This document shows, in pieces, positions 1 through 64,000 of a DNA stretch of 64,000 bases (the stretch's first letter is position 1; each line of letters begins with the position of its first letter). Below the pieces are notes generated by a model. It ran no database searches, was not told the origin of the DNA, and saw nothing but the letters and a program-made list of their open reading frames with translations. The DNA is from Streptomyces sp. NBC_01803 (GTDB lineage: Bacteria; Actinomycetota; Actinomycetes; Streptomycetales; Streptomycetaceae): positions 4,572,501-4,636,500 of the forward strand of contig NZ_CP109073.1 of the NCBI RefSeq assembly GCF_035917415.1. Direction: 5' to 3'. A program made the position numbers and the translations under genes.

Positions 1-1
1 C

Positions 2-547
2 CACAACGACGGCTTCGCCTTCGGCGACTACGCCCCCGACCACCTCTTCCTGTGGTGCGAACGGCCCGCCGACTCCGGTGGCGATTCCTTCGTCATCGAC
101 ACCAGGCGGCTGCTCGACCTGCTCGCCGCCGATCCGGAGACGGCGGAGCTGGCGGAGTTCTGCCGGTCGGTCGCCATCGACCACTCCGAGCCCAACTACC
201 CCCAGGGCGCCCTGGCCCCGATCGCGCGCGTCACCGGCTCCGGCCGTTTCCAGGGCCGCTACCACCCGTGGCTGGCCCCGGCCGAGGGGCCGGACGAGGC
301 GGCGCGGTGGCCGCTGGTCAAGGCGTGGGAGAAGGCCGTGGTGGCGGCGCGGGACACCGGGCCGATGTTCCGCGTCGCGGCGGGCGAGATGATCTGCGTC
401 GACAACTACCGCCTGCTGCACGGCCGCGACGGGCACAGCGACCCGCAGCGCCGGGTCTGCTCGATCTGGGGCTGGAGCACGGACGCGGTCGCCGTTCCGG
501 ACGGCCCGCTGGACATCGTGGTCCCGAGGATCCCGGTCAGCTCCTGA
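2..547 (+). CDS. TauD/TfdA-family Fe(II)/2-oxoglutarate dioxygenase, 3' part
   Basis: This is the C-terminal 181 residues of a gene that starts before the window. The visible fragment opens with HND, the right form for the first two iron ligands (HxD) of the double-stranded beta-helix fold. It ends with NYRLLHGRDG, where the His would be the third ligand and the following Arg the 2-oxoglutarate contact. Members hydroxylate small molecules using Fe(II), O2 and 2-oxoglutarate. They occur in both taurine-type catabolism and natural-product pathways, so the substrate cannot be named. It is the only gene of its transcription unit that is visible. The frame is continuous from base 2 to a TGA stop. 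Confidence 0.8.
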   Translation, partial: HNDGFAFGDYAPDHLFLWCERPADSGGDSFVIDTRRLLDLLAADPETAELAEFCRSVAIDHSEPNYPQGALAPIARVTGSGRFQGRYHPWLAPAEGPDEAARWPLVKAWEKAVVAARDTGPMFRVAAGEMICVDNYRLLHGRDGHSDPQRRVCSIWGWSTDAVAVPDGPLDIVVPRIPVSS

Positions 548-551
548 CGTT

Positions 552-603
552 CCCGGGTCCCGTCCCGTCCCACCCTGTCCCGTCCCACCCCGTCCCGTCC
601 CGG
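552..603. repeat. Short tandem repeat of a CCCGTCC-type unit
   Basis: Directly after the dioxygenase stop the sequence is a run of near-identical units alternating CCCGTCCC and ACCC/ACCCT. It is low-complexity, non-coding DNA. It could vary in length by slippage. No function is evident. Confidence 0.6.
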
Positions 604-754
604 CTCCGGTGCCGGAGCCCGTCCCGGCCGCCGCCGCGCGGTCGGCCTTCGGCCGACGGTGTCGAAGGCACGGGCCGCACGGTACCGCCGAGCACGTCGG
701 GCCACCGGGGCGCGCGATACCGGCGCGTGTGCGGGCGTTTCACCACCGGCGCCG

Positions 755-787
755 CTTGCCTGGAGTGCACTCCAGCTCTTTAGCGTG
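755..787 (+). promoter_or_regulatory. MerR-type promoter and operator
   Basis: The perfect 16-bp palindrome CTGGAGTGCACTCCAG (760-775) lies between a -35-like TTGCCT (756-761) and a -10-like TAGCGT (781-786), separated by 19 bp. This overlong spacer filled by a dyad is the hallmark of MerR-family promoters, where the regulator untwists DNA to activate. The start codon at 793 is 6 bp past the -10 hexamer, so the mRNA is probably leaderless. The site most likely serves autoregulation and control of the downstream reductase. Confidence 0.75.
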
Positions 788-792
788 CGGGT

Positions 793-1257
793 ATGACCCT
801 GACCCAGCAGGAGCAGCCAGGGCTTGACGAGACCGTCGGTCAGTGCGCGCCCGCCAAGCCCAAGCCGAGACCCGACGGACACGACCAGTACACGATCAGC
901 GAGGTGTCCGCCCACACCGGACTGAGCGTCCACACGCTGCGCTGGTACGAGCGCATCGGCCTGATGCCGCACATCGACCGCTCGCACACGGGCCAGCGCC
1001 GGTACACCAACCGCGACTTGGAGTGGCTGGCGTTCGTCAACAAGCTCCGGCTGACCGGAATGGCGGTGGCGGACATGGTCCGTTACGCCAATCTCGTGCG
1101 GCAGGGCGAGCACACGTTCGCCGAGCGCAGGGCGCTGCTGTGCGCGACGCGCGAGAGCGTGCTGCTCCGCGTCGTCGAACTCCAGGGCACCCTGGCGGTT
1201 CTCGACTTCAAGATCGATTTCTACGCTGACGCCCGAAGGGCGTCGGAAAGGCCCTGA
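793..1257 (+). CDS. MerR-family transcriptional regulator
   Basis: The protein has 154 residues. After a roughly 30-residue polar N-terminal extension comes the MerR winged helix-turn-helix. It begins YTISEVSAHTGLSVHTLRWYERIGL and continues through the wing (GQRRYTNRDLEWL), followed by a coiled dimerisation helix. There are no cysteine clusters for metal or Fe-S sensing at the C-terminus, so it belongs to the general group that senses small organic molecules or has no known ligand. The promoter palindrome overlapping its start is probably its own operator. The gene for an aldo/keto reductase follows after 8 bp, as is common for MerR regulators of redox enzymes, so the pair is probably one operon. 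Confidence 0.9.
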   Translation: MTLTQQEQPGLDETVGQCAPAKPKPRPDGHDQYTISEVSAHTGLSVHTLRWYERIGLMPHIDRSHTGQRRYTNRDLEWLAFVNKLRLTGMAVADMVRYANLVRQGEHTFAERRALLCATRESVLLRVVELQGTLAVLDFKIDFYADARRASERP

Positions 1258-1265
1258 ACCCTCGT

Positions 1266-2285
1266 ATGAGCGACACCACCACGATCGACACTGCCACGCT
1301 CGGCACCGGCGGCCCGCGCGTCGGCGTCCAGGGGCTCGGCTGCATGGGCATGAGCTTCGCCTACGGACCGACCGACGCCGCCGAGGCCCGCGCCACGCTG
1401 GAGCGGGCGCTCGACCTCGGCGTCACCCTCTTCGACACGGCCGACATCTACGGCCAGGGCGAGAACGAGACGTTCCTGTCGCCGTTCTTCCGCGCCCACC
1501 GCGACGAGATCACCATCGCGACCAAGTTCGCGATCGTCATCGACCCCGCCAACCCCACGGCGCGCGGCATCCGCAACGACCGGCCCTACCTGAGGGAGTG
1601 CGTCGAGGGCAGCCTGCGGCGGCTGGACGTGGACGTGATCGACCTGTACTACATGCACCGCCGGGACCCCGCCGTGCCGATCGAGGAAACGGTCGGGGCG
1701 ATGGCCGAGCTGGTGACCGAGGGCAAGGTCAAGCAGCTGGGCCTGAGCGAGGTCACCGGGCCCGAGCTGCGCGCGGCGCACGCCGTGCACCCGATCGCGG
1801 CCGTCCAGTCCGAATGGTCGCTGTTCTCGCGCGACGTGGAGCGGACCGCCGTGCCGGCGGCCGAGGAGCTGGGCGTCGCCTTCGTGCCGTACTCGCCGCT
1901 CGGCCGGGGCTTCCTGACCGGCGCCTTCACCGACGCCAGCGCCGAGCTGACGGCCGACGACTTCCGCCGCCAGCAGCCCCGTTACAACGGCTCCAACGCC
2001 GAGACCAACCGCGCCCTGCTGGAGCCGGTCCGCCGCATCGCGGAGGCCCGGGGCGCCACGCTCGGGCAGATCGCGCTGGCCTGGCTCCACGCCCAGGCGG
2101 CGGCGCGCGCGATGACGGTGATCCCGATCCCCGGCACCCGCAGGCGCACCCGGGTGGAGGAGAACACGGCGGCCACCCGGATCGAGCTGACCGCGGACGA
2201 GCTGGCCGCCCTGGACCCCATCGCCGCGCGGGTCGCGGGCGACCGTTACCGGGACATGGCCTTCACCTCGGCGGGCCGCGAGTAA
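1266..2285 (+). CDS. Aldo/keto reductase
   Basis: A 339-residue (beta/alpha)8-barrel NADPH oxidoreductase. The catalytic tetrad is visible: D57 and Y62 in FDTADIYG, K87 in ATKF and H131 in YYMHRRD. The C-terminal cofactor-binding segment reads VIPIPGTRRRTRVEEN. It resembles the YajO/IolS-like group that reduces aldehydes and ketones, usually in detoxification. It starts 8 bp after the MerR stop and is probably co-transcribed with and controlled by that regulator. The natural substrate is not deducible. Confidence 0.92.
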   Translation: MSDTTTIDTATLGTGGPRVGVQGLGCMGMSFAYGPTDAAEARATLERALDLGVTLFDTADIYGQGENETFLSPFFRAHRDEITIATKFAIVIDPANPTARGIRNDRPYLRECVEGSLRRLDVDVIDLYYMHRRDPAVPIEETVGAMAELVTEGKVKQLGLSEVTGPELRAAHAVHPIAAVQSEWSLFSRDVERTAVPAAEELGVAFVPYSPLGRGFLTGAFTDASAELTADDFRRQQPRYNGSNAETNRALLEPVRRIAEARGATLGQIALAWLHAQAAARAMTVIPIPGTRRRTRVEENTAATRIELTADELAALDPIAARVAGDRYRDMAFTSAGRE

Positions 2286-2383
2286 TCCCGCGCGGGGCCC
2301 GGTGCGGCCCCCGGCCCCCCGCCCCCGGCCCCCCGCCGCCGGTTCGCCCCCGACGGACCGGACCGGGGGACCGGGGGGACCGC

Positions 2384-3268
2384 TCACAGCTCGGCGAGCA
2401 GCTCCGTCTTCTTCGCCGTGAACTCCTCGTCCGTCAGCAGACCGGCGGCGTGCAGCTCGCCCAGATGGCGGATCCGGTTGGCTATGTCCGCCGGATTGCC
2501 CCGGCGGCGGCTTCCGTCCAGCCGGTCGCTGGTGATCGGCTCCGCCGCGCGGACCGCTTCGAGGACGGACGCCGCCAGCGGGAGCGACTCGTGGACCAGG
2601 CCGTAGCCGAGGCCGAACACCACCGCCGCCGGGTCCTGGTCGGCCGGCCCGTCGTGGTCCTGGGGGGCGCCGTCCGGGCCCCGGCGGCGCAGCCGCAGAT
2701 GGCCGCCCGCGATCTCGGGCGAGCGCCACTCGACGTCCGCCAGCTCGCTCACCGGGAAAGACTGGTCGCCCGCCTTCCACTTCGCCGACGACGCGCCGGT
2801 CCAGAACCAGCGGAACGAGACCACCTTGCCGTCGAACGACACCTTGCCGTCGAACGCCTTGAACTGCAGCGGCGCCGCCGGTGCCGCCACCAGATAGTGG
2901 TCGGCGTCCTCGTCCGCGCGCGGGCCCAGGGCCGAGCGCAGCTCGGTGGCGTAGTAGGCGGCGAGGGTCTCGCGCTCGGCCGGGAGCACCAGCCGGTACG
3001 GGTCGGCGGCCTGTCTGAGCTGGCCCGCGGCGGCCTCCAGCAGTGGATCGGCCCCGGGACGCGGCACGGCGTGCAGCACCACGGTGCCCTTGCGTGTCCC
3101 CGGAGCGAGGTCGACCGAGCTCAGCGCCTCATACGGGATTCGGCGCTCGCCGAGCACCTGGAAAAGCTTCGGTGTGCGTATCCCCCGTTCGAAGCGGATG
3201 AGCACGGAGTCGGTGTCGAACTCCCAAGTGGAGTGGATTCCGGCCAGCACATCACCCATGCGGGTCAT
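2384..3268 (-). CDS. DUF4429 protein with C-terminal SHOCT domain
   Basis: A 294-residue cytoplasmic protein. It carries two DUF4429 modules (roughly residues 10-120 and 130-225), a family nearly confined to actinobacteria and resembling PH-like beta-sandwiches. It ends in a SHOCT (short C-terminal) helix-hairpin, recognisable from IANRIRHLGELHAAGLLTDEEF and a final Lys-rich helix. SHOCT modules usually mediate oligomerisation or membrane/nucleic-acid contacts. There is no signal peptide and no membrane segment. It is transcribed alone, facing the MerR/reductase pair. Function unknown. Confidence 0.88.
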   Translation of the reverse strand: MTRMGDVLAGIHSTWEFDTDSVLIRFERGIRTPKLFQVLGERRIPYEALSSVDLAPGTRKGTVVLHAVPRPGADPLLEAAAGQLRQAADPYRLVLPAERETLAAYYATELRSALGPRADEDADHYLVAAPAAPLQFKAFDGKVSFDGKVVSFRWFWTGASSAKWKAGDQSFPVSELADVEWRSPEIAGGHLRLRRRGPDGAPQDHDGPADQDPAAVVFGLGYGLVHESLPLAASVLEAVRAAEPITSDRLDGSRRRGNPADIANRIRHLGELHAAGLLTDEEFTAKKTELLAEL

Positions 3269-3477
3269 CGTAAGGGCCGTGGCTGACGAAACGGCTTCCC
3301 CCGGATGGGTGTGTTCGCGTCAGCTCGGAGAGGCGTGCCGCGCGTGGTGCGCGTGGGACGCCTGTGCGGGCTCCCGGGGCTCCGGGGCCGCCGGGGCCGC
3401 CGGGCGCTCACCGCTCCGGGTCCCGCGTCGCCGTGTCCCGAGGGGCCGCCGCATCCTGGGCGGCCCGAAGACGGCGG

Positions 3478-3512
3478 CGGGCTCCCCGGCGCGGTGCGCG
3501 CCGGGGAGCCCG
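3478..3512 (-). terminator. Hairpin terminator after aceE
   Basis: A 15-bp perfect stem (3478-3492 with 3498-3512) with a 5-base loop sits 13 bases beyond the aceE stop codon on the minus strand. No T-run follows, which is usual for streptomycete terminators. The rest of the 257-bp gap up to the DUF4429 start shows no gene. Confidence 0.7.
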
Positions 3513-3525
3513 CCGGAGGAACCGA

Positions 3526-6258
3526 TCAGGCGTCGCCGCCGGCCGGGCCGGGGTCGGCCGCGGCCACGTCGAGCAGCTGGTAGCGGTCGATGGCCTGCTT
3601 GAGGACCGACCGATCGACCTTGCCCTCCCGCGCCAGCTCGGTGAGCACGGCCAGCACGATGGACTGGGGGTCGATGTGGAAGAAGCGGCGCGCCGCTCCC
3701 CGGGTGTCGGCGAAGCCGAACCCGTCACCGCCCAGCGACTGGTACGTGCCGGGCACCCAGCGCGCGATCTGGTCCGGAACGGACCGCATCCAGTCGGAAA
3801 CGGCCACGAACGGACCCCCGGAGCCCCGGAGTTTGCGCGTCACATACGGAATCCGCTGCTCCTCCTCCGGGTGCAGCAGGTTGTGCTCCTCGACCGCGAC
3901 GGCCTCCCGCCGCAGCTCGTTCCAGGAGGTGGCGGACCAGACGTCCGCCTTCACGCCCCACTCCTCGGCGAGCATGCGCTGCGCCTCGATCGCCCACGGC
4001 ACGGCCACGCCGGAGGCCAGGATCTGCGCCGGGACGCCGCCCGCCGTGCCCTCCCGGTACCGGTAGAGGCCCTTGAGGATGCCCTCGACGTCCACGTTCG
4101 CCGGCTCGGCCGGCTGGATGATCGGCTCGTTGTAGACGGTGAGGTAGTAGAAGACGTCCTCGGCGTTCTCCCCGTACATCCGGCGGAGCCCGTCCTGCAC
4201 GATGTGCGCGATCTCGAACCCGAACGCCGGGTCGTAGGCGACGCACGCCGGGTTGGTCGAGGCCAGGAGCTGGGAGTGACCGTCGGCGTGCTGCGTCCCC
4301 TCACCGGTCAGCGTCGTGCGGCCGGCGGTCGCGCCCAGCACGAAACCGCGCGAGAGCTGGTCGCCCATCTGCCAGAACTGGTCACCGGTGCGCTGAAAAC
4401 CGAACATCGAGTAGAAGACGTAGACCGGGATCAGCGGCTCGCCGTGCGTCGCGTACGCCGACCCGGCGGCGATCAGCGACGCCGTGCAGCCGGCCTCGGT
4501 GATGCCGTCGTGCAGCATCTGGCCGGTCGGCGACTCCTTGTACGACAGCAGCAGCTCGCGGTCCACCGACTCGTAGGTCTGCCCCAGCGGGTTGTAGATC
4601 TTGGCCGAGGGGAAGAGCGAGTCCATGCCGAAGGTGCGGTACTCGTCCGGCGCGATCGGCACGAAGCGCTTGCCGATCTCCTTGTCCCGCATCAGGTCCT
4701 TCAGCAGCCGCACGAACGCCATCGTGGTGGCGATCTGCTGCTGCCCGGAGCCCTTCTTGACCGCCGCGTACGCCTTGTCGCCCGGCAGTGTCAGCGGCTT
4801 GGCCCGCACCACGCGGGTCGGCACATAACCGCCGAGCTCGCGTCGGCGGTCGTGCATGTACTCGATCTCCTCCGAGTCCGGACCCGGGTGGTAGTACGGC
4901 GGGGCGCCGGACTCCAGCTGGCTGTCCGGGATGGGCAGCCGCAGCCGGTCGCGGAAGCCCTTGAGGTCGGCCGGGGTGAGCTTCTTCATCTGGTGGGTCG
5001 CGTTGCGGCCCTCGAAGTTCGGCCCGAGCATCCAGCCCTTGACCGTCTGGGCGAGGATCACCGTCGGCTGCCCCTGGTGCTCCAGGGCCGCCTTGTACGC
5101 CGCGTAGATCTTCCGGTGGTCGTGACCGCCCCGGCCCAGGTGCAGGATCTGGTCGTCGTTCATGTTCTCGACCATCGCGCGCAGGCGGTGGTCGTCACCG
5201 AAGAAGTGCTTGCGGATATAGGCGCCGGTCTCCGTCGCGTACGTCTGGAACTGGCCGTCCGGCGTCGTGTTCAGCTTGTTGACCAGGACGCCGTCCCGGT
5301 CCTGCGCCAGCAGCGGGTCCCAGGTGCGGTCCCAGATCAGCTTGATCACGTTCCACCCGGCGCCGCGGAAGATCGACTCCAGCTCCTGGATGATCTTGCC
5401 GTTGCCGCGCACCGGGCCGTCGAGCCGCTGCAGGTTGCAGTTGACGACGAAGGTCAGGTTGTCCAGGCCCTCCCGGGCCGCGATGGAGAGCTGGCCGAGC
5501 GACTCGGGCTCATCCATCTCGCCGTCGCCCAGGAACGCCCATACGTGCGACCGGGAGGTGTCGGCGATGCCGCGCGCCCGCATGTACCGGTTCATCCGGG
5601 CCTGGTAGACCGCGCTGATCGGGCCCAGGCCCATGGAGACCGTCGGAAACTCCCAGAAGTCCGGCATCATGCGCGGATGCGGGTAGCTGGAGAGTCCGTG
5701 CGGCGCCTTGGAACGCTCCTGGCGGAACGCGTCCAGGTTGCGGTCGGAGAGGCGGTCGAGGAGGAAGGCGCGGGCGTAGATGCCGGGGGAGGCGTGACCC
5801 TGGAAATAGATCTGGTCGCCGCTCTCACCGCCGTCCTTGCCGCGGAAGAAGTGGTTGAAGCCGACGTCGTAGAGGGAGGCCGAGGAGCCGAAGGTGGCGA
5901 TATGGCCGCCCACCCCGATGCCGGGGCGCTGGGCGCGGGACACCATCACGGCCGCGTTCCAGCGGGTCGCGTTCAGGATCTTGCGCTCGATCTCCTCGTT
6001 ACCCGGGAAGAACGGCTCGTCCTTGGTCGCGATGGTGTTCACATAGTCCGTGCTGCGCATCTCGGGCACGGCGACCCGCTTCTCTCGGGCGCGCTCGATC
6101 AGGCGGAGCATGAGATAGCGGGCCCGGGCCCGGCCTCGCTCATCGACGGCGGCGTCGAGCGAGTCGAGCCACTCCTGAGTCTCCTCAGGGTCGAAGTCCG
6201 GGACCTGGCTGGGAAGGCCGCCAATGATGATCGGGTTGCGATCTGATCCGGAAGCCAC
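3526..6258 (-). CDS. aceE: Pyruvate dehydrogenase E1 component, homodimeric type
   Basis: A 910-residue thiamine-diphosphate enzyme that decarboxylates pyruvate and passes the acetyl group to the lipoyl E2 subunit. The ThDP-binding motif is present as [10 protein letters not shown] followed about 25 residues on by [11 protein letters not shown]. The length fits the single-chain E1 of Gram-negatives and actinobacteria (about 890-915) rather than the split alpha/beta form. E2 and E3 genes are not adjacent. The gene stands alone, is followed by a strong hairpin, and has a 336-bp upstream gap containing a perfect dyad. Confidence 0.98.
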
Positions 6259-6342
6259 GCTGTTCCTTCACTGTATGAGTTGTCTGCTCTGCATGTGTCG
6301 CGCCGCCTCCATGGTCCACCGCCGAACGCGAAACGTCACCTC

Positions 6343-6354
6343 TACTGATCAGTA
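6343..6354. promoter_or_regulatory. Perfect dyad upstream of aceE, candidate operator
   Basis: TACTGATCAGTA is a perfect 12-bp palindrome 85 bp upstream of the aceE start, in the divergent gap between aceE and the DUF3052 gene. It is AT-rich against a high-GC background. That and its position suggest a repressor site for aceE, but no regulator gene is adjacent. No clear -10/-35 pair could be fixed in this 336-bp gap. Confidence 0.4.
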
Positions 6355-6593
6355 ACCGCGATTCCATGATCGTCACGCATTCTTGACCGCATCCATGCGC
6401 GCCCGGCGCGCCCCACGAACAGGCGTTCGCTGACTATGGCGCAGATCACGCGGCCGTCGGGGGCCAAGACGTCAACGTTTGGGCAGGCTCGGCGGCCGGG
6501 TACTTGCGCGATCCGCCCCGCCCGTGTGGACTACGCCCAAGCCGCGCGCACGCGCGGCCTCCCCGTACTTCCGACACAGGACAGGAGCTATCC

Positions 6594-7028
6594 GTGAGCG
6601 CGACCGCGGACCACGCGGAGGAGCGGACCAACCCCGCCGCTCGGCTGGGTTTCCAGCCCGGACAGGTGGTCCAGGAGCTCGGCTATGACGACGACGCCGA
6701 GCAGGAACTCCGCGAGGGAATCGAGGCCATCACGGGCCAGGAGCTCGTCGACGAGAATTACGACGACGTGGCCGACGCGGTGGTGCTGTGGTTCCGCGAG
6801 GAAGACGGCGATCTGACCGACGCGCTGGTGGATGCCACCACGATGATCGACCCCGGGGCACCCGTCTGGCTGCTGACGCCGAAGACAGGCCGGGACGGCT
6901 ATGTCGAGCCGAGCGAGATCGGTGAGGCGGCACAGACCGCGGGCCTGGCGCAGACCAGCAGTGTCAGCGCGGGCAGGGACTGGTCAGGCAGCCGGCTGGT
7001 GACCCCGAAGGCGGCCGGGAAGAAGTAG
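6594..7028 (+). CDS. DUF3052 family protein
   Basis: A small acidic 144-residue cytoplasmic protein. The GTG at 6594 was chosen because an AGGAG ribosome binding site sits 6 bases upstream and the conserved region (RLGFQPGQVVQELGYDDD...) begins soon after; the frame stays open further upstream. DUF3052 is an actinobacterial family of unknown function. It typically lies next to aceE and the AhpE peroxiredoxin, as here. Its C-terminal tail is Lys-rich and looks disordered. There are no catalytic motifs. Confidence 0.88.
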   Translation: MSATADHAEERTNPAARLGFQPGQVVQELGYDDDAEQELREGIEAITGQELVDENYDDVADAVVLWFREEDGDLTDALVDATTMIDPGAPVWLLTPKTGRDGYVEPSEIGEAAQTAGLAQTSSVSAGRDWSGSRLVTPKAAGKK

Positions 7029-7075
7029 GGCCCACGCGGTCACGCGCACCCCGCGCGCACCGCGTACGGGCATCA

Positions 7076-7107
7076 GGTCCCCGGGGGCTCGTCGGCCGCC
7101 GGGGACC
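7076..7107 (+). terminator. Hairpin after DUF3052 gene
   Basis: A 9-bp perfect stem (7076-7084 with 7099-7107) with a 14-base loop lies 48 bp after the stop codon. It probably separates DUF3052 transcription from the peroxiredoxin gene. Confidence 0.5.
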
Positions 7108-7164
7108 GCGTCGTAGGCTGGGCGGAGTAACTTTACCTCCGACAGGGAAACGGATTACCCGCCC

Positions 7165-7623
7165 ATGGCACTTGAGCCCGGCAACAAGGCCCCCGAGTTC
7201 CAGCTCCGGAACCAGCACGGCCAGACCGTCTCGCTCGCGGACTACCGCGGCGGGAAGAACGTCGTCCTGCTCTTCTACCCCTTCGCGTTCACCGGCGTCT
7301 GCACCGGCGAGCTGTGCGCGCTGCGCGACGAGCTGCCGACGTTCGTCAACGACGACGTGCAGCTCCTCGCCGTCTCCAACGACTCGCCGTTCACGCTGCG
7401 GGTCTTCGGCGAGCAGGAGGGTCTGGAGTACCCGCTGCTCTCCGACTTCTGGCCGCACGGCGAGGTCTCCCGCGCCTACGGCGTCTTCGACGAGGAGAAG
7501 GGCTGCGCCGTCCGTGGCACCTTCATCATCGACAAGGAGGGCGTGGTCCGCTGGACGGTCGTCAACGCCCTGCCCGACGCCCGCGACCTGAGCGACTACG
7601 CCACGGCGCTCCAGGCTCTGTGA
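7165..7623 (+). CDS. AhpE-type peroxiredoxin
   Basis: A 152-residue thioredoxin-fold peroxidase that reduces hydroperoxides and peroxynitrite. The peroxidatic cysteine is C46 in the TxxC motif of FTGVCTGELCALRDE. A second Cys at 51 and one near residue 112 could act in resolution, although the AhpE group is usually classed as 1-Cys. The downstream conserved Trp/Arg region and VRGTFIIDKEGVVRW fit the family. A short inverted repeat, CGGAG/CTCCG (7123-7141), lies just before the gene and may be a binding site or part of the leader. Confidence 0.93.
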   Translation: MALEPGNKAPEFQLRNQHGQTVSLADYRGGKNVVLLFYPFAFTGVCTGELCALRDELPTFVNDDVQLLAVSNDSPFTLRVFGEQEGLEYPLLSDFWPHGEVSRAYGVFDEEKGCAVRGTFIIDKEGVVRWTVVNALPDARDLSDYATALQAL

Positions 7624-7764
7624 GTCCGGCGCTGTGATTTCCGGGCCCCTCCAGGGGAACCCGGCCCCCCGGCATCAACGACCAGGCCGACGGCACGGAA
7701 CCGGCCCCCTGTCTGACGTGTCTGCCTGCACATACCCGGCCCCGCGCGGGAGACTGGAATTCTT

Positions 7765-8901
7765 GTGTTTCTGAAAACTTTTGGCTGGTCATTCGGCGTC
7801 ACGGTGGTCGGCCTGGCCGCCGCCTTCTTCCTCTGGGGGTGGGAGGGCTTCGCCGTGGTGGCGATCCTCTCCGTCCTGGAGATCTCGCTCTCCTTCGACA
7901 ACGCGGTGGTCAACGCCGGTGTCCTGAAGCGGATGAACGAGTTCTGGCAGAAGATCTTCCTGACCATCGGCATCCTGATCGCCGTCTTCGGCATGCGGCT
8001 GGTCTTTCCCGTCGTGATCGTCGCGCTCACCGCGGGCGTCAGCCCGATCGAGGCGGTGGATCTGGCGATCGACGACCCGGACCGGTATGAGCTCCTGGTC
8101 ACCGACGCCCATCCGGCGATCGCCGCCTTCGGCGGGATGTTCCTGATGATGATCTTCCTGGAGTTCATCTTCGAGGAGCGGGAGATCATGTGGCTGCGGT
8201 GGCTGGAACGCCCGCTGGCCAGGCTCGGCAAGATCGACGCCTTCTCCGTCGGCGTCGCCCTCGCCGCGCTGCTGCTGACCGCGTCCTTCATCGCCCCCGA
8301 GGCGTACCAGCACGGCGGCCTGCACGCCGACAAGACCGAGACGGTGCTGCTGGCCGGGATCGCCGGCCTGCTCACGTACCTGATCGTCGGCGGCCTGTCC
8401 GGATTCTTCGAGGACCGGCTGGAGGAGGACGAGGAGCGGGCGCACGAGGCGGAGGAGGCCGCGGCCCGCGCCGGGCGGCAGCCCACGCTGATCGGCGCCG
8501 GAGGCCGGGCCGCGTTCTTCCTCTTCCTCTACCTGGAGGTCCTGGACGCCTCGTTCTCCTTCGACGGCGTCATCGGCGCGTTCGCCATCACCAACGACAT
8601 CTTCGAGATGGCGCTGGGTCTCGGCATCGGCGCCATGTACGTCAGGTCGCTCACCATCTACCTGGTCCGCCAGGGCACGCTGGAGGACTACCGGTACCTG
8701 GAGCACGGCGCGCACTACGCCATCGGCGCCCTGGCCGTCATGCTGCTGGTGAGCATCCGCTGGCACCTGCCCGAGGTCGTCACCGGTCTCGTCGGCGTGG
8801 GCCTGATCGCGGCGGCGTTCTGGTCGTCGGTCCGGCACAACAGACTGGACGCGGCGAACGGCGAGGCGGCGGAGAAGCCGGCGGTGAGCTCAGGGGTGTG
8901 A
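7765..8901 (+). CDS. DUF475 integral membrane protein, TerC-like
   Basis: A 378-residue polytopic membrane protein with about nine hydrophobic segments. It has acidic intramembrane motifs (LEISLSFDNAVVNAGV near residue 42 and DASFSFDGVIGAF near 265), the duplicated E/D...FDNA signature of the TerC/YkoY-MgtE-like metal-ion transporter superfamily. Between the halves is a charged cytoplasmic loop (EDRLEEDEERAHEAEE). TerC-type proteins sit at the membrane in tellurite/stress-response complexes with TerD proteins, whose genes follow here. The start is a GTG with a GGGAG about 12 bases upstream. Confidence 0.92.
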   Translation: MFLKTFGWSFGVTVVGLAAAFFLWGWEGFAVVAILSVLEISLSFDNAVVNAGVLKRMNEFWQKIFLTIGILIAVFGMRLVFPVVIVALTAGVSPIEAVDLAIDDPDRYELLVTDAHPAIAAFGGMFLMMIFLEFIFEEREIMWLRWLERPLARLGKIDAFSVGVALAALLLTASFIAPEAYQHGGLHADKTETVLLAGIAGLLTYLIVGGLSGFFEDRLEEDEERAHEAEEAAARAGRQPTLIGAGGRAAFFLFLYLEVLDASFSFDGVIGAFAITNDIFEMALGLGIGAMYVRSLTIYLVRQGTLEDYRYLEHGAHYAIGALAVMLLVSIRWHLPEVVTGLVGVGLIAAAFWSSVRHNRLDAANGEAAEKPAVSSGV

Positions 8902-9018
8902 GGCCACGCGGAACGCGGAATCTTACGTAGGGGGACGGGCCGGTCACCGGCTCCGTCCCACCGCGTGGGTCACGGACCGCGTGGGTCACGGAGCCGACGA
9001 CGAAGGGGAGGGGCGGCC

Positions 9019-9774
9019 ATGGTGTCCTTGTGGACGTACTGGCGGCATGGCGGCATGCCCAAGCAGAAGTTCGACACGGTCGGCGGCCCGTCGACGTACG
9101 CGGTGGAGCTGACCAAGCGGAACGCCGTGGCCCCGCTGACGGGCGAGGGCGCGGAGACGGGCACGCTGCGGATCGAGCTGTCCTGGCGGACGCGCCCGCC
9201 CACCGACTTCAACCCGACGCAGTGGTCGACGCTGTGGCGGCGCCCGCTGGAGATCTTCAAGCCGGCCGAGGTACAAGGGCATTCGCAGGGCGTCGCCAGC
9301 ATCGATCTGGACCTGGCGTGCCTGTACGAGCTGAAGGACGGCTCCAAGGGGGTCATCCAGTCCCTGGGCGGTCTGGAGGGCGACTTCAACGCGCCGCCGT
9401 ACATCAAGCTCAGCGGCGACGACCGGTTCGGCACGGGCTCGGGCGAGAACCTCTACGTGAACCTGGACCACGCCGAGGAGTTCAAGCGGCTGCTCGTCTT
9501 CGTCTACATCTACGACGGCATCCCCGCCTTCGACCGCGCCGATGTCGTGGTCACGCTGGTGTCGGCCGACGGGAAGAACGTGGAGATCGGCCTGACCGAC
9601 CCGGCGCCGCACGCCCGGTCGTGCGCGGTGGCGCTGATCGAGCACCACAAGGGCCAGTTGATCGCGCGGCGCGAGGTGAAGTACGTGTACGGCTTCCAGT
9701 CCGAGATCGACCGGCTGTACGGCTGGGGCATGTCCTGGGGCCGCGGCACGAAGCCGAGCCGTCTGCGGGCCTGA
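9019..9774 (+). CDS. TerD-family stress protein
   Basis: The protein has 251 residues. The ATG at 9019 was chosen for its strong GGGGAGGGG ribosome binding site. TerD domains are calcium-binding beta-sandwich proteins of the Ter stress system. The acidic loops SIDLDLACLYELKDGSKG and FVYIYDGIPAFDRADVVV match the metal-binding face and the second conserved strand pair. The N-terminal extension with WTYWRHGGMPKQ is unusual for short TerD proteins but seen in streptomycete copies beside DUF475. It follows the DUF475 gene in the same direction. Confidence 0.9.
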   Translation: MVSLWTYWRHGGMPKQKFDTVGGPSTYAVELTKRNAVAPLTGEGAETGTLRIELSWRTRPPTDFNPTQWSTLWRRPLEIFKPAEVQGHSQGVASIDLDLACLYELKDGSKGVIQSLGGLEGDFNAPPYIKLSGDDRFGTGSGENLYVNLDHAEEFKRLLVFVYIYDGIPAFDRADVVVTLVSADGKNVEIGLTDPAPHARSCAVALIEHHKGQLIARREVKYVYGFQSEIDRLYGWGMSWGRGTKPSRLRA

Positions 9775-9884
9775 GTCTTCGCCACCCACTCGCCCACCCT
9801 TATCCCGGGTCCGCGCGGCGGATTCTCGCGCCCGGCGGCCACCGGGCTCCCTCCGGCGGAGCCCGGATGGGACGACCTCCTTGG

Positions 9885-10538
9885 TCAGGGCAGGAACTGC
9901 GGTCCCTGTGGGGGGAGGGTGAACGCCGGGTCGGGCTGGGGGTAGCCGTAGGCGGGTGGGCGGCGGGGGTCGGGGGCACGGCGGTTGGCCGCCGTGATGC
10001 CGAAGTCCGCCGCCAGCGCGATGAGTCCGCCCGGGTAGCCGCCGCCGGACGCTCTGAACTCCCAGCCGTTCCCGGCCACCCGCACCAGCTCGCCGCCGAC
10101 CAGGGCCGTCTCCCGGCGCAGCGGTGCCAGCGGCAGGACCGCGAGCGGCGCGCCGTCGGCCGCCGCCGCGTCGTGCAGGGCGAGCCGCGGCCGGCTGGCG
10201 GCGGCCCGGAAGTCGCCGTCCGCCGAGACGGCCAGCACCACGCGCCGCACCGTCGCGTCCAGCCGTGTCAGCTCCGCCTCCACGGTGTCCCGCAGCCCCT
10301 CCGCGTCCCGCCGCTTCGGCAGCCGCCTGACCAGGCCCGTCGGATGGCGCGGCTGGTTGTAGAAGATGAAGTCGCCCTCGGAGCGCACCCGTCCGCCCGC
10401 GTCGACCAGCAGCGCGGAGAGATCCAGATCCGGCACCGCGGGACCCGATCCGCGGCCGATCGGCGTCCAGCGCAGCACGACGCGCAGCACGCCGAAGGGA
10501 AGGTGAATTGTTGCCCCCTTCTCCAGCGCACGTGTCAT
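9885..10538 (-). CDS. TerD-family protein, divergent
   Basis: The protein has 217 residues from the ATG at 10538 (AGGA 11 bases upstream). It starts MTRALEKGATIHLP, the typical TerD N-terminal strand, with PDLDLSALLVDAGGRVRSEGDFIFYNQ as the conserved acidic/FYNQ segment near residue 33. The C-terminus is a Pro-rich tail (about 30 residues with several PQ/PP repeats) that could bind partners. It is transcribed divergently from the CitE-like/phosphoribosyltransferase/HAD operon, with only 117 bp between the starts, suggesting shared control. Confidence 0.88.
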   Translation of the reverse strand: MTRALEKGATIHLPFGVLRVVLRWTPIGRGSGPAVPDLDLSALLVDAGGRVRSEGDFIFYNQPRHPTGLVRRLPKRRDAEGLRDTVEAELTRLDATVRRVVLAVSADGDFRAAASRPRLALHDAAAADGAPLAVLPLAPLRRETALVGGELVRVAGNGWEFRASGGGYPGGLIALAADFGITAANRRAPDPRRPPAYGYPQPDPAFTLPPQGPQFLP

Positions 10539-10655
10539 AACAGGAATCCTGCCTGTCGCCACACCCCCGAAACAATGCCCCGCCTACGATTGCCGAGGGA
10601 TCCGGTGCTGCCAATGGGGCGACCGGAGTGGGCAAGTCAACAGTCGGGGAGTTCT

Positions 10656-11819
10656 ATGCGGCATTACGGGCACCTCTCGCCTGCGCAACGTCGCGCGCTG
10701 TTCCACCAGGAGCCGGCCGAATTCGGGCCGGATTCCCCCGTCAGGACCCTGGGCATCGCCCTCGGTGCCACCCTCTACAGTCCGGCCACCCGCACCCGCC
10801 TCGCCGCCGACATCCGCAAGCAGGCCGCGGCCGGTGTGGTGTCCATGGTGCTGTGCCTGGAGGACTCCATCAGCGACGCCGAGGTGCCCGGCGCCGAGGA
10901 GAATCTGGTCAAGCAGTTCCGCAAACTGCTGCGCGAGGACCGCCACGCCGACCTCCCGCTGCTCTTCGTCCGGGTCCGCGTGCCCGAGCAGATCACCAGC
11001 CTCATCAGCCGCCTGGGCCCGGCCGTCGCCCTGCTCACCGGCTTCGTGATCCCCAAGTTCACCGCCGACTCGGGCCCCGCCTTCCTGGAGGCCCTCACCG
11101 GCGCCGAGGTCATGTCGGGCCGCCGCCTGCTGGCCATGCCCGTGCTGGAGTCGCCGGAGCTGCTGCATCTGGAGACCCGCGCCCAGGGGCTGGCCGCCGC
11201 CGCCCGCGTGGTGGACAAGTACCGCGACCGGATACCGGCCGTCCGTCTCGGCGTCACCGACTTCTGCTCCGCCTACGGGCTGCGCCGCAGCCCCGAGATG
11301 ACCGCGTACGACGTTCACCTCGTCGCCTCCGTCATCGCCGACGTCGTCAACGTCTTCGGGCGCGCCGACGGCACCGGCTACACGGTCAGCGGCCCGGTGT
11401 GGGAGTACTTCCGGGGCCAGGAGCGGATGTTCAAGCCGCAGCTGCGCAACAGCCCGTTCAGCGGGCGGGCCGAGGGCCTGCGCACCCGGCTCATCGAGCG
11501 CGACATGGACAGCCTGCTCCAGGAGATCGAGCTCGACCGGGCCAACGGCCTGATGGGCAAGACCTGCATCCACCCCTCCCACGTCGCGCCCGTGCACGCG
11601 CTGTCCGTCGTCTCCCACGAGGAGTTCAGCGACGCGGCCGACATCCTGGGCACCGGCCCGGACGGCGGCGGCGTGCTCCGCTCCGCCTACACGAACAAGA
11701 TGAACGAGGTGAAGCCGCACCGCGCCTGGGCCGAACGGACCGCCCTGCGCGCCGAGATGTTCGGTGTCGCCCGGGACGGCGTCGACTTCGTGGACCTGCT
11801 CGGGGCGGGCATCGAATGA
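10656..11819 (+). CDS. HpcH/HpaI aldolase/citrate lyase family (CitE-like) protein
   Basis: A 387-residue TIM-barrel of the CitE/malyl-CoA lyase superfamily. The metal-binding Glu region is present (MVLCLEDSISD near residue 68), as are LLAMPVLESPE and the C-terminal GMTCIHP-like segment (LMGKTCIHPSHVAPVH). The start is the ATG at 10656, with GGGGA 5 bases upstream. In Ter-linked gene sets this family is thought to make or break a C-C bond of a small metabolite. It overlaps the next gene by ATGA. Confidence 0.9.
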   Translation: MRHYGHLSPAQRRALFHQEPAEFGPDSPVRTLGIALGATLYSPATRTRLAADIRKQAAAGVVSMVLCLEDSISDAEVPGAEENLVKQFRKLLREDRHADLPLLFVRVRVPEQITSLISRLGPAVALLTGFVIPKFTADSGPAFLEALTGAEVMSGRRLLAMPVLESPELLHLETRAQGLAAAARVVDKYRDRIPAVRLGVTDFCSAYGLRRSPEMTAYDVHLVASVIADVVNVFGRADGTGYTVSGPVWEYFRGQERMFKPQLRNSPFSGRAEGLRTRLIERDMDSLLQEIELDRANGLMGKTCIHPSHVAPVHALSVVSHEEFSDAADILGTGPDGGGVLRSAYTNKMNEVKPHRAWAERTALRAEMFGVARDGVDFVDLLGAGIE

Positions 11820-14245
11820 GCGCCCGCGACCCGATATGGACGGGCGAGTGGGTGGCGCGGCGGCTGGGCGTGCGGCTCAGCGGCGACGGCGTGCGCGAGC
11901 TGCTCGGCCTCGCCCTGCGGCGCAACCCGAAGCGCGCCCACCTGCTGGTGTCCCAGGTGCTGGGCAAGCACATCCCGCAGCGCCCGGCGGTCGTCCATGG
12001 CACCGGTGTCGAGCTCGGTCGCCGCGTCGCCGCGCTGCTGGGCGAGGCGGCGGCGCGCGAGGCCGTCGTCCTGGGCTACGCGGAGACCGCGACCGGCCTC
12101 GGGCACTGTGTGGCCGACGGCCTCGGCGGCGTCGCGTATCTGCACTCGACGCGCCGCCCGGTGCCGGGTGTCGAGCCGGTCGGCGGCTTCGAGGAGGAGC
12201 ACAGCCACCACACCTCGCATCTGCTGCTGCCCACCGACCCCGCGTTCCTCGCCGGGGGCGGGCCGCTGGTGCTGGTGGACGACGAGCTGTCCACCGGCCG
12301 GACCGTGCGCAACACCATTGAGGCGTTGCACCGCCGGTGGCCCCGGCAGCGGTACGTGGTCGCCGCGCTGGTCGACATGCGCACGGACACCGAGCGCGCC
12401 GCGCTGGAGAAGTTCGCCGCCGACCTCGGCGCCACCGTCGAGGTCACCGCGCTGGCGCGCGGCCGGGTCGGGCTGCCCGCGGACGTACTGGAGCGCGGCG
12501 CCGCCCTCGTCGCCGGACAGGAGGCCGAAGTGACGGATATCCAGGGGCGGTTCGCCGCGCGGTCGGTGCGGGTCGAGCTCGGCTGGCCGGACGGGCTGCC
12601 GGACGGCGGGCGGCACGGCTTCACGCCCGCCGACCGCGCGCGGCTGGAGGACGCGCTGCCGGGCGCGGGCGGGCGGCTGGCCGCCGCGCTGCCGCCGGGC
12701 GCCCGGCGGGTGCTGGTGCTGGGCACCGAGGAGCTGATCTACGTTCCGCTGCGGCTGGCCGCCGCGCTGGAACGGGAAGCGGCCGGTGTCGAGGCGTATT
12801 TCTCCACGACCACCCGTTCCCCGGTGCTGGCGGTCGACGACCCCGGCTACGCGATCCGCACCCGCCTCGGCTTCCCGGCGCACGACGCGCCCGCCGACGG
12901 GCCGGGCCCGCGCTACGCCTACAACGTCGCCGGGCAGGACTGGGACGCGATCGTCCTGGTCACCGACTCCGCCGGGGACACCCCCGAACTCCGTGCCGCC
13001 GACGGCCTGCTGGCGACGCTCGGCGCCCACGCCCCGCACCTGCTGCTGGCCGTGGTGCCCGCGCTGCCCGCGCCGCTCCTCTCGGCGCCGCGCGGCGGCG
13101 ATCTGCCGGCGCCGCTGCGCGGCCCGGCGTTCTCCTCCTACGCGCCCGACGAGGTCGGCTGGCTGCTCCAGGACCTGTCCGACGTCACGCTGGAGGCCCC
13201 GGCCGAGGAGCGGGAGGAGGCCATCCAGTCCGGCGGCGCGCACTACGCCGAGTCGCTGCCCGTGGAGTTCCAGCCCAGCGAGGAGTACCAGCGGCTCTTC
13301 CACACGGCCCTCGACGCCTCGGCGGACCGGGTGGCCCGCGCGGTCGGCACCGTCACCGAGGCCGTGCTCGCCGAGCGCGCCGGCCGGGTGCCCGTGCTGG
13401 TGTCGCTGGCGCGCGCCGGCACGCCCGTCGGCATCCTGATGCGCCGCTGGGCCCAGCACGCCCACGGCCTGGACCTGCCGCACTACGCCGTCTCCATCGT
13501 GCGCGGCCAGGGCATCGACACCACCGCGCTGCGCTGGCTGGCCGCCCACCACGACCCGGCCGACGTGGTCTTCGTGGACGGCTGGACCGGCAAGGGCGCC
13601 ATCACCCGGGAACTCACCGACGCGCTCGCCGGGTTCCCCGGCTTCGACCCCGGCCTGGCCGTGCTGGCCGACCCGGGCGGCTGCGTCACCACCTTCGGCA
13701 CCCGCGAAGACTTCCTCATCCCCTCCGCCTGCCTCAACTCCACGGTGTCCGGGTTGATCTCCCGCACGGTGCTCCGCGCCGACCTGGTCGGTCCCGACGA
13801 CTTCCACGGTGCCAAGCACTACCGCGACCTGGCCGGCGCCGACGTCTCGAACCACTTCCTCGATGTCGTCGGCGCCCGCTTCACCGACCCCGGCCTGGCC
13901 GAGGGCGTGGCCGCCGACACCGCCGCCCTGCTGGCCGCCGACCGCACCCCCACCTGGGAGGGCTGGCGGGCGGTCGAGCGGATCAGCGAGGAGTACGGCA
14001 TCGGCGACGTGAACCTCGTCAAGCCCGGTGTGGGCGAGACCACACGGGTCCTGCTGCGCCGCGTGCCCTGGCGCGTTCTCGCGCGGCGTGGCGCGGGGGC
14101 CGATCTGGATCACATCCGGTTGCTGGCGGGCCAGCGCGGGGTGCCGGTCGAGGAGACAGACGACCTGCCCTACAGTTGCGTCGGGCTCATCCACCCCCGT
14201 TACACCAAGGGCGCCACCGGTGCCGACGGAAAGGCCGCACAGTGA
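11816..14245 (+). CDS. Ter-associated double phosphoribosyltransferase-domain protein
   Basis: An 809-residue cytoplasmic protein starting at the ATG that overlaps the previous stop. Residues about 20-240 are a PRTase_2-type domain with a PRPP-binding loop LVLVDDELSTGRTVRN near residue 155. The middle (about 240-450) fits the TRSP module that follows PRTase_2. Residues about 480-800 form a PRTase_1 (StiP-like) domain with a second loop VVFVDGWTGKGAITREL near 585. The two transferase units are fused here, whereas many genomes encode them separately. Family knowledge places them in a Ter-linked pathway that probably builds a ribosylated small molecule; the product is unknown. It overlaps the HAD gene by GTGA. 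Confidence 0.85.
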   Translation: MSARDPIWTGEWVARRLGVRLSGDGVRELLGLALRRNPKRAHLLVSQVLGKHIPQRPAVVHGTGVELGRRVAALLGEAAAREAVVLGYAETATGLGHCVADGLGGVAYLHSTRRPVPGVEPVGGFEEEHSHHTSHLLLPTDPAFLAGGGPLVLVDDELSTGRTVRNTIEALHRRWPRQRYVVAALVDMRTDTERAALEKFAADLGATVEVTALARGRVGLPADVLERGAALVAGQEAEVTDIQGRFAARSVRVELGWPDGLPDGGRHGFTPADRARLEDALPGAGGRLAAALPPGARRVLVLGTEELIYVPLRLAAALEREAAGVEAYFSTTTRSPVLAVDDPGYAIRTRLGFPAHDAPADGPGPRYAYNVAGQDWDAIVLVTDSAGDTPELRAADGLLATLGAHAPHLLLAVVPALPAPLLSAPRGGDLPAPLRGPAFSSYAPDEVGWLLQDLSDVTLEAPAEEREEAIQSGGAHYAESLPVEFQPSEEYQRLFHTALDASADRVARAVGTVTEAVLAERAGRVPVLVSLARAGTPVGILMRRWAQHAHGLDLPHYAVSIVRGQGIDTTALRWLAAHHDPADVVFVDGWTGKGAITRELTDALAGFPGFDPGLAVLADPGGCVTTFGTREDFLIPSACLNSTVSGLISRTVLRADLVGPDDFHGAKHYRDLAGADVSNHFLDVVGARFTDPGLAEGVAADTAALLAADRTPTWEGWRAVERISEEYGIGDVNLVKPGVGETTRVLLRRVPWRVLARRGAGADLDHIRLLAGQRGVPVEETDDLPYSCVGLIHPRYTKGATGADGKAAQ

Positions 14246-15069
14246 CCACTCTCGTCGCCACCGATCTGGACCGCACCCTCATCTACTCCGGGGCCGCCCT
14301 GGGCCTGGACATGCCGGACGCCGAGGCGCCCCGGCTGCTCAGTGTCGAAGTGCACGAGGCCCGGCCGCAGTCGTTCATCACCGAGCCCGCGGGCCGCATG
14401 ATCGCGGAGCTGGCCGCGCACCCGGACGCCTTCTTCGTGCCGACCACCACCCGCACCCGCAAGCAGTACCGCCGGATCAACTTCCCCGGCCCGGTGCCGC
14501 GGTACGCGATCTGCGCCAACGGCGGCCACCTGCTGGTGGACGGCCGGACCGACTACGACTGGAACACGTCGGTCCGCCAGGCGCTGGCCGCCGACTGCGC
14601 TCCGCTGGAGGAGGTCCGCGACCACCTCAACCGCACCGCCGGCCCGGCCTGGCTGCTCAAGGAGCGCGAGGCGGAAGAGCTGTTCACCTACCTCGTGGTG
14701 GAACGCGCCCTGATGCCGGACAGCTGGCCCAAGGAGCTGGCCGCCTGGGCCGAGCCGCTCGGCTGGACCGTCTCGCTCCAGGGCCGCAAGCTCTACGCCG
14801 TGCCGCGCCCGCTGACCAAGAGCGCCGCCGTCGCCGAGATCGTCCGGCGAACGGGGGCGCGTACGGTGCTGGCGGCCGGGGACTCGCTGCTCGACGCCGA
14901 CCTGCTGCTGGCCGCCCACGAGGGCTGGCGCCCCGGGCACGGCGAGCTGGCCTCGACGGGCTGGGCGGCGCCGCACGTCGTGGCGCTGTCCTCGCACGGC
15001 GTCAGATGCGGGGAGGAGATCCTGCGGACCCTCCTGCGGCGGGTGGCCGCCCTGTCGGCGGGGTCGTGA
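14242..15069 (+). CDS. HAD-superfamily hydrolase of the Ter biosynthetic cluster
   Basis: A 275-residue Cof-like HAD phosphatase. Motif I is VATDLDRTL (Asp nucleophile and general acid), motif II is VPTTTRTRK, and the C-terminal LAAGDSLLDADLL gives motif IV. It starts at a GTG overlapping the upstream stop, so it is translationally coupled to the phosphoribosyltransferase. In Ter gene sets the HAD enzyme is expected to dephosphorylate the ribosyl product. Its last 68 bases overlap the 3' end of the convergent DUF4383 gene. Confidence 0.88.
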   Translation: MTTLVATDLDRTLIYSGAALGLDMPDAEAPRLLSVEVHEARPQSFITEPAGRMIAELAAHPDAFFVPTTTRTRKQYRRINFPGPVPRYAICANGGHLLVDGRTDYDWNTSVRQALAADCAPLEEVRDHLNRTAGPAWLLKEREAEELFTYLVVERALMPDSWPKELAAWAEPLGWTVSLQGRKLYAVPRPLTKSAAVAEIVRRTGARTVLAAGDSLLDADLLLAAHEGWRPGHGELASTGWAAPHVVALSSHGVRCGEEILRTLLRRVAALSAGS

Positions 15070-15664
15070 GCTCGCGGCGGCGCCGTTCGACCAGCTCGCG
15101 GTGCCGCCGCTCCTCGCCCGCCGCCCCGGGATTCCGCGCCCGCCAGTAGGGGTTGTCGTGCGGGAGCCGGCCGCTGACCCGGCCGTACATGCCGAACGTC
15201 ATCAGCAGCAGGCCGACGGCGAAGCTGAAGATCACGTTCGGCATGCGGAAGTTGAGGATGTTGGCGTCGGTCTCCAGCAGCGCCAGGTTGACGAAGCCGC
15301 TGAGGATGAACGCGACGCCGAGCACCATGTTGAGCGTGGACGCGAAGTTCCCGCCCTTGACCATGCCGCCGAACAGCAGCAGGCCGACGACGATCGACAG
15401 CCAGCCCAGCGCGCCGTTGGTGTTCAGCCCCCAGACGCTGTCGTCGCGGGTGTCGAACATGCCGATGTTCTCCGTCAGCCCGAGGACGCCGAAGATCACC
15501 AGGCCCAGGCCCACCAGCCCGGCGCCGATCCGGTAGACGCGGCTCAGGCGGCGGTCCGCGGGCAGGTGCTCGTCCAGCCTGGTCCGCCGCAGCAGGGCGC
15601 GCGGCCCGGTGTGCGGCAGGCGCGGCTCTCCGCGCGCGTTGGTGCCGACCAGTGATGCGGGCAT
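15002..15664 (-). CDS. DUF4383 membrane protein
   Basis: The protein has 220 residues from the ATG at 15664, preceded by GAGGAG. Four transmembrane helices (about residues 45-65, 80-105, 110-135 and 145-165) form the DUF4383 domain, flanked by charged cytoplasmic tails with an Arg-rich C-terminus. The function of the family is unknown. The coding end runs into the convergent HAD gene by 68 bp, an unusually long antisense overlap. Confidence 0.85.
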   Translation of the reverse strand: MPASLVGTNARGEPRLPHTGPRALLRRTRLDEHLPADRRLSRVYRIGAGLVGLGLVIFGVLGLTENIGMFDTRDDSVWGLNTNGALGWLSIVVGLLLFGGMVKGGNFASTLNMVLGVAFILSGFVNLALLETDANILNFRMPNVIFSFAVGLLLMTFGMYGRVSGRLPHDNPYWRARNPGAAGEERRHRELVERRRRELTTPPTGRPPAAGGSAGSPPRI

Positions 15665-15767
15665 GGCGCTCCTCCTCGGCGCTCTCGCTCGGCCTGCTCG
15701 ACCGTCCTCCTCGGTCACTCGACCGTCCTCGGTCGGGAGCACTCCGCGTACCCGTCCGGGAGGGTTC

Positions 15768-17096
15768 TTAACGCCCGGACCGGATCGTCTCCACCACGGC
15801 CGCGACCATGCCCCGCACGGCCTCGGTCTCGGTCAAGAACAGCCAGTAGTCCGGGTGGCGCCCGCCGCTCTCCAGCGTCTCGATCGCCCGTTCCAGCCGC
15901 TCCACCGCCGCGTCCAGCGGCCGGGCGTGGCGCGGCTCGGGGAACGTCCGGCCGGTCATCGCCAGCCGCTGCGCGTCGCGGACCACGAACCGGGTCTTCT
16001 CGATCTCGCGCTTCGGGTCGAACGACACCTCGTTGAGCCGCCGCAGCCGCTCCCCGGCCGCCGATACCGCCTCGTCGGTGCGGCCCAGCAGCGCGTGCAC
16101 GTCCTGGAGCAGGACCGTGGCCTCGGCGAACCGCCGCTCCTCGCGCGCCCGCCGCGCGCGGGCCAGCACCTCGTGCGCCTGCCGCACGGACTCGGCCGCC
16201 TGCCCGGGCACCCCCCGCAGGTCCTGCCAGCAGGCGGCGCTGAAGCGGCGGCGCAGCTCGCTCAGCACGGGGTCGACGTTCCCGGCGCGGGTGGTGATGG
16301 CCTCGGCGCGGGTGCGCAGGCTGGACAGCCGCTTGTCGATCTCGGCCGCCAGCCCCGGCAGCCGCCGCGCCTCGGCGGCGATCGTCTCGGCCCGCCGCCG
16401 CACGTCCTCGGCGCGGCGGATCGTCGGCTTGATGCCGTGTCGGCCCGCGCCCTCGTTGAGCAGCCGCAGCTCCGGGCCGAGCGCGGCGAGCGCGGCGGCC
16501 AGGTCGTCGGCCGGCAGCCCGGCGGCGCGGGCGCCGTCCAGCGCCCCGGTCGCCGCCCGCAGCGCCTGCCGGGCGCGCTCCACGGCCGGGGCGACCTGCG
16601 CGAGCTGCGACTCGGCCCGCTCGGCGAGCGGCCCGAGCCCGCGCCCGAACCGCTCCAGCTCCTCGCGGGCGCGCGTCAGCTCGTCCCGGACGCGCAGCAG
16701 CTCCTGCCGGGCGCGGGCCGCCGCTCCGGCGTCCAGGGCGCCGCTGTCGAGGTCGTGCGCGTCCACGACGGCGATGTACTCCTGGCTGACCCGGTCGACG
16801 CGCTGCCCGAAGGCGGCGAAGTCGGCGGCGGCGAGCGCGGCCTGCCGGGTGTCGTCGGCGGCGGTGATGGTCTCCACGGTGATCCGCAGATCGCGCTGCG
16901 CGCTGTCCAGCTCGTAGAAGGCGTCGGCGGCGGCGTCCTTGGCCCGCTGGGCGTCCGCCCGCAGCTCCTCCACCCGCCCGCGTCCCCAGCGCCGCGCCCC
17001 GGCCCCGGCGAAGGCCGCCGGCAGGACGGCGAGCAGCAGCAGTGGCGGCAGCAGCACCGAAGCGGCCAGATCCCTCGCTCTGCGCGTCGCTGCCAC
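15768..17096 (-). CDS. Membrane-anchored coiled-coil protein of unknown function
   Basis: A 442-residue protein with an N-terminal membrane anchor or signal (residues 10-32, LAASVLLPPLLLLAVLPAAF). An almost entirely alpha-helical, Ala/Arg/Glu-rich remainder with heptad character follows. There are no enzymatic motifs and no cysteine pairs; the single Cys is in RFSAACWQDL. The architecture suggests an extracytoplasmic or membrane-tethered scaffold. It lies between DUF4383 and tRNA-Val and is transcribed on its own. I do not recognise a named family. Confidence 0.75.
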   Translation of the reverse strand: MAATRRARDLAASVLLPPLLLLAVLPAAFAGAGARRWGRGRVEELRADAQRAKDAAADAFYELDSAQRDLRITVETITAADDTRQAALAAADFAAFGQRVDRVSQEYIAVVDAHDLDSGALDAGAAARARQELLRVRDELTRAREELERFGRGLGPLAERAESQLAQVAPAVERARQALRAATGALDGARAAGLPADDLAAALAALGPELRLLNEGAGRHGIKPTIRRAEDVRRRAETIAAEARRLPGLAAEIDKRLSSLRTRAEAITTRAGNVDPVLSELRRRFSAACWQDLRGVPGQAAESVRQAHEVLARARRAREERRFAEATVLLQDVHALLGRTDEAVSAAGERLRRLNEVSFDPKREIEKTRFVVRDAQRLAMTGRTFPEPRHARPLDAAVERLERAIETLESGGRHPDYWLFLTETEAVRGMVAAVVETIRSGR

Positions 17097-17177
17097 GTGC
17101 CCTACTCCCCACGTAAACCGGCCAGGTGCTCCCCGGCGGCCATTCTCCCACCAGCCCCGGCCTCACGGGCGGCCGTG

Positions 17178-17183
17178 TAGGCT
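17178..17183 (+). promoter_or_regulatory. -10 element of tRNA-Val
   Basis: TAGGCT lies 13 bases before the mature 5' end of the tRNA, the expected spacing for a short-leader tRNA transcript. No convincing -35 could be fixed. Confidence 0.4.
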
Positions 17184-17196
17184 GTGGCGCGATCCC

Positions 17197-17268
17197 GGGT
17201 GCATAGCTCAGCGGTAGAGCGCCGCCCTTACAAGGCGGATGTCGGCGGTTCGAACCCGTCTGCACCCA
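17197..17268 (+). tRNA. tRNA-Val (anticodon TAC)
   Basis: A full cloverleaf can be drawn. The acceptor arms GGGTGCA and TGCACCC pair perfectly. The D arm is GCTC/GAGC. The anticodon stem CCGCC/GGCGG holds the loop CTTACAA with anticodon TAC. The T arm has GGTTCGAA, and the discriminator base is A. The 3' CCA is not encoded. It reads GUA (and by wobble GUG) valine codons. Confidence 0.96.
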
Positions 17269-17505
17269 CCCTGTCGTCCCCCTTCACCCGACCCGGCGGA
17301 GCCGGTCGGACGCGGCGGTGACACCCGTCGGCCCGGACCGGGCGATCACGGCAATCATGGCAATCACCAGGGCAGCGCGGGGACATCGCGTGCCGGAATC
17401 CTTGACGCCCGCCGCGCGGCGCGGTGTTGTGCGGCGCGGTGTTATGGGTGGGCCGATTTATCGACCCGGAGTGACGCGGCCGACCGCGGCCGGAATATGC
17501 CGGGG

Positions 17506-17532
17506 ACGTTCGTAGGAATGATCAACGAACGT
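17506..17532. promoter_or_regulatory. Inverted repeat before the DUF574 methyltransferase gene
   Basis: ACGTTCGT (17506-17513) and its exact complement ACGAACGT (17525-17532) are separated by 11 bp. A -10-like TATTCT begins at 17533, so a protein bound to the dyad would cover the promoter of the methyltransferase gene. The rest of the 310-bp stretch between the tRNA and this gene has no coding potential, only short GC-rich repeats around 17410-17450. Confidence 0.45.
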
Positions 17533-17578
17533 TATTCTGCGGGCTGTTGATCCATTCTGGAGCCGAGGGAGAACCCGC

Positions 17579-18385
17579 GTGGAGGACCGCTCGCCGCTCG
17601 ATCCGCGGACCGACCAGCCGCATTCCGCCCGGATGTACGACTACTTGCTGGGCGGCAAGGACCACTACACGGTCGACGGCGAAGCCGCCGAGAAGGCGCT
17701 GACGTCGTTTCCCATGCTGCGCACCGCCGCCCGGGAGAACCGGAAGTTCCTCGGGCGGGCCGTGCGGTATCTCGTTCATGAGGCCGGGATAAGACAGTTC
17801 ATCGATCTGGGCTCCGGCCTGCCCACGGCCGAGAACGTGCACCAGGTCGCGCAGGCCGCCGATCCCGACGCCCGCGTCGTCTACGTCGACAACGACCCCA
17901 TCGTCCTGGTCTACGGCAGCGCCCTGCTCGCCAAGGACGCGCGGACCGCCGTCATCCGGGGCGACATCCGGGAGCCGCGCACCGTTCTCGACCACCCGCA
18001 GACCCGGGCGCTGATCGACTTCGACCGGCCCGTCGGAATCCTCGCGGTGGCCGTGCTGCACTTCGTCGGGGACGAGGAGGACCCGGCGGGCATCATGCGG
18101 ACCCTGCGCGAGGCCGCGTCGGCCGGCAGTCACTTCATCCTGTCGCACGCCACCGCCGACATCGCGCCCGAGGCGGCGATGGGCGTGCAGAGCGCCTACC
18201 GCTCGCAGGGCGTGCCGCTGACGCTGCGCGGCCGGGAGCGGTTCACCGAGTTCTTCGAGGGGCTGGAGATGGTGGAGCCGGGCGTACAGGTCGTCTCCGA
18301 CTGGCGGGCCACCGAACCCGAGGAGCAGCGGCCCGACCACGCCGACGTCTCCTGGTACGGCGGCATCGGCCGGCTTCCGGGCTAG
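17579..18385 (+). CDS. SAM-dependent methyltransferase, DUF574 family
   Basis: A 268-residue Rossmann-fold protein. The family hallmark ARMYDYLLGGKDHY lies at residues 18-31, and the SAM-binding motif I is FIDLGSGLPTAENVH near residue 80. Later motifs are VVYVDNDPIVL and AVAVLHFV. DUF574 proteins are expanded in streptomycetes, often as many paralogues, and their substrates are not established. It starts at a GTG with GAGGGAGAA upstream. It is monocistronic, and the inverted repeat over its promoter suggests repression. Confidence 0.9.
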   Translation: MEDRSPLDPRTDQPHSARMYDYLLGGKDHYTVDGEAAEKALTSFPMLRTAARENRKFLGRAVRYLVHEAGIRQFIDLGSGLPTAENVHQVAQAADPDARVVYVDNDPIVLVYGSALLAKDARTAVIRGDIREPRTVLDHPQTRALIDFDRPVGILAVAVLHFVGDEEDPAGIMRTLREAASAGSHFILSHATADIAPEAAMGVQSAYRSQGVPLTLRGRERFTEFFEGLEMVEPGVQVVSDWRATEPEEQRPDHADVSWYGGIGRLPG

Positions 18386-18397
18386 GCGGTGTCTCCA

Positions 18398-18452
18398 GGG
18401 GCCGGTGGCAGCCCCAGGGGCCGGTGGGCGGTCCTAGGGGCCGGTGGGCGGG
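18398..18452. repeat. Three direct copies of a GGGGCCGGTGG unit
   Basis: AGGGGCCGGTGG occurs three times at about 19-bp spacing between the methyltransferase stop and the end of the convergent DedA gene. The last copy encodes the DedA C-terminus, so repeat slippage would change that tail. Confidence 0.55.
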
Positions 18453-19078
18453 GGGTCGGTGACGGCCGGGCGCAGGACGCGGGCGGCGACGATGCCGGCT
18501 GCCGCGAGGGCGATCAGGGAGAGGCCGGTGCTGAACCAGCTCGCGCCGAGGAGCTGACCGCCGAGGTAGCCGACGCCGACGCTGTAGCAGGTCCACACGA
18601 CGGCGGCCAGCGCGGACCAGGGCAGGAAGTCCCGCGCCCGGCGGCGGGCCACGCCCGCTCCGAGACTGACGACGGCGCGGCCGGCCGGGGCGAACCTGGC
18701 GAGCACGACCAGCGGGCCGCCGCCCTGGCTGAGGGCGGCCTCCAGCCGCTTCTGGGCGGCGGACAGGCGGCGGGAGCGGGCGATGGCGTGGCCGAAGCGG
18801 CGCCCGCCGCGCAGGGCGAGACGGTACGCCAGCAGGTCGCCGACGATCGACGCCGTGGTGGCGCAGAGCACGAGGAGGAAGAGCTGCGGCAGCCGGCTGT
18901 CGGGGTAGGGCGAGGAGATTCCGGCCACGTCGGCCGCGGTGCCCGCGGCGATGGTCGCCGCCGTCACCACCAGCGCGCCGCTCGGAAGCACGGGCACGAA
19001 GACATCCAGCAGGACGGACACCGCGATGATCACGTAGATCCAGGGGGCGTAGAGCAGTATCCCCAAGGTCTCCTGCAC
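18434..19078 (-). CDS. DedA-family membrane protein
   Basis: The protein has 214 residues and about five hydrophobic segments. It has DedA/SNARE-assoc hallmarks: VFVPVLPSGALVV, then LARFAPAGRAVVSLGAGVARRRARDFLPWSALAAVVW, matching the conserved F/R..PxxR...G motif and the re-entrant loop. The GTG at 19078 has a well-spaced GGGGAT upstream and is preferred over an ATG at 19111 that lacks a ribosome binding site. DedA proteins are proton-linked lipid (undecaprenyl-phosphate/phospholipid) flippases; the cargo here is not deducible. Confidence 0.88.
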   Translation of the reverse strand: MQETLGILLYAPWIYVIIAVSVLLDVFVPVLPSGALVVTAATIAAGTAADVAGISSPYPDSRLPQLFLLVLCATTASIVGDLLAYRLALRGGRRFGHAIARSRRLSAAQKRLEAALSQGGGPLVVLARFAPAGRAVVSLGAGVARRRARDFLPWSALAAVVWTCYSVGVGYLGGQLLGASWFSTGLSLIALAAAGIVAARVLRPAVTDPPPTGP

Positions 19079-19275
19079 TTGATCCCCGTTTCCCCTGTTG
19101 TTCGATGCCATCCGCGTGACTGGACAGGACGCGGTCTTGCGCGTGTTGGTTCCGCCGTACAGCGTACGCCTGTGTCCTTCGCCCGGCGCATGCGGGTGCG
19201 TGTGGCGGGTGTCTCAGGATCCGGTACGGGCAGGGTGCTGCCCACGGGGTGAACGACCATCCAAGGGAGCAAGTG

Positions 19276-19839
19276 ATGAAGGCAATGGTCACGGGGGCGG
19301 TCGCGATGACCGCGGTGCTGGCGACGGCGGGGACCGCGGTCGCCGCGGACGGTCCTGGAACGGGCGGGCTCGTGTCTTTCGGGCAGTTCCGGTCGGTGGC
19401 CGCCGCGACGGCTGAAGTGCCGGAAGCGGTCACGTATGACGAGGAATTGGTGCCGGAGGGCGCCGTGATCCTGGTCACCGAGGCGGTGCGGGAGGGCCGC
19501 ACGACGATCAAGGTCGTCGTCGGCGGTCTGGTGCCCGGCCACACGTACGGCACGCACGTCCACACGGCCCCCTGCGGCGCGGACCCGGCGGCCTCCGGGC
19601 CGCACTATCAGAACGTGGCGGGCGCGGCCACGCCGCAGAACGAGGTCTGGCTCGACATCACGGCCAACGCGCTCGGCTTCGGCTACGCGGTGGCCGAGCA
19701 GGACTGGGTGTTCCGGGAGGGTGGCGCGAACGCCGTCGTGCTGCACGAGCACGCCACCTCCCACGGGCACGACGGCGGGACGCCGGGCACCGCCGGTGAC
19801 CGGGCGGCCTGCTTCACGGTCCCGTTCGAGGGCGAGTGA
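19276..19839 (+). CDS. Secreted Cu/Zn superoxide dismutase-like protein
   Basis: The protein has 187 residues from the ATG at 19276, with AAGGGAGC upstream. A Sec signal peptide of about 26 residues ends at TAGTAVAADG. The mature part is a Cu/Zn-SOD beta-barrel: copper ligands in GTHVHTAPCG, a further His in GPHYQNV, and the zinc/copper loop as HEHATSHGHDGG. The catalytic Arg and disulfide Cys lie in GDRAACF. The key ligands are all present, so activity is plausible. The zinc loop looks short compared with SodC, and such SOD-like proteins can be non-enzymatic. Confidence 0.85.
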   Translation: MKAMVTGAVAMTAVLATAGTAVAADGPGTGGLVSFGQFRSVAAATAEVPEAVTYDEELVPEGAVILVTEAVREGRTTIKVVVGGLVPGHTYGTHVHTAPCGADPAASGPHYQNVAGAATPQNEVWLDITANALGFGYAVAEQDWVFREGGANAVVLHEHATSHGHDGGTPGTAGDRAACFTVPFEGE

Positions 19840-19885
19840 GGGCCGTATACACGTGAGGGCCGCATACCGAGGGCCCTCTACAGTG

Positions 19886-20045
19886 GAGGGGTCTGAAGGG
19901 GAGTAGCTCTTCGCCGGACCGTCGACATACTGGCCCGTCGCCGCCCGCCGCCCATGGCGGGCGGCGACGGACCCGGCGCCCGGAGCGGAGGGACCGCGTG
20001 CCGCGGCCCGCCGCCAGCGAGACCTTCGGCCGACAGTGTCATGGA
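19886..20045 (+). ncRNA. yybP-ykoY manganese riboswitch
   Basis: The 278-bp leader of the TMEM165-type gene contains the family hallmarks in order. These are GAAGGGGAGTAGC near 19895-19905, CGTCGACATACTGG after the first internal loop, a variable GC-rich arm (19935-19985), and GCGAGACCTTCGGCCG near 20017-20032. The GGGGAGTAGC and GAGACCTT strands form the metal-binding four-way junction in this class, which senses Mn2+. A -10-like TACAGT at 19879 precedes it. The downstream element up to the GTG at 20118 probably controls access to GAGGATCC, the ribosome binding site. Confidence 0.85.
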
Positions 20046-20117
20046 CGCTGCCGTGCCGAAGCCCCGCATCCCCGCGGACCTGTGGCACGGTGGCCCGAGT
20101 TCGATTGAGGATCCGCC

Positions 20118-20723
20118 GTGTTCAGCTTCTCCGTCGCCGCCGTCGTCTTCGGCGTCATCTTCCTGGCCGAGCTTCCCGACAAGACCGCCCTCGCGGGCCT
20201 GGTCCTCGGCACCCGTTTCCGTGCCTCCTACGTCTTCGCGGGCGTCGCGGCGGCGTTCGTCGTGCATGTCGCCCTGGCCGTCGCGGCGGGGAGCGTGCTG
20301 ACGCTGCTGCCGCAGCGGCCGTTGCGGGCGGTGGTGGGGGCACTCTTCCTGGGCGGCGCGCTGCTCCTGCTGCGGGAGTCGCGGACGGGCGGCGAGGAGG
20401 GGGACGAGAAGGGGGACGAGGAGGTCAAGGAGCCGGCCGCCCCGTCGTTCTGGCGGGTGGCGGGCAGCGGCTTCACGCTGATCCTGGTCGCGGAGTTCGG
20501 CGACATCACCCAGATCATGACCGCGAACCTGGCCGCCCGCTACGACGACCCGCTCTCGGTGGCGATCGGCGCGGTGCTCGCCCTGTGGGCGGTGGCCGGT
20601 CTCGGCATCCTGGGCGGCCGGGCCCTGCTGAGGCGGGTGCCGCTGCACCTGATCACGCGGGTCGCGGCGGTCGTGATGCTGGTGCTCGCCGGGTTCAGCT
20701 TCTACGAGGCGATCATGGGCTGA
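20118..20723 (+). CDS. TMEM165/GDT1 (UPF0016) family cation transporter
   Basis: A 201-residue, six-helix membrane protein. The two signature motifs are VIFLAELPDKTALAGL (residues 13-28) and LVAEFGDITQIMTANL (residues 126-141), the duplicated E-x-G-D-(K/R)-(T/S) motif that forms the ion path. A charged Glu/Lys-rich loop lies between the halves. The family moves Mn2+ or Ca2+. The manganese riboswitch in its leader points to Mn2+ export, with expression turned on by high manganese. Confidence 0.93.
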   Translation: MFSFSVAAVVFGVIFLAELPDKTALAGLVLGTRFRASYVFAGVAAAFVVHVALAVAAGSVLTLLPQRPLRAVVGALFLGGALLLLRESRTGGEEGDEKGDEEVKEPAAPSFWRVAGSGFTLILVAEFGDITQIMTANLAARYDDPLSVAIGAVLALWAVAGLGILGGRALLRRVPLHLITRVAAVVMLVLAGFSFYEAIMG

Positions 20724-20741
20724 GCGCGGTCGCGCGCGAGC

Positions 20742-21407
20742 TCACACGCACGCTCGGGCGCGCACGGTCAGGTGGACCGAGCCGTCGGGGAGCGGCTCGG
20801 CCCGGACCTGGTGGAGGGTGTCCGCCCAGGCCGTGGGGGACTGGGCGACGGCCCGGGGGCCGATGCCTATCACGCGCATGCCCGCCGCCCGGGCAGCCGC
20901 GATGCCCGCGGGGGAATCCTCGAAGGCGACGCAGTCCGCCGGGGAGACGCCCAGCTCGGCGGCGCCCTTCAGGAATCCCTCCGGGTCCGGCTTGCTCGCG
21001 CTGACCGACTCCGCCGTGACCCGGACGTCCGGCAGCGGCAGTCCGGCCGCCGCCATCCTGGCCTTCGTCAGGGGGGCGTCGGCCGAGGTGACCAGGGCGT
21101 GCGGGACGGACGCGACGGCGGCCAGGAACGCGGGGGCGCCGGGGACGGGGACGATGCCGTCCAGATCGGCGATCTCCTTGGCGAGCATGCGGGCGTTGTC
21201 CGCGTGGTTCAGCTCCATCGGCCGGTCGGGGAGCACCTCGGCCATGGTGGCGTGGCCCTGGCGACCGGGCATGACCGCGAGCACCCGGCCGGGGTCGAGG
21301 CCCATCTCCTCGGCCCACTCGCGCCAGACCCGGTTCACGACGGCCTCCGAGTTCACCAGGGTGCCGTCCATGTCCAGCAGGAGGGCCCGGGCGGTCAGCG
21401 AAGCCAT
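20742..21407 (-). CDS. HAD-IA family phosphatase
   Basis: The protein has 221 residues from the ATG at 21407, preceded by GGGAGG. Motifs: I LLLDMDGTLVNSE, II ALVTSADAP, III the Lys in SASKPDPEGF, IV VAFEDSPAGIAAA. The alpha-helical cap lies between residues about 18 and 90. It is close to the sugar-phosphate/beta-phosphoglucomutase-like group; the Glu in FEDSPAG favours phosphatase activity on small sugar phosphates. It converges with the manganese transporter gene. Confidence 0.9.
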   Translation of the reverse strand: MASLTARALLLDMDGTLVNSEAVVNRVWREWAEEMGLDPGRVLAVMPGRQGHATMAEVLPDRPMELNHADNARMLAKEIADLDGIVPVPGAPAFLAAVASVPHALVTSADAPLTKARMAAAGLPLPDVRVTAESVSASKPDPEGFLKGAAELGVSPADCVAFEDSPAGIAAARAAGMRVIGIGPRAVAQSPTAWADTLHQVRAEPLPDGSVHLTVRARACV

Positions 21408-21680
21408 GGGGGGCACCTCCCGGCGGTGGCTGGGGGACGTGGGCATCGCGGTGGCGCTCCGTGTCGCGGCGGAGGGGGCGGAGGGGGCGGAGCGGTTGGG
21501 AAAGGCGGGGAGAGCGGGGAAGGAAGCCAGTGGCCCCGCCCGAATCTGGTCGGGGACACGGGCGGAACCACTTTGTTCTTCCACGGTACAAAACGGGGGC
21601 CCTCTCGCGCCACCCCTCGTGCGCCACCGATTTCCACCGATCCGGTCACCTCCGGCCGGGCGCCCCGTTCAGCTCCGCGC

Positions 21681-22273
21681 TCAAGTCCCGCTCACCAGCT
21701 CCGACGGATCGCGCGGCCGGTCCGGTCCCCACCAGTCGCCGAGCAGCGGTCCCAGGACGCTGGTGGCCCGAACGCCGCGCCGCACAGCCCTGGTGCCGGC
21801 CGCGTTCGCGGGGCGACACGAGGTCTCCGACGATCGCCATCGACAGGACGATCAGCCCGCCGGCGCCCAGCCCCTGGAGGAAGCGGAAACCGATCGGCCC
21901 GGGTATGTTCCGGGCCGGACCGCGCAGCGCCGAGCCGATGAGAAAGATCACGATTGCCGTCGGGAAGAGCCTCTCGCGGCCGTACTGGTCGCCGAGCTTT
22001 CCCCACAACGGGGTGCCCGCGGTGGAGGCGAGGAGATGGGCGGTGACGACCCACGAGAGGTGGTCGAGACCGTCGAGGTCGCTGACGATCGTGGGCAGCG
22101 CGGTGGCCGCGATGGTCTGGTCGAGCGCGGCCAGGGAGAGGCCCAGCGGCAGCGCGCCGAGTGACAGCCACAGCGTGCCGCGGGTGTGCCCCGCCCGGCC
22201 CGCCCGGCCCGCCCGCCCCGGACGGCCCGGACGGCTCCGGGCCGATCGGAGGGGAGGGCCTCGCCTGGGCCAT
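21681..22273 (-). pseudogene. Decayed DHA2-type MFS drug-efflux gene
   Basis: The middle of this stretch encodes the first four helices of an EmrB/QacA-like exporter: LGLSLAALDQTIAATALPTI, WGKLGDQYGRERLF and LQGLGAGGLIVLSMAIVGDL. The only good ATG (22273) is in another frame, with a slippage-prone run of GGCCCGCC units (22190-22225) in between. After PRERGRHQG the reading frame shifts again: the expected TSVLGPLLGDWW is found in the next frame and ends at a stop at 21681. About 350 C-terminal residues are missing. It is non-functional. Confidence 0.8.
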
Positions 22274-22440
22274 GGGCGCCTCCTCGCGATGATCCGCGCG
22301 CTTCGAACGCTTCTGGGTGGTCGCACTTCCTTGCGGTTACCTTGACCCGATATGACGGAATCGGCTTGTTGAGGAAGGCCCCGGCGTCGCCCGGACGGGT
22401 GGTGCATAATCGCTGCCAATCGACCGGTGGGGAGGGCGTG

Positions 22441-23247
22441 ATGGCCGACCAGCTCGACTGCCTGATCTGTGGTCGCGCGGTACGGCCGAACGGTGAGCCG
22501 GATTGCGAGTGCCTCACCCACTCCCTCTCCCGCCCGGTCGGGCCGCCGCAGCACGGTCCCGATCCCGCCGACGTCGCGCTGTTCGACGAGCCGGGCGACC
22601 CGCTGTTCTTCGGCCCGCGCCGTCCGTACGCCTCACACCGCAAGCCGCGCCAGCGGGCCCGGATCGCCGCCGCCGCCGGGGGCGCCGTGGCGGCGGTGGT
22701 GGGCTGCACCGCGCTCGCCGCCTCGCTGCTCGGCGGCTACGGCCGGGCGGGGCACGACGAGGACGGGCCCAGTCTGTCCCTGCCCGACGGCGCTGACGCG
22801 CTGCCCGACCCGGACGGCGTGCGGGACGAGACCCCGACCGGGGACGCCGAGCCGCCCGGGACGGAGGGCGGGGCGGGCCGGGGCGAGGACGCCGTCCCAC
22901 CGGTGACCGCCGGGCCGTCGGAGGCCGGCGGGTCCACCGGGACGGCCGATCCGGATCCGCCGCCCCCCTCGACGGAGACGGGCGGGCCGACCACCGATCC
23001 GACGCCTGACGCGAACGACGCCCCGGTGCTGAGCGAGGGCGACCGGGGCTCCGAGGTCGCCGAGCTCCAGCGGCGGCTGCGGCAGCTCGACTGGGCCTAC
23101 AACGGCGGGCTGCACGGCCGGTACGACGACGAGACCCGCCGCGCCGTGGCCCGCTTCCAGGAGGGGAACGGCGTGACCGGCGACCCCGAGGGCGTCTACG
23201 GCCACGCCACCCGCGCGATGCTGGAATCGATGACGACCGAGCCCTGA
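22441..23247 (+). CDS. Membrane-anchored peptidoglycan-binding protein
   Basis: A 268-residue protein. The N-terminal 25 residues carry two Cys pairs (CLICGRAV and DCECLTH), a likely zinc-ribbon-like knuckle. A basic stretch and one transmembrane helix (residues about 78-102) follow, then a roughly 90-residue Pro/Thr/Asp-rich extracytoplasmic linker. A C-terminal PG_binding_1 domain closes the protein (VLSEGDRGSEVAELQRRLRQL, then RFQEGNGV). The orientation puts the knuckle in the cytoplasm and the binding domain at the wall. The start has GGGGAGG upstream. Role not known. Confidence 0.85.
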   Translation: MADQLDCLICGRAVRPNGEPDCECLTHSLSRPVGPPQHGPDPADVALFDEPGDPLFFGPRRPYASHRKPRQRARIAAAAGGAVAAVVGCTALAASLLGGYGRAGHDEDGPSLSLPDGADALPDPDGVRDETPTGDAEPPGTEGGAGRGEDAVPPVTAGPSEAGGSTGTADPDPPPPSTETGGPTTDPTPDANDAPVLSEGDRGSEVAELQRRLRQLDWAYNGGLHGRYDDETRRAVARFQEGNGVTGDPEGVYGHATRAMLESMTTEP

Positions 23248-23278
23248 GCCGCCGACCCCGCCCGGCGGCGGCTCGCTG

Positions 23279-24145
23279 TCAGTCCTCGAAGCGCGCGGGC
23301 ACGTCGAACGCCGCCCGCCGCGTCGCCCGGCGCAGGGCCCGCAGCACGGTCGCGCCGCAGGTCAGGATGAGCACCACGGTGAGCAGCGCGCGCGGGACAT
23401 CCCAGCCGAGCGAGGTGGCCAGCACGTAGGAGAGGTAACGGGCCAGGTTCTCCGGCAGCGGATCGCCCGGGACGAACGAGATGCCGGTGCTCATGCCCGC
23501 GATGTAGGGCCAGCCCTGGAGGTTCATCACCAGGCCGTAGAACAGTGACGACACCGCGCCGTATGCCGCCAGCAGCGCCAGCTCGCCGCGCCCGCGCAGG
23601 GAACGCCCCCCCGGCAGCAGCCCGGCGCCCATCGTCACCCAGCCCATGGACAGCATCTGGAACGGCATCCACGGCCCGACCCCGCCGGTCAGCAGCGCGG
23701 ACGCGAACATCGACACCGAGCCGAGGACGAACCCGAAGCCCGGCCCCAGGACCCGGCCGGCGAGCACCATCAGGAAGAACATCGGCTGGAGCCCGGCCGT
23801 ACCCGCGCCGAGCGGGCGCAGCGCGGCACCGGCCGCCGCCAGCACGCCGAGCATCGCGACGGCCTTCGCGTCCAGCCCGGTGTCCGCGATGGTGGCCGCC
23901 GCGACGGCCAGCAGCAGCGGCAGCAGCAGCGCGAACAGCCAGGGCGCGTCCGAGGAGTGGGCGAGCCCGGACGACGAACTCGCCAGCAGCGGCCAGCCGA
24001 ACGCGACCACGCCGGTCGCCGAGACCAGCGCCAGCGCGGCGGCCGAGCGCGGGCCGAGCCGTACCGGCCGTACCGGTCGCGCCGGTCGCCGCGCTCCGGC
24101 CGCGGGACCGGTGGTGCCGGGACCGGTCAAGTCGGGATCCGTCAT
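23279..24145 (-). CDS. ECF transporter S component, probably corrinoid-specific
   Basis: A 288-residue membrane protein with about six helices after a Pro/Arg-rich N-terminal tail. It is the last gene of a five-gene operon and overlaps the ATPase stop by ATGA. ECF S components bind the vitamin substrate and dock on the shared EcfT/EcfA energising unit. Motifs such as GLQPMFFLMVLAGRVLGPGFGF resemble the substrate-binding half of the CbrT/related group. Because a cobalamin riboswitch heads the operon, the cargo is inferred to be cobalamin or a corrinoid precursor rather than cobalt alone. Confidence 0.8.
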   Translation of the reverse strand: MTDPDLTGPGTTGPAAGARRPARPVRPVRLGPRSAAALALVSATGVVAFGWPLLASSSSGLAHSSDAPWLFALLLPLLLAVAAATIADTGLDAKAVAMLGVLAAAGAALRPLGAGTAGLQPMFFLMVLAGRVLGPGFGFVLGSVSMFASALLTGGVGPWMPFQMLSMGWVTMGAGLLPGGRSLRGRGELALLAAYGAVSSLFYGLVMNLQGWPYIAGMSTGISFVPGDPLPENLARYLSYVLATSLGWDVPRALLTVVLILTCGATVLRALRRATRRAAFDVPARFED

Positions 24146-25767
24146 GCCGCGTCCGGGAGGCCGTCGAGGGCCGCTTGGATCTGATTCACCGTCAGCCATC
24201 CCTGCGGAGCCAGGATCTTGGCCACCTGCGGGGCGAACGACGGCGAGGCGACGACCACTTCGGCCGTGGGTCCATCCGCGACGACCTCGCCGTCCGCCAG
24301 TACCACGACGCGGTGGGCGAGTTCGGCGGCCAGCTCCACGTCGTGCGTGGCCAGCACGACGCAGTGCCCGGCCGCCGCCAACTCCCGCAGCACGCCCGCC
24401 AGGCGCGCCTTGGCGGCGTAGTCGAGGCCGCGCGTCGGCTCGTCCAGCAGCAGCACGGGCGGCGCGGCGGTGAGGATCACCGCCAGCGCGAGCGCCAGCC
24501 GTTGGCCCTCGGACAGGTCCCTGGGGTGGGTGTCGTCCGGCACTTCGGGCAGCAGCCGGGTCACCAGGGCCCGGCAGGTGCCGGGCGCGGCCCCGGCGTC
24601 GGTGTCGGCGCCCGCGCACTCGGCGGCCACCGTCTCGGCGAACAGCAGATCGCGCGGGTCCTGCGGCACCAGCCCGGCGTGCCGCAGGAGCCGGCCCGGC
24701 TCGGCGCGGTGCGGGACGACGCCGCCGATCAGCTCCACGCTCCCGGCGGCCGGCGGGTGCATGCCGACGAAGGTGCCCAACAGGGTGGACTTCCCGGCGC
24801 CGTTGCGGCCCATCAGCGCGACCGTCTCACCGGGCCGTACCAACAGGTCGACGCCGCGCAGGACTTCGACGCGGTCACGGCGAACGGACAGGCCGCGGAC
24901 GGTCAGCAGGGGCGCTCCGCGGGCGGGACCGTCCCCGCCAGCCGGCTCGTGGCCGACGAGGCGCTCGCGCAGCCGCCCGGCGGCGCGGCGGGCGTCCCGG
25001 ACCGACAGCGGCAACGGGTCCCAGCCCGCCAGCCGGCCCAGCGCCACCACGGGCGGGTGCACGGGGGAGCGGGCCATGATCGCGGCCGGTTCGCCCAGCA
25101 CGGGCGCGGCTCCCGGCGCGGGCAGCAGCAGCACCTGGTCGGCGTACTGCACGACGCGCTCCAGGCGGTGTTCGGCCATCAGGACCGTCGTCCCCAGGTC
25201 GTGCACGAGCCGCTGGAGCACGGCCAGCACCTCCTCGGCGGCGGCCGGGTCGAGCGCCGAGGTCGGCTCGTCCAGCACCAGCACGCGCGGGTGGAGGGTG
25301 AGCACCGAGCCGATGGCGACGCGCTGCTGCTGGCCGCCGGAGAGCGTGGCGATTGGCCGGTCGCGCAGCTCGGCCAGGCCCAGCAGGTCGAGCGTCTCCT
25401 CGACGCGCCGCCGCATGGTGGCCGGTGGCAGGCCCAACGACTCCATGCCGTAGGCGAGTTCGTCCTCGACCGTGTCGGTGACGAAGTGCGCGAGCGGGTC
25501 CTGCCCGACCGTTCCCACCACATCGGCGAGGTCGCGCGGCCGGTGGGTGCGGGTGTCGCGCCCGGCGACCGTGACCCGGCCGCGCAGCGTGCCGCCGGTG
25601 AAGTGCGGCACCAGCCCGGAGACGGTGCCCAGCAGCGTCGACTTGCCGACGCCGGACGGGCCGACGAGCAGGCACAGCTCGCCCTCGGGCACGGTCAGGT
25701 CCACCGGGCCCAGCGCGGGCGCTTCGGCGTCCGCGTAGGTGACGGAGACCTGGGAGAAACGGATCAC
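24142..25767 (-). CDS. ECF transporter fused A-A' ATPase
   Basis: A 541-residue protein with two complete ABC ATPase domains in one chain. Domain 1 (residues about 1-250) has Walker A LVGPSGVGKST, signature LSGGQQQRVAIG and Walker B VLVLDEPTSALD. Domain 2 (about 290-540) has Walker A LMGRNGAGKST, a degenerate signature DLSEGQRLALALA and Walker B VLLLDEPTRGLD. The fusion replaces separate EcfA and EcfA' subunits. The GTG start at 25767 follows GGAGG and overlaps the T-component stop, so the genes are translationally coupled. Confidence 0.93.
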   Translation of the reverse strand: MIRFSQVSVTYADAEAPALGPVDLTVPEGELCLLVGPSGVGKSTLLGTVSGLVPHFTGGTLRGRVTVAGRDTRTHRPRDLADVVGTVGQDPLAHFVTDTVEDELAYGMESLGLPPATMRRRVEETLDLLGLAELRDRPIATLSGGQQQRVAIGSVLTLHPRVLVLDEPTSALDPAAAEEVLAVLQRLVHDLGTTVLMAEHRLERVVQYADQVLLLPAPGAAPVLGEPAAIMARSPVHPPVVALGRLAGWDPLPLSVRDARRAAGRLRERLVGHEPAGGDGPARGAPLLTVRGLSVRRDRVEVLRGVDLLVRPGETVALMGRNGAGKSTLLGTFVGMHPPAAGSVELIGGVVPHRAEPGRLLRHAGLVPQDPRDLLFAETVAAECAGADTDAGAAPGTCRALVTRLLPEVPDDTHPRDLSEGQRLALALAVILTAAPPVLLLDEPTRGLDYAAKARLAGVLRELAAAGHCVVLATHDVELAAELAHRVVVLADGEVVADGPTAEVVVASPSFAPQVAKILAPQGWLTVNQIQAALDGLPDAA

Positions 25768-26903
25768 GGGCGGGCCTCCTCGGTACCGGAGATGACGCCG
25801 GGGCGCGGCGGGCGCGGGGCGACGAACGCGGGCAGCAGCCCCAGCAGGATCGCCGCGGCGGGCCCCGGCGGGAAGGCGGGCGCGGTCAGCGGAACGGCGG
25901 GCGGGTTGAGCGCGGCCGGGTCCGCGCCGCCGGTCCAGGCGACGAGCACGGTGACGGCCGCTCCCGAACCGGCCACCAGCCACGCCCGCGCGCCCCAGCG
26001 ATCGGGCCGGTACCGGGTGCGGGGGCTGCGCCGCCCGCCCAGCCACAGGCCGCCGAGGGCGGCCAGCAGCCCGGCGAGCAGCAGCGGCAGCCCGTAGCCG
26101 GCGCCCTCGGCCGCCAGCAGCCCGTACGATCCGGCGCACACGCCCAGCAGCCCGCTGAGGGTGAGCGCGGTGGTGGTGCGCCGGACGGCGGGCGGCACGT
26201 CGGCGGTCCGGCCGTAGCCGCGGGCGTCCATCGCGGCGGCCAGCGCGACCGACCGTTCCAGGGCGCCTTCCAGGACGGGCCGCGCGACGCCGATCACCGC
26301 GCGCGCCCCCCGGTCGGCGCGCCCGCGCAGCCGGCGCGCGGCCCGCATCCGCAGCAGATCGGCGACCAGCCGGGGCGCGAACGTCATGGCCACCACCACC
26401 GCGACGCCCATCTCGTACAGCGCGCCGGGCAGGGACTTCAGCAGGCGGGCGGGGTTGGCCAGGGCGTTGGCCGCGCCCAGGCAGATCAGCAGGGTCGCCA
26501 GCTTCAGCCCGTCCTCGAACGCGAACACCAGCGACTCGGCCGTCACCCGGCCGCCGATCCGCACGCCCCGCGCCCACGTCGGCAGCGGCACCTCGGGCAG
26601 CGTGAACACGACCGTCGTGCCGCCGATCGGGGAGCCCAGGACGACGGCGAAGAAGACCCGCATCGCGATCACCAGGGCGCCGAGGACGAGGAAGAAGCCG
26701 AAGGCGTACGCCCATGGCGCGTCGGTGCGGCGCGCGGCGACCACGTAGCCGGCGACGGTGATCAGCAGGGCCAGCAGCAGCGGGTTGGTGGTGCGGGACG
26801 CGGCGGCGGCCAGGCCGAGCGCCCACAGCCACCAGGCGCCCGCGTGCAGGGCGTTGCTCCGGGTGGCCAGGGGCGCGCGCGGCCGGGCGAGGAGGTTCGG
26901 CAT
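25764..26903 (-). CDS. ECF transporter T component (CbiQ-like)
   Basis: A 379-residue membrane protein. The first 260 residues match the EcfT/CbiQ fold, with five or six helices and the coupling motifs AMDARGYG (the Ala-Arg-Gly signature) near residue 225 and RMRAARRLRGRA just before it. The protein is longer than usual CbiQ proteins because of extra C-terminal helices. It transmits ATPase movement to the S component. It lies 2 bp after the SCO2322 stop and overlaps the ATPase start. Confidence 0.9.
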   Translation of the reverse strand: MPNLLARPRAPLATRSNALHAGAWWLWALGLAAAASRTTNPLLLALLITVAGYVVAARRTDAPWAYAFGFFLVLGALVIAMRVFFAVVLGSPIGGTTVVFTLPEVPLPTWARGVRIGGRVTAESLVFAFEDGLKLATLLICLGAANALANPARLLKSLPGALYEMGVAVVVAMTFAPRLVADLLRMRAARRLRGRADRGARAVIGVARPVLEGALERSVALAAAMDARGYGRTADVPPAVRRTTTALTLSGLLGVCAGSYGLLAAEGAGYGLPLLLAGLLAALGGLWLGGRRSPRTRYRPDRWGARAWLVAGSGAAVTVLVAWTGGADPAALNPPAVPLTAPAFPPGPAAAILLGLLPAFVAPRPPRPGVISGTEEARP

Positions 26904-26905
26904 GC

Positions 26906-27595
26906 CTACCGTCGGCGCCGGGCGCGTATCCAGGCCGCGACGGCCAGCGCGGCCACGGTCCCGGTGCCGGCCAGCACGGCGACGGCCGAGCCGCCGCCGT
27001 CGCCGCTGTCACTCGCGTCGCCGCCGCTCTCCTCGGAGAGCTGGTCGGCGCAGCCGCGGGCCGGGTAGCCGGCGATGGCGCAGAGCAGGGCGTCGGAGTT
27101 GTACCGCAGCGGCTCGGCGACCCCGGCCAGCGCCTCGGCGGCCGTGGCGCCGCCGTCGACCTCGGCGCACTCGGTCCGCGCCTCGGGCGGTGTCTCGCTC
27201 CCCGGCGCGTCCCCGGGGGTGCCGAAGTCGATGACGAGGGCGACCCGTTCGCCGCCGCCCCCGTCGGCACCCTCACCCCCGTCGCCGCAGACAGCCCCGA
27301 AGTCGCCCGCCCCGCGCGGGACCCGGGTGTCGGACGACTCGGCGCTCACGGCGAAACGGAACCCGAGCACGTCACCGTCCCGGACCCGGAGCGTCCCCGG
27401 CCCCTGCGTGGCGTACGCCCACTGCCGCTCGTCGCCGTCCCAGGTCCAGAAGGACCAGTACCGGTACGCGGAGTCGTCGGCCGACGCGGGCGCCGCCCCG
27501 AGCCCGGTGAGGAGCGCGGCGAGACAGAGCGGTACGAGCGCGGCGGCTCTGCCGGGTATCGCGGTCGGCCGCCGGGCCGGTGGGGGAGGGGTCAT
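26906..27595 (-). CDS. SCO2322-family secreted, membrane-anchored protein
   Basis: A 229-residue protein with an N-terminal signal peptide (residues about 15-45, ending PASADDSAY). A beta-rich core contains YRYWSFWTWDGD and WAYATQGPGTLRVRDGDVLGFRFA. A Ser/Gly/Asp linker, a C-terminal hydrophobic helix and an RARRRR tail anchor it to the membrane. Cys pairs (CGDGG/TEC and LLCAIAGYPARGC) suggest disulfides. The G..V.DGD.L.F pattern resembles the DUF4430/intrinsic-factor beta-domain. It overlaps the upstream toroid gene by ATGA and sits inside the riboswitch-controlled ECF operon. Confidence 0.8.
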   Translation of the reverse strand: MTPPPPARRPTAIPGRAAALVPLCLAALLTGLGAAPASADDSAYRYWSFWTWDGDERQWAYATQGPGTLRVRDGDVLGFRFAVSAESSDTRVPRGAGDFGAVCGDGGEGADGGGGERVALVIDFGTPGDAPGSETPPEARTECAEVDGGATAAEALAGVAEPLRYNSDALLCAIAGYPARGCADQLSEESGGDASDSGDGGGSAVAVLAGTGTVAALAVAAWIRARRRR

Positions 27596-28959
27596 GCCGG
27601 GTCGCCGGTCCTTCGGGCGCGGGCCCGCAGGCTGAGGACGACGCCGATCGCTATGCCGGCGATCAACCCCACGGCCAGGACCCAGGTCAGGGCGCCGGCG
27701 CCGGAGTCGTCGTCCGAGGCGTCCGCGTCCGCCGCGCCGTCGGCGCCGCCGGGGGTCTCGTCGGGGGCCGGGCCCAGCGCGTTCAGCTGCTCGATCAGGT
27801 CGGCGCCGCCGAAGTCCTCGGGGGAGACGTCGCCGGCGTGGGCGGCCAGCACCAGCATGCCCAGGGACGCCGGGCTGTTCGCCAGATCCGGCCACTCGCC
27901 GTGGTGCTCGCCCAGCCACTCCAGGGCGCCCTGGCGGGCCTCCTCGTGGCCGCCCGCCGAGAGGGCGATCACGGCCCTGGCCGTGGTGGCGTAGTCCGGC
28001 TGCTCCTCGCCGCCGGGAGGGACGGAGACGAGGTGCTGCTCGCCGTCCGCCAGCAGGCCCGCCAGCCGGGCCGCGCCCGCCGAGGCCGAGGCGACGCGCG
28101 GCGCGGAGGCGTCCTCACCGGCGGCCTCGTCCGCCTCGTCCGTCTCCTCCGCCTCGTCCGCCTCGCCCGTCTCCTCCGCCTCGTCCCCGTTCCCGTCGCA
28201 GTCCAGCGGCGCGACCGGCGCCGCCGTCACGCTCTCGGGGGCGACGAGCAGGCCGCTGCCGTAGGAGGCGAGCACCGCGTCCACCGTCGCCAGGTCGCTC
28301 GCGAACAGCTCGCCGGTCGTCTCGTCCGGCTGCCACGCGAACGCCCCGCGCTCCTCCGCCGGCGCGTCGCAGCCGAGCTGGAGCCCGGCCAGCGCGTCGA
28401 ACGGGGAGTTGCCGTCGCGGACCACCTCGGCCGGGTCCTCGCCCGCCGCCGCGAACGCGCCGACCACCACGCCGGTGGAGTCCGCGTCGGTCGCGCCGCC
28501 GGGGTTGTAGCTCCAGCCGCCGTCCTCGTTCTGCACGCCGGTCAGCCAGGTCAGCCCGGACGAGACCGCCTCGTCGTGGCCGCCGAGCGCGGCCAGCGCC
28601 TGGACGGCCAGCGCCGTGGCGTTGGAGTCGGCGGCCGTGACGTCGTCGCACGGCGCGGACACGTCCGCGCGGAAGGAGAGGAACGAGCCGTCCGCGCACT
28701 GCTGGCCGAGCAGCCAGTCCACCGCCTCGTCGGCCGGCGCGTAGCCGGCCGCGTCCTGCGCCAGGAGGGCGATCGACTGCCGCCACACCCCGTCGAACTG
28801 CGGGTCGGCCGCACCGAAGAGCGCGTCGGACGACGGGTCGTCCGGGTCGGCGGCGAGCGCGGCCGGGGCCGTGGCCGTGAGCAGGACGGCGGCGCCGGCG
28901 AGCGCCGCGGCGGTGTGTCGCGCGCGGCGCGCGGTGGGCGCGGGGCGGGGGTGGGACAC
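27592..28959 (-). CDS. Secreted alpha/alpha-toroid (prenyltransferase/squalene oxidase repeat) protein, possible cobalamin binder
   Basis: The protein has 455 residues from a GTG at 28959. A signal peptide ends near APAALAADPD. Squalene-oxidase-type repeats follow, visible as AVDWLLGQQCADGSFLSF, GLTWLTGVQNEDGGWSYN and GALEWLGEHHGEWPDL. An acidic low-complexity loop (EEAEETGEADEAEE-like) interrupts them, and the protein ends with a transmembrane helix and RARARRTG. The repeat fold is that of the alpha6/alpha6 barrel of transcobalamin and intrinsic factor. As first gene after a cobalamin riboswitch, with an ECF transporter downstream, a role in capturing corrinoid at the cell surface is a reasonable inference. 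The acidic loop may vary between strains. Confidence 0.8.
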   Translation of the reverse strand: MSHPRPAPTARRARHTAAALAGAAVLLTATAPAALAADPDDPSSDALFGAADPQFDGVWRQSIALLAQDAAGYAPADEAVDWLLGQQCADGSFLSFRADVSAPCDDVTAADSNATALAVQALAALGGHDEAVSSGLTWLTGVQNEDGGWSYNPGGATDADSTGVVVGAFAAAGEDPAEVVRDGNSPFDALAGLQLGCDAPAEERGAFAWQPDETTGELFASDLATVDAVLASYGSGLLVAPESVTAAPVAPLDCDGNGDEAEETGEADEAEETDEADEAAGEDASAPRVASASAGAARLAGLLADGEQHLVSVPPGGEEQPDYATTARAVIALSAGGHEEARQGALEWLGEHHGEWPDLANSPASLGMLVLAAHAGDVSPEDFGGADLIEQLNALGPAPDETPGGADGAADADASDDDSGAGALTWVLAVGLIAGIAIGVVLSLRARARRTGDPA

Positions 28960-29079
28960 GCGGATGCCTTTCGCTGTGCTGGTCCGCCGGCACGGCTGAC
29001 CACCACGGCGCGGCGACGCGCTGCGGGGCACCGGGCTCAGCGCCGTACTCCTCGACGGTGCCGGTCACCGGGCGGGCGA

Positions 29080-29215
29080 CCGAACGGCCAGTGCGGCCCG
29101 CGGGCAGGCGCTCCGGCTCGCGGGGCCGGCCGCTCGTCCAGGGCGGTGCGGCTCCGCTCACGGTTGCGGGTCAGCGCCGGATTCGCACCGGCTTCCCCCG
29201 CCGCGGGCGAACTGA
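29080..29215 (-). ncRNA. Cobalamin riboswitch
   Basis: Read on the minus strand, the conserved core appears in order: GGGAAGCCGGTGCGAATCC, then GCTGACCCGCAACCGT, then the B12 box GAGCCGGAGCGCCTGCC. These are the invariant parts of the adenosylcobalamin-binding class. The element ends about 120 bases before the GTG of the toroid gene, leaving room for an expression platform. It should switch the whole five-gene operon off when cobalamin is abundant. Its 5' end abuts the 3' end of the TetR-type gene. Confidence 0.95.
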
Positions 29216-29221
29216 TGCCGG

Positions 29222-29833
29222 TCACTCTATCGGCGCGGAAGAGCGGCTCACGAGGCGGCAGGCCGTTTCGATGTCCTGGTGGGCCTGGGCGAGCGTGATG
29301 TTCCCGGACAGCCAGTAGACCAGCGTCGACTGCCAGGTGTGCGCGATGACCCGGAGGGCGCTCAGGCTCCGCTCGGTCTCCTCCTCGGACAGGCCCGCGG
29401 CGTCCCGCAGCAGCGCGGCGGTCACCCGCGACACGGCGCTGACCTCCGCCCGCACCGAGCCGTCGGCGAACAGCAGGGCCCGCAGCATCGCCTCGGCCAG
29501 GCGCGGCTCGCGCTGGTGGGCGCGGAAGGCGCGCTTGAGGGTGCGCACCAGCCGGTCCCCGGGGTCGCGCTCGGTCAACGGGCGCGCCCGCAACGTCTCG
29601 TGGAGCTGCTCCAGCTGGTCGCACAGGACGGCCACGAGCAGGTGGATCTTGGACGGGAAGTACCGGTAGAGGGTGCCCAGGGCCACCTGGGCGCCCTCGG
29701 CGACCTCGCGCATCTGCACGGCGTCGAAGCCGCCGGCCGCCGCGAGCGCGGTGCTGGCGTCGAGGATGCGTCGCCTGCGGGCCCGCTGCCGCTCGGTGCG
29801 CGCGGGAGCGGAGGGCTGGGGTCGGGTCGTCAT
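29222..29833 (-). CDS. TetR-family regulator, KstR-like
   Basis: The protein has 203 residues from the ATG at 29833, with GGGAG upstream. The N-terminal helix-turn-helix reads ERQRARRRRILDASTALAAAGG, then QMREVAEGAQVALGTLYRYFPSK. The C-terminal ligand domain has the R..AFRAHQREPRLAEAMLRALLFAD pattern of KstR, the sterol-catabolism repressor. In-frame ATGs exist upstream (29881, 29890), but a perfect dyad (29860-29875) would then lie in the coding region. Placing the start at 29833 leaves that dyad in the promoter. It lies divergently from the glycosyltransferase operon. Confidence 0.88.
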   Translation of the reverse strand: MTTRPQPSAPARTERQRARRRRILDASTALAAAGGFDAVQMREVAEGAQVALGTLYRYFPSKIHLLVAVLCDQLEQLHETLRARPLTERDPGDRLVRTLKRAFRAHQREPRLAEAMLRALLFADGSVRAEVSAVSRVTAALLRDAAGLSEEETERSLSALRVIAHTWQSTLVYWLSGNITLAQAHQDIETACRLVSRSSAPIE

Positions 29834-29859
29834 GACGGGCGCTCCCGAGGCAGGCTCTG

Positions 29860-29875
29860 AAACTGGTTGCAGTTT
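29860..29875. promoter_or_regulatory. Dyad AAACTG-N4-CAGTTT upstream of the TetR gene
   Basis: A perfect inverted repeat of 6 + 4 + 6 bp, AT-rich against the background, 27 bp before the chosen TetR start. Its size and place fit autoregulation by a TetR protein. Confidence 0.5.
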
Positions 29876-29892
29876 ACTCATCGCGCCCACGT

Positions 29893-29905
29893 GGTGATAA
29901 TCACC
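29893..29905. promoter_or_regulatory. Dyad GGTGATAATCACC in the TetR/glycosyltransferase gap
   Basis: A perfect 13-bp palindrome with one central base, 18 bp from the first dyad. It lies in the divergent region and about 35 bp before a -10-like TATCTT (29940) of the glycosyltransferase gene. It could be a second operator linking both transcription units. Confidence 0.45.
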
Positions 29906-29982
29906 TGACTCGGCGCATTCCGGTTCCCGGACGGCGCGTTATCTTCAGTACCCGCGAGTAGCAGCTAAGTGAAGGAGCGGGC

Positions 29983-31284
29983 GTGGCGGCTGAGGCTGGT
30001 GTGGATCGCCCCCTTCGCGTGGCGCTGCTGAGCTACAAGGGGAATCCGTTCTGCGGCGGCCAGGGCGTCTACGTCCGGCATCTCTCCCGCGAACTGGCCA
30101 GGCTCGGACACCGGATCGAGGTCATCGGCGCGCAGCCGTACCCGGTCCTGGACAAGGGGGTGACCCTCACCGAGCTGCCGAGCCTCGACCTCTACCGGCA
30201 ACCCGATCCGTTCCGCACCCCGAAACGCGACGAGTACCGCGACTGGATCGACGTCCTGGAAGTCGCCACCATGTGGACCGGCGGCTTCCCCGAGCCGCTG
30301 ACGTTCTCCCTCCGTGCCCGCCGCGAACTGGCCGCCCGCCGCGCCGACTTCGACGTCGTGCACGACAACCAGACGCTCGGCTACGGCCTGCTGGGCTTCG
30401 AACGCCTCGGCCTGCCCCTGATCACCACGATCCACCACCCCATCACGGTCGACCGCCGGCTGGACCTGGCCGCCGCCGAGGACCGCGGGCGCCGCCTGTC
30501 CGTGCGCCGCTGGTACGGCTTCACGCGGATGCAGAAACGTGTCGCCCGCCGTCTGCCGACCGTGCTCACCGTCTCCGGCTGTTCCCGCCGCGAGATCGTC
30601 GAGGACTTCGCCGTCCCGGCCCACCGCGTGCACGTCGTGCCCATCGGCGCCGACGCCCGCGTCTTCCACCCCGACCCGGCGACCCCGAAGGTGCCCGGCC
30701 GGATCGTCACCACCTCCAGCGCCGACGCGCCTCTCAAGGGCCTGGTCCACCTCATCGAGGCACTGGCCAAGCTCCGCACCGAGCACCCCCGCGCCCACCT
30801 CCTCGTCGTCGGCCACCGCCCCGCGACCGGCCCGGTCGCCGACGCGATGGACCGCTTCGGGCTGCACCGCGCCGTCGAGTTCCGCAAGGGGATCAGCGAC
30901 GAGGAGCTCGCCGCCCTGGTGCGCGGTGCCGAGATCGCCTGCGTCCCGTCCCTCTACGAGGGCTTCTCGCTGCCCGCCGCCGAGGCCATGGCCTCCGGCA
31001 CCCCCCTCGTCGCCACCACCGGCGGTGCCATCCCGGAGGTCGCGGGCCCGGACGGCGAGACCTGCCTCGCCGTGCCGCCCGGCGACGCGGACGCCCTGGC
31101 CGCCGCCCTGGCGCGTCTCCTCGGCGACGAGGAGCTGCGTTCGAGAATCGCCCGCGCGGGCCGCGACCGCGTCCTCCGCCGCTTCACCTGGGAGCAGGCC
31201 GCCCGCGCCACGGCGGAGCACTACCGCGCGGCGCTGGCCGAGAAGACCGCCCGGGCCGAGACGCCCGCGCACCGAAGGAGCTGA
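29983..31284 (+). CDS. Family 4 glycosyltransferase
   Basis: A 433-residue GT-B enzyme. The N-terminal domain has the Gly-rich acceptor loop NPFCGGQGVYVRHL. The C-terminal nucleotide-sugar domain has TTSSADAPLKGLVHLIEAL and the E-x7-E motif in CVPSLYEGFSLPAAEAMASG. It acts as a retaining transferase in the cytoplasm or at the membrane; donor and acceptor are unknown. It starts at a GTG after GGAGCGG. A methyltransferase gene starts 4 bp after its stop, forming an operon with a third, toroid-type protein. Confidence 0.92.
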   Translation: MAAEAGVDRPLRVALLSYKGNPFCGGQGVYVRHLSRELARLGHRIEVIGAQPYPVLDKGVTLTELPSLDLYRQPDPFRTPKRDEYRDWIDVLEVATMWTGGFPEPLTFSLRARRELAARRADFDVVHDNQTLGYGLLGFERLGLPLITTIHHPITVDRRLDLAAAEDRGRRLSVRRWYGFTRMQKRVARRLPTVLTVSGCSRREIVEDFAVPAHRVHVVPIGADARVFHPDPATPKVPGRIVTTSSADAPLKGLVHLIEALAKLRTEHPRAHLLVVGHRPATGPVADAMDRFGLHRAVEFRKGISDEELAALVRGAEIACVPSLYEGFSLPAAEAMASGTPLVATTGGAIPEVAGPDGETCLAVPPGDADALAAALARLLGDEELRSRIARAGRDRVLRRFTWEQAARATAEHYRAALAEKTARAETPAHRRS

Positions 31285-31288
31285 CCGC

Positions 31289-32014
31289 GTGCTGACCGTG
31301 GACTTCACCCGATTCCCGCTGGCGCCGGGGGACCGGGTCCTCGACTTGGGCTGTGGCGAGGGCCGGCACGCGTTCGAGTGCTACCGGCGCGGTGCGCACG
31401 TCGTCGCCCTGGACCGCAGCGCGAAGGACGTGGGCCATGTCGCCTCCTGGCTGGCCGCCATGAAGGAGGTCGGCGAGGCCCCCGCGGGTGCCTCCGCCAC
31501 CGCGATCGAGGGCGACGCCCTCGCGCTGCCCTTCCCGGACGACAGCTTCGACGCGCTGATCGTCTCCGAGGTCATGGAGCACGTGCCCGACGACAAGGGC
31601 CTGCTCGCCGAGGCCGTCCGCGTGCTGCGCCCCGGCGGCCGGATCGCCGTCTCCGTGCCGCGCTACGGCCCCGAGCGCGTCTGCTGGGCCCTGTCCGACG
31701 CCTACCACGAGGTCGAGGGCGGTCACATCCGCATCTACCGCGCCGAGGAGCTGCTCGACCGGCTCCGCGAGGCGGGCCTGCGCCCCTACGGCACCCACCA
31801 CGCCCACGCGCTGCACGCGCCCTACTGGTGGCTCAAATGCGCCTTCGGCGTCGACAACGACCAGGCGCTTCCCGTCCGCGCCTACCACAAGCTGCTCGTC
31901 TGGGACATCATGAAGCGCCCGCTGGCGACGCGCGTCGCCGAGCAGGCACTCAACCCACTGCTCGGCAAGAGCTTCGTGGCCTACGCCACCAAGCCCCGCC
32001 TGGAGCGTGCGTGA
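31289..32014 (+). CDS. Class I SAM-dependent methyltransferase
   Basis: The protein has 241 residues. Motif I is RVLDLGCGEGRHAFE, motif II is VVALDRS, and motif IV is FDALIVSEVMEHV, giving a Methyltransf_11 domain. The GTG at 31289 follows GAAGGAG at ideal spacing. The C-terminal half (YWWLKCAFGVDNDQALPVRAYHKLL) is aromatic and may bind a lipid or sugar-lipid. It sits between a GT4 enzyme and a toroid protein with GTGA coupling, so all three probably act on one substrate. Confidence 0.9.
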   Translation: MLTVDFTRFPLAPGDRVLDLGCGEGRHAFECYRRGAHVVALDRSAKDVGHVASWLAAMKEVGEAPAGASATAIEGDALALPFPDDSFDALIVSEVMEHVPDDKGLLAEAVRVLRPGGRIAVSVPRYGPERVCWALSDAYHEVEGGHIRIYRAEELLDRLREAGLRPYGTHHAHALHAPYWWLKCAFGVDNDQALPVRAYHKLLVWDIMKRPLATRVAEQALNPLLGKSFVAYATKPRLERA

Positions 32015-33084
32015 CAAGCCCGGAGCGCACCGAACGGCTCGCCCTGCCCGGAGTCCTCACCGCGGCCGAGGCCGCCGCCACCGCCGCCGGGATCGCCGCG
32101 ACCCAGCGCCCGGACGGCGCCATCCCGTGGTTCCGCGGCCACCACCTCGACCCCTGGGACCATGTCGAGGCCGCCATGGCCCTGGACAGCGCCGGCGAGC
32201 ACGAACGCGCCGCCGCCGCGTACGAGTGGCTGGCCCGCCACCAGAACGCCGACGGCTCCTGGTACGCCGCCTACGCCGACGGCGACGCCGACCAGACCAT
32301 CGACCTGGGCAAGGAGAGCAACTTCTGCGCCTACCCGGCCGTCGGCGTGCTCCACCACTACCTCGCCACCGGGGACGAGCTGTTCCGCCGCCGGATGTGG
32401 CCGGTGGTCTCCGCCGCCGTCGAGTTCGTCCTCGCGCTCCAGCAGGACGGCGGTCAGCTCGGCTGGCGCCGCGACCCCGACGGCACCGCCGTGCCCGAGG
32501 CCCTGCTCACCGGCTCGTCCTCCATCTACCAGGCGCTGCGCTGCGCCCTCGCCCTCGCCGAGCTGGAAGGCGCCCCGCAGCCCGACTGGGAGCTGGCCGC
32601 CGGACGCCTCGGCCACGCGGTGCGCCGCCACCCCGAGCGTTTTCTCGACAAGTCCCGGTACTCGATGGACTGGTACTACCCGATCCTTGGCGGCGCCCTG
32701 TGCGGCGCGGAGGCGCGGGCCAGGCTGGAGAGGGACTGGGACGCCTTCGTCGTGCCCGAACTCGGCGTGCGTTGCGTGCTCAACCGACCGTGGGTCACCG
32801 GCGGCGAGAGCGCCGAGCTGGCCATCGCGCTGTGGGCGGCGGGCCTGCCCGAGCGGGCCACCGACATCCTGCGCTGGATCGGCCATCTGCGCGCCGAGGA
32901 CGGCCTGTACTGGACGGGGTACGTCTACGCCGACGACGCCGTGTGGCCGACCGAGCTGACGAGCTGGACCGCCGGGTCCGTGCTGCTGGCCGTGGCCGCG
33001 CTCACCGGCGACGAGCCCACCAGGGCCGTCTTCGGCGGCGCCCGCCTGCCGCGCGGCCTCGAACCCGACTGCTGCCGGGACTGA
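32011..33084 (+). CDS. Alpha/alpha-toroid protein, annotated elsewhere as prenyltransferase
   Basis: A 357-residue cytoplasmic protein made of helical-hairpin repeats. Examples are AATQRPDGAIPWFRGHHLDPWDH, WLARHQNADGSWYAAY and VLALQQDGGQLGWRRDPDG, the Q-x-DG-x-W type of squalene-cyclase/prenyltransferase-beta folds. No zinc site of protein prenyltransferases and no DxDD motif of cyclases is seen. A glycoside-hydrolase-like or binding role is therefore as likely as transfer of a prenyl group. The GTG start overlaps the methyltransferase stop. Confidence 0.78.
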   Translation: MTSPERTERLALPGVLTAAEAAATAAGIAATQRPDGAIPWFRGHHLDPWDHVEAAMALDSAGEHERAAAAYEWLARHQNADGSWYAAYADGDADQTIDLGKESNFCAYPAVGVLHHYLATGDELFRRRMWPVVSAAVEFVLALQQDGGQLGWRRDPDGTAVPEALLTGSSSIYQALRCALALAELEGAPQPDWELAAGRLGHAVRRHPERFLDKSRYSMDWYYPILGGALCGAEARARLERDWDAFVVPELGVRCVLNRPWVTGGESAELAIALWAAGLPERATDILRWIGHLRAEDGLYWTGYVYADDAVWPTELTSWTAGSVLLAVAALTGDEPTRAVFGGARLPRGLEPDCCRD

Positions 33085-33111
33085 TTGCCGCCGAACCCGA
33101 CTGCTGCCGGG
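33060..33111. repeat. 20-bp direct repeat at the gene end
   Basis: CGAACCCGACTGCTGCCGGG occurs at 33060-33079, inside the last codons of the toroid gene, and again at 33092-33111 just after the stop. A CTGATCGACGGG unit is also duplicated right after (33112 onward). This looks like a recent small tandem duplication. Confidence 0.6.
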
Positions 33112-33143
33112 CTGATCGACGGGTCGAAGCTGATCGACGGGAA

Positions 33144-33183
33144 ACGGCGGCGGCCCCGGGTCCGTGCCCGGGGCCGCCGCCGT
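33144..33183. terminator. Bidirectional hairpin terminator
   Basis: A 17-bp perfect stem (33144-33160 with 33167-33183) and a 6-base loop lie midway between the convergent toroid gene and DUF5336 gene. Flanking GAAA and TTGT make it usable in both directions. Confidence 0.85.
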
Positions 33184-33217
33184 TGTCCGTGAAGGTGTGT
33201 CCGTCCGTCTACCGGGA

Positions 33218-34003
33218 TCAGCCGCGCTGGATGCCGGAGGTGTCCTGGAGCACGCCGCGCCGGCCGTCCTGGGTCTGCGCCACCAGGGCCTGGCCGCGCT
33301 GCTCGACCGCCAGGTACCACGTGCCGGGGGCCAGCTCCGCGACCGGGGTCGGCGAGCCGTCCTCGCCGTACAGCGGCCGGGATGCCGGGACGGCGAACCA
33401 GAACGGCTGGAAGTTCGGGTCGGTGCCCGAGGGAGCGGCGGGCACCGCCTGCGTCGGCTGGTACGACTGCTGCACGTTGGCGGCACCGCCGGCCGCCGGG
33501 TACCCGTAACCGGGCGGCTGCGCGCCGAACGGCGCGGCCGGGCCGGTGGGGCTCGGGCCGCTGGTCAGCGGGGCCTTCAGCGCGGGCACCAGCGGGGTGG
33601 CCACGGCGACGCCCGCCAGCAGCAAAGAGGCCAGCAGGCCGATGATCAGGCCGGCGCCCACGTCCGCACCGTAACCGCCGCCGAGCGACCACAGCGCGGC
33701 CCAGGCCGACGTCACCGCCAGCGCGACGCCCCACTGGCTCAGCTTCAGTCCGCCGAACTCCCGGTCGGGCTGCGGGACGAAGCGGGAGCCGACGATGAGC
33801 CCGGCGCCGAGGATGCCGGCCAGGAAGACCGAGGGGAGCACCGGGAAGAGGTCCGACTCCCAGGCGTTCGCGCCTTCGCTGGCGCTGCTGCCGTCGAAGC
33901 CGGTGAACTCGATCTTGTAGACATCCAGGAACGAGGCGATGAAGAGCAGGACCGCTGCTCCGATCGCTACTGCGTCGCCTCGGGAGAGCGAGCGGTTGTT
34001 CAC
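33218..34003 (-). CDS. DUF5336-like membrane protein
   Basis: A 261-residue protein. It has four transmembrane helices in the first 140 residues, then a Pro/Gly/Tyr-rich linker (GAQPPGYGYPAAGG). The C-terminal soluble segment (PFWFAVPASRPLYGEDG, then GTWYLAVEQRGQALVAQTQDGR) resembles a short beta domain. This layout fits the actinobacterial DUF5336 group, whose function is unknown. It is monocistronic, with a strong hairpin downstream. Confidence 0.75.
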   Translation of the reverse strand: MNNRSLSRGDAVAIGAAVLLFIASFLDVYKIEFTGFDGSSASEGANAWESDLFPVLPSVFLAGILGAGLIVGSRFVPQPDREFGGLKLSQWGVALAVTSAWAALWSLGGGYGADVGAGLIIGLLASLLLAGVAVATPLVPALKAPLTSGPSPTGPAAPFGAQPPGYGYPAAGGAANVQQSYQPTQAVPAAPSGTDPNFQPFWFAVPASRPLYGEDGSPTPVAELAPGTWYLAVEQRGQALVAQTQDGRRGVLQDTSGIQRG

Positions 34004-34155
34004 GTCAGATCCTTCGTCGTAATTGTCGTCATGGTCTGGTCAGATCAGACTCGGCGAGGCCCCATCGTACGGATGTTGACGCGCCGGGTCCCCGGGAAGG
34101 GGGCTTACTGTTTCCCAGGCGACACGCTTGTGATGCGGTCGTGACCTGGTGCCGG

Positions 34156-34806
34156 TCAACAGCCCTCGCCCGTTCGTCTCAGCACGCGCAGCGAACGGCA
34201 GGTGGTGACCTCCGCGAACGCTCCGCTGTCAAGGGCCCGCCGCCAGACGCGGTAGGGAGCCTGCCCGCCGTCGGCCGGGTCGGGGAAGACATCGTGGATC
34301 ACCAGCAGACCGCCCTCGGCGAGCCGCGGGACCCAGCTCTCGTAGTCGGCACCGGCGTGGGCGTCGGTGTGGCCGCCGTCGATGAAGACCAGCCCGAACC
34401 GCCCGCCGCCGCCCCCGCCCAGCGCCGCGGCGGCCCGTGGGGACGGGCCCACCACGGCGATGACGTGCTCCTCCAGCCCGGCCGCCGCCAGGGTGCGGCG
34501 GAAGAACGGCAGGGTGTCCATCCGGGTGCCGTCGTGGGGGTCGGCCAAGTCCTTGTCGTGGTACTCCTGGCCCGGCTGCTGCTCCTCGCTGCCCCGGTGG
34601 TGGTCCACCGTGACCGCGACCGTGCCCGCGCGGCGCGCGGCGTCGGCGAGCAGCAGCGTGGACCGGCCGCAGTAGCTGCCGATCTCCAGCAGCGGGAGCC
34701 TCAGGCCCGCCGCCACCTCGACCGCCGCCTCGTACAGCGCGCGGCCCTCGTCGGCCGGCATGAAGCCCTTGGCCGATGCGAAGGCGGCGAAGACGTCATT
34801 CGCCAC
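34156..34806 (-). CDS. Class I SAM-dependent methyltransferase, CmcI/O-methyltransferase-like
   Basis: The protein has 216 residues from the GTG at 34806 with AGGGGGA upstream; an ATG at 34848 has no ribosome binding site. Motif I is PLLEIGSYCGRSTLLLA, and the acidic motif after strand 2 is VTVDHHRGSEEQQ. FGLVFIDGGHTDAHAGADYESW is the metal-binding DGGH segment typical of cation-dependent O-methyltransferases. The target is unknown. It may belong to the same functional neighbourhood as the upstream glycosyltransferase operon. Confidence 0.85.
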   Translation of the reverse strand: MANDVFAAFASAKGFMPADEGRALYEAAVEVAAGLRLPLLEIGSYCGRSTLLLADAARRAGTVAVTVDHHRGSEEQQPGQEYHDKDLADPHDGTRMDTLPFFRRTLAAAGLEEHVIAVVGPSPRAAAALGGGGGGRFGLVFIDGGHTDAHAGADYESWVPRLAEGGLLVIHDVFPDPADGGQAPYRVWRRALDSGAFAEVTTCRSLRVLRRTGEGC

Positions 34807-34873
34807 GCGTCCCCCTGAGGTACCCGAGTTTCCCCCATGCTGCACCACGCGTCACTCGGGTCACCAGCCGGGG

Positions 34874-36040
34874 TCAGCACAAACGCGCGAGCGGCGCCTG
34901 CTGGAGCGGAACGGGCTTGGCGACGGCCGGGGGCGCGACCGGCTCCGGCGCCGGCTCCGGGGGACCGGCGGGCCCGGGCGGGTCCCCGGCCACCGGCGCG
35001 ACGGGGATCTCCGGCTCGCGCCCGGGCTCCCGCTCCGGCTCCGGCTCGGGTGGCGGGACGGCCAGTCGGGCCAGGCCGCAGGGCACCTCCCCGGTGACAT
35101 ACGGCAGCAGCAGGTCGCCGTCGGCCGTCCACCGCCCGGTCCCGGCCAGCCACCCGGCCGGCGCGGGCAGGTGCTGCAACTCGCGGTGCGCGGGCCGCCA
35201 CACCGCCACCCAGTCCGCCTCGGCCGTGGTCACGCGCAGCGCGACGCCGCAGCTCTCGGGCACCAGCGCCTGCCCCGGCTGCACGGCGAACGGCGTCAGG
35301 CGCACCTCGCCCTCCGGGCGCAGCGCCTCGGGGAAACGCACCGGCCGGTGGCTGCCCAGCAGGCCCCATCCGATCCGGTCCTCGCCCGGAGCGTCCGAAC
35401 GCACCAGCAGCAGGCCGCTGTCGGGGTCGGCCAGCAGCAGCCGGTCGTCGCTGTCCTCGGCGATCCGCAGCAACTCGGCGGGCTCACCGCCGTGCTCCAC
35501 GTCCACCGTCACGGTCCGGGTGCGCCCGGTCTCGTCCGTGCGGTCCAGCGCCAGCAGCCGCCCGGCCGGGTCCAGCCACGCGCCGCCCGAGCAGTGGCCG
35601 GTCAGCACCGTCACCAGCTCCGGCCCGAACGCGCCGCCGCACACCAGCCACAGCGCCGTTCCGGTGCCGTCCCCCCGCGGCGCCAGCGCGTACACCCGCA
35701 CTCCGTCCGGGGCGGGCGGCAGCAGCGTCAGGCTCCGCGACTCCACGGCGCCCAGCGGCAGTTCGCCTGTGTCGGGGCCGGACGGGTAGAGGAGCGCCAA
35801 GTGGTGGCGGCCGGCCGCGCGGCGGCTGATGAGCACCCGCCCGTCGGCCAGCGGCACCAGCGGGCTGTCGGGCTCCTCGGGCTGGCCGCCCGGCAGCCGG
35901 ACCGCGTACGGCTCCGGGCCGTCGAGCGTCCAGCGCTCGGGGCACCAGCCGTCACCGCCGTCCCGGGCGACCAGCCGGGCCGCGTACGCGCCCCCGGCCG
36001 CGATCGTCAGAGGCTCGGGCTGCGGGGCTTGGGCCGTCAT
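34874..36040 (-). CDS. Hypothetical beta-propeller-like protein
   Basis: A 388-residue soluble protein lacking a signal peptide. It is rich in beta-strand repeats with short motifs such as LPLADGRVLISRR, RLLALDRTDETGRTRTVTVD and DRLLLADPDSGLLLVRSD, suggesting propeller blades. The last 60 residues are a Pro/Glu-rich tail (PEPEPEREPGREPE). No catalytic residues are recognised. It may be co-transcribed with the downstream methyltransferase, from which it is separated by 67 bp. Confidence 0.75.
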   Translation of the reverse strand: MTAQAPQPEPLTIAAGGAYAARLVARDGGDGWCPERWTLDGPEPYAVRLPGGQPEEPDSPLVPLADGRVLISRRAAGRHHLALLYPSGPDTGELPLGAVESRSLTLLPPAPDGVRVYALAPRGDGTGTALWLVCGGAFGPELVTVLTGHCSGGAWLDPAGRLLALDRTDETGRTRTVTVDVEHGGEPAELLRIAEDSDDRLLLADPDSGLLLVRSDAPGEDRIGWGLLGSHRPVRFPEALRPEGEVRLTPFAVQPGQALVPESCGVALRVTTAEADWVAVWRPAHRELQHLPAPAGWLAGTGRWTADGDLLLPYVTGEVPCGLARLAVPPPEPEPEREPGREPEIPVAPVAGDPPGPAGPPEPAPEPVAPPAVAKPVPLQQAPLARLC

Positions 36041-36283
36041 ATGTCGCTCACCTCCAGCGAGGACGGTAGGGCTTCGTACCGCCAGCCGGACAACCCGGCT
36101 TCGGCGGCTTCACGCATAAGGGTGACGCTTCCCCGAATCCCATGATCAACGAGAGGTAGTTGTGTACGTCACTCGGAAAGTCACCGAGGACGCGACCGCC
36201 CATGTCCCCGCGCCCGTCCCCGCGCGCCTCCCGACAACCCGCACGGGCGGTCCGGGGCCTCGCCGGGCAGGTAGCCTGGGCCC

Positions 36284-37135
36284 GTGCCCGTACTCTCCGA
36301 CGTGATCTCCGCGCTCGACACCCTGTGGCCCCGCGAGCGGGCCGAGCAGTGGGACGCGGTCGGCCCGGTGTGCGGCGACCCGGAGGCGACGGTGAGCCGC
36401 GTGCTGTTCGCCGTCGACCCGGTCCAGGAGATCGCCGACGAGGCCGTGGCGCTCGGCGCCCAACTCCTGGTCACGCACCACCCGCTCTACCTGCGTGGCA
36501 CCACCTCCGTCGCGGCCGACACGTTCAAGGGCCGCGTCGTGCACACCCTGATCAGGCACGGCGTCGCCCTGTACGTCGCGCACACCAACGCCGACCGCGC
36601 CGCCCCCGGCGTCTCCGACGCCCTCGCCGGCGCCCTCGACCTGCGCGTCACCGGCCCGCTGGTCCCCGACCCCGGCGACCGGGCCGGGCGGCGCGGCCTC
36701 GGGCGGCTGTGCGAGCTCGACCGGCCGCTGAGCCTGGCCGAGTTCACCGCGCTCGCCGCCGAACGGCTGCCCGCCACCGCGCAGGGCGTCCGTTCCGCCG
36801 GCGATCCCGGCCGGACCGTCCGCACGGTCGCCGTGTGCGGCGGCTCGGGCGACAGTCTGTTCGCCGAGGTGCGCGCGGCGGGTGTCGACGCCTTCCTCAC
36901 CGCGGACCTGCGCCACCACCCCGCGTCCGAGGCCCGCGAGCACTCGCCGCTCGCCCTCGTCGACGCCGCCCACTGGGCGACGGAGTGGCCCTGGTGCGAG
37001 CAGGCGGCGGCCCAGCTCGACGCCGTTTCGGAGCGGCACGGCTGGGGACTCCGCACCCACGTGTCCCACCGGGTGACCGACCCCTGGCGCACCCATCACC
37101 CCTCCCGCCACACCAGCGAAGGAGCCCCCAACTGA
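36284..37135 (+). CDS. Nif3-like dinuclear metal-centre protein
   Basis: A 283-residue member of the NIF3/DUF34 family. The metal site is visible as LLVTHHPLYL (HH pair), VAHTNADRA and the C-terminal LVDAAHWATEW (H, then E). The family forms hexamers; some act on GTP-cyclohydrolase-like or tRNA-related substrates, but the biochemical role is unsettled. The GTG at 36284 lies 6 bp after a -10-like TAGCCT, so the mRNA is likely leaderless. It heads a three-gene operon with the zinc-ribbon protein and RNase H/phosphatase. Confidence 0.92.
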   Translation: MPVLSDVISALDTLWPRERAEQWDAVGPVCGDPEATVSRVLFAVDPVQEIADEAVALGAQLLVTHHPLYLRGTTSVAADTFKGRVVHTLIRHGVALYVAHTNADRAAPGVSDALAGALDLRVTGPLVPDPGDRAGRRGLGRLCELDRPLSLAEFTALAAERLPATAQGVRSAGDPGRTVRTVAVCGGSGDSLFAEVRAAGVDAFLTADLRHHPASEAREHSPLALVDAAHWATEWPWCEQAAAQLDAVSERHGWGLRTHVSHRVTDPWRTHHPSRHTSEGAPN

Positions 37136-37875
37136 ACGCCGCGCCCGCCGATCAGATCCGTCTGCTCGATGTCCAGGCCCTGGACGTCCGGCTGAACCAG
37201 CTCGCACACCGGCGCGAAAACCTGCCGGAGCACGCCGAGATCCAGGAGCTGGAGAGCCAAATCGCCCAGCAGCGCGCCCTGTTGGTGGCGGCGCGGACCG
37301 AGGAGAGCGACACCGCCCGCGAGCAGACCAAGGCCGAGCAGGACGTCGACCAGGTGCGCCAGCGCGCCGCCCGCGACCAGCAGCGCCTCGACTCGGGGAT
37401 GGTCACCAGCCCCAAGGACCTGGAGAGCCTGCAGAGCGAGATCGTCTCGCTCGCCAAGCGGCAGGACGACCTGGAGACCGTCGTCCTCGACATCATGGAA
37501 CGCCACGAGGCCGCCGAGACCCGCGCCAAGGAACTGGCCGCGAAGCTGGAGGGGTTGGAGGCCAAGGTCATCGACGCGGCGACCCGTCGCGACGCCGCGC
37601 TGAGCGACATCGAGACCGAGACCCGCACGGTCAGCGCCGATCGCACCCGGATCGCCGGGACGATCCCCGACGACCTGCTGAAGCTCTACGAGAAGCTGCG
37701 CGGGCAGCAGGGCGGCGTCGGCGCCGCGCAGCTCTACCAGCGACGCTGCGAGGGCTGCCGCCTGGAGCTGAACATCACCGAGGTCAACGACGTGCGCGCC
37801 GCCGCTCCCGACGAGGTGGTGCGCTGCGAGAACTGCCGCCGCATCCTGGTGCGCACCCCCGATTCGGGACTGTGA
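37132..37875 (+). CDS. Coiled-coil C4 zinc-ribbon protein, CTG start
   Basis: The protein has 247 residues. Long antiparallel coiled coil (residues about 5-185) is followed by a C4 zinc ribbon, CEGCRLELN plus CENCRRIL. Family members are proposed to bind nucleic acid and are linked to Nif3 genes across actinobacteria. The conserved N-terminus (LNAAPADQIRLLDVQALD) begins at CTG 37132, which overlaps the Nif3 TGA stop and has AAGGAG eight bases upstream. No ATG, GTG or TTG occurs in frame until about residue 50, inside the coil. CTG is therefore the probable initiation codon. Confidence 0.85.
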   Translation: MNAAPADQIRLLDVQALDVRLNQLAHRRENLPEHAEIQELESQIAQQRALLVAARTEESDTAREQTKAEQDVDQVRQRAARDQQRLDSGMVTSPKDLESLQSEIVSLAKRQDDLETVVLDIMERHEAAETRAKELAAKLEGLEAKVIDAATRRDAALSDIETETRTVSADRTRIAGTIPDDLLKLYEKLRGQQGGVGAAQLYQRRCEGCRLELNITEVNDVRAAAPDEVVRCENCRRILVRTPDSGL

Positions 37876-39071
37876 GCGCCCGGATGCGTGAGCTGATCGT
37901 CGAGGCGGACGGCGGCTCCCGGGGGAACCCGGGGCCCGCCGGGTACGGCGCCCTGGTGCGCGACGCGGCGACCGGTGAAGTGCTGGCGGAGACCGCCGAG
38001 TTCGTGGGCCGGGCGACCAACAACGTCGCGGAGTACCGGGGATTGATCGCCGGGCTGCGCGCCGCGCACGAGGTCGATCCCGGTGCCGCGGTGCGCGTCC
38101 GGATGGACTCCAAGCTGGTCGTGGAACAGATGTCGGGCCGCTGGCAGATCAAGCACCCGGACATGCGCCCGCTGGCCCTGGAGGCGCGGGGCGTCTACCC
38201 GCCGGGCGCCGTGACGTACGAGTGGATCCCCCGGGAGCGCAACAAGGACGCCGACCGGCTGGCCAACGAGGCGATGGACGCCGGGAAGCGCGGCGAGCCG
38301 TGGACCCCGAGGCGGGCCCGGTCGGCCGCCGGAGTCCCGCCCCGTGAAACGGTCGAGGCCGCCGGGGCCCCGGAAGTCGCCGAGGCCGCACCGGAGTTGC
38401 CGCCCGCCGTGGGCTGGGGCCCGGCGAGCGGCGCGCCGACGTCGTTCCTGCTGCTGCGGCACGGCGAGACGCCGTTCACCGCCCGGAAGGCGTTCTCCGG
38501 CAGCGGCGGCGAGGACCCCGACCTGTCCGGCACGGGCCGGGCTCAGGCCGAGGCCGCCGCCGAAGCTCTCGCCCACACCGGGGTGCAGGCCATTGTGACC
38601 TCGCCGCTGGCCCGCTGCCGCCAGACCGCGCAGCCGCTCGCGGACCGGCTCGGCCTCGACGTCCGCGTCGAAGAGGGCTTCCGCGAAACGGACTTCGGCG
38701 CCTGGGAGGGCCTGACCTTCGCCGAGATCCAGCAGCGGCACCCGCGCGACCTGGCCGCGTGGCTCGCCTCCCCGGACGCCGAACCGACGGGCGGCGGCGA
38801 GAGCTTCACGGCGGTCGCCCGGCGGGTCGCGGTGGCCCGGGACAAGACCCTGGCCCGTTTCCCGGGCCGGACCGTGCTCGTCGTCTCGCACGTCACGCCC
38901 GTCAAGACGCTGGTGCGGCTGGCGCTCGGCGCGTCCGCGCTGTCGATGTTCCGGATGGAGCTGTCCCCGGCCGCCCTGTCCGAGGTGGCGTACTTCCCGG
39001 ACGGCAACGCCTCGCTGCGGCGGTTCAACGACACCGGTCACCTGCGGACGGCGCCGCTCACAGCTCGGTGA
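37872..39071 (+). CDS. Bifunctional RNase H/acid phosphatase
   Basis: A 399-residue fusion. The N-terminal RNase HI domain starts LIVEADGGSRGNPGPAGYG (first catalytic Asp), with Glu in NNVAEYRGL and Asp in VRMDSKLVVEQ. A roughly 60-residue Ala/Pro/Glu linker follows. The C-terminal histidine phosphatase domain (residues about 190-399) has the catalytic FLLLRHGETPF and VVSHVTPV. Actinobacterial orthologues couple RNA-DNA hybrid cleavage to alpha-ribazole-like phosphatase activity. The GTG start overlaps the previous stop. The 3' end overlaps the convergent yaaA gene by 14 bp. Confidence 0.95.
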   Translation: MSARMRELIVEADGGSRGNPGPAGYGALVRDAATGEVLAETAEFVGRATNNVAEYRGLIAGLRAAHEVDPGAAVRVRMDSKLVVEQMSGRWQIKHPDMRPLALEARGVYPPGAVTYEWIPRERNKDADRLANEAMDAGKRGEPWTPRRARSAAGVPPRETVEAAGAPEVAEAAPELPPAVGWGPASGAPTSFLLLRHGETPFTARKAFSGSGGEDPDLSGTGRAQAEAAAEALAHTGVQAIVTSPLARCRQTAQPLADRLGLDVRVEEGFRETDFGAWEGLTFAEIQQRHPRDLAAWLASPDAEPTGGGESFTAVARRVAVARDKTLARFPGRTVLVVSHVTPVKTLVRLALGASALSMFRMELSPAALSEVAYFPDGNASLRRFNDTGHLRTAPLTAR

Positions 39072-39837
39072 CGACGATGTCCAGCCGGCCGGCCGCTCCC
39101 TCCTCGACCACATAGCCGAGGTCGCGCACCGCCCCCGCCAGCTTCGCGGGCGTGCGCGGCAGCGGGCCGGCCTCCAGCAGGGCGCGCACCACACGGCCCT
39201 TGGTCGCCTTGTTGAAGTGGCTCACCACCGACCGCTTCTCCACCCCGTCCACCACCCGCGCCTGGAGCACCCGCACGGTCACCGTGCGCCGCGCCAGGTC
39301 GCCGGCCGGCCGCCACATCGCCGCGTACGCCGACGACCGCAGGTCCAGCACCGGCCCGGCACCGGCCGCCGCCGGCAGCGCCTCGGCCAGCGGCTCCTTC
39401 CAGAACCCGGCCAGCGGGCCGAGCCCCGGCAGCCGCACCCCGGCGGAGCAGCGGTAGGCCGGAATCCGGTCGGTGATCCGCACCGCGCCCCACAGGCCCG
39501 AGAAGATCAGCAGCGACTCCCGCGCCCGCCGCCGGGCCGCCGCGCTCAGCGAGGCCGGCCCGAGCGCGTCGTACAGCACTCCGGTGTACAGCTGCCCGGC
39601 CGGGCGGGCCGGTGCGGTGCGCAGCGCCGCGTTCCGCGCCACCTCGCCGCCGAGGCCCTCGCTCAGGCCCAGCACCTGGCGCGCCTTGGCGGGGTCCCCG
39701 CCGCACAGGGCGGTCAGCTCGTCCAGCACCCGCTCGCGCGCCGGGGCCAGCGCGGGCAGCGACAGCGCCCCCGGGTCGAGCGGGGCTCCCCGCGTCGCTC
39801 CGGTCTTCCCCTCGGACGGCGGCAGCAGCACCAGCAC
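39058..39837 (-). CDS. yaaA: Peroxide stress protein YaaA
   Basis: A 259-residue member of the YaaA/DUF328 family. It shows the diagnostic N-terminus MLVLLPPSEGKT, the middle IFSGLWGAVRITDRIPAYR, and the C-terminal VVSHFNKATKGRVVRALLE with its helix-hairpin-helix-like DNA-binding patch. In E. coli YaaA lowers free iron and protects DNA during peroxide stress. It is monocistronic and convergent with the RNase H/phosphatase gene. Confidence 0.95.
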   Translation of the reverse strand: MLVLLPPSEGKTGATRGAPLDPGALSLPALAPARERVLDELTALCGGDPAKARQVLGLSEGLGGEVARNAALRTAPARPAGQLYTGVLYDALGPASLSAAARRRARESLLIFSGLWGAVRITDRIPAYRCSAGVRLPGLGPLAGFWKEPLAEALPAAAGAGPVLDLRSSAYAAMWRPAGDLARRTVTVRVLQARVVDGVEKRSVVSHFNKATKGRVVRALLEAGPLPRTPAKLAGAVRDLGYVVEEGAAGRLDIVVTEL

Positions 39838-39892
39838 TTCGCGTCACTCCTCACTCGGACGGGTCGTTTCCCGCAGCGACGATACTGGCCGC

Positions 39893-40717
39893 ATGAACGC
39901 CCTACGGGACCACGCCGAGTGGCGGCGGATCGCCCTCGGCCCGGGCGATCGTCCCCTGGACCTGATGACCGCCCGGTTCGACCGGCACCGTTACGCGCCG
40001 CACGCGCACGAGGAATTCGCCATCGGCGCGTGCACCGCCGGACTGGAGAGCATCCGGTACCGGGGCGCCGACCACCTCGCCGGCCCCGGCACCGTCGTGA
40101 TCCTCCAGCCCGGCGAGGCCCACACCGGCGGCCCGGCCGACGCCTGCGGCATGGCCTACCGCGTGCTCTACCCGATGCCCGACCTGGTCGCGGAGGGCGT
40201 CCGGAGCCGCCCCTGGTTCCCCGACCCCGTCGTGTACGACCCCGAGCTGGCCGCCGCGCTCACCCGGCTCCACCGCGACGCGGAGGACGGGCTGCGCACC
40301 GAGTCCGCGCTGCTGTGCCTCTTCGCCGACCTCGCCCGCCGCTGGGCCGGAGCCCGCCCGGCCGACCCCGCGCCGGGCTGCCACACCATCGCGCGCGCCG
40401 TGCGCACCCGGCTCGCGGACGAGCCGCGCACGCCGCCGACGCTGGCCGAGATCGCCGCCGGACTCGGGCTCTCCCGCTGGCAGGTGCTGCGCGCCTTCCG
40501 CGCGGCGGAGGGAATGCCGCCGTACGCCTGGCTGGCCCAGTACCGCGTCACCCGCGCGCGTGGACTGCTGGACGCCGGCCACCGCCCGGCCGAGGCGGCG
40601 GCGCTGGTCGGCTTCGCGGATCAGGCCCATCTGACGCGCTGGTTCCGGCGCGTGCTGGGCGTCACGCCGGGCGCGTACCGCAACAGCGTTCAAGACGCGC
40701 CCCTTCGTCCCGGATGA
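39893..40717 (+). CDS. AraC-family transcriptional regulator
   Basis: The protein has 274 residues from the ATG at 39893. The N-terminal cupin-type sensing domain (RHRYAPHAHEEFAIGACTAG, then PGTVVILQPGEAHTGG) is joined to two helix-turn-helix motifs (LAEIAAGLGLSRWQVLRAFRAAEG and EAAALVGFADQAHLTRWFRRVLGVTPGAYR). It most likely controls the EamA exporter gene that starts 10 bp downstream. A GATACT (39881-39886) 6 bases before the ATG suggests a leaderless mRNA. Confidence 0.9.
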   Translation: MNALRDHAEWRRIALGPGDRPLDLMTARFDRHRYAPHAHEEFAIGACTAGLESIRYRGADHLAGPGTVVILQPGEAHTGGPADACGMAYRVLYPMPDLVAEGVRSRPWFPDPVVYDPELAAALTRLHRDAEDGLRTESALLCLFADLARRWAGARPADPAPGCHTIARAVRTRLADEPRTPPTLAEIAAGLGLSRWQVLRAFRAAEGMPPYAWLAQYRVTRARGLLDAGHRPAEAAALVGFADQAHLTRWFRRVLGVTPGAYRNSVQDAPLRPG

Positions 40718-40727
40718 TGCTGGAGCC

Positions 40728-41684
40728 ATGTCTGCGCGTGGCTGGATCCTGTTCGCCCTGATGAGCGTCATCTGGGGCATTCCCTATCTGATGATCAAGG
40801 TCGCGGTCGAGGGCGTGCCCGTTCCGGTGGTCGTCTTCGCCCGCACGGCGATCGGTGCCCTGCTCCTGTTGCCCCTCGCCTACCGCGAGCTGCCGCGGCT
40901 GCGGCCGTACGCCGTTCCGGTCGTGGCGTTCGCCGCCTGCGAGATCATCTGCCCCTGGTTCCTGCTCTCGGACGCCGAACGCCGCCTGTCCAGCTCCATG
41001 ACGGGCCTGCTGATCGCGGCCGTCCCGGTCGTCGCCGTGGTCCTCGCCCGGCTGGCCGGCGGGCGCGAGCAACTCGGCGCCCGCCGCTGGACCGGCCTGG
41101 CCATCGGTCTGGCGGGCGTGGCGGTGCTGGCCGCCCCGCAGCTCAGCGGCGGCAGCGCCTGGTCGGTCACCGAGGTGCTGCTGACCGCCCTCGGCTACGC
41201 GGGCGCCCCCCTGATCGCGGCGCGCACCCTGCGCGACGTGCCCACCCTCCCGCTGACGGCCGCCTGTCTGACCCTGGCGGCGCTGGTCTACGCCCCGCCC
41301 GGCCTCGCCACGTTGCCGGGGGAGTGGCCCTCGGGCGAGGTGCTGGCCTCGCTGGCCGGGCTCGGGGTGATCTGCACGGCGCTCGGCTTCGTGGTCTTCC
41401 TCGAACTGATCCGGGAGGTCGGCACCTCACGGGCGATGGTGTTCACCTACGTCAACCCGGCGGTGGCCGTGGCGGCCGGCGTCGCGTTCCTCGACGAGCC
41501 GCTGACCGGCACCATCCTGGCCGCCTTCACCCTGATCCTGGCCGGCTCCTTCCTGGCCACCGGCCCCTCGCGTCCCATGGGTAGGATGGCCAGTACGGCG
41601 GACGAGCCGGCCGGGCGGTCGCGTCGGGATCCTCTGGATCCCGCCGAGGAACGTCCGGGCTCCACAGGGCAGGGTGGTAGGTAA
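40728..41684 (+). CDS. EamA-family (DMT) transporter, 3' end inside rnpB
   Basis: A 318-residue, ten-helix drug/metabolite exporter with two EamA halves (residues 5-135 and 145-280). The motif near each end is typical (VIWGIPYLMIKVAVEG and YVNPAVAVAAGVAFLDEPLT). The last roughly 30 residues after RPMGRMA are polar and Arg/Pro-rich. They are encoded by the 5' part of the RNase P RNA gene, so they are probably incidental read-through to the first stop. It is co-transcribed with the AraC regulator. Confidence 0.9.
   Translation: MSARGWILFALMSVIWGIPYLMIKVAVEGVPVPVVVFARTAIGALLLLPLAYRELPRLRPYAVPVVAFAACEIICPWFLLSDAERRLSSSMTGLLIAAVPVVAVVLARLAGGREQLGARRWTGLAIGLAGVAVLAAPQLSGGSAWSVTEVLLTALGYAGAPLIAARTLRDVPTLPLTAACLTLAALVYAPPGLATLPGEWPSGEVLASLAGLGVICTALGFVVFLELIREVGTSRAMVFTYVNPAVAVAAGVAFLDEPLTGTILAAFTLILAGSFLATGPSRPMGRMASTADEPAGRSRRDPLDPAEERPGSTGQGGR
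41582..41587 (+). promoter_or_regulatory. -10 element of rnpB inside eamA
   Basis: TAGGAT lies 15 bases before the expected 5' end of RNase P RNA and within the EamA reading frame. The -35 region is not clear. The position implies that the rnpB promoter is embedded in coding sequence. Confidence 0.45.
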
Positions 41685-42017
41685 CGCCTACCTGGGGTGA
41701 CCCACGGGAAAGTGCCACAGAAAGCAGACCGCCGGGGCCATGGGTTCACCATGGGACCCGGTAAGGGTGAAACGGTGGTGTAAGAGACCACCAGCGCCCA
41801 GGGTGACCTGGGCGGCTCGGTAAACCCCACCCGGAGCAAGGTCAAGAGGGGCCGTCGGAAGGCGACCCTGCGCGGACGACCGAGGGCTGCCCGCCCGAGT
41901 CCGCGGGTAGACCGCACGAGGCCGGTGGCGACACCGACCCTAGATGGATGGCCGCCTCCCCCGGCACCGCGAGGCCCCGGGGAGACAGAACCCGGCGTAC
42001 AGGCCGACTCGTCCGCC
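41603..42017 (+). ncRNA. rnpB: RNase P RNA
   Basis: The catalytic RNA of tRNA 5' processing, about 415 nt, type A. The universal blocks are visible: GAGGAACGTCCGGGCTCCAC near the 5' end, ACAGAAAGCAGACCGCC, GGTAAGGGTGAAACGGTGGT, TAAGAGACCACCAGCGCC, and GGTAAACCCCACCCGGAGCAAG. These are followed by AGAGGGGCCGTCGG and the 3' block GGGTAGACCGCACGAGG, then CCTAGATGGATGGCCGCC and ACAGAACCCGGCGTACAGG. Boundaries were set by pairing CGAGCCGG at the 5' end with the complementary 3' strand. It marks the edge between conserved chromosome and the accessory region. Confidence 0.96.
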
Positions 42018-42026
42018 ACCACCTGC

Positions 42027-42041
42027 TTTGACCAGGTCAAA
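42027..42041. promoter_or_regulatory. Dyad TTTGACCAGGTCAAA after rnpB
   Basis: A perfect inverted repeat of two 7-bp arms around one base, 9 bp past rnpB. It precedes the MFS fragment and has the form of an operator for an efflux gene rather than a terminator. It may be a relic of that gene's control region. Confidence 0.45.
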
Positions 42042-42091
42042 CGGGTTGTCGGGACTCGCCCGAACCACCCTGAGGGGGTACTGAGGGGGTT

Positions 42092-42311
42092 TCCGCGTCC
42101 GCGCCCCTCGTGCTCAGCGTGCCGCTCGCGCTCATCCCCATGGCGACATCGGCCTGGACGCTGATGACGTGCCTGATCCTGCTGGGCGCCGCCGACGGAG
42201 CGATATCGGTGGCGATGAACGCGCAGGCCGTAGACGTACAGCGCCGCTACGGCCGGTCGGTACTCAACGGCATCCACGCCACGAGAAGCATCGGCGCCGT
42301 CGCGGGCGGGC
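42092..42311 (+). pseudogene. Internal fragment of an MFS transporter
   Basis: About 73 residues of good MFS sequence: LVLSVPLALIPMATSAWTL, then LILLGAADGAISVAMNAQAVDVQ, then RRYGRSVLNGIHATRSIGAVAGG. These represent the middle helices of a sugar/drug MFS protein. Neither the first helices nor the C-terminal half is present. At about 42312 the homology stops abruptly, exactly where the opposite-strand IclR fragment ends, marking a recombination junction. Confidence 0.7.
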
Positions 42312-42612
42312 CGGTGGACGTGTGCAGCTCTTCGAGAGCCGCGTGCGCAGTGTCACCCGGGGCGTGGGCGAGTGCCTGGAGGCCGAGGTGGGCGGTGCTT
42401 GTGCCGAGGCGGTACTGACCGTGACCGACGCGCTCGAAGACGCCCTGGTAGACGCCGGATCGCAGGATGCGGACGACGGTGGAGTCGTCCAGGCCGGATT
42501 CCTGGGCGAGTTCGCCCGGACGGTTGACATCGCCTCCGAGGCGGGCGAACGCCTGCTGCACGCGGAACACCCGTTCGGCGTGACTGGTGCCTCGCGAGCG
42601 AGTGCCGGACAA
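42312..42612 (-). pseudogene. IclR-type winged-helix fragment
   Basis: About 100 residues on the minus strand match the DNA-binding half of an IclR-family regulator: SHAERVFRVQQAFARLGG, then GELAQESGLDDSTVVRILRSG, then GVFERVGHGQYRLG. The frame then runs into the antisense strand of the MFS fragment and the ligand-binding domain is missing. A TTG at 42612 is the nearest start. It is truncated by the same junction as the MFS remnant. Confidence 0.65.
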
Positions 42613-42739
42613 CTTCGGCGCGCCAGGATCCGCATGCACGTCCCATCTGTCGTGCGGGAGCCGCGCCCTCGCCCTGGCGCGGCTCCCCGACACGTTCCGT
42701 GGACGAAGCGGGGACTGGCCCCCGCGCTACGAAACTAGA

Positions 42740-43684
42740 TCACCGGGTGGCGTCCAGCGACAGCTTCCCGACGTGCGTGCGCGCGGCCATGGCCGAGTGA
42801 GCGGCCGAGGCGTCGCCGAGGGCGTAGACACCGCCGGTCACCGGCTTCAGCCATCCCTCGCGGACCGCTCCGAACAGCGCCTCGATGCTGGTCGGCAAGG
42901 CGTCACGGTCGCTGTACAGGTTCGGCAGCCCGAAGCCGGAGACGGTGATTGACTTCTCAATGAGGAACCGGGACGGAAGGTCGGACATCTGTCCGGAGGC
43001 GTATCCGTAGACGACCAGCCGGCCGTGCGGCGCCAAGGCCCCGAGGATCGCGGGCAGGACGGGGCCGCCCGTCATCTCCAGGGCGACGTGCACGGGGCCG
43101 CCGGCGCCCTCGGTGATCTCTTCGGTGAGGTTGGCCGATCCGGAGTCCACGGCGGCATCGGCCCCGAGGTCACGGGCGAGTCGGCGCTTTTCCTCCGTGC
43201 TGGCGAGCGCGATGACCTTGGCTCCGGCCTGCTTGGCCAACTGGACGGCGAGCGACCCGACTCCACCTGCTGCGGCGGGGATCACGACCGTCTGTCCCGA
43301 CTTCAGTTCGGCGGAGGTGAAGAGGAGGTGCCAGGCTGACTGGCCCTGAAGAGCAAGGGTGATGGCCTGCTCGTCGGTGATGTCGTCCGGGACGGCCCAG
43401 GCCGTGCGGTGGTGAACGAGAGCCTTCTCGGCATAGCCTCCGCCCCGGGTGAGCCCGACGAAGCGCCGCCCGTCGGCGGCGGTGCCGACCACCTCGTTGC
43501 CGGGGATGTAGGGGAGTTCCACCGGGCTGATGTAGTCGTTGTTCCGCACGTGCATGTCGGCGTAATTCACGCCGGCTCGATGGACGTCGATCAGATGATG
43601 AGCGGGGCGCTGCTGCGGATCCGGGACCTCGGTCAGTTGAAGTACCTCGGGCCCGCCGAACTCCTTCATGGTGATAGCGCGCAC
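42740..43684 (-). CDS. Quinone oxidoreductase-type NADPH-dependent MDR enzyme
   Basis: A 314-residue zinc-free member of the medium-chain dehydrogenase/reductase family. The GroES-like N-terminal domain includes AGVNYADMHVRNNDY. The Rossmann motif is AAAGGVGSLAVQLAKQAGAKVI. QGQSAWHLLF and YGYASGQ are typical of QOR proteins. It reduces quinones or enones with NADPH. Base composition is less GC-extreme than in genes left of rnpB. The paired inverted repeats upstream (43775-43834) are candidate operators. Confidence 0.9.
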   Translation of the reverse strand: MRAITMKEFGGPEVLQLTEVPDPQQRPAHHLIDVHRAGVNYADMHVRNNDYISPVELPYIPGNEVVGTAADGRRFVGLTRGGGYAEKALVHHRTAWAVPDDITDEQAITLALQGQSAWHLLFTSAELKSGQTVVIPAAAGGVGSLAVQLAKQAGAKVIALASTEEKRRLARDLGADAAVDSGSANLTEEITEGAGGPVHVALEMTGGPVLPAILGALAPHGRLVVYGYASGQMSDLPSRFLIEKSITVSGFGLPNLYSDRDALPTSIEALFGAVREGWLKPVTGGVYALGDASAAHSAMAARTHVGKLSLDATR

Positions 43685-43774
43685 ACTTCTCCCTGGCTTC
43701 GATTAGTGGGGGTCGGCTTTCTGGGGCAGCATAATGCATGATCGGCCGTCGTCGCAGGTGTGCCACCGGTGGGT

Positions 43775-43834
43775 CATTTCTCACGTGGCGAGAAATGGGT
43801 GTCGACTGTTCGGATGATTTCTCGCCACGTGAGA
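43775..43834. repeat. Pair of inverted 18-bp repeats, each itself a partial dyad
   Basis: TCTCACGTGGCGAGAAAT (43779-43796) and its exact complement (43817-43834) are separated by 20 bp. The first copy extends to an 8+7+8 dyad (CATTTCTC/GAGAAATG). The arrangement, about 90 bp upstream of the oxidoreductase start, fits two binding sites for one dimeric regulator. A cruciform or transposon end is the alternative. Confidence 0.6.
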
Positions 43835-44057
43835 TTTGCCCGGAGCCCGGAACATGGATGCGCCGCTGCTCATTGACGCTGGAGGCTCGGCAGGGTAAGA
43901 AGTGAGGTCAGAGGCCGGATCCTGGCGCATCGGGGCATCCTTGCGTTGCTCCGGTCGGTGACACGAGGAATGCGTGGGCAGAGCGGCACGCTTTCTTCTC
44001 GCCGAGTGAATGCATTCATGACGTGGTCGACGTATTCGGTCGTTTCGGAGGCTGGCT

Positions 44058-44438
44058 GTGATCGCGGTTCCAGAGATTAGTGATGCGGCCGTGCTGGCCG
44101 AGAGCGAGTGCGGGAACAATGATGTGCTGTCCCAGAACCAGTGGCCGAGTTTCCGAACACAGAAAGAGTGCGCGCCACAAGGAGGGGCGACCCAGTCGGG
44201 TGAGGCAGCTCCGGGCGCGGCGATGGTCTGCTTGGGCATGGCCGGTGGCGAGCTTCTGGTTCTCCCGCTCACCGCTGATCCGGGGGAGGTGGCCGTCGAA
44301 CCGCGCTTCGATCGGCTTTGTGCGGAGGACGCCCATTCCGACGTGGGCGATGCGTTGCACTGGCTGATGCCGAGTCTGTCTCGAGCGCTGATCTCGGAGG
44401 TGCTCGGACTGGGCTCTCGCCGCAGCGACGGTTGTTGA
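44058..44438 (+). CDS. Possible small hypothetical protein
   Basis: An open frame of 126 residues from a GTG in a 790-bp stretch between the oxidoreductase and the XRE-type regulator. The local GC content is lower than in neighbours and third-position bias is weak. I see no motifs and no good ribosome binding site. The surrounding bases (43835-44478) hold nothing else recognisable. It may be non-coding. Confidence 0.25.
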   Translation: MIAVPEISDAAVLAESECGNNDVLSQNQWPSFRTQKECAPQGGATQSGEAAPGAAMVCLGMAGGELLVLPLTADPGEVAVEPRFDRLCAEDAHSDVGDALHWLMPSLSRALISEVLGLGSRRSDGC

Positions 44439-44477
44439 AGACCAGGAACGCCCGTTCGCACAAGGAAGGTGGGCCGG

Positions 44478-45248
44478 TTACCGGTCACTGGGGAGGCTGT
44501 CCTCCACGCGATGGAGGTGTTCGATCATGGAGAGGACGGCCCGCTGGCTCGCTTCGGACAGTTCCGAGGCAGCCACGGCGATGTCACGCACAGCCTTCTT
44601 CTCGAGGGCCTCCAGGACGGCAGGCTGATTTAGGGTGATGGCGGCGGTGTGCAAACTGTCGCTGCGTAGGCGTGCAGCGAGCCGGATGAGTTCGCGCACT
44701 TTCTCATCCTGTAGTGCCCTCATCAGATCAACGCCGTCGACGGCCTGGCGGAGGGCTTGGCGCTGGCTCGTGCTGAGTGTGGCCAGACGCAGAGCCGTTT
44801 CGCGTTCCTCCTCGTCTGCGAGGCCATCCAGCATGCGCAATCTGCCGAGCAGGTTCTGGATCACGGGTAGGTCGGCAGGGGCGTTCGTGACCCCCATGAG
44901 CTTGATGCTGCGGACGCCCCGCTGTTTGAGGGCTTGCAGCAGCTCCAGTTCGGCGTCCAACTGTTCGAAATCAGCCTCCTCATCAGCGAGGTAGGGGACG
45001 GGGACCTTGAAATACCGGGCGAGCGCCTGCAGGTGGTGGAGCTTCGGATTGGTCGTCCGTCCCGTCGCCAGCTCCCAGAAGCAGGGCCCAGAAATACTGA
45101 CACCGGTCTCCTGCGACACCTGGCGTGCCGTCATGTCGTATGACGGCGGCTGCTCGCCGTTCGGCGTCTTCAGTTCACGCAGCCACTGAAGCTTCTGTGC
45201 GAGGGTGCCCTGTTTTCTTCTTGCTCGGTACTCAGCGGTATCAGGCAT
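44478..45248 (-). CDS. XRE-type helix-turn-helix regulator
   Basis: The protein has 256 residues from an ATG at 45248 (a TTG one codon upstream is an alternative; AGGAGGG lies before both). The helix-turn-helix occupies residues about 14-85: MTARQVSQETGVSISGPCFW, then LATGRTTNPKLHHLQALARYFKVPVPYL. The remaining roughly 170 residues are helical, ending with LSEASQRAVLSMIEHLHRVE. Similar proteins in streptomycetes resemble the EspR-like nucleoid/secretion regulators. It lies near the Rhs toxin gene, but linkage is only positional. Confidence 0.82.
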   Translation of the reverse strand: MPDTAEYRARRKQGTLAQKLQWLRELKTPNGEQPPSYDMTARQVSQETGVSISGPCFWELATGRTTNPKLHHLQALARYFKVPVPYLADEEADFEQLDAELELLQALKQRGVRSIKLMGVTNAPADLPVIQNLLGRLRMLDGLADEEERETALRLATLSTSQRQALRQAVDGVDLMRALQDEKVRELIRLAARLRSDSLHTAAITLNQPAVLEALEKKAVRDIAVAASELSEASQRAVLSMIEHLHRVEDSLPSDR

Positions 45249-45581
45249 CAACGGCTCTGCCCTCCTTCCTGGCGGCGGTCAATCGTCGAATCCGCGGTGG
45301 GTACGACCGGACATGCTGACCCTATGCCGGTGTCCGAACGTTTCCGGCTCACGACGGCCGGGCTGCGCCGAAACATCGATGGGCACGGCGGTTTATGGCT
45401 CGTGGGGGCGTCAGACTGGCTCGGTTCCGTGCCCAAGCGGCGCCATCATCGTCTGCTCAGCTTGGTCTGTCGCCGCGGGCATGGCCTGCGTTGCCGTGTT
45501 CACCACTCGGCGCGTTGGAGCATGCCCCGCTCCTGCCCTGGACGTGGCTGGTCCAGGCCCGAACCCGGGAAGCATCGTCTG

Positions 45582-45956
45582 CTACGGGACGCGCTGTGCG
45601 TGGGACAGGACGAGCATGTCGGCGACGAAGCAGGTCACTTCGCCCTGTGCATCGCGCCCGATCCACACCGGGTAGCAGCCGTCCCCGTACCCGCTGGGAT
45701 AGCGATCAGGTTGCCCTCCTCGCCGGTGACGGTGCAGATGCCCTCGTCGGTTTCGGTGAAGTACGGCGGGGTCTGCCCCTGGGGGCCGAAGCGCTGTTCG
45801 GTGACCTCCGCGAACGGCGCGTCACTGCGGCACGTCCTGCGCTGGGTCAAACGCCCTGAAGTCCCCGCGCCCCGGCAGATCCTCCAGCACCACCCGGGCG
45901 CCGGCCCGCAGTGGGCCGAGGCCCTGCTCGATGCCCCGGGCCGCGAATGTGACCAT
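45582..45956 (-). pseudogene. Frameshifted DUF4241 gene
   Basis: An ATG at 45956 with a strong GAGAGGAG ribosome binding site opens MVTFAARGIEQGLGPLRAG and runs 44 codons to a stop. The sequence then continues in the next frame (FAEVTEQRFGPQGQTPPYF, then TVTGEEGNLIAIP). After a second shift it resumes as GYGDGCYPVWIGRDAQGEV, then CFVADMLVLSHAQRVP and a natural stop. The last part is the DUF4241 hallmark. The second shift is explained by one missing C in ATCCC(C)AGC. It is a decayed gene, or less likely a sequencing error at two sites. Confidence 0.65.
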
Positions 45957-45984
45957 GAGCAAACTCCTCTCCACCTGAACAGCC

Positions 45985-46014
45985 TTGCGACCCTGGGAAA
46001 AACACGACTAGATT
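45985..46014 (+). promoter_or_regulatory. Candidate promoter of the Rhs toxin gene
   Basis: TTGCGA (45985-45990) and TAGATT (46009-46014) are separated by 18 bp and lie just upstream of the Rhs gene. The transcription start would fall near 46021, which argues against using the GTG at 46018 as start codon. Confidence 0.5.
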
Positions 46015-46053
46015 CCCGTGGGTAGTCGGGTGATCACATCGGGGGCGTGGGTG

Positions 46054-49000
46054 GTGCGTGCTTCGGACTGGAGTCCGGTCGACATGGACTCCGACCCCAC
46101 ACCGGGCCGGCCGGATGAGGTCCGGGAGCTGGCGGAGGAGCTGCAGGAGTTCGCCGACAACGTCGGTGAGGCGCTGGGGAAGATCCGGGGCATGGCCTCG
46201 GACCGGGCCGTGCTCGACTGGGCCGGACTGACCGCCGACGCGTTCCGCACCGAGTTCGACGGCGTGCCGGAGAACCTGACCAAGCTGCAGACCTCCTACG
46301 ACATGGCCGCCGATGCCCTCGCACGCTACTGGCCGAAGCTGGAAAGCGCCCAGGCGCTGGCCGACCGCGCTCTGGAGCGGGCGATCGCCGCCCAGGCCGA
46401 TCTCCAGGCCGCGCAGGGAGAGTTGGCCGATGGGCAGGACTGGGTGTCCCGGGCGGGGGACGAGGCCGAGCGGCTTCAGGACCAGGCGAGGCGGGAGAGC
46501 ACGCCCGAGCCGCCGTCGGAGGAGGATGTCCGCACGGCGGTGCGGGATCACCAGGCAGCTGAGGCGGCCGCCACCGCCGCCCAGGGCAGGGTCTCCGCGG
46601 CGGAGGACGCCCTGGCCGCCGCGCGGGAACTGGCGCGGCAGGCCCAGGAGATGCGGGAGGAAGCCGCCCGCGAGTGCGCCCGGGACATCGACGCCGCCTC
46701 CGACGCGGGGATCCACAACCGCCGCTGGTGGGAACGCGCGATCGACTGGGTCCGCGACAACTGGGACACCATCGTGGACGTCTGCAAGCTGATCGTCGCC
46801 GTCCTCGGCGTGGTCGTCATGATCATCGGCGGTCCGCTGGCGTGGGTCGTGCTGGCCGCCGCCCTGATCGTGCTGGCGGACACCCTGGTGAAGTACGCCA
46901 GAGGCCAAGCCACACTGCTCGATGTCGCCTTCGCGGCTTTGGACTGCATCCCGGGCATGAAGGGCCTCACCACGCTGGGCGGCCTCGCCCGGGGCATGCG
47001 TTCCCTGGCTACAACGGGCATGCGCGGCCTGCGGCAGGGCGTGCTGGGCATGGGGCGGGCTGTGCGCCGGATGGGCCGGTCCGGGGACAACCTGGTCTGC
47101 CGGACCGACCCGATCGACATGGCCACCGGCGAGATGGTCATGTCGGCGGTCGACGTTGAACTTCCCGGTGTGCTGCCGCTGGTGCTGGAGCGCCACCACC
47201 GCACGAGCCTGCGCGAGGGCACCTGGTTCGGCCCGTCCTGGGCGTCCACTCTCGATCAGCGGCTGGTACTGGACGAGGCCGGGCTGCGGTTCGTCACCGC
47301 GGACGGCATGGTCCTGGACTACCCCCGGCCCCTGCCCGATGAGCCGGTCATGCCGGTGGAAGGCCCCCGCTGGGGGCTGTTTTGGAACGGCGATCCCGGC
47401 ACGGCGATGACCGTCCACCAGCCCGGGACCGGCCGCACCCTGCACTTCGCCCCCGTCCCCGGCAGGCTCGGCGGCGAACTGCCCCTGACCGCGATCACCG
47501 ACCGCAACAACAACACTGTCCGCGTCACGTACGACGCGAGCGGTGCCCCGGCCGAGGTCGTCCACGACGGCGGCTACCGCATCGGCGTCACCACCGAGGC
47601 GGGCCGGATCACCGCCTACCGCCTGCTCAACGGTCCCGACCAGCCGCTCCTGCTGCGCTTCGGCTACGACGAGCACGGCAACCTCGCCCAGATATACAAC
47701 TCCTCCGGCCTGCCGCACACGTTCGGCTACGACGACCGTCACCGCATCACCGGCTGGGAGGACCGCAACGGCACCTGGTACCGGTACACCTACGACGACG
47801 AAGGCCGCTGCGCCGCCACCGACGGCACCGGCGGATTCCTCAGCAGCCGCATCGTCTACGACACCGACACCCACCGCACGCTGTTCACCGATTCCCTCGG
47901 CCACACCACCGTCTACCAGTTCAACGACAGCTACCAACTCACCACCGAAACCGACCCACTCGGCCACCACACCAGCCGGGAATGGGACCGGTACGACCGG
48001 CTGCGTGCCGTCACCGATCCCCTTGGCCAGACGACCCGTTACAGGTACGACGAGCGGGGATGGCCGGCCGTCATCAGCCGGCCGGACGGCTCGCAGGAGG
48101 TCGCGGAGAACAATGAGCTGGGCCTGCCCGTATCGGTCACCCGAGCCGACGGACACGTCTGGCAGATGGAATACGACGCGCGCGGCAACCTGACTGCCGA
48201 GACCGCTCCCACTGGCGCCCGCACGTCGTACCGCTACAACACCATCGGCACGGTCAATGCCATCACCGACACCGCAGGTCGAACGGTGCTGCTGGAGACC
48301 GACGCGGCAGGCATGCCCGTGGCGTCCACCGACGCCCAGGGAGCACGGACACGGTACGAGCGCGACGCATTCGGCAGACTTGTCGCGCAGGTCGGACCGG
48401 ACGGGCAGCAGACGCGGTACAGGTGGACACCCGAGGGCAAGCTCAGCCATCGCGTACTCCCCGACGGAACCGACGAGCGGCGGGTCTACGACCCGGAGGG
48501 CAACCTCGTCGAACACATCGACACCGCCGGGCGGGCGACACGTTTCGCGTACACCGGCTTCGACCTGCCCGCGACGCGGATCGACCCGGACGGCTCACGG
48601 CTGGAGTTCACCTACGACACCGAGCTGCGGCTGACGTCGGTGACCAACCAACTCGGCTCCACCTGGAGGTACTTCTACGACGCGGTCGGCCGACTGTCCG
48701 GCGAGGAGGACTTCGGCGGACGCGCTCAGTGCTACCGGCACGACGAGGCCGGACGACTCGCCGAAGTGATCAACGGCGCGGGCGAGTCCACGAGGTACGT
48801 ACGAAACCACCTCGGCAAGATCGTGGCACAGCACACACCCGAGGACGTCGTCACCTATGCCTACGACCCGCTCGGCAATGTGCGCCACGTGCACAGCCGA
48901 GACGTGGAGCTGACGTACGAGCGCGACGCGGTTGGACGAGTGCTCGCCGAGACCTGCAACGGCGCCACCGTCCGCACGACGTACGACGTGCTGGGCAGGC

Positions 49001-50604
49001 GAGTCCGACGGGTGACACCCTCCGGCGCCGAGAGCCTGTGGGAGTACGACGGCCGAGACCGCCCAGTGCTGTTGCGCACAGCGGGCCGGACGGTCACCTT
49101 CGCCTACGACGCCGCCGGCCGGGAGGTCGAACGGCGAGCGGGAAGTTCCGTCCTTGCCCAGACCTGGGACGACCTGGACAGGCTCAGCACCCAGACGCTC
49201 ACCACCGACTTGGCCCTGGAAGAGCCGCGACGTGTGCAGCACAGGGCATACGGCTACCGGTCGGACGGCACGATCGGCACAATCCGCGACCTACTGCGCG
49301 GCGACCGCGACATCGCCACCGACCGGGCCGGGCGCGTCACCGAAGTGCAGGCGGCGACGTGGACGGAACGCTACGCGTACGACGCCGCGGGCAATCTCAT
49401 GCAGGGGCAATGGCAGGACAGCCAGCCCACGCGGCCCGCCTCCCCGAACGGGACGGCTCACGCCGCCGGGAACGTCAGCTACGAGTACGACGCCCAGGGC
49501 CGCGTCGTGGTGCGGCGCAAGAAGCGGCTGTCACGGAAGCCGGACGTCTGGCGCTACACCTGGGACAGCCAGGACCGGCTGGTCACGGTGATCACCCCGG
49601 ACGGCACCCGCTGGACATACCGGTACGACCCGTTCGGGCGCCGGACAGCGAAACAACGCCTCGGCCCGGACGGCGAGACCGTGGTGGAAGAGGTCCGTTT
49701 CGCCTGGGACGGCTTCATGCCGGCCGAGCAGCTCACGCTCTCGGGCGACGAGACACTGCGGTGCACCGTCTGGGACTGGGAACGCGACCGGTTCAGCCCC
49801 GTCACCCAGATCGAGCGCGTCGCCCCGCGCGACCGCCCGCAAGAGTGGATCGACGAGCAGTTCTACTCCATCGTCACCGACTTGGTCGGCACCCCCGCCG
49901 AACTGATCGACGAGCAGGGCGAACTGGCCTGGTACCTCCGCACCACGGTCTGGGGAGCGGCACTGAGTACTGCCCCCGAGTCGGATCGCGCTTACTGCCC
50001 CCTCCGGTTCCCGGGCCAGTACCACGATCCTGAGACGGGCCTGAACTACAACTACCACCGCCACTACGACCCGGAGACCGGCCAGTACGCATCCGTGGAT
50101 CCGCTGGGCCTCGCCGCGGGCCCCAATCCACGGGCCTACGTGCCGAATCCGTTCACGGCCCTGGACCCGCTCGGCCTCGCGCCCGACTGCGAGCAGGCCC
50201 TTCAGGCCGCACGCAACTGGGCCGATGTCGAACAAGCCCGACCGGGCGCGAACAAGCACACCAGACCGACCAGCGCAGCCGGACTCTCGGTTCCGGGCCA
50301 CCAGGGCACCTTCAGCGGCGCGAGCGTCAAGGGCGGCGGAGACCACCCCGACCTGCACCCGGATGTCCAAGCCGCCTACGATCGGGTGCCGGCAGAGCAA
50401 CGGGCACCGGGCAACCAGCATGGTCGGTGCGGTGAAGCGGAAGCACTGTCGAACGCGCTGCATGCTGGGGTCGATCCACGCGGTGGTGCCATGGCCGCTG
50501 TGAACGTTCGAGCACCAGGCAACCCGGCGCACGGCACGCCGAAACCCCCCTGCAATTCGTGTCAGCATGTTCTCGATCAATTCGGAATCACGGCGGTAAC
50601 CTAG
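46054..50604 (+). CDS. Rhs/YD-repeat polymorphic toxin with YwqJ-like deaminase tip
   Basis: The protein has 1,516 residues from a GTG at 46054 (GGGGG eight bases upstream). Residues 1-210 are a helical WXG100-like export domain (SDWSPVDMDSDPTPG, then LDWAGLTADAFRTEFDGVP). A hydrophobic pair of helices lies near 245-290. A DUF6531-type segment (CRTDPIDMATGEMVM) opens the shell of many YD repeats (about 360-1370). The core ends at DPETGQYASVDPLGLAAGPNP. The roughly 150-residue tip after the last DPLGL has RCGEAEAL and PPCNSCQHVLDQFGI, the C-x-E and CxxC zinc site of YwqJ-family deaminases. It is probably secreted by the type VII system and edits nucleic acid or nucleotides in rivals. Confidence 0.9.
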   Translation: MRASDWSPVDMDSDPTPGRPDEVRELAEELQEFADNVGEALGKIRGMASDRAVLDWAGLTADAFRTEFDGVPENLTKLQTSYDMAADALARYWPKLESAQALADRALERAIAAQADLQAAQGELADGQDWVSRAGDEAERLQDQARRESTPEPPSEEDVRTAVRDHQAAEAAATAAQGRVSAAEDALAAARELARQAQEMREEAARECARDIDAASDAGIHNRRWWERAIDWVRDNWDTIVDVCKLIVAVLGVVVMIIGGPLAWVVLAAALIVLADTLVKYARGQATLLDVAFAALDCIPGMKGLTTLGGLARGMRSLATTGMRGLRQGVLGMGRAVRRMGRSGDNLVCRTDPIDMATGEMVMSAVDVELPGVLPLVLERHHRTSLREGTWFGPSWASTLDQRLVLDEAGLRFVTADGMVLDYPRPLPDEPVMPVEGPRWGLFWNGDPGTAMTVHQPGTGRTLHFAPVPGRLGGELPLTAITDRNNNTVRVTYDASGAPAEVVHDGGYRIGVTTEAGRITAYRLLNGPDQPLLLRFGYDEHGNLAQIYNSSGLPHTFGYDDRHRITGWEDRNGTWYRYTYDDEGRCAATDGTGGFLSSRIVYDTDTHRTLFTDSLGHTTVYQFNDSYQLTTETDPLGHHTSREWDRYDRLRAVTDPLGQTTRYRYDERGWPAVISRPDGSQEVAENNELGLPVSVTRADGHVWQMEYDARGNLTAETAPTGARTSYRYNTIGTVNAITDTAGRTVLLETDAAGMPVASTDAQGARTRYERDAFGRLVAQVGPDGQQTRYRWTPEGKLSHRVLPDGTDERRVYDPEGNLVEHIDTAGRATRFAYTGFDLPATRIDPDGSRLEFTYDTELRLTSVTNQLGSTWRYFYDAVGRLSGEEDFGGRAQCYRHDEAGRLAEVINGAGESTRYVRNHLGKIVAQHTPEDVVTYAYDPLGNVRHVHSRDVELTYERDAVGRVLAETCNGATVRTTYDVLGRRVRRVTPSGAESLWEYDGRDRPVLLRTAGRTVTFAYDAAGREVERRAGSSVLAQTWDDLDRLSTQTLTTDLALEEPRRVQHRAYGYRSDGTIGTIRDLLRGDRDIATDRAGRVTEVQAATWTERYAYDAAGNLMQGQWQDSQPTRPASPNGTAHAAGNVSYEYDAQGRVVVRRKKRLSRKPDVWRYTWDSQDRLVTVITPDGTRWTYRYDPFGRRTAKQRLGPDGETVVEEVRFAWDGFMPAEQLTLSGDETLRCTVWDWERDRFSPVTQIERVAPRDRPQEWIDEQFYSIVTDLVGTPAELIDEQGELAWYLRTTVWGAALSTAPESDRAYCPLRFPGQYHDPETGLNYNYHRHYDPETGQYASVDPLGLAAGPNPRAYVPNPFTALDPLGLAPDCEQALQAARNWADVEQARPGANKHTRPTSAAGLSVPGHQGTFSGASVKGGGDHPDLHPDVQAAYDRVPAEQRAPGNQHGRCGEAEALSNALHAGVDPRGGAMAAVNVRAPGNPAHGTPKPPCNSCQHVLDQFGITAVT

Positions 50605-50605
50605 A

Positions 50606-51058
50606 GTGAGTAACGAAGGCCAGCAGCGATGGTCCACCTTGACCGAGCAGGTGTTGCGGGATGCGGGCTGGTTTCCCGGCCGGTCGGTGACAACCACGGA
50701 GTGGGAAAACGTTCTGCGTGAGTCCGGCGATTTCGAGATGCACGAGGCGGCTCGGCTGTTTCTCACCGAGTTCGGCGGGCTGGAGATCAACCAGGAAGGG
50801 CCGGGCAAGAATATGGCCCGTTCGCCGTTTCGGCTCGACCCAACCGTGGCCAAGTGGGACGAGGAAATCTTCGATGTGCTGAGTGAGGAGGCCGGAGTCT
50901 ACCTCTACCCCATCGGCGATGCCTTTCGCCGCAACCAATACCTGGGTATTGCCGCAGACGGCGCCGTCTACCTGGGGATGGACAGCGTCATGTTGCTGGC
51001 GCGATCTCCCGATCGGGCGTTGGAGAACCTTATCGAGGGAATCCAGGGCGAGCAGTAG
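50606..51058 (+). CDS. SUKH-type (SUKH-3-like) immunity protein
   Basis: The protein has 150 residues from a GTG one base after the toxin stop. The alpha/beta SUKH fold is indicated by VLRDAGWFPGRSV, FLTEFGGLEI, VYLYPIGDAFRRNQYLGIAADGAVYL and the final RALENLIEG. SUKH proteins neutralise nuclease- and deaminase-type toxins by binding the toxic tip. The immediate 3' position makes it the cognate antidote of the deaminase tip. GC content is clearly lower than in housekeeping genes, as is usual for exchanged toxin cassettes. Confidence 0.88.
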   Translation: MSNEGQQRWSTLTEQVLRDAGWFPGRSVTTTEWENVLRESGDFEMHEAARLFLTEFGGLEINQEGPGKNMARSPFRLDPTVAKWDEEIFDVLSEEAGVYLYPIGDAFRRNQYLGIAADGAVYLGMDSVMLLARSPDRALENLIEGIQGEQ

Positions 51059-51436
51059 GCGGCACGTGGCATCGGCTTCTGGAACGGCCGGACCTCGCCG
51101 CCCCGGCGTCCTGGGCGGTAACGGTGGGGGACGCCCGAGCGCACGCGGTTCGAGTTCGTAGCCAGGCTGGATGGCTTCCTCTGTGCGCTGTTCTCCCGGT
51201 GGATCACGGGCTGGGGGCGTCGGGTCCAGGTTGTCGCCGTGCACGTGGCCTGCTGGGTTTTCCGTAGGCGGCCCGTGGCGTGCCTCCGTGTTGCCTTCCG
51301 ATGGGCGGGAGTCGGTACGGGTTCGCCCGGGGTGGCTGTTCTTGGCCGGGTGGGGGCGTTGATCCCGGGGATGCGGGGTGGGGTGTGGTCGGGTGGGCCG
51401 GGGCGGAACAGGCGGTGGGCGGTCGCGAGGCGGGGA
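51059..51436. other. Non-coding gap between immunity gene and IS256 remnant
   Basis: There is no open frame with coding bias, no hairpin stronger than chance and no repeat. The DNA is G-rich on the plus strand near its right end. It may be debris from earlier cassettes. Confidence 0.5.
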
Positions 51437-51980
51437 GTGTCTAATCAACGGCGGATCTGATGATCAAGGAGACGCCAGATGGCCGAGACCCCTGCTGAGC
51501 GCGAGCTCGCTGGGCTGCCGGTGGAGACGCCGTCGAGTGCGGCGACGGATGAACAGTTGATCGCGATGCTCGTGGGCCGGGTCCGCGGCGAGGGTTTGCA
51601 GCTCACCGGTGAGGGCGGGCTGCTGCGGCAGCTGACCAAGCGCGTGCTGGAGTCCGCCCTGGAGGGTGACATCACCGACCATGTCGGCTACGACAAGCAC
51701 GACGCGGCCGGGAAGAACAGCGGCAACAGCCGCAACGGCACCCGCGCCAAGACTGTGCTGACCGATGTCGGCCCGGTCGAGGTGAAGGTGCCCCGCGACA
51801 CCGCCGGCACCTTCGAACCGCAGATCGTGCGCAAGCGGCAGCGACGCCTGACCGGCGTCGACGAGATGGTGCTGTCCCTGTCGGCCAAGGGCCTCACCCA
51901 CGGGGAGATCTCCGCGCACCTGGCCGAGGTCTACGGCGCGGAGGTGTCCAAGCAGACCATCTCCACGATCACCGACAGTC
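51437..51980 (+). mobile_element. IS256-family element, 5' part only
   Basis: The left end carries GAGTGTCTAATCAACGGC and a GATCAAGGAGACGCC leader typical of IS256 elements in streptomycetes. A transposase frame starts at ATG 51479. About 165 N-terminal residues are present (LTKRVLESALEGDITDHVGY, then NGTRAKTVLTDVGPVEVKVPRD, then EISAHLAEVYGAEVSKQTISTITD). The homology stops at 51978-51980, where an IS110 element begins. The catalytic DDE core is absent from the window, so it is inactive. Confidence 0.85.
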
Positions 51981-53216
51981 ATAGTGGTATGCGGGTTCCC
52001 GGTTGTCGTGACCCGATCACTGACTGACGTCCTGCTGGGCTGTCCTTGCCTTGATCTGTCCGACTGCCGGGGCCCGTTCCCAGGGCTCCGGCCGGGCGGA
52101 GCATGACCTCATAGGAGCCTGGCCAGAGGCCCCCTGACTGTCCTGTCTGCCCTTTCCGGCCGGAGCCACCTTCGGCAAAGGAAGGCGCCTCCAGCATGGC
52201 AGGCACAGAGTCGGCGGACGCCACGGACCAAGCGGTGATCGGCGGGGTGGACTCCCACGCCGACACCATCCATGTCGCGGTGGTGACCGACCGGGGTGGG
52301 CACCTCGCCGACGCCCAATTCCCTACGAAGGCCTGCGGATACGCCGCCGCGATCGCCTTCCTGCAGGCTCACGGCACCGTCGCCGCTGTCGGCGTGGAGG
52401 GCACGTCCTCCTATGGCTCGGGCTTCACGCACGCCGCACGGCAGGCCGGCCTGACCGTGGTCGAGGTCAACCGGCCCGACAAGGCGGAACGCCGCAGGAT
52501 CGGCAAGTCTGACCCGATCGACGCCTACGCAGCGGCCCGCGCCGTCGTCTCCGGACGGGCGACGAGCGCTCCGAAGGACGAGGCCGTCGCCGGCATCCGT
52601 GCCCTGCAAACCGCGGCACGCTCAGCAATCAAAGCCCGTACCGCGACGCTCAACCAGATCGCGCACCTGCTGGTCACCGCGCCCGACGCCATCCGCGCCA
52701 AGTACCCTGCCCTGTCCGGCGACAAGCGCGTCGCAGCCCTTGCCCGGCTCCGGCCGACCGTGGATCCGGTGCACGCACCGCTCCTGACGGCCCTGCGCAC
52801 GCTGGCCAGGCGTGTCCAGAGCCTGACCGAAGAGCACACCGCCCTGACCGAAGAGCTGGACAGACTGGTCATCGCCCTCAACCCCGGCCTGCGCGCCGCT
52901 TACGGAGTAGGGCCGGACACCGCGGCACAGCTGCTGATCACCGCTGGCGCGAACCCGGCCCGCCTGCGCACGGAAGCTTCCTTTGCTGCGCTGTGCGGTG
53001 CGGCCCCTGTCCCCGCGTCGAGCGGGAAGACCAACCGGCACCGGCTTCCCCGGGGCGGCGATCGGGCGGCCAACGCAGCCCTCTACCGCATCGCGCTCGT
53101 CAGGATGGCCCGCTGCCAACGCACGCGTGAGTTCGTCGCCCGGCAGACCCACGCCGGACGCACCAAAAAAGAGATCATCCGGCTACTCAAGCGCGCCATA
53201 GCCCGCGAAGTCTTCC
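51981..53216 (+). mobile_element. IS110-family element 1, right end lost
   Basis: The element is inserted in the IS256 gene. Its left boundary was placed by comparing the 215-bp leader with that of element 2 (TTGATCTGTC occurs 70 bp in from both left ends). The leader (51981-52195) is non-coding, as in IS110 elements that encode a bridge/guide RNA there. The right end was lost when an IS5-like sequence joined at about 53217. Confidence 0.75.
52196..53216 (+). pseudogene. IS110 transposase 1, C-terminally truncated
   Basis: About 340 residues. The N-terminal RuvC-like DEDD domain shows GGVDSHADTIHVAVV, AVGVEGTSSYG and KSDPIDAYAAARAV. The C-terminal Transposase_20 domain has LRAAYGVGPDTAAQLLI and SFAALCGAAPVPASSGKTNRH, where the Ser after PA is the likely recombinase nucleophile. 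The homology ends at AREVF and the frame reads into foreign sequence. The last roughly 15-25 residues are lost, so activity is doubtful. Confidence 0.85.
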
Positions 53217-53421
53217 ATGGCCGGCGGCAACGACGTCTCCGCCACCACCGTCCGGCGCTGGCGCGACGAGCTGATCGCCCTGCTGGCCGCGAAGGCCCCG
53301 AGGCTGGACCGCGCCCTCAAGAAGATCGCACGGCGCGGCGGGGAGGTCGTCCTGATCGACGGCACCCTCATCCCCACCCAGCGCCGCACCGGCATGGCGA
53401 ACCGCCCGAACTACTCCGGCT
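53217..53421 (+). pseudogene. IS5-like (DDE_Tnp_4) transposase, N-terminal piece
   Basis: About 68 residues: MAGGNDVSATTVRRWRDEL, then LLAAKAPRLDRALKKIARRGG, then VVLIDGTLIPTQRRTGMANRPNYSG. IDGT carries the first catalytic Asp. The 5' part of the gene is missing, replaced by IS110 element 1. The frame is cut at YSG by IS110 element 2 and resumes at 54797. Confidence 0.8.
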
Positions 53422-54796
53422 GTGAGGATGATGGCGTGTCGTTTTGGCCGTGGCCTGACTCGTACTCTGGCTGGCTGCTTGTGCCTTGTGTTTGATCTGT
53501 CGGCCCGGCCGGAGCGACGCGTACCGGCACCGGGCCGGCGGAGCGTGTCCCGATAGGGGCCTTGGGCTGGAAGGCACCGTCACAGTCCTGACCGCTCCAC
53601 CGACCGGCGCTGGCCATCGGTACCGCGTCGTCGAACAGGAGCACCGTGACCACCCTCAGCATGCCCGCTGCCTTCCATGCCATCCAAGCCGCCGAGGCCC
53701 CGGCCACGCAGCCTTCGGTGGTGCTCGGCGTTGACACCCACAAGGACATGCACGTCGCCGCCGTCTTTGACCACCTTGGCGGGCTACTGGGCACCGGGGA
53801 GTTCCCGGCCACGGCGGCCGGCTATCGCCAGCTTCTCGACTGGGCACGCCAGCGCGGGACCGTATTGCGGGCCGGAGTGGAGGGCACCGGCTCCTACGGT
53901 GCCGGCCTCGCCCGCTACCTCGCGACCCAGCGGGTGGCGGTGGTGGAAGTCAACCAGCCCGACCGATCCGCCCGGCGCCGGCGCGGCAAGACCGACGCCG
54001 TCGACGCCGAGGCTGCCGCCCGGGCAGCGCTGTCGGGCATCGCCCGGGCGCTGCCGAAGAGCGGCGACGGGCAGGTGGAAGCGCTGCGCATGCTCCGGTT
54101 GGCGAAGAACTCCGCGGTCAAGGCGCGCACTCAAGCGCTCAACCAGCTCAAGGCAGTGCTGGTCAACGGTCCATCTGTGCTGCGCGAGGAACTGGAGCCA
54201 CTCTCGACTTGGCTCATGGTCCGCCGTTGCGCGGAGCTGACCGACCCCTGCGGTGACGATCCGGCCGCCGACACGGCGATCTTCACGCTCCGGCTGCTCG
54301 CACAACGCGTCTTGCGACTTCGGCAGGAAGTCACCGAGCTCGGACGGCGAATGACCGCAGCGGTCAAGGCCACCGCGCCCAGCCTGCTGGAGCGGCTGGG
54401 GATCGGGCCGGACAGCGCGGCGGCCCTGCTGATCGCCGCCGGTGACAACCCTGAGCGGCTGGGCAGTGAGGCATCCTTCGCCGCGCTGTGCGGCGTCAGT
54501 CCCGTCGAGCAGTCCTCCGGCAAGAGCCAGCGCCGCCGGCTCAACCGGGGCGGGGACAGGCAGGCCAACGCCGCGTTGCACCGCATCGTGGTCACCCGCA
54601 TGCGCCAGGACGAACGCACCCGCGACTACCTGGAGCGCCGCACCGCCGAGGGCAAGGGGAAGCGCGAGGTAATGCGCTGCCTGAAGCGCTACGCAGCCCG
54701 CGAGATTTACGCCCTGATACGCGCCGACATGATGACGTGCGACCGGCAGCCTGATGATCCAGCGACCCTCACGAACCGCAGGTTGACGAACATAGG
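53422..54796 (+). mobile_element. IS110-family element 2, apparently complete
   Basis: It splits the IS5-like gene between YSG and IKHRRHG. Removing the insert restores a perfect reading frame (TCC GGC ATC AAG CAC), and GGC is present on both sides, so 2-3 bp could be duplicated. The 224-bp left non-coding leader (53422-53645) shares conserved blocks with element 1 (TTGATCTGTC and CGGAGC segments). It is the place where IS110 elements carry their guide RNA. The right non-coding end is very short. Confidence 0.8.
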
Positions 54797-54998
54797 GCAT
54801 CAAGCACCGCCGCCACGGCCTGCATGTCCTGGCCCTGACCGACGAGCGGGGCCGGCTGATCTGGATATCGGCTGTCCGGCCCGGCCGCACCCACGACATC
54901 ACCGCCGCCCGTCGCGACCACATCCTGGCCCACCTGCGCGCCGCCGGTCCCGGCGCCCTGGCCGATCTGGGCTTTATCGGCCTGGACGACGACGGTGA
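53646..54998 (+). CDS. IS110 transposase 2, reading past the element end
   Basis: A 450-residue frame from a GTG after ACAGGAGCACC. The DEDD domain has LGVDTHKDMHVAAVF, GVEGTGSYGAG and KTDAVDAEAAARAAL. The C-terminal domain has SFAALCGVSPVEQSSGKSQRR with the nucleophile Ser, and LKRYAAREIYALIR near its end. The native element ends near 54796, but no stop codon lies in this frame before that point. The protein therefore carries about 67 extra residues coded by the disrupted IS5-like gene. All catalytic residues are intact, so it may be active. Confidence 0.85.
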   Translation: MTTLSMPAAFHAIQAAEAPATQPSVVLGVDTHKDMHVAAVFDHLGGLLGTGEFPATAAGYRQLLDWARQRGTVLRAGVEGTGSYGAGLARYLATQRVAVVEVNQPDRSARRRRGKTDAVDAEAAARAALSGIARALPKSGDGQVEALRMLRLAKNSAVKARTQALNQLKAVLVNGPSVLREELEPLSTWLMVRRCAELTDPCGDDPAADTAIFTLRLLAQRVLRLRQEVTELGRRMTAAVKATAPSLLERLGIGPDSAAALLIAAGDNPERLGSEASFAALCGVSPVEQSSGKSQRRRLNRGGDRQANAALHRIVVTRMRQDERTRDYLERRTAEGKGKREVMRCLKRYAAREIYALIRADMMTCDRQPDDPATLTNRRLTNIGHQAPPPRPACPGPDRRAGPADLDIGCPARPHPRHHRRPSRPHPGPPARRRSRRPGRSGLYRPGRRR

Positions 54999-55229
54999 CG
55001 ACCCCGTGGTCGTCACCGGCTTCAAGGCCACCCGCACCCGCAAGCCCACACCCGCCGAGAAGGGGCCAACCGAGTGCTCGCCGCCGGACGCGCCCCCGTC
55101 GAACGCGGCTTCGCCCACCCGAAGAACTGGCGGATCCTCACCAAACTCCGCACCGACCCCGCCCGCGCCACCCACCTGCTTCGCGCGCTGCTCGTCCTGG
55201 CGAACATCGAGGCCACTACCGGCAAATGA
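54797..55229 (+). pseudogene. IS5-like transposase, C-terminal piece with frameshift
   Basis: It continues the gene split at 53421: IKHRRHGLHVLALTDERG, then VRPGRTHDITAARRDH, then LADLGFIGLDDD (second catalytic Asp), then KATRTRKPTPAEK. After PAEK one G is missing. The rest (NRVLAAGRAPVERGFAH, then KNWRILTKLRTDPARATH, then LLRALLVLANIEATTGK) is in the next frame and ends at 55229. It was therefore inactive independently of the IS110 insertion. Confidence 0.8.
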
Positions 55230-55276
55230 TCTCTACCGCAGGCAGCCCGCGACCAGCACAAGCACCCGGAACAGCG

Positions 55277-55645
55277 TCACCGGGCCGGGACCGGCTGGGT
55301 GAGGTTCACCGGGTTGCCGTCGGGGTCCTGGATGTGGGCGACGCGCTGTCCCCACGGCATGTCGTTGGAGCCGCTGCGGACCGAGCCGCCCAGCGCCTCC
55401 ACCCGGCCGAGCGTCTCATCGACGTCGTCGACACCGATGCTGAGCAGGATCCGCGACGCCTCCCGGTCCCCCGGGTTCGCCTTGGCCACCAGCCCGAGGT
55501 CGGTGTCGCCGATGCGCAAGCCGAGGTAGAAGACCGGGCCTTCCTCCGGTACCCGGAAGATCTCCTCAGCGCCGAACAACTTCGTATAGAAGCCGAGCAG
55601 AACGTCCTGGTCGGCAGTAATGATCACTGGCTGGATTGTGGACAT
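55277..55645 (-). CDS. VOC-family (glyoxalase/bleomycin-resistance fold) protein
   Basis: A 122-residue protein of two beta-alpha-beta-beta-beta modules: VIITADQDVLLGFYTKLFG, then GPVFYLGLRIGDTDLGLV, and VDETLGRVEALGG, then VAHIQDPDGNPVNLTQPV, where the Asp/Asn near the end matches the usual metal or substrate edge. Members act on small hydrophobic or thiol-conjugated compounds or sequester drugs; no substrate can be named. The start has TAGGAG upstream. It stands between the IS remnants and the CRISPR array. Confidence 0.88.
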   Translation of the reverse strand: MSTIQPVIITADQDVLLGFYTKLFGAEEIFRVPEEGPVFYLGLRIGDTDLGLVAKANPGDREASRILLSIGVDDVDETLGRVEALGGSVRSGSNDMPWGQRVAHIQDPDGNPVNLTQPVPAR

Positions 55646-55833
55646 GGAACTCCTATCGAGACGATCGTGTCGCTGGGTAGACCGTTCGAGGACGGTGAAC
55701 TCATCGGCAAAACCACCCCGCCGGACGATCTACAACACAGACTGCCGCCCACGACCAGCACGAGCACCCCGAAACGAGGTCACGCCACCCAGCTGACCAG
55801 CCACTTCAAGATGGTGCAGCTTCAATGAGTGAC

Positions 55834-57629
55834 GGCAGACCCCCGCTCGCGCGGGGAGAACCCATGATCATCAGTCCGGAAGTACCAAGGTATCGGCAGA
55901 CCCCCGCTCGCGCGGGGAGAACTCCGTGATGGGCCTGTCCCCGTGGACCAGCCGCGGCTGACCCCCGCTCGCGCGGGGAGAACGCTCGCTGGGCACGATC
56001 CGGTCGAACTCGATGAGGCTGACCCCCGCTCGCGCGGGGAGAACTCACCCCGAGTACGTCTGGTAGGTGGCCAGCTCGGCTGACCCCCGCTCGCGCGGGG
56101 AGAACTCGGGCCGCTTGGCTTTGGGCATGCGCCGGATCGGCTGACCCCCGCTCGCGCGGGGAGAACCGCTCTTGTTGATGACACAGCAGAACCTGCAGCG
56201 GCTGACCCCCGCTCGCGCGGGGAGAACGCGGCGACCGGGCCCATCTCGATCTCGCCGCTCGGCTGACCCCCGCTCGCGCGGGGAGAACTGGCGTTCCCGC
56301 TGGAGGCGCTCGTTCTCCGCCGGCTGACCCCCGCTCGCGCGGGGAGAACTTCTGCTCGATCGCCGGACCCGCCGTGTGGGACGGCTGACCCCCGCTCGCG
56401 CGGGGAGAACACTATCCGTGGCGACTACGGCGACGCCTACACCGGCTGACCCCCGCTCGCGCGGGGAGAACGCGGCCGGTATGCCAGCTCATGCCCTGGC
56501 CCCCGGCTGACCCCCGCTCGCGCGGGGAGAACGCCCCCAAGCCCGCCGCGCCCAAGGCCATCTACGGCTGACCCCCGCTCGCGCGGGGAGAACGTTCCGT
56601 CTGAATATCGCCATGTATGGCTGTCCGGCTGACCCCCGCTCGCGCGGGGAGAACATCCCACCCATGACGCCAACGGCAACCCGATTCGGCTGACCCCCGC
56701 TCGCGCGGGGAGAACGACGACGGCAACGCCGCCCGGCTCGCCACGGCCGGCTGACCCCCGCTCGCGCGGGGAGAACTCCTGCAAGCAGAAGGGCCTCGCC
56801 GAGCGCGCCGGCTGACCCCCGCTCGCGCGGGGAGAACGCTGTCAGCGCACTCCAGGGGTGGATCGACCGGGCTGACCCCCGCTCGCGCGGGGAGAACTCG
56901 AGCCGGTTGGCGAGCTGGTGCAGGTCCTCCGGCTGACCCCCGCTCGCGCGGGGAGAACAGGGCCTTGTGGCCCTCGGTGCCGGGCTTGGCCGGCTGACCC
57001 CCGCTCGCGCGGGGAGAACGCTGTCGATCCGCGCATGCCGGATGCGATGAGCGGCTGACCCCCGCTCGCGCGGGGAGAACCCCGTCGTGGACGACGACAA
57101 GCGCGCGGCGATCGGCTGACCCCCGCTCGCGCGGGGAGAACGCGGTCCAGCCGACGTAGATGTCCTCGGTCAGCGGCTGACCCCCGCTCGCGCGGGGAGA
57201 ACCGACTGGCCGTGTACTTCACCAAGCACGGCAGCGGCTGACCCCCGCTCGCGCGGGGAGAACGGGTCGTCGATGTGGTCAACGTCGGTGGCGTGCGGCT
57301 GACCCCCGCTCGCGCGGGGAGAACGGCGGATCAAGCTGCTCGCGAAGCTGGAGGAGCGGCTGACCCCCGCTCGCGCGGGGAGAACCCGGCCCGGGTGAGT
57401 ACTTCGCGGACAATGCCCGGCTGACCCCCGCTCGCGCGGGGAGAACGCTTCACCGCCGCTGACCGTCATGCCGGTCATCGGCTGACCCCCGCTCGCGCGG
57501 GGAGAACGCGGGGTGCGGTTCGGGCTCGTAGCCCCAGTACGGCTGACCCCCGCTCGCGCGGGGAGAACGCTCCTCGACGCCCCCGTAGAGGCTGTAGCTA
57601 CGGCTGACCCCCGCTCGCGCGGGGAGAAC
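55834..57629 (-). CRISPR. Type I-E CRISPR array, 30 repeats and 29 spacers
   Basis: The 28-bp repeats recur every 61 bp; spacers are 33 bp except spacer 17 counted from the left, which is 32. Read on the minus strand the repeat begins GTTCTCCCC, forms the CCCCGC-GCGA-GCGGGG hairpin and ends GGGTCAGCC, the normal form of type I-E repeats. The crRNA handle would be GTCAGCC and transcription runs right to left, away from cas3. The two leftmost repeats (55834 and 55895) share one change (TCTGCC instead of TCAGCC), as expected of the old, trailer end. All others are identical as far as read. An intervening 188 bp (55646-55833) left of the array contains a stretch resembling the DNA just after the IS5-like gene. 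Confidence 0.98.
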
Positions 57630-57824
57630 ACTTCCTGAGCTGGGATGTTAGGGGCGCTTTGCCAATTCGTTACGGGGGCAAGGGCGAGCTGCTCCCTTGG
57701 TGATGTGGGCTCGGTGGTCGCTGGCATGGGTGGGGTTTCCGGTGATCACGGCTGGTCAGCGGGCTTTGTCAGTGGTGGCTGCTTGAGTAGGTGGCCCCAT
57801 CGTCGAGGGCTGGGAGCGAGAGTA
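57630..57824 (-). promoter_or_regulatory. CRISPR leader region shared with cas3 upstream DNA
   Basis: The bases between the youngest repeat and the cas3 start should hold the array leader (minus strand) and any cas3 promoter (plus strand). On the minus strand a -10-like TAACAT occurs about 17 bases before the first repeat. The region is not strongly AT-rich, and no clear -35 could be fixed. Confidence 0.5.
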
Positions 57825-60683
57825 GTGGCTGGTGCGGACAGGGACCTTCAAGGCGAGGGCGTTGACTGCTGTCTCTGGGGCAAGGAACACGGTTTGCCCG
57901 CGCCTTACCCGGTGGTCTGTCATCTCATCGATACGGCGGCGATCGCTGGCGCGTTGTGGGACGCGTGGTTCGACGACGCGACACAGGAGCGCTTAGCCAG
58001 TGAGGTCGGGGTCCCTGTGTCGGAGGCTCGGGCGGTCCTGTGTCTGTGGGCCGGGTTGCACGATGTCGGCAAGATCAGCCCGCCGTTCCAGGTCAAGGTG
58101 CCTGAGCTGTACGACCGACTCCTGAACTCCGGGCGGTACGGCAGGAGGTCGGAGGACGAGTCCGACCAGCGGTTGCACCACAGCGAGGTGACGCAGTGGG
58201 TGTTGGCCGGGCTCCTGGGGGAGTTCGGGTATCCCACGGCGGCGAAGGCGCGGCGCAGTGTGGCCCATCAGGTCGCTCAGCTCCTCGGCGGGCATCACGG
58301 GCGGTTCTGGGTCTCGTTGACCGACCACGAACTGGCCGCGCCGCGTGCGCAGCGGCCCGGGATGGGGCGAAGGGGCCAGTGGGAGCGGCAATGCCGCCTG
58401 CACGTCGAGGCGTTGCTGCGGTTGACCGGTGCGCGGGCGGTGCCCGAGGCGCCTATGCCGGCGGCGGTCGCCGTCGTCTTGGCCGGGCTGGTCATCGTTG
58501 CCGACTGGCTGGCGAGCCAGGAGCGCTTCATCGAGCCGCGTATCCCCGCGGAGGGATGGACGGCCTCCGGGCATGAGCTGGAGGCGCATTGGTCCTCAGC
58601 CGTGGAGGCCGCTCCCGGTGTCGTGGAACAAGCGGGGCTCGGCCGCGCGCGGTTCGAGGAGCGGGACTTCGTCGAGATGTTCGGCTTCACGCCGAACTCG
58701 CTTCAGCGGTCGCTCGCGGAAGACCTTCCTGATCTGGTGCACGGTCCGGGTCTGCTGCTGGTGACGGCGCCCCCAGGGGACGGAAAGACGGAAGCCGCCT
58801 GGTGGGCGGCCACCTTGATGGCGCGACGGTGTGGGCTGAGTGGGGTGGGCTTTGCGATGCCGACCATGGCGACGGTCGATGCGATGCACCGGCGCGTGGC
58901 GAAGTTCGGCGAAGCAAGCGTCGATGGGCCGGCGGCGCTGACCCGGGTCCACGGGATGTCCTGGCTCAGTGGCGATGCGGAGGCGGACGGGCCTGACGAG
59001 GTGTCGAGGATCGTCGCCACGGAGGCGGCCTCGAAGTGGTTGCAGACGTCCCTTCGCGGGTTGCTCGCCCCCTTGAGTGTCTTCACTATCGACCAGGCGC
59101 TGACCGGCGTGCTGCCGGTTCGGTACAACGTGCTGCGACTGCTCGGCCTTTCGGGGAAGGCCGTGGTGATCGACGAGGCCCACGCGTACGGCCCCTGGAT
59201 GCACACGCTGCTGTTGGCACTTCTGAAGTGGCTGGGCGCGATGGGCGTGCCCGTGGTGGTGCTGTCGGCCACGCTGACCGGTGCGACAGCGCGCTCCCTG
59301 GTCGACGCCTATCTCCGGGGGAGCCGCCCGAAGCAGACCCGTGGCCGGGACAGGACCTCATGGCAGCCCTGTTACCCGGGTTGGGTCTACGCCGACGCGG
59401 CAAGCGGAGAGATCAGCGAGCCGCGGTCGGTGGAGAGCGAACGCGCTCGGGACCTTCGCCTCGTGCGCGAGCCCGTGCGCCGGGACGTCTCCCCGGCAAA
59501 CGAAAGCCACCGGCTCGCAGTGATCAGGAGGCGGCTTCGCCCCGTAGTGGAGGACGGCGGGTGCGTGCTGGTGATCTGCACAACGGTGGCCGAGGCGCAG
59601 GAGACGTGGTCCGTGATCGCCGCCTGGCTGGCGGAAGAACGCCAGGCTGGAGCTGAACGGTTGCCACAACTGCATCTGCTGCATGCGAGATACCGGGCGA
59701 AGGACCGGGCTGCGGCGACGACAACGTGCGAGCGAGCCTTCGGGAAGAGCGGAGATCGCCCTACGAGCGCCATTCTGGTGGCGACGCAGATCGTGGAGCA
59801 GTCGCTCGATCTCGACTTCGATCTCGTCATCAGTGATCTCGCGCCTATGGCGATGCTGTTGCAACGTTCGGGGCGGTGTCTGCGTCACCGCGACGACAGG
59901 GCGAAGCGCGATCCCCACGTCGACCGGCGCCCCCCGTGGCTCGGCAAGGATCCCACTGTCGTGGTACTGGACCCGGTGAACGCGGACGGCGATGGTGATC
60001 CGCCTCGTGCGTGGCGGGCGGTCTACGACGGGGCGCTGCTCAACGCCACGAGCCAGTTGCTGAGGCAGTACGAGGACCGGGCGGTCGCCGTTCCGGGCGA
60101 CGTGCAGGCGCTCGTTGACGCCGTTTACGACGAGTCGTTCTCAGCGCTGGGTCTGAAGGACGCGGCTGCACGGGAACAGCATGAGGCCCTGCACATCGAG
60201 AGGCTGGCTGCCGAGGTCGTGCAGAAGCAACTCGCGGCCATGGTGCACGTCAAAGCGCCTCAAGAGGTGGGCGCGGACCTTCACCGGCTGAGCGAGACGT
60301 CGGCGCCCGTGGGCGAGGAACTGATCACGACCCGGCTGGGCGCCGACTCCGCGCGGGTGGTTTGCGTCCACGACCGGGGCGGCGGACGGTGGACGCTCGA
60401 CGAGGACGGCGAAGTGCCGGTGCCCGGTTGGGGGAAGAAGGAGCACCTGACCCGCGCCGAGACCCTGCGTCTCGTCCAGTACCTCATCCCCGTCCCCGGG
60501 CGCTGGACGCGCGAGCGCGACGAGCTGAGGGGTGCCATCCCCGAGTCCTGGCAGAAGAACGCCGTCACACGCGACTGGCTGCCGCTGGTCATGCGGCGCG
60601 AAGCGGGGGGCTGGCGGGGCGAGTTGGCCCCGGGGTGGGTGCAGTACGGTGCGGATGGGCTGCGGGTTTGCTTAAACCGCTGA
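57825..60683 (+). CDS. cas3: CRISPR-associated helicase/nuclease Cas3 (type I-E)
   Basis: The protein has 952 residues from a GTG at 57825 with GGGAG upstream; the frame is open further 5', and a TTG at 57783 is an alternative. The HD nuclease domain (residues about 15-260) has H33 in VVCHLIDTAA and H79-D80 in AGLHDVGK. The SF2 helicase has Walker A APPGDGKTEAAWW (near 320), DEAH in VVIDEAHAYG (near 448), motif III VVLSATLTG (near 480), and VATQIVEQSLDLDFD with LLQRSGRCLRH for motifs V-VI. It unwinds and degrades Cascade-bound DNA. It is followed by a hairpin, so it is transcribed apart from the Cascade genes. Confidence 0.97.
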   Translation: MAGADRDLQGEGVDCCLWGKEHGLPAPYPVVCHLIDTAAIAGALWDAWFDDATQERLASEVGVPVSEARAVLCLWAGLHDVGKISPPFQVKVPELYDRLLNSGRYGRRSEDESDQRLHHSEVTQWVLAGLLGEFGYPTAAKARRSVAHQVAQLLGGHHGRFWVSLTDHELAAPRAQRPGMGRRGQWERQCRLHVEALLRLTGARAVPEAPMPAAVAVVLAGLVIVADWLASQERFIEPRIPAEGWTASGHELEAHWSSAVEAAPGVVEQAGLGRARFEERDFVEMFGFTPNSLQRSLAEDLPDLVHGPGLLLVTAPPGDGKTEAAWWAATLMARRCGLSGVGFAMPTMATVDAMHRRVAKFGEASVDGPAALTRVHGMSWLSGDAEADGPDEVSRIVATEAASKWLQTSLRGLLAPLSVFTIDQALTGVLPVRYNVLRLLGLSGKAVVIDEAHAYGPWMHTLLLALLKWLGAMGVPVVVLSATLTGATARSLVDAYLRGSRPKQTRGRDRTSWQPCYPGWVYADAASGEISEPRSVESERARDLRLVREPVRRDVSPANESHRLAVIRRRLRPVVEDGGCVLVICTTVAEAQETWSVIAAWLAEERQAGAERLPQLHLLHARYRAKDRAAATTTCERAFGKSGDRPTSAILVATQIVEQSLDLDFDLVISDLAPMAMLLQRSGRCLRHRDDRAKRDPHVDRRPPWLGKDPTVVVLDPVNADGDGDPPRAWRAVYDGALLNATSQLLRQYEDRAVAVPGDVQALVDAVYDESFSALGLKDAAAREQHEALHIERLAAEVVQKQLAAMVHVKAPQEVGADLHRLSETSAPVGEELITTRLGADSARVVCVHDRGGGRWTLDEDGEVPVPGWGKKEHLTRAETLRLVQYLIPVPGRWTRERDELRGAIPESWQKNAVTRDWLPLVMRREAGGWRGELAPGWVQYGADGLRVCLNR

Positions 60684-60706
60684 CACTTCTCTACATTGGG
60701 TGTGGC

Positions 60707-60737
60707 CCCAACTCCTCCTGGGAGCGGAGGAGTTGGG
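60707..60737 (+). terminator. Hairpin terminator after cas3
   Basis: A 12-bp perfect stem (60707-60718 with 60726-60737) and 7-base loop begin 24 bases after the cas3 stop. This predicts separate transcription of cas3 and the Cascade operon. Confidence 0.75.
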
Positions 60738-60832
60738 TGCCCCCACTCGCGTGGGGATGTGCTCGCCGTGGCTCCTGGTCTGGTGGTCTTAACCGGTGAC
60801 ACGGTTCACCCCCGCCCGCGCGGGGAGAGCAC
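60735..60832 (-). repeat. Two relic CRISPR repeats between cas3 and cas8e
   Basis: GGTTCACCCCCGCCC onward (60803-60830) matches the array repeat at 24 of 28 positions. A second, more diverged copy (60735-60764) keeps the hairpin by a compensatory pair (CCCCAC/GTGGGG for CCCCGC/GCGGGG). On the minus strand both begin G(T/A)GC(T/A)C, and they are separated by a spacer-like 38 bp. This looks like a dead mini-array. The sequence CTTAAACCGCTGACAC (60671) is echoed by CTTAACCGGTGACAC (60789). Confidence 0.65.
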
Positions 60833-60875
60833 CTGCGCAGCTTAGTGACTGGATCATCTTCTTCCGGAGGCAGCG

Positions 60876-63107
60876 TTGCCCTTAGGTGGATCGCCTGGTT
60901 TCGATCTGTTCGAGACGGGCTGGCTGGATGTGGAGTGGGTCGATCCCGACCGGGATCAACGGGCGGTCGGGTTCCGCGAGGCGCTTGTCCACTCGCACGA
61001 GATAGCTGGGCTGAGGGTGGGTTCGCCTCCGGCGCTGTCCGCGTTGTACCGCGTGCTGTATGCGCTGACCGCCCGGGTGACGGGGCTTGACGAGGCGCCG
61101 GACGGGCCGGACGAGTGGTGCGACCGCAGAGACGATCTCTTGGAGGAGGGGATCGATCCGGGGGAGGTGGACGCCTACTTCACCTCCGAAATCCGGGCCA
61201 GGTTCGACCTGTTCGGCGACCAGCCGTTCCTCCAGGACCCCCGGCTGCGTCAGCAGTGTGCCAAGTCGGCCGGGGTGAACAAGCTCGTGCTGGGGCGCCC
61301 CGCGGGTAACAACCACTCCTGGTTCGGCCACCATCGGGACGCCGAGCCGTATCCCGTCGCGTCGGCGGAGGCCGTGCTCCATCTGCTGACCTGGCTGTAC
61401 TACGGGCCGTCGGGGCGGTGTTCGTCTCGTACCGTCGGGAGGACCACGGCGGCCGATGTGCGGGCCGGGCCTTTGCGTTCCAGCCTCTCCTACCATCCCG
61501 AGGGGCCGACGCTGCTGCACACCCTGCTGGCCGGGCTCACTCCGCCGGGCTCGGAGGAGTACCGCGAGGACGATCCCTGCCCGTGGGAGCGGGAGCCCGA
61601 GCCGGATGTGCTGGCGGAGCCGCCGGGATACCGGGGTCCGTGCTCGCGGCTGACCGGGGGGTGGCAGCATGCGCTGCTGCTCGTACCGGACGCGACGGGG
61701 GAGTACGTCACCGACGCGTACATCACCTGGGGCACCCGCCTTCCGGCGCCCCCCACCGACGACGCCTACGTGATCTGGCAGACCAGCCAGGCGGGGAACG
61801 TCTACGCGCGGCCCGCCGACTCAGCCCGTGCGCTGTGGCGGGACCTGGACGCGCTGCTGCTGCCCAGGGCCAACGGCTCCGCCCAGCCGCGCCGCCCGCG
61901 AGTCCTCGGCGGGACGCTGCCCGACCTGCCCGACCTGCGGCTTCGGGCGCTCGGCTTCGAGCAGGACGGACAGACGCGCGACACGCAGTTCGTCTCCGCG
62001 AGCACGCCCTCCCTGCTCGACGTCGTCAAGGCCCGCGAGGAGGGGACGGCTCGCCGGATCGGTGACACGCGGGAGACCGCGGAACGGTACGGCCGCCGTG
62101 TGGAGTACGCGGTCAAACGGGCCTGGGCGACGCTGACCAACGGCAAGGTCGAGGACTGCCTGTGGTCCGAGGAGGCCGCGGTGCGGTACTGGCCCGCCGC
62201 CGGCACGGCCTTCTGGGACATCCTCGCCGAAGGGACCTTCGACCAGGCCCGGCGGATCTTCCTCGGTCACGCCCACGGGGTGTTCGACCGTGTCACCGAC
62301 CGCGCGCCTCTCACCTGCCGGGCCACGGCCGCGGTGGAGGGGGCGCGCATCGAACTGCACGGCGGTCGGCGGGCCATTCCCCGGCGAGCGGCCGACACCG
62401 GCCGGACCACGACCCAGGAGACCAGCATGGACACCCCTCTCCTCGCGGACACCGCCGAGCCCGAGAAGGAGAAGACCCCCACGACCGCCGGATTCGTCGC
62501 CCGGGTGCGGTGGTTGTGCGCCAACGACCCCGGCGCGCGCGCCGCGTTGCGCAGTGGACTGCGGCGCCCGGTCGACCAGTGCCCGCGTATGCACCGCTAT
62601 CTCGCGGACCTCATCCCCGATGAGCACCGTCACGGTGACGACTCCGAGCGCGCCTACTACGCCGTCGCCGCCATGATGGCCAACCTCGACCCGGCCGCAC
62701 GCGAGGTGGGCCGGCCCCCTGGCGCGGGCACAAGGATTCGCAACGCCGCGCCCACAGAGGGCGGGGAGACGGCCTCCGCCGAAGGGGACGCTGTCGGCGG
62801 TCCGGTCTTCCGGAACTTCGGAACGAATCTGGCCGAGGCCGTGGGACGTGATCCGCGGCGGGAGCGAGGCGTTGAAGCCCGCCTTGACGCGATGGCCAAG
62901 CAGAGCGTCGAGGGCATCCACCGACACCTGCCCGCCGCCGTTGATCTGATCACTGACCAGCCCTACGCCGTCGACTGGGTCAGGCTCATCCTCGACCTGC
63001 GCGAATGGGGGAGCCGCCGCGACCGCGTCTGCCGCCGCTGGATGCAGTCTTACTACCGCGAACGCCAGCGCGCCGTCACCGAAGCGGCCAACGAGACCGA
63101 CGCGTAG
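60876..63107 (+). CDS. Cas8e-Cse2 (CasA-CasB) fused Cascade protein
   Basis: One 743-residue frame from a TTG with GGAGG five bases upstream. Residues 1-517 are the large subunit Cas8e/Cse1: FDLFETGWLDVEWVDPD, then FFDLFGDQPFLQD-type and NNHSWFGHHRD, then AVLHLLTWLYYGPSGRCSSR, and the four-helix C-terminal bundle with RRVEYAVKRAW. Residues from about 518 are the small subunit Cse2: FVARVRWLCAND, then LRRPVDQCPRMHRYLADLIP, then MANLDPAAREVGRP and the final WGSRRDRVCRRWMQSYY. No stop separates them. An internal ATG at 62427 has CAGGAG upstream, so free Cse2 may also be made. Confidence 0.92.
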   Translation: MPLGGSPGFDLFETGWLDVEWVDPDRDQRAVGFREALVHSHEIAGLRVGSPPALSALYRVLYALTARVTGLDEAPDGPDEWCDRRDDLLEEGIDPGEVDAYFTSEIRARFDLFGDQPFLQDPRLRQQCAKSAGVNKLVLGRPAGNNHSWFGHHRDAEPYPVASAEAVLHLLTWLYYGPSGRCSSRTVGRTTAADVRAGPLRSSLSYHPEGPTLLHTLLAGLTPPGSEEYREDDPCPWEREPEPDVLAEPPGYRGPCSRLTGGWQHALLLVPDATGEYVTDAYITWGTRLPAPPTDDAYVIWQTSQAGNVYARPADSARALWRDLDALLLPRANGSAQPRRPRVLGGTLPDLPDLRLRALGFEQDGQTRDTQFVSASTPSLLDVVKAREEGTARRIGDTRETAERYGRRVEYAVKRAWATLTNGKVEDCLWSEEAAVRYWPAAGTAFWDILAEGTFDQARRIFLGHAHGVFDRVTDRAPLTCRATAAVEGARIELHGGRRAIPRRAADTGRTTTQETSMDTPLLADTAEPEKEKTPTTAGFVARVRWLCANDPGARAALRSGLRRPVDQCPRMHRYLADLIPDEHRHGDDSERAYYAVAAMMANLDPAAREVGRPPGAGTRIRNAAPTEGGETASAEGDAVGGPVFRNFGTNLAEAVGRDPRRERGVEARLDAMAKQSVEGIHRHLPAAVDLITDQPYAVDWVRLILDLREWGSRRDRVCRRWMQSYYRERQRAVTEAANETDA
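62427..63107 (+). CDS. casB: Cse2/CasB small subunit, possible internal translation product
   Basis: This is the in-frame downstream part of the Cas8e-Cse2 frame. From ATG 62427 it would give a 226-residue Cse2, within or slightly above the usual size, with an acidic 25-residue extension before the conserved FVARVRWLCAND helix. CAGGAG lies 7 bases before the ATG. Cascade needs two Cse2 copies per Cas8e, so independent translation would solve the stoichiometry problem that a strict 1:1 fusion creates. It is listed separately because either reading may be right. Confidence 0.6.
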   Translation: MDTPLLADTAEPEKEKTPTTAGFVARVRWLCANDPGARAALRSGLRRPVDQCPRMHRYLADLIPDEHRHGDDSERAYYAVAAMMANLDPAAREVGRPPGAGTRIRNAAPTEGGETASAEGDAVGGPVFRNFGTNLAEAVGRDPRRERGVEARLDAMAKQSVEGIHRHLPAAVDLITDQPYAVDWVRLILDLREWGSRRDRVCRRWMQSYYRERQRAVTEAANETDA

Positions 63108-63189
63108 CAGAACCCCCCGCCATCGGACGTGGCCCGCACCCCTCACAGCACACGCAACTCATCGGACTTCTGCCACAGGGAACTTTTCC

Positions 63190-64000
63190 ATGTCACACAT
63201 CCCCGGTCGCTTCGTCGAACTCCACGTTCTCCAGTCGGTGCCCTACGCGAACCTGAACCGCGACGACACCAATTCGGTGAAGCTGGTCGAATACGGCGGG
63301 GTGAGCAGGACCCGCGTCAGTAGCCAGTCGTGGAAGCGGGCTGCCCGGCTGCGGCTCCAGCAGCGGATCGGCCAGCGCTCCCTGCGCACGCGTCGCCTCC
63401 CGGAGCTCATCGAACGCCACCTCGTCGAGGAACGCCAGTGGCCGCTGGCAGCGGCGGCCCGCGCCGGCCGCCACGTCATGGCGGGCAGCGGGGTCGGCGT
63501 GACGGCACCGAAGAAGGAACCTGAGCGGAATCCCTGGACCTCGGCTGCGATGGTCTACGTCCCGGACACCGCGGTCGCCGAACTCGCCGACATCGCTGAG
63601 GAGTTCCGTTCAGCGATCGAAGCGGCCAAGGACACCAAGGACATCAAGGCCAAGGACGCGCTCGTCCCCGGCGACCGGGTCGACGCCGTCCTGCGCTCCC
63701 GCAACGGCATCGTCAACCTCTTCGGCCGTATGCTCGCCCAGGTCGACAACGCCAAGGTCGACGGCGCCGTCCAGGTCGCGCACGCCTTCACCACCCACCG
63801 CACCGATGTCGAGATCGACTACTTCTCGGCCGTCGACGACGTCACCCACGGGTGGGAGGACACCACCGGCTCCGCCCACATGGGCCACGCCGAGCACAGC
63901 GCCGGGACGTTCTACCGCTACATCGTCCTGGACCTCGACGACCTGCTGCACAACATCGGCGGGGACCTCACCGCCGCCCGCGAACTGGCCGAGGCGTTCC
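63190..64000 (+). CDS. casC: Cas7e (CasC/Cse4) Cascade backbone, 5' part
   Basis: The first 270 residues are visible; the gene runs off the window. It begins FVELHVLQSVPYANLNRDD, then VEYGGVSRTRVSSQSWKRAAR, both hallmarks of Cas7e that bind the crRNA along its spine. NLFGRMLAQVDNAKVDGAVQVAHAFTTH and FYRYIVLDLDDLLHNIGG follow. The ATG at 63190 has CAGGGA upstream and lies 82 bp after the cas8e-cse2 stop. cas5e, cas6e, cas1 and cas2 would be expected next. Confidence 0.96.
   Translation, partial: MSHIPGRFVELHVLQSVPYANLNRDDTNSVKLVEYGGVSRTRVSSQSWKRAARLRLQQRIGQRSLRTRRLPELIERHLVEERQWPLAAAARAGRHVMAGSGVGVTAPKKEPERNPWTSAAMVYVPDTAVAELADIAEEFRSAIEAAKDTKDIKAKDALVPGDRVDAVLRSRNGIVNLFGRMLAQVDNAKVDGAVQVAHAFTTHRTDVEIDYFSAVDDVTHGWEDTTGSAHMGHAEHSAGTFYRYIVLDLDDLLHNIGGDLTAARELAEAF

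Follow-up and report, generated by a model that had tools for sequence, protein, structure and literature searches.

A Streptomyces operon that probably combines an ECF-type corrinoid importer with surface proteins of transcobalamin architecture

The operon and its riboswitch

The window, a stretch of 64,000 nucleotides from Streptomyces sp. NBC_01803, carries on its minus strand five ORFs in the order toroid, SCO2322 protein, EcfT, EcfAA' and EcfS (Table 1), joined in turn by an ATGA overlap, a 2-nt gap, a GTGA overlap and a second ATGA overlap. The original prediction described five coupled genes behind a cobalamin riboswitch; coordinates, junctions and families all agree with it, the riboswitch being a weak match. 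The RF00174 match had an E-value of 4.5e-5 when 651 nt were searched and of 9.7e-5 in a search of the whole genome, where it was the weakest of four, and it is missing from the run at the gathering score because its 27.6 bits lie below that score (31.5). The conserved riboswitch core CCGGTGCGAATCCGGCGCTGACCCGCAAC is present. Two of the other three cobalamin riboswitches of this genome adjoin corrinoid-related genes. One of the three lies by a CbiB/CobD-like gene, which CobN and cobaltochelatase follow, and another by the gene for a ribonucleotide reductase alpha subunit; the protein after the third, for which no NCBIfam match was found at E 1e-10, is presumably CbtA-like.

Table 1. Features of the operon in the window
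Feature	Coordinates	Strand	Match
Cobalamin riboswitch (core aptamer part)	29110..29195	-	RF00174, 27.6 bits
SCO2321-family secreted, C-terminally membrane-anchored protein, predicted alpha6/alpha6 toroid, GTG start	27592..28959	-	
SCO2322-family secreted, C-terminally anchored beta protein, circularly permuted DUF4430-like domain	26906..27595	-	NF040672, 184.8 bits
Beta-domain half B (YRYW..W.Y..GP....DGDVxGFRF), first in the window protein	27341..27472	-	
Beta-domain half A (VALVIDFG...ATAAEAL...LLCAIAGYP..GC), second in the window, first in other lineages seen	27041..27256	-	
EcfT, CbiQ family, transmembrane coupling protein	25764..26903	-	PF02361, 31.4 bits
EcfA-A' fused ATPase, two ABC domains	24142..25767	-	PF00005, two stretches
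EcfS substrate-binding membrane component	23279..24145	-	PF12822, 27.7 bits, under cut-off 30.7

The assignment of the last three genes to an EcfT, a fused EcfA-A' and an S component also stands: EcfT exceeds the Pfam cut-off of 25 for CbiQ, ABC_tran is matched in two stretches of EcfAA', and EcfS reaches ECF_trnsprt below the cut-off, at E 3.3e-6. EcfT, two ATPase domains and an S component lie within one operon, the trait of ECF transporters with a dedicated module (group I).

In genomes with this EcfS family, a cobalamin riboswitch lies 3.4-9.0 kb upstream of EcfS on the same strand at 47 of 77 places (75 genomes), a count that includes G074, where no riboswitch was matched. Of the 30 places without an upstream element, some are on short contigs and 11 belong to genomes without any riboswitch match; the multi-genome search used stricter filters, under which weak elements can be lost. 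Within Streptomyces the element is patchy, being present in five of eight other genomes, three times below the gathering score, and the remaining three loci showed no riboswitch at E 0.5.

The two surface proteins

Signal peptides and anchors of both surface proteins were read from sequence and model. The toroid protein scores 442.5 bits against SCO2321_fam of NCBIfam (cut-off 300), and its Pfam matches at E 1 are confined to cyclase, prenyltransferase and TED families. Structure prediction, proposed as a check on the suggested alpha/alpha toroid, upheld it: in a structure search the model matches solved alpha6/alpha6-barrel proteins, and the modelled fold is accordingly that of an alpha6/alpha6 barrel. 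Squalene cyclases are the closest relatives of known structure, and most of the nearest relatives are enzymes; no transcobalamin chain is among the matches listed for the toroid. Identity as a terpene cyclase was considered and rejected. In the window's toroid family, 57 of 59 aligned sequences have Asn in place of the middle Asp of DxDD, the catalytic-acid motif of squalene-hopene cyclase. By eye, a DxDD-like string (DPDD) occurs in 6 of 18 aligned distant toroids. Nine distant toroid ORFs were scanned: SLH domains are present in two, CWB2 in one, and an LPXTG motif, below threshold, in one.

The second surface protein exceeds the cut-off of 85 for SCO2322_fam, a family matched in 35 of 246 Actinomycetota genomes (in 10 above cut-off). 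It had been credited with a DUF4430-like pattern, and this claim stands in part: the pattern is present and the un-permuted profile fits DUF4430, but the native protein matches no Pfam family at E 1, hence not DUF4430 directly, and its halves are swapped. By eye, half A (V-V-D...G...C-I-G) precedes half B (W-W...W...G...GW) in 22 of 22 distant proteins, 21 of which were aligned, and at locus L036 positions 61-140 of the SCO2322_fam model come before positions 5-61. The order B before A was found in the window, in Streptomyces relatives and in one genome of another family (L035). In genome G162 the two orders coexist, in separate operons (L067 and L054).

Profile comparisons, whose E-values hold for single profile pairs, were made with a canonical profile of the A-B-order beta proteins of related operons. 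Once re-ordered to A-B, SCO2322 aligns to it over 100 columns (99.5%, E 6e-23), as against only 37 columns in native order (E 1.3e-13). Against DUF4430, the canonical profile aligns over 73 columns (90.8%, E 1.2e-6), un-permuted SCO2322 over 74 (73.8%, E 2.9e-5) and native-order SCO2322 over 46 (64.7%, E 6.2e-5). In each of three profile comparisons, the real score was higher than that of all 100 column shuffles. After near-identical rows had been dropped, the canonical set comprised 111 of 158 domains and the DUF4430 set 23; in an earlier comparison, built from fewer sequences, the links to DUF4430 were weaker (60% for the canonical and 75% for the un-permuted profile). A newer Pfam family, PF28005, absent from the Pfam copy used, appears as precomputed annotation on matches of both beta-domain searches. 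Searched against PDB sequences, the canonical profile gave one implausible match (E 0.027) and the bacterial DUF4430 profile one weak match, 3u7z (E 0.34). The AF2 model of SCO2322, which is confident through most of the domain (average pLDDT 79.5; 82-96 in most domain blocks), had no useful PDB match, a result that counts neither way because the aligners are believed to keep chain order and could miss a permuted fold. On these comparisons, the SCO2322 beta domain is a circular permutant of a DUF4430-type domain, with its halves in the order B-A.

In a midpoint-rooted drawing of the EcfS tree (70 rows), the permuted form occupies 10 rows, which are interspersed with canonical ones, and the best tree requires two order changes; the permuted form may have a single origin. 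At L037 two beta domains lie in tandem; permutation by way of duplication calls for an intermediate of this sort.

Fusions and co-occurrence

In the window the toroid and the beta domain are encoded by separate genes and do not share one chain. At five other loci (L037, L040, L052, L235 and L238) a toroid is followed by a canonical beta domain in one ORF; by eye, the L235 and L238 products look secreted and consist of two domains and a C-terminal anchor, and the L037 protein ends in cell-wall binding repeats (CWB2). EcfS and toroid are joined in one ORF at a further four (L224, L227, L230 and L250). The one-chain toroid-beta proteins of these relatives suggest a bacterial counterpart of the animal B12 carrier.

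The EcfS family of the window (A1) occurs in 96 of 246 Actinomycetota genomes, and Pfam DUF4430 in 48 of 246. DUF4430 or SCO2322 is found in 79 of the 96 genomes with this EcfS and in 1 of the 150 others (Fisher p 3.6e-46, kinship ignored), and within 8 kb at 66 of 98 EcfS places, that is, of 103 rows minus five fragments (four of G032 and one of G183). In the EcfS tree, the DUF4430-bearing rows form one side of a branch with support 100/100, on which a common order is DUF4430, EcfT, EcfAA', EcfS, toroid. At 58 loci the available sequence extends over more than 5.5 kb on the upstream side of EcfS; of these, 54 have a beta protein, 41 a toroid and 40 both, leaving 14 with a beta protein and no toroid, one with a toroid and no beta protein, and three with neither; the same-strand rule of this count misses L055, where toroid and beta protein lie beside EcfS on the opposite strand. 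The set of 70 loci is non-random (L035-L067 came from SCO2322 matches, L211-L230 from DUF4430 near EcfS, and L231-L250 are mostly the rest; L042, L050 and L057, having no EcfS match, were excluded), and the genome-wide counts outweigh the locus counts because the loci were partly picked for beta matches. A scan of genome contigs was uninformative on spread, its best 80 of 590 matches all being Streptomycetaceae.

Function of the operon and alternative explanations

We regard it as probable, by a fair margin of belief, that the operon encodes a dedicated ECF-type importer of a corrinoid (vitamin B12 or a precursor), together with capture proteins at the surface whose architecture is that of transcobalamin. 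The earlier reading as a split transcobalamin plus ECF importer gains support from the computed toroid model, the profile link that emerges after un-permuting, the position in the operon and the toroid-beta fusions. When cobalamin is scarce, the riboswitch, to judge from the element itself, would permit expression of the operon. The anchored alpha6/alpha6 toroid and the anchored DUF4430-type beta protein would stand outside the membrane and jointly enclose the corrinoid, in the way that transcobalamin and intrinsic factor use their alpha and beta domains, there on a single chain; we infer the binding, the joint site and the subsequent transfer of the captured corrinoid to EcfS. EcfT and EcfAA' would then power inward transport through EcfS.

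Riboswitches, gene context and pathway gaps suggest a corrinoid as the substrate. A CbiC match is absent in 78 of the 96 genomes with this EcfS, as against 92 of the 150 others (Fisher p 0.001, kinship ignored), and 77 of the 78 have a B12-binding domain, a trait that discriminates little, being present in 239 of 246 genomes. The genome of the window has CbiC, so the importer would there serve salvage. Uptake of cobalt ions, or of some small precursor (a lower-ligand base, for example), in place of a whole corrinoid is improbable to our minds. EcfT does belong to the CbiQ family of cobalt transport, and cobalt transport genes may also stand behind cobalamin riboswitches. Yet no cobalt component was found for EcfS in Pfam (E 1) or NCBIfam (E 0.1), cobalt by itself would be insufficient for the 78 genomes without a CbiC match, and large extracellular domains seem ill-suited to a metal ion. 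Compared with PDB sequences, the EcfS profile met no solved S component, giving two weak unrelated matches (E 1.5 and 4.9).

The main rival is a toroid with another task: the transporter would still import a corrinoid with the beta protein as capture partner, and the toroid would be an enzyme acting on a lipid, a glycan or a corrinoid side chain, or else a wall scaffold. The mostly enzymatic nearest relatives, the 14 of 54 beta-bearing loci without a toroid and the DPDD string of some distant toroids speak for this; against it, the family to which the window toroid belongs has lost the cyclase acid, and fusions both to the beta domain and to EcfS suit a binding partner. We hold it to be the less likely explanation, at perhaps a third of the weight given to a toroid that takes part in capture. 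Any single genome could give the appearance of an operon shared with unrelated passengers, but the distribution of DUF4430 or SCO2322 over the 246 genomes, albeit counted with kinship ignored, and the nine fusion loci led us to reject chance neighbours as scarcely credible for the toroid and beta protein.

Relation to known B12 carriers and transporters

The alpha domain of the animal B12 carriers is an alpha6/alpha6 barrel. Transcobalamin, haptocorrin and intrinsic factor combine it with a DUF4430-type beta domain, the pair of folds proposed here, and the alpha-then-beta order on one chain of transcobalamin recurs in the five relatives with fused proteins. In the window, by contrast, the two are separate membrane-anchored proteins, the beta domain is circularly permuted, the toroid is nearer in sequence to squalene cyclases, and the neighbour of the genes is an ECF pump and not an endocytosis receptor. 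The link to the animal carriers is drawn from domain architecture and DUF4430, which one report places at the C-terminus of TCN proteins (PMC4350170).

Among bacteria, ECF transporters have to our knowledge been described without extracellular carriers, and Rodionov et al. reportedly predicted B12-linked ECF transporters of Actinobacteria from riboswitches in 2009. The surface B12 binders of Bacteroides have other folds and belong to an outer-membrane TonB system. ECF-CbrT of Lactobacillus delbrueckii is an ECF transporter for cobalamin and cobinamide; CbrT and other S components use one ECF module in common, and the accessible part of its description mentions no surface binding protein (PMC5997447). 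BtuG and DUF4465 proteins of Bacteroides are reported to capture B12 at the cell surface (PMC6143338, PMC13398666). Neither the gene arrangement nor the permutation was found described in the titles and abstracts of the open-access literature, a scope with subscription papers mostly outside it and therefore weak evidence of absence.

One may speculate, although we think it rather unlikely, that a bacterial toroid-beta surface protein feeding ECF importers was the ancestor of the animal B12 carriers, or goes back to one and the same ancestor as they do; in Streptomyces this protein would have been split and its beta domain circularly permuted by way of a tandem form like that of L037.

One family of ECF transporters seems to be accompanied by a surface carrier in two parts that has the architecture of transcobalamin. 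Should this hold, it would explain how many corrinoid-dependent Actinomycetota without a synthesis pathway capture B12, would assign a function to the SCO2321 and SCO2322 families as well as to numerous DUF4430 proteins of bacteria, and would provide the human B12 carriers with a relative among bacteria.

Variant architectures of the transporter and proposed capture proteins

At three loci the whole ECF transporter (EcfT, both ATPase domains and EcfS) appears to be a single chain of about 1010–1080 residues, and a gene for a beta-domain protein adjoins it. At four others, EcfS is fused to the toroid. Both beta-domain orders can occur in one genome: G162 carries two operons of this type (L067 and L054), one with a permuted and the other with a canonical beta domain.

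Coordinates of variant and flanking genes
Feature	Location	Strand	Remark
EcfT + two ATPase domains + EcfS	L231:3037-6075	-	apparent single polypeptide
EcfT + two ATPase domains + EcfS	L234:2617-5862	-	apparent single polypeptide
EcfT + two ATPase domains + EcfS	L059:3608-6661	-	apparent single polypeptide
EcfS + toroid	L224:9409-11442	+	single open reading frame
EcfS + toroid	L250:9409-11337	+	single open reading frame
EcfS + toroid	L227:922-2895	-	single open reading frame
EcfS + toroid	L230:1420-3651	-	single open reading frame
PQQ_2/DUF5719 ORF	L215:4549-7251	+	domain regions
PQQ_2/DUF5719 ORF	L216:4933-7491	+	domain regions
PQQ_2/DUF5719 ORF	L218:4753-7359	+	domain regions
PQQ_2/DUF5719 ORF	L249:1706-4621	+	domain regions
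PQQ_2/DUF5719 ORF	L214:7303-9951	-	domain regions
TetR-like regulator gene	window 29222-29890	-	read by eye
Second toroid-like ORF	window 31378-33084	+	read by eye

Reading the window by eye, we noted a TetR-like gene on the same strand as the cobalamin riboswitch, its end immediately preceding it. The same reading shows another ORF at most about 4 kb from the operon, following one glycosyltransferase-like and one methyltransferase-like gene; its repeats (QRPDGAI, QNADGSW) look toroid-like.

At five loci, the riboswitch is followed by a protein of 850–970 residues, counted over the whole ORF, and then by DUF4430. This protein contains regions of the PQQ_2 beta-propeller and DUF5719 types. It is reminiscent of BtuG, the surface B12 binder of Bacteroides, and is a possible third capture protein beside the toroid and beta proteins.
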